IMG/VR virus record: IMGVR_UViG_3300020205_002811
Span: 1 to 20,044 of that record
DNA: 20,044 nt
DNA from: a virus
Reading direction: 5' to 3' (one strand)
In this document: one piece after another, positions 1 to 20,044 of the stretch
How positions within the stretch are numbered: the stretch's first letter is position 1
Layout of the letters: every line of letters starts with the position of its first letter
Program-made: the position numbers and the translations under genes
The notes under the pieces: model-generated
Seen by the model: the letters and a program-made list of their open reading frames with translations, nothing else
Databases searched by the model: none
What the model was told of the DNA's origin: nothing

Positions 1-2480
1 CCGCCCTCGCTGTCGTCAGAGTCGTCAATCCCAACCTCGTAGTTTAGATTAGAACTGCCGCGGCGCGCACCGGCGTCGCTTGGGATGCTGACTTTATCGC
101 TGTCGGCAGCGTATGAGAAATCTTCTTCTGGCTCATATCTACTCTTTGGGCGACGCTCACTAATCTCATTTGACTCTTGCCCTATTTCAGTATCTAGTTC
201 CGGTTCTAGATTCTTTGGCGCAATCCATTTTTCTGAAGATATTGACGCACTCTGGGGCGGCCTATCGACTCCGTCTTCAGTGAAAGCCCTTAACTTATCT
301 TTAGTGGACTTTGTTGAGGGCGGCTTCGGTGCAATAGATCCCACTGGTGCGTTTTTAGCATTGTACTCGTGCGAGGGGGTTGCCATGTGATCTTTAATAT
401 CTTTGTCTGCTTGAGCAAGATCACCTGTAAGTTTCCTGTGTACAGGGCTGCCTTTAATAGAATTTTGCAGTTTATTTGATATTTCATTTTTTTTACTATT
501 TAAACTGTTTAACTTATCCAAATGGGGATTTGACACTAGAGACTTGTTTAATTGATTTTTTAATTCTAATAGTTTAAAAATATTATATTGCATCGCATCG
601 TGGGATTTATTATTCTTACTTAGTGCGATTTCTTTTATAAATCTTTTTATAAGATCTATTTTATTTTTTTTATTGCTATTTGAAGCTGATGTTGATTTAG
701 CCCTTAAAGACTTAGCAAGTTTTCTAGTTAGATTTTCGTGCAACTTAATGGCTTCTTCTTGGTTTGCTATTTCTTGCATTTTTTTATTTATTCCAGGAGA
801 GAACTCATTAACTATCTGACTGTGGTTTGTTAAAAATTCTCGCTGCTCTTCGTCCGATAGAGCCTTATCTCCATATTTTGCTACAAGAGCATTAAGAGCT
901 TTTTCTTGTCTTTCTGTCATCTTACCGTGTTCATCTCTCAACTTTTCTAATGTGCGATTAAGATTCAACTGCTGCGTTTCTCGCTCATTTTGAGCAACTT
1001 TTTTGTTTCGCTCTGTCTCAATATTGCGAGGCGAAATATTATCTTGTTCCGCCAATAAGTCTCGCTGTTTACTAGCCGATCTTGTTGCTTCAAGATTTTT
1101 TATATTTTGTTCTCTTTTTATGGCCTCATTGCGCTCTTGACTAGTCGGCAGCAGGACTTGTCTTCCCATACGACCAGCCGATTTGTCAACTTGCGGCTGT
1201 ACAGGTATCATTTCGTACTCTTTAGTTTCACGATTTAATACCGGTTTGATGCCCTCAGCGTCGGTGCGATATCCGGTACGCGAATCTTCGCGACTAAGCA
1301 TAGCGCCTGTGACAGCGCCTGCCTCAGAAATTCGCCGCTGATCCTCATTTGGATTTGGTGAAACACTACCCCAGGTACTGCGAACCTTTTCCGCCTCACG
1401 ATCAGCAATAGACTTGTAGTGTTGCAGTTCTCGAGGTGAAGGCTGAGGAAGACTTTTTACTGCGTTATTGTGATTTTGCAACTCAGTATCCCAATCATAT
1501 CCTCGCTTAGATATTTCATCTCTTGCATTTGCTTTTGCAGATCTCTCGCGATCACCTAAAACAGATATTTTGCTTCTTACGGCCTCAATTGCGTTATTGA
1601 TTTCTTGAATATTTTTTGGGTTTTGGTTTTGCTCTAATTTTCTCTGTAGAGAAGACTCTTCGTCCTGTAGAGATGTACGCATGGGTGCAAACCTAACGCC
1701 CACCTCATTGATTAAGTTTTTACCAGCGCTGGATCTCAAAAAATCAGACTTGTTACTCCAAGCGTCTTTTTGATGTTTCACTTCTTGTAACACACTTTTA
1801 AGAACACTATCCTTGTGATCTCCGTCCGGTAGTGAATCATATGCGGTTCTAAGTGCGTTTAATTTTTGCTCTGATAATTCACCGACCTTGGCGTGCATTG
1901 GCTGTATGTGCTTATCATAAAGATGTTTGTGGTCTTTAGGACTAATTGACTTTAAAGAATTTAATGATTCGTCAATGTGTCCATATAGTTTATTTCTAAG
2001 GTCATTAATATTCTTGTGTGCGTCGTTAATCTTTTCAAACATGCCTGCCGCATCATTTGGCGATGTGCTTGAATGATGTTTTAAATCTTTTAAGTGACTA
2101 TCTATTGCTCTTTTGTTTGCAAGAGTGGCACTGGTTTTCGTGTTTGCTATTTCGGGTTCTGAAGAACCTAATCGATGATCTTCGGCCTGCCTATGCATAA
2201 GCTCAATATGATGCCATGGAGCAACATCAAGCATCTTTTCGGGCTTAGGCTCATTTGGTTTTTCATACAGTGGATGATCAGGTGTGTATTCTTGAATACC
2301 ACCTTGTTTATTGTAATACTGATTAGTTCCAAGTCTTTTAATTTTAGACACTTCTGGTTTACTAGGTTTGCTGCTTGAAGCACTCTCAAGTGCTTCTTTG
2401 TTGCTTTGTTTAAAATTATTATTTTTTAAAAGCTTTCTTGTTTTAGCCAAGAAGCGATTGACAACATCGTACTCTTTCAT
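1..2480 (-). CDS. Large hydrophilic protein of unknown function, partial (C-terminus beyond left edge)
   Basis: I translated the minus strand by hand from the ATG at 2480. The frame stays open through 826 codons to the left edge, so the gene is truncated by the window. I do not recognise the family. The N-terminus is basic (MKEYDVVNRF, then KTRKLLK). A short aromatic/glycine patch, QYYNKQGGIQEY, lies near residue 60. Most of the rest is rich in Lys, Glu, Gln, Asn and Ser and looks like helical or coiled-coil segments with charged linkers. The visible end turns Pro/Ser/Asp-rich (ERRPKSRYEPEEDFSYAADSD). I saw no cysteine codon and no membrane segment. It lies downstream of the capsid gene and the homing endonuclease. 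An AAAGG lies 12 nt before the ATG, a weak ribosome site, with a TATAAT element upstream. An internal head, ejection or scaffold-like role is only a guess from composition and position. Confidence 0.82.
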   Translation of the reverse strand, partial: MKEYDVVNRFLAKTRKLLKNNNFKQSNKEALESASSSKPSKPEVSKIKRLGTNQYYNKQGGIQEYTPDHPLYEKPNEPKPEKMLDVAPWHHIELMHRQAEDHRLGSSEPEIANTKTSATLANKRAIDSHLKDLKHHSSTSPNDAAGMFEKINDAHKNINDLRNKLYGHIDESLNSLKSISPKDHKHLYDKHIQPMHAKVGELSEQKLNALRTAYDSLPDGDHKDSVLKSVLQEVKHQKDAWSNKSDFLRSSAGKNLINEVGVRFAPMRTSLQDEESSLQRKLEQNQNPKNIQEINNAIEAVRSKISVLGDRERSAKANARDEISKRGYDWDTELQNHNNAVKSLPQPSPRELQHYKSIADREAEKVRSTWGSVSPNPNEDQRRISEAGAVTGAMLSREDSRTGYRTDAEGIKPVLNRETKEYEMIPVQPQVDKSAGRMGRQVLLPTSQERNEAIKREQNIKNLEATRSASKQRDLLAEQDNISPRNIETERNKKVAQNERETQQLNLNRTLEKLRDEHGKMTERQEKALNALVAKYGDKALSDEEQREFLTNHSQIVNEFSPGINKKMQEIANQEEAIKLHENLTRKLAKSLRAKSTSASNSNKKNKIDLIKRFIKEIALSKNNKSHDAMQYNIFKLLELKNQLNKSLVSNPHLDKLNSLNSKKNEISNKLQNSIKGSPVHRKLTGDLAQADKDIKDHMATPSHEYNAKNAPVGSIAPKPPSTKSTKDKLRAFTEDGVDRPPQSASISSEKWIAPKNLEPELDTEIGQESNEISERRPKSRYEPEEDFSYAADSDKVSIPSDAGARRGSSNLNYEVGIDDSDDSEG

Positions 2481-2518
2481 AGCAGGGTGCAACCTTTATG
2501 CATGTACATTTAATATAA

Positions 2519-2524
2519 ATTATA
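2519..2524 (-). promoter_or_regulatory. Possible promoter -10 element upstream of the large left-edge gene
   Basis: On the minus strand the context reads GTGGTATAATTTATA, about 38 nt before the ATG at 2480. I see no good -35 hexamer at the usual distance. The same GGTATAAT core precedes the homing endonuclease, and related GTATA(A/G) elements precede several other genes here. Function is inferred from position and recurrence only. Confidence 0.4.
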
Positions 2525-2545
2525 CCACAGCAGCGGCCCCGCATA

Positions 2546-3778
2546 TTAGGCGAGCTTTTGCTTCTCATATATGCCTATAAGATACTCTAAAACTTGTAAA
2601 GAGTTGCCACTAAAAATACCATATTTTTTAGTTCTAGCGTCTATTGCTCGCATGCGGTTTATGGCAGACTCTGTAAAAGTGCCGCCTCTCTGAGAAAGCC
2701 TTGATCTAATTGTTGCCTCATCTTCTATTATGAAAATTGGTCTTATGTCAAATTGATGTGAATTTCGTTTTATAAACGTAGAGATGTTGATAGAGGGGTC
2801 ATATAGTGAATGCTTGCCGGTGTTGTTTTCTATTATGCATCTTAGGTGCTCTTTTTTAGGAACCTCATCATAGGAGACATAGTTAAACATATTAGTTAAT
2901 TGCCTGCAAACCCAAGACTTGCCAACCCCAGACACGCCGCAAACCATGTATACTGTTGGTTTTACATCTGATAAGCAGTCAACATACCTGAAAGATCTTC
3001 CGTTAGATATGGACCGATACTCGCCCTTTAACTGTTTAACTACTGAGGAGGCAAAAACTGCATTCATCTCAGCTGCTTGTTTTACAGATTCGTACATTAC
3101 ACCCATGTCATCTATTATTTTTCTCTGCCTCTTTTTGTAGAAATCACTCATCTTCTGTCTTACTTCTGGCTTGCTAAGTGCTTCTTTTACTTTACTACCT
3201 ATAAGCTGCTTGTGCTCTTCAGTGTTATTTTTTTGAGCGCGCCTAGATGCGGCCTTACGATTTAACACACTAGACCAGTATTGAGATCTCGCCTTGGATA
3301 TCTTTTCAGAATACTTCTTGTCCTGCCACAGCGCCTTAGATGTTTTAGACTTTCTATCTCGCAGTTCTTTTGACTTCCATCGCTCTATATGAGCCTTAGA
3401 CATGACGTCCCTTGTTGAATCTGATATCTCGGATCCAATTTTAGCATTTGACATCTTCTGCAGCACGGCATCATTAAACTTAAATCCTCCGCTACCTCCG
3501 GATGTTAGATTGTATCCGTTTGGCAGTTGACAATTAAATTCAGATATATAGTGCCTTTCTAATGTGTCTAGCTCTTGCTGTGTTGCGGCGGTTGCTAAAA
3601 CCATAAAACTGAAATTATGTTTTCCATATTTTTGAATGGCAAGACTTATAGGAGTCTGATTTGTTGCACTCTTTCTTAACCTGCAATGAGATGACCATCT
3701 ACGAGATGGACTATTAGATGTAGTCTGCCCAACGTAACACTTACCATTAGTGTTGTTTTTAATTAGATAAACTATCAT
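2546..3778 (-). CDS. Free-standing GIY-YIG homing endonuclease fused to a P-loop kinase-like domain (410 aa)
   Basis: Residues 1-95 form a GIY-YIG nuclease domain: VYL (Y4), YVG (Y15), an arginine pair at 26-27, a catalytic-type Glu near 74, and the NGYNLTSGG motif. Residues ~100-220 hold repeated NUMOD3-like helices (SNAKIG, SKAHIERW, SKTSKALW, SKARSQYW). Residues ~220-265 look like a NUMOD1-type DNA-binding segment (MYESVKQAAE, GRSFRYVD). Residues 274-410 form a separate domain with a Walker A (GVSGVGKS, 281-288), YVSYDE and an Arg-rich lid-like stretch (RSRLSQRGG), resembling polynucleotide/NMP kinases. I chose the ATG at 3778, not 3823, because GAGGTG sits just upstream and GIY-YIG proteins usually begin at this motif. 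The gene lies between two apparently intact genes, behind a terminator, so it is free-standing rather than intronic. Such enzymes spread by cutting alleles that lack them. What the kinase-like domain does is unknown. Confidence 0.88.
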   Translation of the reverse strand: MIVYLIKNNTNGKCYVGQTTSNSPSRRWSSHCRLRKSATNQTPISLAIQKYGKHNFSFMVLATAATQQELDTLERHYISEFNCQLPNGYNLTSGGSGGFKFNDAVLQKMSNAKIGSEISDSTRDVMSKAHIERWKSKELRDRKSKTSKALWQDKKYSEKISKARSQYWSSVLNRKAASRRAQKNNTEEHKQLIGSKVKEALSKPEVRQKMSDFYKKRQRKIIDDMGVMYESVKQAAEMNAVFASSVVKQLKGEYRSISNGRSFRYVDCLSDVKPTVYMVCGVSGVGKSWVCRQLTNMFNYVSYDEVPKKEHLRCIIENNTGKHSLYDPSINISTFIKRNSHQFDIRPIFIIEDEATIRSRLSQRGGTFTESAINRMRAIDARTKKYGIFSGNSLQVLEYLIGIYEKQKLA

Positions 3779-3781
3779 AAG

Positions 3782-3787
3782 CACCTC
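3782..3787 (-). promoter_or_regulatory. Ribosome binding site that sets the homing endonuclease start
   Basis: The minus strand reads GAGGTG followed by CTT and then ATG (3778). This places the start 15 codons downstream of the first in-frame start at 3823, and right at the GIY-YIG motif. Confidence 0.65.
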
Positions 3788-3794
3788 TATAACA

Positions 3795-3800
3795 ATTATA
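3795..3800 (-). promoter_or_regulatory. Possible promoter -10 element of the homing endonuclease
   Basis: The minus strand reads GTGGGGTATAATTGTTA, located after the capsid-gene terminator and before the endonuclease ATG. A canonical -35 box is not visible. The predicted leader would be only about 10 nt, so the ribosome site would be almost at the 5' end, which lowers confidence. Confidence 0.35.
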
Positions 3801-3835
3801 CCCCACTTAACAATTACTGCCACTTTCTGTAATAT

Positions 3836-3864
3836 AAAAACGATCTACTGTTTCCAGTAGATCG
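3836..3864 (-). terminator. Rho-independent terminator after the major capsid gene
   Basis: Read on the minus strand, a perfect 10-bp stem (CGATCTACTG / CAGTAGATCG) closes a GAAA tetraloop and is followed at once by TTTTTATATT. A GNRA loop, a perfect stem and a U-tract make this a textbook intrinsic terminator. It lies 32 nt after the capsid stop codon and before the homing endonuclease. Confidence 0.9.
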
Positions 3865-3895
3865 CATTTATTTTATCAACAAAATTAATTACTTA

Positions 3896-5356
3896 TTATT
3901 TGCCGACGTTGCGCATTACGCAGTTGAAACGTGGTGCGAAAACAAACAATGAACCGTACATCAAAAGTAAGAACTCCAAAGCCGTTGTAACTACAGCGAG
4001 ATTCATCTTCGATAGTGGTGCTAGCTGTTTAAACTTCATTGTCTCTGCACCTAGATCTAACAAGAATGCTTCGCCAAGACCTGGACGCTTTTTACCAGCA
4101 TCGCGAATCTGTGCTAGACCCAAACGATAATTGCCAATAAACTGAGATCTTGATGCCGCTGCGCCAGAAGCAGAGCGATACAACTTGATGTGTTTAACAT
4201 CAGCAGGAATCGATCCAGTTATTGCAATATCTACTGTGTTATTTGGGCTTGAAACCGTTACAGCAGATGTTGTAAGCACTGGAGCTGACTCGCCAAAATC
4301 GTTTACAAGCGTAAGTGCATAGTGATATACACCTGGGCTCATTTCATTACCAGCAGCACTAGAAGCCGTACCAGCAATAGATAATCCAGCAACAGATGGT
4401 GCCTTTGCATTAACTGCAGCAGAGCGAACTTGCGCGCGTGGGCGTAGGAAAAGGTTGGGCTTTAGATCGATTGGGCCAGCTGTTGTTGTTATTTTAGAAA
4501 CGTCATAACCAACAGTTTGACCAGAAAGACCTGGCTCTGAGCGGAATTGTGGATAGAATTGACGAACAAACGTGGACACTGCTAGCGGCTCTGCGTGTAG
4601 TTGGGTTGGCGCGCCAAAGTTTTCTAGTGCTTTTACAGCTAGATCTTCGATATCATCTTGTGCAAATGATGCACCAGCAAGATCTTTAGTTATTGAGTTG
4701 GATTCTGCACCCCAGCCTTCGAAATCTTTAGATATGAATTGGCTGTCTGTGTCGCCTTTTAATAACTGCTGTAGAAGACCGCTCATCGCGATAGAACCTG
4801 GAGGAAGATCAGAGTTTGATCCTGTTTGAGCACCAAGAGAGTCAGTAAAGTGTGCATGGCCCCAGTATAGTTCGCGCTCAACGTGCTTAAGAAGATCCAT
4901 AGTTCCTTCTTTAGCTTGCTGTGCAACAACATCTCCAACAGAAGTTCTTACCAGAGTCATCTGGTGAGACACTTTCCTGCGTTTAGAGAAGAACGCGATT
5001 CTTTGACCATCACGTATGTATGTTGAATCTTCTTCTTGACCAGATCCACCTTCACCGATATATGGTGAGCTATCTGAACCATAGCCAACCAAGCGGTTGT
5101 ATTGTTCAAACAGACTGTAGGCTTTATCTACTGTCAAGCTTGGCCATAGTTTTAGGTTTTTCATATCAAATGTAACTACTTTTAAAGTAGACTCAAGTGA
5201 CTCAACCTGGATAACACCACCTTGGGTTAGATCTGTAGGGCGACCGGCATAACCGTAACCTGCAGATAGAGCCTTATTAAGGGCCTCAACCTCATTTTGG
5301 GAGACTAGGCCCTGCTCCAGCCCCTGCATAATGGAATTCATTGCATCGTGAAACAT
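3896..5356 (-). CDS. Major capsid protein, SPO1/Herelleviridae-like HK97 fold (486 aa)
   Basis: This is the main shell subunit of the phage head. The core (residues ~57-315) carries the hallmark HQMTLVRTSVGD (131-142), and the C-terminus (LAPLSKM, LMYGSLFVFAPRFN) resembles SPO1-type capsid proteins. Residues ~318-395 form a beta-rich Ig/FN3-like insertion (YHYALTLVNDFGESAP, then HIKLYRS), also seen in that family. The first ~50 residues look like a propeptide: helix 5-30, then a segment (K28-L54) that closely matches the C-terminal part of the prohead protease encoded at 6659-7519. Cleavage near here during maturation is inferred. The ATG at 5356 is preceded by AAGGAG at good spacing, 12 nt after the upstream scaffold-like gene. 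A strong terminator follows the gene. Length fits the family. Confidence 0.9.
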   Translation of the reverse strand: MFHDAMNSIMQGLEQGLVSQNEVEALNKALSAGYGYAGRPTDLTQGGVIQVESLESTLKVVTFDMKNLKLWPSLTVDKAYSLFEQYNRLVGYGSDSSPYIGEGGSGQEEDSTYIRDGQRIAFFSKRRKVSHQMTLVRTSVGDVVAQQAKEGTMDLLKHVERELYWGHAHFTDSLGAQTGSNSDLPPGSIAMSGLLQQLLKGDTDSQFISKDFEGWGAESNSITKDLAGASFAQDDIEDLAVKALENFGAPTQLHAEPLAVSTFVRQFYPQFRSEPGLSGQTVGYDVSKITTTAGPIDLKPNLFLRPRAQVRSAAVNAKAPSVAGLSIAGTASSAAGNEMSPGVYHYALTLVNDFGESAPVLTTSAVTVSSPNNTVDIAITGSIPADVKHIKLYRSASGAAASRSQFIGNYRLGLAQIRDAGKKRPGLGEAFLLDLGAETMKFKQLAPLSKMNLAVVTTALEFLLLMYGSLFVFAPRFNCVMRNVGK

Positions 5357-5368
5357 TAATCTATCTCC

Positions 5369-6136
5369 TTACTTGATGCTATATTTATTTGCAATTTCTT
5401 GAAGATCACTCTGACCGCCAAGTTCGGCACGAAGAACGTCATCTGTAGAAATATCTCTACCAGATTTTTTAAGGCTAACTAGCTCTCCAAGGATTTTACT
5501 CTTGGATAGCGGCTCATAGTCTCCAGTGCTTTTTGCCAGCGGCTGAAAGTCTTTATAAGTTGTCCCTCTAGCGTAAACTGGCTGATCTGCGATACGATTA
5601 ATCGCATCAGTCATTTCTGCTATTTTGGCCTTAAATGTTTTTTCTAACTTTTGAATCTTAGAATCAGTTTTAGACTTTTTCATTTCAGAAGAGGACGTTC
5701 CCATCTTCTTATATAAAGAATCTCTCTTTTTTTCTGCTTTCTTTCGGCTTTCTTTTGCCTTATTGTAAGCATCTTCAGCCTTGGCGCATGCCATTTCAGC
5801 TTTTTTTATTTTTTCTTCTTTATTGCCTTCGTCTTCATCTTCATCTTCGTCTTCATCTTCATCGTCTTCGTCTTCGTCGTCAGACTTCTCTGCTTTATCT
5901 TCGTCTTCATCATCTTCGTCTTCGTCGTCAGACTTCTCTGTTTTGTCTTCATCTTCATCGACTTCATCTTCGTCTTCGTCGACTTTTTCTTCTTTTTTCT
6001 TCATCTTCATGCTTCCGTTAGCATCGGATCCCATGTCGATCTCTTCTGCATCAAAACGGCTTTTACGAAGATCTTCAAGTTCCTCTAAAGTCTCATCGAT
6101 GAGCTCAGTAAGGCTTTTTGCAAGATTAACGTCCAT
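5369..6136 (-). CDS. Highly acidic scaffold-like protein (255 aa)
   Basis: This gene lies directly before the major capsid gene, the usual place for a head scaffold or core protein. Residues 1-35 form an acidic helix (LTELIDETLEELEDL). Residues ~50-105 are an almost pure Asp/Glu tract containing two copies of a 16-residue unit (around EKSDDEDEDDE). Residues ~108-185 are a Lys/Ala/Glu-rich, probably coiled-coil region (KKAEMACAKAED, IQKLEKTFKAKIAEM). The C-terminal ~60 residues (LSKSKILGELVSLKKSG, then LQEIANKYSIK) look like a compact helical domain, in scaffolds often the capsid-binding part. GGAG lies before the ATG. The scaffold role rests on position, charge and coiled coil; I recognise no specific family. 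It could instead be an acidic internal head protein. Confidence 0.8.
   Translation of the reverse strand: MDVNLAKSLTELIDETLEELEDLRKSRFDAEEIDMGSDANGSMKMKKKEEKVDEDEDEVDEDEDKTEKSDDEDEDDEDEDKAEKSDDEDEDDEDEDEDEDEDEGNKEEKIKKAEMACAKAEDAYNKAKESRKKAEKKRDSLYKKMGTSSSEMKKSKTDSKIQKLEKTFKAKIAEMTDAINRIADQPVYARGTTYKDFQPLAKSTGDYEPLSKSKILGELVSLKKSGRDISTDDVLRAELGGQSDLQEIANKYSIK
5865..5960 (-). repeat. Two direct 48-bp tandem repeats coding for acidic 16-aa units
   Basis: Copies at 5865-5912 and 5913-5960 match at 44 of 48 positions by eye. Each encodes a unit around EKSDDEDEDDE. The flanks are further GAT/GAA-type runs, so the tract probably expands and contracts by replication slippage while keeping frame. 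Confidence 0.85.
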
Positions 6137-6157
6137 TAATAAATCTCCAATTGTTTA

Positions 6158-6541
6158 TTACTGTCCCATGTTTAACAAATCAGGGTGGCCTGGCACTCTA
6201 GACAACTCTGTTGCAGTATCACCGGCTTCGATGATCACATCGTTTGCCATGCGTGTGCAAACAGAAACAACTTTAACATTGTCAGATGAATCAACAATTG
6301 CAGCGATTGTGTTTTCGCCAGCGGCTCCCTTAATTTTTAGTTTGCCGGGGTTTGCAATCCCGATTCCTAAAAATGGAGATGATGCGTCGTTGATTCCGCC
6401 CATAGGCGACTGGATTGTTGCCTCAACGTATGAGATTGTTAGTCCACCAGCAACTACGCTTGTTGAGGTGCGACTAGCGGACACGCCTAGCTGGTCGAGA
6501 CTCCGCTTAATCTTGTCGAGAATTTGAGAACTGTTGGCCAT
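6158..6541 (-). CDS. Small protein of the head gene cluster, unknown function (127 aa)
   Basis: I do not recognise the family. The N-terminal ~20 residues look helical (SQILDKIKRSLDQLG). The rest is beta-prone and rich in Gly, Ala, Val and Ile (VVAGGLTISYVEA, FLGIGIANPGKLKIKG, NDVIIEAGDTA) and ends GHPDLLNMGQ. It has one cysteine and no signal peptide or membrane helix. The start is well supported by AAGGAG upstream of the ATG at 6541. It sits between the prohead protease and the scaffold-like protein, so a small head component such as a decoration or cement protein is plausible, but this is inference from position only. The 117-nt gap before it is the longest spacer in the window and holds two GTATA elements. 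Confidence 0.85.
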   Translation of the reverse strand: MANSSQILDKIKRSLDQLGVSASRTSTSVVAGGLTISYVEATIQSPMGGINDASSPFLGIGIANPGKLKIKGAAGENTIAAIVDSSDNVKVVSVCTRMANDVIIEAGDTATELSRVPGHPDLLNMGQ

Positions 6542-6582
6542 GTCCGTGCTCCTTAAAGATCAATTAGCCGTTTTAATTATTT

Positions 6583-6588
6583 ACTATA
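6583..6588 (-). promoter_or_regulatory. Possible promoter -10 element upstream of the 127-aa head gene
   Basis: On the minus strand: ATGGTATAGTAAATA, about 42 nt before the ATG at 6541 and inside the longest intergenic spacer. A second element, GGGTATAAACA (6620-6625), lies about 37 bp further upstream. No clear -35 hexamer accompanies either. The short palindrome TAGCATGCTA lies just upstream of the first element. Confidence 0.4.
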
Positions 6589-6658
6589 CCATAGCATGCT
6601 AGTTAAGCGCGCTATACTGTTTATACCCATTGTATTAAAACAAAACAGCTGATTACTG

Positions 6659-7519
6659 TTAACTATCTGTAAAAAAGTTAACTAAGTTATCCATATTGAA
6701 TGATTTATTGCAGTTGCGGCACTTAACTTGATACTTAAGGTAGGGCATTTCTTTACCGCAATGATCACACGCTATATACTTAAATCCACCATTGCCGCCT
6801 ATAGATTCTGTTTGAATAACAGAGCCGCCAGTCTTGTCACTTGGAGCGCCGCCATCGTAACCAGCAGCGAGTGCTTTAATTAAGTTATTGATTTTATTGA
6901 TTTTATGTGTAACACGCTCTATTGCTATGTTATTAGATATTTGTATGAGATTAGGAACATTATTTTTTGCAAACGGCACATATGAATTAATAAGATCTCT
7001 CTCTTCTTTTGTCATCTTTGACTTCTGTAAACCCAGCCCCTCCACCAGTGTAGCATTATTTGCTGGTGTAAAGGTTAGTGCCAATCCACTTATCTTTGTT
7101 CTAGACAGTATTCTAGAGTCTTTTTCGCCTCTTTTTACTATACCACCCTCTACAGAGCATTTAAGTTTTAATGGGGAGTCTGTGTTATGTTGATGCTTTA
7201 ATATGGCGGCGGCAGCCCTTGCAGATCTATGATCTCCGTCACTGTCAAAAAGAACGCCCTTAATGTAAATATATGGTGCTTTTACTTTGTGCCAGTAGTA
7301 TTTTTGACGATCATCATCGCAATCTTCTGGACCAAGAATTTTTTTAGCTTTAGTTATCCTACCTATAACATCTGGTATCTTGTTGCTGTGGTTGTCGTTT
7401 ATTCTGCCCCTGCCAGCCTCTAACTCCGATATATCGGCACCCTTAACATCCAATATCTCGCCCTGCGTATCTCTAAGCTCAGAGCCGGCTATAGCGTCAA
7501 ATTCTGTACCTTTAGACAT
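6659..7519 (-). CDS. Prohead maturation protease, XkdF-like, with C-terminal zinc ribbon (286 aa)
   Basis: This serine protease is expected to cleave capsid and scaffold proteins during head maturation. The N-terminal domain has the herpesvirus-assemblin-like prohead protease layout: NDNHSNK (H43, likely catalytic), FDSDGDHRSARAAA, KCSVEGGI (S122, likely nucleophile) and ISGLALTFTPAN. Residues K215-I240 nearly repeat the N-terminal propeptide region of the major capsid protein. A C-x2-C-x12-C-x2-C zinc ribbon (C251, C254, C267, C270) follows. I chose the ATG at 7519 because GGAGG lies 4 nt upstream; the in-frame ATG at 7552 has no such site and would add 11 residues. It lies downstream of portal and upstream of scaffold and capsid, the canonical order. 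Catalytic residues are assigned by eye. Confidence 0.85.
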   Translation of the reverse strand: MSKGTEFDAIAGSELRDTQGEILDVKGADISELEAGRGRINDNHSNKIPDVIGRITKAKKILGPEDCDDDRQKYYWHKVKAPYIYIKGVLFDSDGDHRSARAAAAILKHQHNTDSPLKLKCSVEGGIVKRGEKDSRILSRTKISGLALTFTPANNATLVEGLGLQKSKMTKEERDLINSYVPFAKNNVPNLIQISNNIAIERVTHKINKINNLIKALAAGYDGGAPSDKTGGSVIQTESIGGNGGFKYIACDHCGKEMPYLKYQVKCRNCNKSFNMDNLVNFFTDS

Positions 7520-7523
7520 AAGA

Positions 7524-7528
7524 CCTCC
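7524..7528 (-). promoter_or_regulatory. Ribosome binding site that sets the prohead protease start
   Basis: GGAGG on the minus strand, 4 nt before ATG 7519. It argues against the longer in-frame start at 7552. Confidence 0.75.
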
Positions 7529-7540
7529 ACTGTATATTGT

Positions 7541-7546
7541 ACTATA
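7541..7546 (-). promoter_or_regulatory. Possible promoter -10 element upstream of the prohead protease
   Basis: On the minus strand: TTGTATAGTACAATATA, about 22 nt before the start at 7519. The element is itself a small inverted repeat (TTGTA-TAG-TACAA), so it could also be an operator. No -35 box is clear. Confidence 0.35.
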
Positions 7547-7576
7547 CAACATAAATAGGCATAATCTTATTTTGAA

Positions 7577-8008
7577 TTAGTCAACGATAGTGTCAGAGTA
7601 TATGTATACGTCTTCTGGTGTGCTATCTTCTACAATTGGATCGCTGCCATGATGTTTCTTTAAATCTAATATAAATTCATTTTTTTTAATTTTATCTAAT
7701 GCTGTTTGTGCTGTTTTTTTTACGGTTTCTGGTGTTAAACCTAAAAGCGATGCTATTTCTTGATCTGAGCATCCATCGCCATTAATGTGTTCAGATTCAT
7801 ATTTAAACCAGCAGTAGTTAGAGAACTGATGAGAAACAGCATGAGGACAACCAGGAAGGCCAGCCTCTTCTTCTTGAGAAGGCTCTTTAACTAAAGATCT
7901 AACAGCCTTCATCCTTAAGGCGCCCAATGGGCACCAAGTGCTAGGAAGACTGTCTAGCTTCCTAGGGCACTTGGATTTGAATCTGCTATTTTCTTCTGGC
8001 TTTTTCAT
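7577..8008 (-). CDS. Cys-rich DNA-binding protein with sigma-region-4-like helix-turn-helix (143 aa)
   Basis: Residues 79-110 (CSDQEIASLLGLTPETVKK, then ALDKIKK) match the helix-turn-helix of sigma region 4 and related regulators (x-E-I-A-x-x-L-x-x-x-x-x-T-V-K). The N-terminal half has four cysteines, C14, C26, C54 and C66, with the same 11-residue gap within each pair, plus the motif GCPHAVSHQFSNYCWFKYE. These may bind Zn or an Fe-S cluster. C80 lies in the helix-turn-helix. The C-terminal ~30 residues are acidic (DSTPEDVYIYSDTIVD). Similar small 'GCP...NYC + HTH' proteins occur in other large phages, sometimes called sigma-like; I recall this only in general. A role in late transcription is inferred. 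The start at 8008 follows the previous stop by 3 nt, and the ribosome site is weak, suggesting coupled translation. Confidence 0.85.
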   Translation of the reverse strand: MKKPEENSRFKSKCPRKLDSLPSTWCPLGALRMKAVRSLVKEPSQEEEAGLPGCPHAVSHQFSNYCWFKYESEHINGDGCSDQEIASLLGLTPETVKKTAQTALDKIKKNEFILDLKKHHGSDPIVEDSTPEDVYIYSDTIVD

Positions 8009-8011
8009 TTA

Positions 8012-8590
8012 TTATTTTTGCTCTTCTGCTACTTGTGGTTTTTTAGCCCTAACACCTAGTAGCTCTATAACGTGTTTTGATCCGTTAAGGTCGAATTCAA
8101 ATTTATCTCCAACATTTTTACCAATTAGCGTATTGATTAATTCTCTATTTCCTATTTCTGAGAGAGGTGCTCTGCTACGGAAAATACCAGCATCTGGCGC
8201 AACACTTGGAGTTGTAGATGTCAGAATAACAATGCTGTCTTGAGACAATACGCTATCTACAGCAACTAAATTATCTTTTTCGTCTTCAGCATCTGAAGCC
8301 CTATTCCAGTCAACAAGCTTTAAACCATCTGCTGTTTTTGCAACTTCTGATATGTCCACCTTGGTTGCAGCCTGAAGTCCAAGTAGTCTGTATTGAAAGT
8401 CATTAAGCATAGACATGTTCTGTCTATTTTTAGCTTCTGAGTCATCTAAGCGCTCAAGAGCTTGCTTAAGTAACATTTGTGAAACCCTAATAGCCATATT
8501 TAAATTTGACACTTCTTTCTCTAAAGCCTCAACTCTATCGATTGGGCTTTTGTTTACGGCACCGCTTGGCTTTAGTGATTCGATTTTCAT
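8012..8590 (-). CDS. Coiled-coil protein with GreA/GreB-like C-terminal domain (192 aa)
   Basis: Residues ~17-60 form a predicted coiled coil (VEALEKEVSNLNMAIR, LLKQALERLDDSEAK). Residues ~115-181 resemble the FKBP-like C-terminal domain of GreA/GreB factors: RSRAPLSEI, then LINTLIGKNVGDKFEF, then HVIELLGV, against the family pattern SP(I/L)..(A/L)LIGK..GD......G....(I/E)(I/V)..V. Gre factors enter the RNA polymerase secondary channel and rescue arrested complexes. Here the coiled coil is shorter and a ~50-residue linker separates the two parts, so the protein may only borrow the polymerase-binding fold. AGGAG lies 8 nt before the ATG. It sits immediately upstream of the sigma-like gene, which supports a transcription-linked role. 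The alternative is a structural head accessory protein. The gene is certain; the Gre assignment is tentative. Confidence 0.8.
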   Translation of the reverse strand: MKIESLKPSGAVNKSPIDRVEALEKEVSNLNMAIRVSQMLLKQALERLDDSEAKNRQNMSMLNDFQYRLLGLQAATKVDISEVAKTADGLKLVDWNRASDAEDEKDNLVAVDSVLSQDSIVILTSTTPSVAPDAGIFRSRAPLSEIGNRELINTLIGKNVGDKFEFDLNGSKHVIELLGVRAKKPQVAEEQK

Positions 8591-8601
8591 AGTTTTGTCT
8601 C

Positions 8602-9465
8602 CTAAAATTTTTGTTTATTATTTTTTTCTTTAATTCTGCTTATGAATGTTTTTAAAACCAATACGTCTTCTTTTGTAAAGAATGTGTCGCCCTTATTAGC
8701 TTGTTGTGGTTGAGCGCCTAAAAGCACACCCAATTCGGAGTTTAAAAATGTTCTTATTTTATCTTCTATAGAGTCGAACTCTGTTCCCTTCTTTTTTACT
8801 ATTCTAGATGATAAAATCTCATTTATGGCGTTTGCATATGCCAGCTTTATTTGCTCTGGCGATTGCTGTATTGTCGCTGTATTTTTGCTATTTAAGCTTT
8901 TAAGATGCTGAATGCTTTCTCGTTTTATAACATTTACAGTTGCCTGATCATCTTGGCGATCACTTAATTTTATTTCTTTTTCTGGATTGTCCAATATCAG
9001 ATCCTGTTTTGTCATCTGTAGAAACCCATACTTGTCTGCCATAGAGTAATAAAGCTGTCTTGCTTGTTTAAATTGATTAAGCGTTAATGGCTCTTTATTA
9101 TCTAGACATCTTTGCCAATGGGCAACCTCATTTGGGTCGTGCATTAATATTCTTGTTACTGCGTTTTGGTCTTCAATTTCTTGAATTATTTCAAAGTCTT
9201 CTTCATTTAATAGTGCGTTTCTGCCGTAAATAAGAGGCCATATTTTTTCACCATAGTGAGATCTATCAAATACAACATCTCGGCCAGATTTAGAAACTAG
9301 AAGCTCTATAATGTCTTCTACGTATGATGGGCCAGCGTATCCAGATGTGTAATATTTTTTATCTGGTGCAGAAAAATGAACGACCTCATACCCTTGATTT
9401 GCGTATAGTTTTGCTAAAGTAGTTTTAGCAGAGCGATCTAATCCTTCTATAATTATCCACGACAT
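8602..9465 (-). CDS. Thymidylate-kinase-like P-loop protein with C-terminal extension (287 aa)
   Basis: The N-terminal ~165 residues form a P-loop nucleoside monophosphate kinase fold closest in style to thymidylate kinase: Walker A EGLDRSAKTT (7-16), DRSH (67-70, the DR(Y/S) position), and a helical segment RCLDNKEPLTLNQFKQAR with LYYSMADKYGF like the lid region. It would phosphorylate dTMP or another nucleotide, but the substrate cannot be fixed from sequence. Residues ~170-287 are an extra domain, Lys- and Gln-rich and largely helical, containing KGTEFDSIEDKIR (226-238). KGTEFD also occurs at the N-terminus of the prohead protease. I chose the ATG at 9465 because AAGGAGA lies 8 nt upstream and the P-loop begins at once; the ATG at 9501 adds 12 residues without support. 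Its place between portal and protease is unusual for a metabolic enzyme. Confidence 0.85.
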   Translation of the reverse strand: MSWIIIEGLDRSAKTTLAKLYANQGYEVVHFSAPDKKYYTSGYAGPSYVEDIIELLVSKSGRDVVFDRSHYGEKIWPLIYGRNALLNEEDFEIIQEIEDQNAVTRILMHDPNEVAHWQRCLDNKEPLTLNQFKQARQLYYSMADKYGFLQMTKQDLILDNPEKEIKLSDRQDDQATVNVIKRESIQHLKSLNSKNTATIQQSPEQIKLAYANAINEILSSRIVKKKGTEFDSIEDKIRTFLNSELGVLLGAQPQQANKGDTFFTKEDVLVLKTFISRIKEKNNKQKF

Positions 9466-9473
9466 CGAATTGA

Positions 9474-9480
9474 TCTCCTT
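9474..9480 (-). promoter_or_regulatory. Ribosome binding site that sets the kinase start
   Basis: AAGGAGA on the minus strand, 8 nt before ATG 9465. It rules against the upstream in-frame ATG at 9501. A GTATAAAAATA element (core 9493-9498) lies just upstream and may be a promoter. Confidence 0.7.
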
Positions 9481-9492
9481 CATTTCTTTATT

Positions 9493-9498
9493 TTTATA
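9493..9498 (-). promoter_or_regulatory. Possible promoter -10 element upstream of the kinase
   Basis: On the minus strand: TTGTATAAAAATA in the 58-nt spacer between portal and kinase. It shares the GTATA core with other intergenic elements in this window. The spacer is AT-only around it, so chance occurrence is possible. Confidence 0.3.
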
Positions 9499-9523
9499 CA
9501 AAAGATCAAAAAATATTTAGTAT

Positions 9524-11485
9524 TTATTTTTTATCTAAATCGCCTGCCACGTTTATTGGATTTCTTAAGTTTCTGCCTTCTATATTTGTAGCTGCTGTTG
9601 CACCATATTTTTTAGCTATGTCACGTAGGGCTTCTGCGTTACTCTGAGAGTCGGCAACGGCATCAGCATTTTGCTGTCTTTGTGCGTCCATTTCTGCACT
9701 GTGAGCTTCGCCTTCTCTTTCGTGCTTTTCTTGATCCATCTTCATCTGGGTCTGCTGCATCTGCGCCTGTTGCTCTTGTTGTTCTTGCTGCTGCTTTTCT
9801 GCTTTCTTTTGTTGAGTTATGGTCATCATTAGCTGATTCCAAGATAAAAATGCCGGATCTTGGGGTATATATTGCAATTCTGGTCTGCTGGCGGCACCTT
9901 TATCACCAAAAAATGTCTCACGTATCTCGCCCCTAGTCATATTTTTCTCAATTAGTGCCCAAAAAGACTGGTTAAGCGGGACATTGGCAACCGCGTGATC
10001 TATTGGCTGCTTATCTTCATTTTTTAATAAATCATTCATGCTGGCAAAAACAGTCATCTGAGCTTGTCTTAAGGATATGTCGGTTTGAGCTGTGTCGTCT
10101 GTGTAGCCTACAAATTTAAACTTGTATTTATCTGAAAGCTCTTTATCTAGCGCAGGCAGTATATCTTCGTTTATTAGATCCTCAACAAACATCAATATTG
10201 GAATAAGACCACGCTCTCTGGAGTACGTAATCTTAAATTGACCAGATTCTTTTGCTTGAGATGCGGCTCTTCCGTTTGCTGTAGTTAAATAATCTAAGCC
10301 AACCTCAATTGGATCTATCTGAAACTGGGCGCATATACTTCGCATTATGTGCGAGTTGAAGTTTATATACTCCATCTCTTTGGCAGAACCAGACATAGGA
10401 ATCCACTGAACATCGTCAAGTCCAGCAACGATAGGTGTTCGCCAAGCATTATTGGCACCAGAGATTGTATTATAAAATTGACGCCTAAAGGCACCAAGAG
10501 TGTTCTGAGTTACGGTGCCTTTAAGGTGCAATATGCCTCTGGCTGCATATCCGTGAGTAAAGTAGTTAGCGTTGTATGATTCTACATTTAAGTGATTAGT
10601 TATCATTATTATGGCTTGCTCAACCATAGATATAGCATAACCGTTAGAGTCTGGAAAGTTTTTGGGGTTGAATAGTCTAAAAACCATTTCTTCATCGCCA
10701 AAAGGCATCATAGCCCTATTGTCAGCAGACATCTGTATGTACTTAAAATACTCTATATCGGGCTGAGTATGCTCGCCATCCCCTAACGGGTCGTTGTCTG
10801 ATCTTTTTTTAGAATACAAATCAAAGGCAGCCTTTGCTTGAGAATCTATTGTCTGTCTGTTAATTTTAGGGTTTATTTTAAATATAGTTTCAGATGGCAG
10901 AGGCCTAAAGCGATGTAAAGATTTTTTTCTAGTAAGAACCTTCTCAACAGCAATGTGGCCGTGCGTTAACGCATCCCATGTTATAAGTTTTAAAAACTCA
11001 GAAAATAACATTTCTTGACCCCTTGGGGTCCCATCTGTTCTACCACAGTGATATATGTAATCTTCTATTATTTTTATGTTTTCAAGATCTTCTTTTGTCA
11101 TAGGCGAACTGGCATCTGTCTTAAACACCTTAAAACCCATATCATATTTTTTCTCTTGCGGTCTTGAAAATCTTAAAACTGTGTCACACCTAATCTGAAG
11201 TATTGTGTTAACAAGCCAGTCTCGCATAGAGATCTCTCTTAGTGTTCTAGGAGAGATTCTGCTTATCTTATTTTTTGTTAAAAAGTGATTATTGCCTTGC
11301 TGATCGTAAAACGGATCCGTAAGCAGCGCTTTTCCAGCAATTAAATCGGATTGATCCTGAATGAGTTGAGGTTTTTGTTCAGAGTCTGGAGCACTGTCGG
11401 CTTCAGATTTTGACATAGACATAGATTGTATGTCTCTTCTTATAGAGTCAGTTATAGCTTTTTTAATTTCTTCAATAAAGTTCAT
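9524..11485 (-). CDS. Portal protein (653 aa)
   Basis: The dodecameric portal forms the DNA entry channel at the head vertex and docks the terminase. Sequence features fit large myovirus portals: SPRTLREISMRDWLVNTILQ (residues ~77-96), an ALTHGHIAVEKV segment, a central FPDSNGYAISMVEQA, and YFTHGYAARGILHLKGT in the core. Length agrees with SPO1-type portals. The last ~110 residues are a long Gln/Glu/Lys-rich helix (around KAEKQQQEQQEQQAQMQQ), likely the protruding C-terminal region, ending in a basic/polar tail. It starts 30 nt after terminase large with GGAG 5 nt upstream of the ATG. I see no delta-type cleavage motif like the one in the capsid and protease proteins. Confidence 0.85.
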   Translation of the reverse strand: MNFIEEIKKAITDSIRRDIQSMSMSKSEADSAPDSEQKPQLIQDQSDLIAGKALLTDPFYDQQGNNHFLTKNKISRISPRTLREISMRDWLVNTILQIRCDTVLRFSRPQEKKYDMGFKVFKTDASSPMTKEDLENIKIIEDYIYHCGRTDGTPRGQEMLFSEFLKLITWDALTHGHIAVEKVLTRKKSLHRFRPLPSETIFKINPKINRQTIDSQAKAAFDLYSKKRSDNDPLGDGEHTQPDIEYFKYIQMSADNRAMMPFGDEEMVFRLFNPKNFPDSNGYAISMVEQAIIMITNHLNVESYNANYFTHGYAARGILHLKGTVTQNTLGAFRRQFYNTISGANNAWRTPIVAGLDDVQWIPMSGSAKEMEYINFNSHIMRSICAQFQIDPIEVGLDYLTTANGRAASQAKESGQFKITYSRERGLIPILMFVEDLINEDILPALDKELSDKYKFKFVGYTDDTAQTDISLRQAQMTVFASMNDLLKNEDKQPIDHAVANVPLNQSFWALIEKNMTRGEIRETFFGDKGAASRPELQYIPQDPAFLSWNQLMMTITQQKKAEKQQQEQQEQQAQMQQTQMKMDQEKHEREGEAHSAEMDAQRQQNADAVADSQSNAEALRDIAKKYGATAATNIEGRNLRNPINVAGDLDKK

Positions 11486-11507
11486 ATGTGCTCCAATTCA
11501 ACCCACA

Positions 11508-11513
11508 TTATAC
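11508..11513 (-). promoter_or_regulatory. Possible promoter -10 element upstream of portal
   Basis: On the minus strand: TTGTATAATGTGGG in the short spacer after terminase large, 22 nt before the portal ATG. GGAG (11491-11494) serves as ribosome site. No -35 hexamer is apparent. Confidence 0.35.
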
Positions 11514-11515
11514 AA

Positions 11516-13624
11516 TTACATAGACCAAATAAAGCTTCCATCTTCTGGTGTTTCACTGTCCACGCCTTCTATCTCTGAAAGCCTTCCAATTTTGCCAATC
11601 TTGGTTATGTCGACTGGATCTGAGTTAAAGGGTATGTTGTTTATTCTAGCGTATTCTTCGGGCGTAGGCGGTTTCATTAGGTTTCCCTGACCGTCCACTA
11701 TCTTAGATACATCTAGATCTAAACCGCCAGAAGACATTATTAATTGACTTCTACCAAAAAGATTCACTATTGCATATCTAAGTGCATCTAACCAGTGATC
11801 ATTTTCTTTTTCCGGTTCGTCAGTTATCATACCCGACGCATCAACTTTAAAGTGATATATCTGAAACTCTTTTATTATCGGTTGGCATGTCTCTTGTGCA
11901 AAAAATATTTTTGGCTCGGAAGAGCCTGGTACTTTTAACCACTTTTTAACGATCTGGACACCAAACATTATGTGTCCCTTTTCAAAATTATTAGAAACTG
12001 GTAGACCTAATTTTTTCATCTCTACACCGTCGCCTGGGTCAGCTAAATCGGGAAAATAAAGATTGGTTCTATATATTGGTTGCCATTTATTTTTAATATG
12101 ATGCATCCATGTGGGTCTAGATATATATGTCTGACCATCACATCTAACGACATATATGTTCTCTCTATTGTCTACAAAAAAAGTAACCAGAGTGTGGGGG
12201 TTAGACCAACCAAAGTCTATGCCAGCGTAGCATGCCAATCTCATGCTTAAACATTTTTTAACAAACGTATCGTGATCGCAAACACCTGGAAACGGCGAAC
12301 CCGTAAGTATCTCCCACATCTGATTCCAGTCTTTAACATGAGTGCGTTCTTCGAATTCTTTATATATTATCCCTTCTACTGAGGGCTTTAGATTCATAAG
12401 CTGAGCCATACTCCAATCTGACCCCTCTGATAATACCTTTTGAGCTAGCTCATCTATTGTCTTAAGCATTGGAGATGTTGAGTTTTGATTCTTTGCGTCG
12501 CCTAAGCATATTGGAGCAAGTGGACACCTATAACACCCCTTATACATGTCATACTTGGTGTATTCTTTCTTCTTCTGGTCGGGCAATCTGTCGTACTCTT
12601 GAGGCAGTTTAACATCAAAGGAGTTTTGATCTATCCAATAGTCTTGCTGGTCTGTTCCAGATCTAGAATCTGGACATCTTTCTGTAAACTCAAATGCTGT
12701 CCATCTTCTTACGTGTCTACCTTGTTTTTCTGCATTTTCTATTGCCTGATTCATAAGGCCATATCTAGATTTTCTAGTAGATATACCCACTCTAAGCGGC
12801 TTTTTACCTTTCTTAGAGTCCAACATACCAGATATCTCTTTATAAGCCTTAACACCCTCTCCGTTTACTGTATCTATCTCGTCCACTACCACTAGTGGAA
12901 CGTGAGGACCGTTTACAGCGCGCATGGTGCAAGGTAGTACCTCTAAAGACACCTTAGATGAATTTATATTAAAAATAGACTTTTCCATGGTGGTTTTTTC
13001 TAATATGCGCATGGAGTCTGGTATTTTAGGTGGAGAAACGATAGATCTTAGCTTATCAGACAATAAAAATTTTTGCTGATACTCATAACATCTTTTTGCT
13101 TGTTGTAAAATGGCGCCAACATGAACAACATCTCGTTCATCATGAAGAAGTACCATAAGCTCAGCAATTGCCATACCAAGAGTTTTTCCAGATCCACGTC
13201 CAGCAACAAAAAGCAACTCTTGAACGTTTAGAGGGTTGTTCTTATTAGCACATATATCATAAACCTCCCATATGGCATGAAACGGGGTGGTGTCTGCATA
13301 TCTAGAAACCTTTACGTCTGGAAGATGGAGACCAAAGAAAAACTTTATGTAATTTTTTAAATCTTTTTCTGTCTTACATCTAGTTAGAAAAATCTTTTCT
13401 AATTGTGCTGGTGTTAGTGTTGCGGCCAGAGTGGATCTATGATCTTGTATCTCTCTAGCTGGTTGACTTTTGCGTTCTTCCTGTTTTTTTGCTATTCTTT
13501 TTGCTTTATTTCTTGGGCGATCTATAAATCTCTTATAGTGCTGCTTGCAGTACCCCTTAGATATTGGTTTTTTAGGGCAGTCATCCGCTAAGCAAAGCTC
13601 AACCCCATTGTTTTCAAAACTCAT
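11516..13624 (-). CDS. Terminase large subunit, ATPase-nuclease (702 aa)
   Basis: This motor packages and cuts phage DNA. Residues 11-33 form a small zinc-finger-like motif (C11, C16, C26, H29; CLADDCPKKP...KGYCKQHYKR). The ATPase has Walker A AGRGSGKT (141-148) and Walker B LVVVDE (244-249). The RNase H-like nuclease has D470 (YAGIDFGWSNP), an acidic site at DLADPGDG (526-532), and D609/D613 (ENDHWLDALRYA). Between ATPase and nuclease lie ERC (C317) and KGCYRCPLAPICLG (C364, C367, C373), a C-x2-C-x5-C cluster that may bind Zn or Fe-S. The gene overlaps the preceding terminase-small candidate by 4 nt (ATGA). Length is at the upper end for phage terminases because of the N-terminal finger and the Cys insert. 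Confidence 0.93.
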   Translation of the reverse strand: MSFENNGVELCLADDCPKKPISKGYCKQHYKRFIDRPRNKAKRIAKKQEERKSQPAREIQDHRSTLAATLTPAQLEKIFLTRCKTEKDLKNYIKFFFGLHLPDVKVSRYADTTPFHAIWEVYDICANKNNPLNVQELLFVAGRGSGKTLGMAIAELMVLLHDERDVVHVGAILQQAKRCYEYQQKFLLSDKLRSIVSPPKIPDSMRILEKTTMEKSIFNINSSKVSLEVLPCTMRAVNGPHVPLVVVDEIDTVNGEGVKAYKEISGMLDSKKGKKPLRVGISTRKSRYGLMNQAIENAEKQGRHVRRWTAFEFTERCPDSRSGTDQQDYWIDQNSFDVKLPQEYDRLPDQKKKEYTKYDMYKGCYRCPLAPICLGDAKNQNSTSPMLKTIDELAQKVLSEGSDWSMAQLMNLKPSVEGIIYKEFEERTHVKDWNQMWEILTGSPFPGVCDHDTFVKKCLSMRLACYAGIDFGWSNPHTLVTFFVDNRENIYVVRCDGQTYISRPTWMHHIKNKWQPIYRTNLYFPDLADPGDGVEMKKLGLPVSNNFEKGHIMFGVQIVKKWLKVPGSSEPKIFFAQETCQPIIKEFQIYHFKVDASGMITDEPEKENDHWLDALRYAIVNLFGRSQLIMSSGGLDLDVSKIVDGQGNLMKPPTPEEYARINNIPFNSDPVDITKIGKIGRLSEIEGVDSETPEDGSFIWSM

Positions 13625-14223
13625 TCAGGCGACTCCTTGGCCAACTCAGCCAGAATTATAGAGTCAGGGTCTACGGATGACGCAGCCAAAGATTTAGACC
13701 TCTTAGAGGATACCCTTTTAGGTTCGTTCTGTGGTGTTGACATAGCCCGCACAGTCTCAGTTACCTTTACAAGCATCTCAACAACCTGCTGGTAGTCCTT
13801 AAATGATTTTATTCTCATCTGTGGCGGCGGATTTGCCATAGGGTTTTGTAAATATTTTTTAACTTCATCGGCCGACTCTTTGGAAGATACAGCTATCATA
13901 TCTGTTAAAAACTCAACCTGCTCGACCGTAGATCTAACTACTCTGGCCTTTATTCTGTCGTATATGGTTGCCGCTATCTTTTCTCTATCTCTTACCCATC
14001 CGCCAATGGCAGCAATGTAAATTATATAACCGTATTCGTATTGAGAAAATTTAGATGCTATATCGTCAAAACTATAATCCAACATAAACATTTCGTATAG
14101 TGGTGCGGCATCGTGCTGAGATATAGCAGTTGTGTCTGGTTTTTTTCTTAAAAAACGTTCAGCTGCTACTATTTGGTCATTCGTTAGGCCATATTTTTGA
14201 TCTATTTTTAATCTCTTTGCCAA
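13621..14223 (-). CDS. Probable terminase small subunit (200 aa, TTG start)
   Basis: Terminase small subunits bind the packaging site and load the large subunit. This protein ends in a 4-nt overlap with terminase large. Residues ~45-80 (MFMLDYSFDDIASKF, then AAIGGWVRDREKIAA) could form a helix-turn-helix. A helical middle region and a basic tail (PKRVSSKRSKSLAAS) follow. No Met codon is available near the start; TTG at 14223 has GGGAG 7 nt upstream, so a TTG start is the best reading. It then overlaps the upstream gene by 47 nt in another frame. The assignment rests on position, size and the weak helix-turn-helix; a DNA-binding protein of other function is possible. Confidence 0.75.
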   Translation of the reverse strand: MAKRLKIDQKYGLTNDQIVAAERFLRKKPDTTAISQHDAAPLYEMFMLDYSFDDIASKFSQYEYGYIIYIAAIGGWVRDREKIAATIYDRIKARVVRSTVEQVEFLTDMIAVSSKESADEVKKYLQNPMANPPPQMRIKSFKDYQQVVEMLVKVTETVRAMSTPQNEPKRVSSKRSKSLAASSVDPDSIILAELAKESPE

Positions 14224-14599
14224 GGCTTATCTCCCAAACTGGATGGGCGTGTATGCTTCTAATCATCTGTTTAAGCCACGCTAGCTTTAGCGATTTATAC
14301 CTGGATATGCTATAAACATCTATACCCAACATAAGTAGCGACATAACTGATTGCTCTTCTGGTGAAAAACACGACAAAAGCTCTACTGTTTTTTGATCTG
14401 GTGCGTGTTGTATGCTTTTTGCTATTTTATCTGTTATTTCTATTTCTTTTTTCTCTGCAGTAAAAATATCTTCTATTGCCGAATCTATGTCTATATCTGG
14501 TTTTTGCAATACAGCTAGCCAAAGACTTTGCCTCACATCCTCATCCACTGTAAGAGAGTCTATTTTATCCTTTATTTCCTGCATCTGAAGTGGATCCAT
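14177..14599 (-). CDS. Small protein upstream of the terminase genes, unknown function (140 aa)
   Basis: I do not recognise this family. It is mostly helical and acidic: MQEIKDKIDSLTVDEDVRQS, PDIDIDSAIEDIF, KKEIEITDKIAKSI and LSCFSPEEQSVMSLLMLG, ending in KNRSKIWPNE. The middle (SPEEQSVMSLLMLGIDVYSISRYKSL) might be a helix-turn-helix-like unit. It overlaps the upstream gene by 35 nt and the terminase-small candidate by 47 nt, so the three are surely co-translated. An in-frame ATG at 14584 is an alternative start; AAGAG lies 7 nt before the first ATG. A DNA-packaging accessory role is inferred from position only. Confidence 0.78.
   Translation of the reverse strand: MDPLQMQEIKDKIDSLTVDEDVRQSLWLAVLQKPDIDIDSAIEDIFTAEKKEIEITDKIAKSIQHAPDQKTVELLSCFSPEEQSVMSLLMLGIDVYSISRYKSLKLAWLKQMIRSIHAHPVWEISLGKEIKNRSKIWPNE
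14231..14235 (-). promoter_or_regulatory. Ribosome binding site supporting the TTG start of terminase small
   Basis: GGGAG on the minus strand, 7 nt before TTG at 14223, inside the 3' end of the preceding gene. There is no nearby in-frame ATG or GTG alternative. Confidence 0.6.
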
Positions 14600-14975
14600 C
14601 CTCGTACTCTTTTATATCCTTAATAAAGGCCCTTGCGGACCACTGAGGACCGCAGTAAGATTTCACAAACCTATCTAATATAGTATCAAATTCTAAGTTA
14701 CCATTCTTTTTAAGAATCCTTCTTAGTCTCCAGAGACCCATTATGGTTTGTGTATACTTAAGGTTATGATATTTATTATATAAATCAATAAATTTGCTAT
14801 CCGCGTATAGCGTGTAGTTTGTCAATTTAGAGCCTACGTCTATGCTAAGCTCTACGGCCTTTATGTTTGGATGAACTATTGCGCCATAGACATATAGATT
14901 GTTTTTGGCAGAATCTGTCATAAGTCCATTATTTATAAGCCATCTTTGTTGATCTATATGCTCTTCTATGTTCAT
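14565..14975 (-). CDS. Conserved-looking phage protein, unknown function (136 aa)
   Basis: The function is not recognised. The pattern HPNIKAVELSIDVGSKLTNY followed by a basic WRLRRILKKNGNLEFDTIL and SYCGPQWSARAFIKD has the look of a folded, conserved domain rather than a random ORF. The N-terminal EEHIDQQRWLINNGLM looks helical. It begins in a 4-nt ATGA overlap with the stop of the SbcD-like nuclease, so translation is likely coupled, and ends overlapping the next gene by 35 nt. Its position between recombination and packaging genes does not tell which process it serves. Confidence 0.82.
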   Translation of the reverse strand: MNIEEHIDQQRWLINNGLMTDSAKNNLYVYGAIVHPNIKAVELSIDVGSKLTNYTLYADSKFIDLYNKYHNLKYTQTIMGLWRLRRILKKNGNLEFDTILDRFVKSYCGPQWSARAFIKDIKEYEDGSTSDAGNKG

Positions 14976-15958
14976 TTTGTACCCTCTAGTGCTGCTCTTA
15001 CTGCAACTCTAAGGCTCTCTTTATCCTGAGAGCCACTGTAAACTTTGTCTAAATACTGATCGACCATGTCATATATGTTAGATGTTTTTATAGAAACCCT
15101 ATCAACCTTAATGTTGTCTGTTATTTCTGTCCTAAAGGTCACAGAGGCGCTAAGTCTTAGATCGTTTACGTCTTTAGAGTTTAATATTGATTTTACTTCC
15201 GCCTTAGGGCCTTTAATAGTAACTACCCAGTGATCGTGAGTATTGACCAAATTACGAATGTCGCCATCGCCAGTATTAAAAGTAATGCCACGCCAAATAG
15301 GAAAGGGGCTTGGAATAAAAACGCTCTCACGCGTGATGGAGTCGAAAGCAAGCAATCCTTTAATCTCGTTGATATCGGAAGCAGATAGCGCCATCGGAGT
15401 GCCAGGGAAAATAACTCTTGATGATTCCAATACCTGCCTCTTGTGAATATGCCCAGAGACCACAGTGTCAATCTGAATCTCATTAGAGTCGATACCGTCT
15501 TGTGCTTTTCTGTGTCCATAATCCGCACCTATAAAAGTGTTGTGAGTTGCAACTAGCGACTCTGTATGCTCTGGCCATTGATTATTATGAAGGTACGGCA
15601 CGTAGGAAATACCGTCCATGCGCAAGTGGCTATCTGCTATATATAGATTTTTGTGTCTCCCATTAAAAATCTGTAAAGCATGATATCTGCTATCGCTAGG
15701 CTTCCACATGTCATGGTTGCCTAAAACCATAACCATTGGCTTCTTTAAAGATTCACACACTACATCTATATGCCTAGTGACCTCATTTAATACCTCCAAC
15801 CTAAGCGTGGAATGTAAATCAAATGTATCACCTAGATTTATTACAATGTCTGGGTCGGTGGTCTCTATTACTTCCTCTAACCATCTTAATAGCTTTACAC
15901 CATCAGAAAGATGTGTATGCCTTATATGGGGGTCACCTATAAAAAGTATTTTAGACAT
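14972..15958 (-). CDS. SbcD/T4 gp47-like DNA repair exonuclease (328 aa)
   Basis: This calcineurin-type metallophosphoesterase is the nuclease half of SbcCD/gp46-gp47 (Mre11-Rad50) complexes that process DNA ends. Metal-binding motifs are intact: GDPHIRH (D9, H11), NLGDTFD (D44), LGNHDMW (N81, H82), ATHNT (H139) and SGHIHKR (H170, H172). The C-terminal ~120 residues form a beta-rich capping domain. The usual ATPase partner (SbcC/gp46) is not in this window; in related phages it is often nearby, so it may lie outside. The gene overlaps the 58-aa mini-gene by 8 nt and the next gene by 4 nt. Expected role: generating 3' single-stranded tails for the UvsX/RecA-like protein encoded just upstream. 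Confidence 0.9.
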   Translation of the reverse strand: MSKILFIGDPHIRHTHLSDGVKLLRWLEEVIETTDPDIVINLGDTFDLHSTLRLEVLNEVTRHIDVVCESLKKPMVMVLGNHDMWKPSDSRYHALQIFNGRHKNLYIADSHLRMDGISYVPYLHNNQWPEHTESLVATHNTFIGADYGHRKAQDGIDSNEIQIDTVVSGHIHKRQVLESSRVIFPGTPMALSASDINEIKGLLAFDSITRESVFIPSPFPIWRGITFNTGDGDIRNLVNTHDHWVVTIKGPKAEVKSILNSKDVNDLRLSASVTFRTEITDNIKVDRVSIKTSNIYDMVDQYLDKVYSGSQDKESLRVAVRAALEGTK

Positions 15959-16127
15959 TGTAAAAATCTTTTATTATTGTTTTATATTTATTAACACTAT
16001 ATGAGTCAAACATAACGCCGCTCATAGGAAATGCAGACATGGAAGCAGTAGACAACTTAAGAAGTTTAAGTGTTATCAAATACTTAATACACTCTGAATT
16101 TGGATGCATATGGCTTATTTTATTCAT
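15951..16127 (-). CDS. 58-aa mini-protein between uvsX-like and sbcD-like genes
   Basis: This short ORF was found by hand translation. It fills the gap between the RecA-like gene (11 nt after its stop) and the nuclease gene (8-nt overlap with its start). AGGGG lies upstream of the ATG at 16127. The product (starts MNKISHMHPNSECIKY, ends KTIIKDFYNV) is basic with a helical LITLKLLKLSTA segment; it is not clearly membrane-spanning and matches no family I know. Perfect gap fill, a ribosome site and an overlapping stop argue that it is translated, perhaps mainly to couple ribosomes into the nuclease gene. Confidence 0.68.
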   Translation of the reverse strand: MNKISHMHPNSECIKYLITLKLLKLSTASMSAFPMSGVMFDSYSVNKYKTIIKDFYNV

Positions 16128-16138
16128 AACACCCCTGA

Positions 16139-17242
16139 TTATTCAAAATCTGAGTCTTGGCTCTCTTCATTGAGAGATATATTTCTATCGTGAACAGCCT
16201 TATCGTCTACTCTTTCACAAGCCCTAATTATTTCTTCTAATATAGAGGGCTCTGATGTCACCCAGCGCTTAAAGTTGTCTTCACCTCTAACTGGGTTGTA
16301 GCCGCTAAACTGCCACATCTGTAGGTTTGGCTTACCGGTTGCATCGTTTATTGGATGGTAAATAATACCTAATGATTTTGCTAGCTCCACGGTCTCAGAG
16401 TCTATGTTTACGATTCCTTGATTGTAGTCTAATGTAAATTCGGCAACTCTGTAAGGCGACCCAACTCTATTTTTTCTATTTTTAAGTCTTATCTTATGAC
16501 CGGTTTGAGTTTTGCCGCCGCTTATGTTTTCTCCAGACTCTATTGTTCCAGCCTTAGTGTCCAATCTGTCAACTTGAATCATAAGATCGCAGAAGTGTTT
16601 TAAAGCCCTACCATCTGGCAACTTATATGGATTTCTCATGGCCTTCATTGGGTCCATCTCTTCGTAAACCTGCTGAACCAATATTGTTGTAATGTTGTGT
16701 TCGCGTATGACAGGTAGCACTCTTTTTAGAGTAGGTCCAAGGTACGACGCTCCACCACCACCCATTGTGAGATTTACTGTTTTATCTTTAATATCTTTAG
16801 GGTAGACGATATTTTTTACAGAATCTATGCCTATAGCGCGTATAGGAGCGCCATCCTGCAACATCTCTCTCATCTCGCCAATAACGTAATCAAATATCAT
16901 GAGCGGGTCGTTAGTTTGACGAACAACCAATCTAGAAGGGTCGCCTCCTAGTTTTTTAAACCATGCAGAGTTGTGTGAATATTCAGTATCAAAAAGAATA
17001 CATATAGCTTCTGGATCTTGTCTTTGAATTTCAGCAAATATCAACTGCATTAAAAGAGATTTTCCTGAATTTTCTCCACCAAAAAGTAATGTAGCCTTAC
17101 CCTCTGGAATACCATTTACGCCTGTTGCCCAGTTAAAAGAAGGCGATGCAAGTTTAAATGTTTTATTGCCTGGGGGTGTTAAATCGGCAGAAGCGGTGCC
17201 GAAGTCTTTAGTTAACTGAGTCATCCATTTTTTAGTTGACAT
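16139..17242 (-). CDS. UvsX/RecA-like recombinase (367 aa)
   Basis: This ATPase polymerises on single-stranded DNA and drives strand exchange, and is used by large phages for recombination-dependent replication and repair. Visible motifs: Walker A FGGENSGKS (54-62), LFDTEYSH (83-90, the acidic residue after strand 2), Walker B IRAIGIDSV (134-142), MGGGGASYLGPTLKRVLP (an L2-like loop), then TTILVQQV (conserved Gln region). The length is close to T4 UvsX. The C-terminus is acidic (NEESQDSDFE), as in RecA and UvsX. It follows the helical 156-aa gene with no gap (AAGGA upstream of the ATG) and precedes the mini-gene and the SbcD-like nuclease. Whether it is nearer UvsX or bacterial RecA needs a tree. 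Confidence 0.88.
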   Translation of the reverse strand: MSTKKWMTQLTKDFGTASADLTPPGNKTFKLASPSFNWATGVNGIPEGKATLLFGGENSGKSLLMQLIFAEIQRQDPEAICILFDTEYSHNSAWFKKLGGDPSRLVVRQTNDPLMIFDYVIGEMREMLQDGAPIRAIGIDSVKNIVYPKDIKDKTVNLTMGGGGASYLGPTLKRVLPVIREHNITTILVQQVYEEMDPMKAMRNPYKLPDGRALKHFCDLMIQVDRLDTKAGTIESGENISGGKTQTGHKIRLKNRKNRVGSPYRVAEFTLDYNQGIVNIDSETVELAKSLGIIYHPINDATGKPNLQMWQFSGYNPVRGEDNFKRWVTSEPSILEEIIRACERVDDKAVHDRNISLNEESQDSDFE

Positions 17243-17713
17243 TTATCTCATTCCTTCGTGTGGCGTTAGGAAAGTATCTTTTGTTAGTACCTTGACAACA
17301 TCTAATGCGTCTTTAAACTTAAACATAGAGTTCTTTAAAAACGTTTCGGTTGATATTGCTCTAGCATAGACATCTTTTGCCAGCATAACGTCTGCGTCCA
17401 TTGCTACATATGCCTTTTTTGCCTCTACAGTTGGTTTCTCGCTCTTGTTAGAGAGCGCGAGAGGCGCCTTATCTAAAAAAGCTATAGCTTCAGCCTCATC
17501 TACTGCAGCTTTGGCATTTAAAGTAAACTGCTGAGCTCTAGCATACATAGCATTGCACAGGTCGTAAGCCAAAATAAAATCACGCATATAGCTTACTGCC
17601 ATCATTTTATTAAAGTTTTCGCCCAGGCTATTTAATTTAATATTAAATTCTTTAAGGCGGCTTAAATCTAAATTATTTAAGCCGTTTTCTATAACAGTTA
17701 GATCTTTTGGCAT
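17243..17713 (-). CDS. Helical protein between SSB and recombinase, candidate recombination mediator (156 aa)
   Basis: I do not recognise a family. The protein is almost entirely helical: DLSRLKEFNIKLNSLGENF, AVSYMRDFILAYDLCNAMYA, LNAKAAVDEAEAIAFLDKA, EAKKAYVAMDADVMLAKD, then FKFKDALDVVKVL. Its size (156 aa, against 137 for T4 UvsY) and its place exactly between the SSB and UvsX-like genes are what one would expect of a UvsY-type mediator that helps the recombinase displace SSB. No UvsY signature is visible by eye, so this is inference. It starts 10 nt after the SSB stop (TAGGTG before the ATG) and abuts the recombinase start. Confidence 0.85.
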   Translation of the reverse strand: MPKDLTVIENGLNNLDLSRLKEFNIKLNSLGENFNKMMAVSYMRDFILAYDLCNAMYARAQQFTLNAKAAVDEAEAIAFLDKAPLALSNKSEKPTVEAKKAYVAMDADVMLAKDVYARAISTETFLKNSMFKFKDALDVVKVLTKDTFLTPHEGMR

Positions 17714-17723
17714 GTTGCACCTA

Positions 17724-18749
17724 CTAAGAGTTTAGAATGCTTTCAGCGTAATCAAAAATATCTTCATTGTTTTTAGTGATATTATTTTTTGTAGATGGTT
17801 TCGCTGGCGCTGTATTTTGTGCAACAACGGCATCTTCTTCTTCATCATCGAATCTAAGTGCTGGTTTTTTTAACGTAATCGGCTTTGCTACGCTTAGAGT
17901 TTGCTTTTTTTCAAAATCTGTACTAAAGGGCGCAGAATCTTCGGTTTCTAAAACAAAACTATCAATTTTTGCAGCAGGATATTTAGCATAAACAGAAACC
18001 AAGTTAGACATCAAAACTTCTTTAAGCTCATCATAAGAGTGCTTCTTGTAGACCGTATTTAGATCATATCCAACAGAATCATAGTTTTCTACAACGCTCT
18101 GTGGCAACTCAGATCTATCATCTACAAACACCAAACCTTCAGATGTTTTCTTTTTAGTTTGATTTTTTTGAACAGAGTATTCGGTATAGATACCTTCACC
18201 TTCTCTTTTAACCTTAAACCAAACGCCAGAGTCATCTGATGTGGAGTTTAACGATGTAGGATCTTGTCCGTAATCAGTTATATACTGCATCATTTGTTTT
18301 TTCATGCCGTCATGTGCTGTTTTTTTAAGCTCTAAAAGCCCAACCTCTCCAGCCTTATTGACAGCGTTATAGATATAAGTTGTCTTTGGCTTGATTTCCC
18401 ACAGAATTTGTCCAAAAATCTTTAACTTTTCTTTAATTGTATCCTTGTCAGTCCCAGATGCCTTAAGGTTGGCTTCAATTGCATCTCTTTTTTTCTCTAA
18501 AGCACTGCAATATTCAGTTATTGGACAGTTTTCTTCTCCAAAAGATCTTGTAGAGGCATAAGGTCGCTTTCTTCCAGAAGAAGGATCGTTAAGCCACGCC
18601 ACGACCCAACGACGATATGGATATCCATTTGATTCATCTCCAAACGGTGGCAAAACTCTATATACGTTTTCACCATCATTTACGGCGTGACGTTTCCAGT
18701 CTCTTCTTTCTTTTAAAGAATCTGTGTTTATTTTAATAGTTGCAGCCAT
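17724..18749 (-). CDS. gp32-like single-stranded DNA-binding protein (341 aa)
   Basis: This protein likely coats single-stranded DNA in replication and recombination. The N-terminal part (DWKRHAVNDGENVYRVLPPFG, then YPYRRWVVAWLND) matches the core entry of T4 gp32-type proteins, with aromatic and basic residues for DNA contact. C-x4-C at NCPITEYC followed by a charged helix may be the remnant of, or a variant of, the gp32 zinc site. Later beta-rich segments (TTYIYNAVNKAGEVGLLEL, VWFKVKREGEG, YTEYSVQKN) complete an OB-like fold. The C-terminal ~60 residues are acidic and low complexity (FDDEEEDAVV, then EDIFDYAESILNS), like the partner-binding tail of SSBs. AGGAG lies before the ATG. An 88-nt leader, the longest in the recombination block, may regulate it. 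Confidence 0.82.
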   Translation of the reverse strand: MAATIKINTDSLKERRDWKRHAVNDGENVYRVLPPFGDESNGYPYRRWVVAWLNDPSSGRKRPYASTRSFGEENCPITEYCSALEKKRDAIEANLKASGTDKDTIKEKLKIFGQILWEIKPKTTYIYNAVNKAGEVGLLELKKTAHDGMKKQMMQYITDYGQDPTSLNSTSDDSGVWFKVKREGEGIYTEYSVQKNQTKKKTSEGLVFVDDRSELPQSVVENYDSVGYDLNTVYKKHSYDELKEVLMSNLVSVYAKYPAAKIDSFVLETEDSAPFSTDFEKKQTLSVAKPITLKKPALRFDDEEEDAVVAQNTAPAKPSTKNNITKNNEDIFDYAESILNS

Positions 18750-18837
18750 TTTTACTCCTAATACTTATTAATTTAATATAAAATCCAATCATGGATGTTT
18801 AATTTGTACCCTTATAATTTACAACATGAGTCTAATC
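18750..18837 (-). promoter_or_regulatory. SSB leader region with possible promoter and weak hairpin
   Basis: This 88-nt spacer upstream of the SSB gene contains AAATTATAAGGG (core 18811-18816, a loose -10 candidate). A small hairpin, ATCCA-TGAT-TGGAT, follows, then TTTTATATT. The hairpin is too short for a confident terminator; it could be a weak attenuator or an autoregulatory site, as T4 gp32 represses its own message through a leader structure. This is speculative. Confidence 0.25.
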
Positions 18838-19536
18838 TTATTTGTTTGTGGCATCTAACGCCAAATCTGTGTTTGCTTTTCTATTTTGTCTATCTTTTCT
18901 TTTTCTTATATCGCCAGTTTGTTCATCTTTTGATGCAAGATTGCTTAAAATAGATAAGTTGTCTTCTTGATTTGGGTCTTCTATTGGTGAATCGCTTATC
19001 ATACTTAGATACTCACTTACTGCATGCTCTGGTGCAACACCTGAATAATCATCTAAGCTTTCATCGTCTTTAATGTCACCAACCGTATCTGAGTTTAAAT
19101 CTTTATTTTTAAAGATTTTCACACCAAGTTTAGAAAAAACATCAATGGTTTGATCTTCCGAACCGTTAAGGTACACTATTTTTGTTCCAAATGGACGAGT
19201 TTTAAACTTGTATTCAAGATACTTATTAAAAATCTGTGGATATCTAGCTAAAAACATCTCTTTCACTACGGCAGCTGTTTCTTCTATAGAGTTAGAAACC
19301 CTACCACTGTAATCAGTAGGAACTACGTGCCTATATGGATTGAACGACTTATCATACTTCTTGCCGACCTCTTCCGCGATAGCTCTTAAATAGTTTGCAC
19401 CAATTATATTAGACCCACCTCTTTTTTTATCGCATGCCCTAATCTCATCTAAAAAATTAAGATCATCAAGATAGTATTCGTGATTAGATAATGCTTTACT
19501 TAATGGCCCATTAACAACAACAACCACTGTATCCAT
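18838..19536 (-). CDS. Protein of unknown function in the replication block (232 aa)
   Basis: I do not recognise it. The first ~150 residues look folded: a hydrophobic strand (DTVVVVVNGPLSKAL), NIIGANYLRAIAEEVGKKY, VVKEMFLARYPQIFNKYLEYK, then GTKIVYLNGSEDQTIDVF. The last ~80 are acidic and disordered (DDESLDDYSGVAPEH, DSPIEDPNQEDN) and end with a basic run (IRKRKDRQNRKANTD). AGGAG lies before the ATG at 19536. It sits between an OB-fold protein and the SSB, so a replication accessory function (helper of polymerase, SSB or helicase) is plausible but not shown by the sequence. Confidence 0.83.
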   Translation of the reverse strand: MDTVVVVVNGPLSKALSNHEYYLDDLNFLDEIRACDKKRGGSNIIGANYLRAIAEEVGKKYDKSFNPYRHVVPTDYSGRVSNSIEETAAVVKEMFLARYPQIFNKYLEYKFKTRPFGTKIVYLNGSEDQTIDVFSKLGVKIFKNKDLNSDTVGDIKDDESLDDYSGVAPEHAVSEYLSMISDSPIEDPNQEDNLSILSNLASKDEQTGDIRKRKDRQNRKANTDLALDATNK

Positions 19537-19559
19537 AAAATCTCCTATGATTTGTGTTT

Positions 19560-20044
19560 TTATACTTTTTTAATTATGTTTGGCAGTTTTGAATCTTTAA
19601 CCCAGTCAGACATAGACTCTATTTCACTTATTGTTATTTGAGGCTCGCCTCTCCATCCGGTTTTAAGATCTCCTCGTACTAAAACTATAGAGTTAACGGG
19701 AAGTCGTAGTGGTTTCTTAACATCCCACATCACGCACTCAATCTCTGTCTGGCCGTCAGAAACTATAACTTCTAGTTTGTGCCAATCTTTTCCATTTTTT
19801 TTAGACTTGCCTGTTTTGTAAGAAGAGGAGCTAAAGAAGCCGATAAAACCGCACTCTATTTTATCGACATTGCCACCTATTATCCTACTAGCTGCAGCAA
19901 CGCTTGCCACTATGGGCGTCGGCATAGTGTTGTTGTATTTTTTCATGTCAGCTCTAGAGAACATTGTTGGGTTTGTTATAAACGGAATATCTCTATTTCC
20001 AGTAGGGTTTGGCATTATAAACTTCCAAGTTTCTACTATCTTAG
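19560..20044 (-). CDS. OB-fold protein, possibly C-terminus of a DnaE-type DNA polymerase; open to right edge
   Basis: Residues ~55-140 of the visible ORF fit an OB nucleic-acid-binding fold like the tRNA_anti/OB domain near the C-terminus of DnaE polymerases: IECGFIGFFS, KKNGKDWHKLEVIVSDG, TEIECVMWD, NSIVLVRGDLK, EPQITISEIESM. The first Met codon is at 20015, with a GGAAG 6 nt upstream. However, the frame remains open for another 9 codons to the window edge (KIVETWKFI), so this may be the end of a much longer protein. Two readings remain: a stand-alone OB protein of 151 aa, or the tail of a polymerase alpha subunit. The gp32-like SSB two genes downstream fits either. The sequence beyond 20044 decides. 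Confidence 0.7.
   Translation of the reverse strand, partial: KIVETWKFIMPNPTGNRDIPFITNPTMFSRADMKKYNNTMPTPIVASVAAASRIIGGNVDKIECGFIGFFSSSSYKTGKSKKNGKDWHKLEVIVSDGQTEIECVMWDVKKPLRLPVNSIVLVRGDLKTGWRGEPQITISEIESMSDWVKDSKLPNIIKKV

Follow-up and report, generated by a model that had tools for sequence, protein, structure and literature searches.

A P-loop kinase-fold module joined to homing endonucleases of several nuclease folds in uncultured phages

The stretch of DNA analyzed here (the window, 20,044 nucleotides, positions 1 to 20,044 of IMG/VR record IMGVR_UViG_3300020205_002811) is a 20-kb piece of the genome of an uncultured tailed phage, and it contains a gene in which a free-standing GIY-YIG homing endonuclease is joined to a P-loop kinase-fold module (Table 1). 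Computational comparison with related contigs and records of uncultured phages (labeled L plus a number below) gives the anatomy of this gene and shows that its module belongs to a family that is swapped among endonucleases, often at one shared genomic site, is under purifying selection, and has a conserved kinase active site. We see about an even chance that this is an undescribed family, confined to phage homing endonucleases and traded across unrelated folds, whose members act as DNA-tethered phosphotransferases that help the endonuclease gene to spread or persist. Both components, a homing endonuclease of the free-standing type and a kinase fold with a P-loop, are already known; relative to the open-access papers searched, what is new is that they are combined, that the module is restricted to homing endonucleases, and that unrelated nuclease folds trade it. 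The usual view of a homing endonuclease is a cutter with a DNA-binding tail and a metal ion as its sole requirement, and a selected kinase-fold module found on at least four nuclease folds and at both protein ends suggests a missed NTP-dependent step in homing or in the selfish life of these genes.

The window's terminase is nearest to that of Myxococcus phage Mx1, and its capsid protein is distantly SPO1-like (∼32% identity). The fusion gene is flanked by the hairpin that follows the major capsid gene on one side and by a large ORF on the other; this downstream ORF (3-2492, minus strand, ∼830 residues) has no PHROG match and is found in none of the 80 capsid loci discussed below. The GIY-YIG domain lies well over its Pfam cut-off (PF01541, 44 vs. 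22.6 bits), and alignment to I-TevI (1mk0/1ln0) shows that equivalents of Tyr/YVG, Arg27, Glu75, and Asn90 are all kept, which upholds an earlier note's reading, made from the letters alone, of an intact nuclease. TIGR01453, "group I intron endonuclease," also exceeds its cut-off (76.4 vs. 56.05, residues 3-253), and the phrog_314 match extends to residue 273. An intron-encoded endonuclease was considered and rejected: there is no Rfam match in the window, the capsid gene is intact upstream, and a separate ORF lies downstream. The NUMOD-type DNA-binding repeats of the earlier note are plausible from sequence, with a sibling (L034) that matches I-HmuI_NUMOD-like (PF22083), but the window protein itself reaches no Pfam NUMOD model in a Pfam scan. 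The earlier note left the strand of the gene unstated; it is the minus strand. PADLOC returned mainly homing-endonuclease models on this material, with weak matches to UzuA and VakA.

Table 1 Features of the fusion gene and its upstream neighbor in the window
Feature	Position (bp)	Strand	Remarks
Fusion gene: free-standing GIY-YIG homing endonuclease + P-loop kinase-fold module	2546..3778	-	410 aa; ATG at 3778, stop ends at 2546
GIY-YIG catalytic domain, residues 2-89	3512..3775	-	PF01541 E 2.8e-11; I-TevI 1mk0/1ln0 alignment
Basic repeat-rich linker + NUMOD-like DNA-binding region, residues 95-266	2981..3496	-	phrog_314, TIGR01453 matches
P-loop kinase-fold module, residues 270-410	2549..2971	-	Family alignments, AF2 model, fold matches
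Walker A GVSGVGKS, residues 281-288	2915..2938	-	K287 in 29/30, S/T288 in 30/30 modules
Asp304, end of strand 2, where such kinases have their general base or substrate-binding Asp	2867..2869	-	Invariant, 30/30 modules
Asp327, Walker-B-like (LYD)	2798..2800	-	27/30 modules
Arg364, lid arginine (RGG)	2687..2689	-	Invariant, 30/30 modules
Intrinsic-terminator-like hairpin, gap between capsid and endonuclease genes	3840..3865	-	11-pair stem + T-run
Major capsid protein gene, insertion-site landmark	3896..5356	-	phrog_752 major head protein, E 3.7e-56; same neighbor in relatives

In its catalytic nuclease domain, repeat DNA-binding region, intergenic position, and patchy presence among relatives, the window gene resembles those of the T4 Seg proteins and I-TevI, and the T4 segD gene likewise directly follows that of the major capsid protein, in the interval between genes 23 and 24 (PMC2988022). 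It differs from them in its P-loop domain, which is mentioned neither in the T4 mobile-DNA review (PMC2988022) nor in the GIY-YIG superfamily survey; the earlier note's view that such a fusion is non-standard for GIY-YIG proteins gains support from this. Fusions of a homing endonuclease with a P-loop kinase are not described in the open-access literature searched, outside of which a description may exist.

The module carries the motifs GVSGVGKS (281-288), YVSYDE (300-305), and RSRLSQRGG (358-366), as the earlier note described in calling it a complete-looking P-loop domain. As an isolated domain it falls just under the cut-off of AAA_33 (25.5 vs. 27 bits). The guanylate kinase model PF00625 stays below its cut-off (12.9 vs. 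25.2 bits). The cut-off of Zeta toxin PF06414 is not reached either; this profile touches only three relatives (best E 0.0048) and scores 19.8 bits against a cut-off of 22.3 with full-length L099. Relatives are 36-62% identical across the whole module, and an AlphaFold2 model of it built on a 13-sequence family alignment has a mean pLDDT of 93.4 (the whole protein folded as a single sequence gave a pLDDT of 38 and was of no use). Full-domain homologs and a confident model exclude a chance P-loop motif. Foldseek and VIA-align match the model clearly to P-loop kinases, the neighbors being GMP, UMP/CMP, and adenylate kinases, a RapZ-like N-domain, bacterial polynucleotide kinase, gluconate kinase, and dephospho-CoA kinase (VIA Z 11.3-12.9), and sequence profiles agree with the fold in indicating a distant relation to gluconate and guanylate kinases. 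As modeled, the module thus has the fold of the NMP-kinase/gluconate-kinase/polynucleotide-kinase group, with Walker A and kinase topology present and a short substrate-binding part (strands 2-3), and the kinase-like fold of the earlier note is borne out. The Z scores by class are 12.9 for GMPK, 12.6 for UMP/CMPK, and 12.0-12.1 for PNK, and since differences below 1 are ties, no substrate class is readable from the fold. The module shares with AAA_33-like P-loop kinases the Walker A, strand-2 Asp, Walker-B-like Asp, lid Arg, and fold, but differs from them in its length (∼130 residues), very short substrate region, characteristic GKSW Walker A, low identity (11-20%, under the AAA_33 cut-off), and occurrence on homing endonucleases only.

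The family was assembled by running the degenerate pattern CGxSGxGKSW over viral contigs, followed by profile-guided scans and a search of 50 phage records. The pattern found the same domain on two HNH endonucleases and one EDxHD-like nuclease, and the HNH-borne module of L015 is 52% identical to that of the window. There are 38 distinct module ORFs, ∼34 once fragments and repeats are removed, all from uncultured phages. Every distinct ORF has homing-endonuclease-type sequence of at least 165 residues beside the module, and none of them is a stand-alone module, though it was the module, not the nuclease, for which the scans selected. The partners, as their sequences are classified, are of at least four unrelated nuclease kinds. 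Further GIY-YIG fusions were found when looked for, both with the module C-terminal as in the window (L021, L031, L024, L032, L034, L056, and L084) and in reversed order with the module first (L029, L030, and L035). HNH partners come in at least three architectures: NUMOD3-HNH (L010, L015, L100, and L116), HTH-HNH/endoVII-like (L047, L059, and L099), and other HNH (L101, L137, L142, L148, L161, L163, and L166). The remaining nucleases are HTH-PD-(D/E)XK, T7 endonuclease I-like (L023, L033, L066, L072, L075, and L102), and, in a single case, Vsr/EDxHD-like (L020). One ORF (from 1345, plus strand, of L141) has the module followed by NUMOD3-type DNA-binding repeats without a recognizable nuclease.

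Beyond these phages, a search of cultured phages with the module returned no homolog, with PNK-like proteins of Campylobacter phages resembling it in Walker A only, and a scan of one genome per bacterial species gave no true member, only two unrelated P-loop kinases with the Walker A region alone in common. A scan with the C-terminal half of one module subgroup recovered known members only. Three candidates from the 50-record search (L144, L149, and L150) were rejected as unrelated P-loop proteins (helicases, RNA ligase/PNK).

Modules and nucleases have exchanged partners repeatedly. The tree of 30 modules requires 16 architecture changes, 11 of them among the types found at the capsid site, and one six-module clade with 100/100 support holds three PD-(D/E)XK, one HTH-HNH, one NUMOD-HNH, and one GIY-YIG protein. 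The nucleases of L066 and L072 are 42% identical and their modules 68%, while for L072 and L075 the values are 59% and 47%; moreover, the L099 nuclease is 70-72% identical to those of L083 and L111, which have no module. The disagreement between the halves, together with this last comparison, indicates that gain, loss, and exchange of the module take place within short evolutionary times. It is optional and dispensable, since the same endonuclease also occurs without it at the same site, and the sequences suggest that it may be a helper that is passed around among selfish phage genes. L099 on the one hand and L083 and L111 on the other, closely similar endonucleases at the same site with and without the module, provide a ready natural comparison for its contribution. 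Domain shuffling between homing endonuclease genes is also seen in the ICP1 T5orf172/HNH chimeric genes (PMC10448857), but that text has no kinase, P-loop, AAA, or ATPase, and here the shared part is an enzyme-like domain.

Most C-terminal fusions share one site, directly after the major capsid gene; in every locally compared contig that carries such a fusion, the fusion gene lies next to the same capsid gene, with the exception of L020, which ends inside the gene. Among 80 capsid loci fetched by a scan with the capsid alignment, 21 have an endonuclease with the module, 12 an endonuclease only, and 7 end too early, and in the other 40 none was recognized, a class that may conceal endonuclease types missed by the profiles. 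After de-duplication (n = 65) the corresponding numbers are 17, 7, 5, and 36. At this site, related phages thus vary: some have a different homing endonuclease, some the same endonuclease lacking the module, and some none. In none of the 80 loci is the capsid gene followed by a lone module, which argues that the module is not a resident phage gene; with the same endonuclease also existing module-less, a resident phage kinase gene invaded by endonucleases was rejected.

We also note a further homing-endonuclease type with DUF7487 repeats at the post-capsid site (L043:5604-7145, L064:5540-6355, and L088:5563-7131). In both L043 and L088 an EDxHD-like nuclease comes after it, and then another C-terminal domain of ∼170 residues in the place of the P-loop module, possibly a second kind of accessory domain. 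The EDxHD-like genes of L043, L064, and L088 were detected solely by a separate Pfam scan.

The active site of the module is strongly conserved (Table 1). Walker A is retained in 29 of the 30 homologs, so the loss in close homologs that the earlier note would have taken as a sign of decay is not seen. The sole dead Walker A (GQTGASTSW) is in L047 (5550-6932), where an HTH-HNH endonuclease carries two tandem modules; the second, in the same frame and cut by the contig end, has GVSGAGKSW, and a dead copy followed by an intact one is to be expected if it matters that the module is intact. Comparison of related modules gives pN of 0.17-0.30 against pS of 0.62-0.96 (pS being near saturation). The module is under purifying selection, and pN far below pS together with the conserved active site excludes a decayed passenger. 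Three divergent modules are without D327, because of which some such members may only bind NTP.

The strand-2 Asp and the lid Arg are conserved no less strictly than Walker A, and for that reason the module probably binds NTP and transfers phosphate. Its action would be on DNA itself or at a site on DNA, since it comes without exception attached to a polypeptide that binds specific DNA sequences, even in L141, where no nuclease is recognizable. It may aid the spread or persistence of the endonuclease gene, for instance through DNA modification at the target or the break. Against a DNA-tethered phosphotransferase with this role stand the closely related endonucleases at the same site that lack the module, and homologous recombination between capsid gene and module, and not selection for the module as such, could be the source of the nuclease swaps at one site; against this, there are modules at other loci and at the opposite protein end. 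That the common module phosphorylates DNA itself (ends or modified bases) at or near the recognition site, as a site-directed kinase traded among at least four nuclease folds, we regard as unlikely.

On the doubtful side, too, is a nucleotide-binding switch without enzyme activity, in which NTP or dNTP binding gates DNA binding, oligomerization, or the timing of cleavage. It would fit the short strand 2-3 substrate-binding part, the loss of the Walker-B-like Asp in some divergent members, and the optional nature of the module, and sensor roles have been proposed for P-loop kinase domains in other DNA-targeting systems such as DndF (PMC10853773). DndF resembles the module in having a P-loop kinase-like domain with variable N-terminal domains in a DNA-targeting system, but it belongs to a host defense complex, its domain is much larger and has inserts, and no homing endonuclease is involved. 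The invariance of Asp304 and Arg364, the fold's catalytic positions, is more than binding alone requires.

Returning to enzymes, it seems improbable that the module is fitness cargo, a kinase for nucleotides or small molecules whose benefit to the phage, through nucleotide supply or host metabolism, would offset the cost of the selfish gene. The nearest folds are GMP, UMP, adenylate, and gluconate kinases, and purifying selection on the module would also be expected of such cargo; nevertheless, the module never stands alone and is always joined to DNA-binding regions, and at least two genomes of the lineage have separate nucleotide-kinase-like genes (adenylate-kinase-like in L152, thymidylate kinase in L067). 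The earlier note's suggestion of cargo is thus weakened in the sense of an unrelated passenger, the module never being found apart from homing-endonuclease sequence.

Among the possibilities in the same note was a 5'-end kinase working on the ends made by the nuclease itself; a 5'-polynucleotide kinase with break ends or nicks as its substrate is equally improbable. The model does match DNA-bound bacterial PNK (4mde, Z 12.0; 4gp6, Z 12.1), and Asp304 lies, by topology, at the place of the PNK general base; however, the fold score is tied with those of many other kinases, no better than for GMP, UMP, adenylate, or gluconate kinase, the HAD phosphatase partner domain is absent, and one lineage genome (L149) has a separate RNA-ligase/PNK-like protein. 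GIY-YIG, HNH, and PD-(D/E)XK nucleases already leave 5'-phosphates, and for this reason an end kinase is not favored. Finally, a neutral recombination handle devoid of enzymatic function, with shared 3' sequence letting unrelated nucleases swap at one site, would account for the shared site and swapped N-termini as the outcome of recombination between capsid gene and module, but it is very improbable given the conserved catalytic residues, pN far below pS, the modules that are N-terminal or at other loci, and the low DNA-level identity between modules, with which a homology handle would rarely work.

With regard to the modified bases mentioned above, a ThyA-like gene, mostly a divergent one and labeled thymidylate synthase in PHROGs, is present in 12 of the lineage's 13 large genomes. 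Phages with unusual bases often carry such a gene, and modified thymines are therefore conceivable in this lineage. The HMUDK_hel domain (PF18723) of 5-hmdU DNA kinase has no match in 13 phage records, and the control genomes are equally silent. In L152 the divergent ThyA-like gene (1465-2289) lies beside the adenylate-kinase-like gene, which is upstream at 924-1484.

Three other proteins of the window, all encoded on the minus strand, are worth recording. The capsid protein (3896-5356) has at residues ∼320-405 a variable insert that matches the internal-virion-protein profiles phrog_511 and phrog_17680; it is the region that differs most among relatives and is perhaps an Ig-like surface domain. 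The protein in the scaffold position (5369-6136) has a long Asp/Glu run (DEDEDE) whose length varies in relatives. The thymidylate-kinase-like protein at 8602-9501 (phrog_761, E 5e-5) has an unusual Walker A, EGLDRSAKTT.
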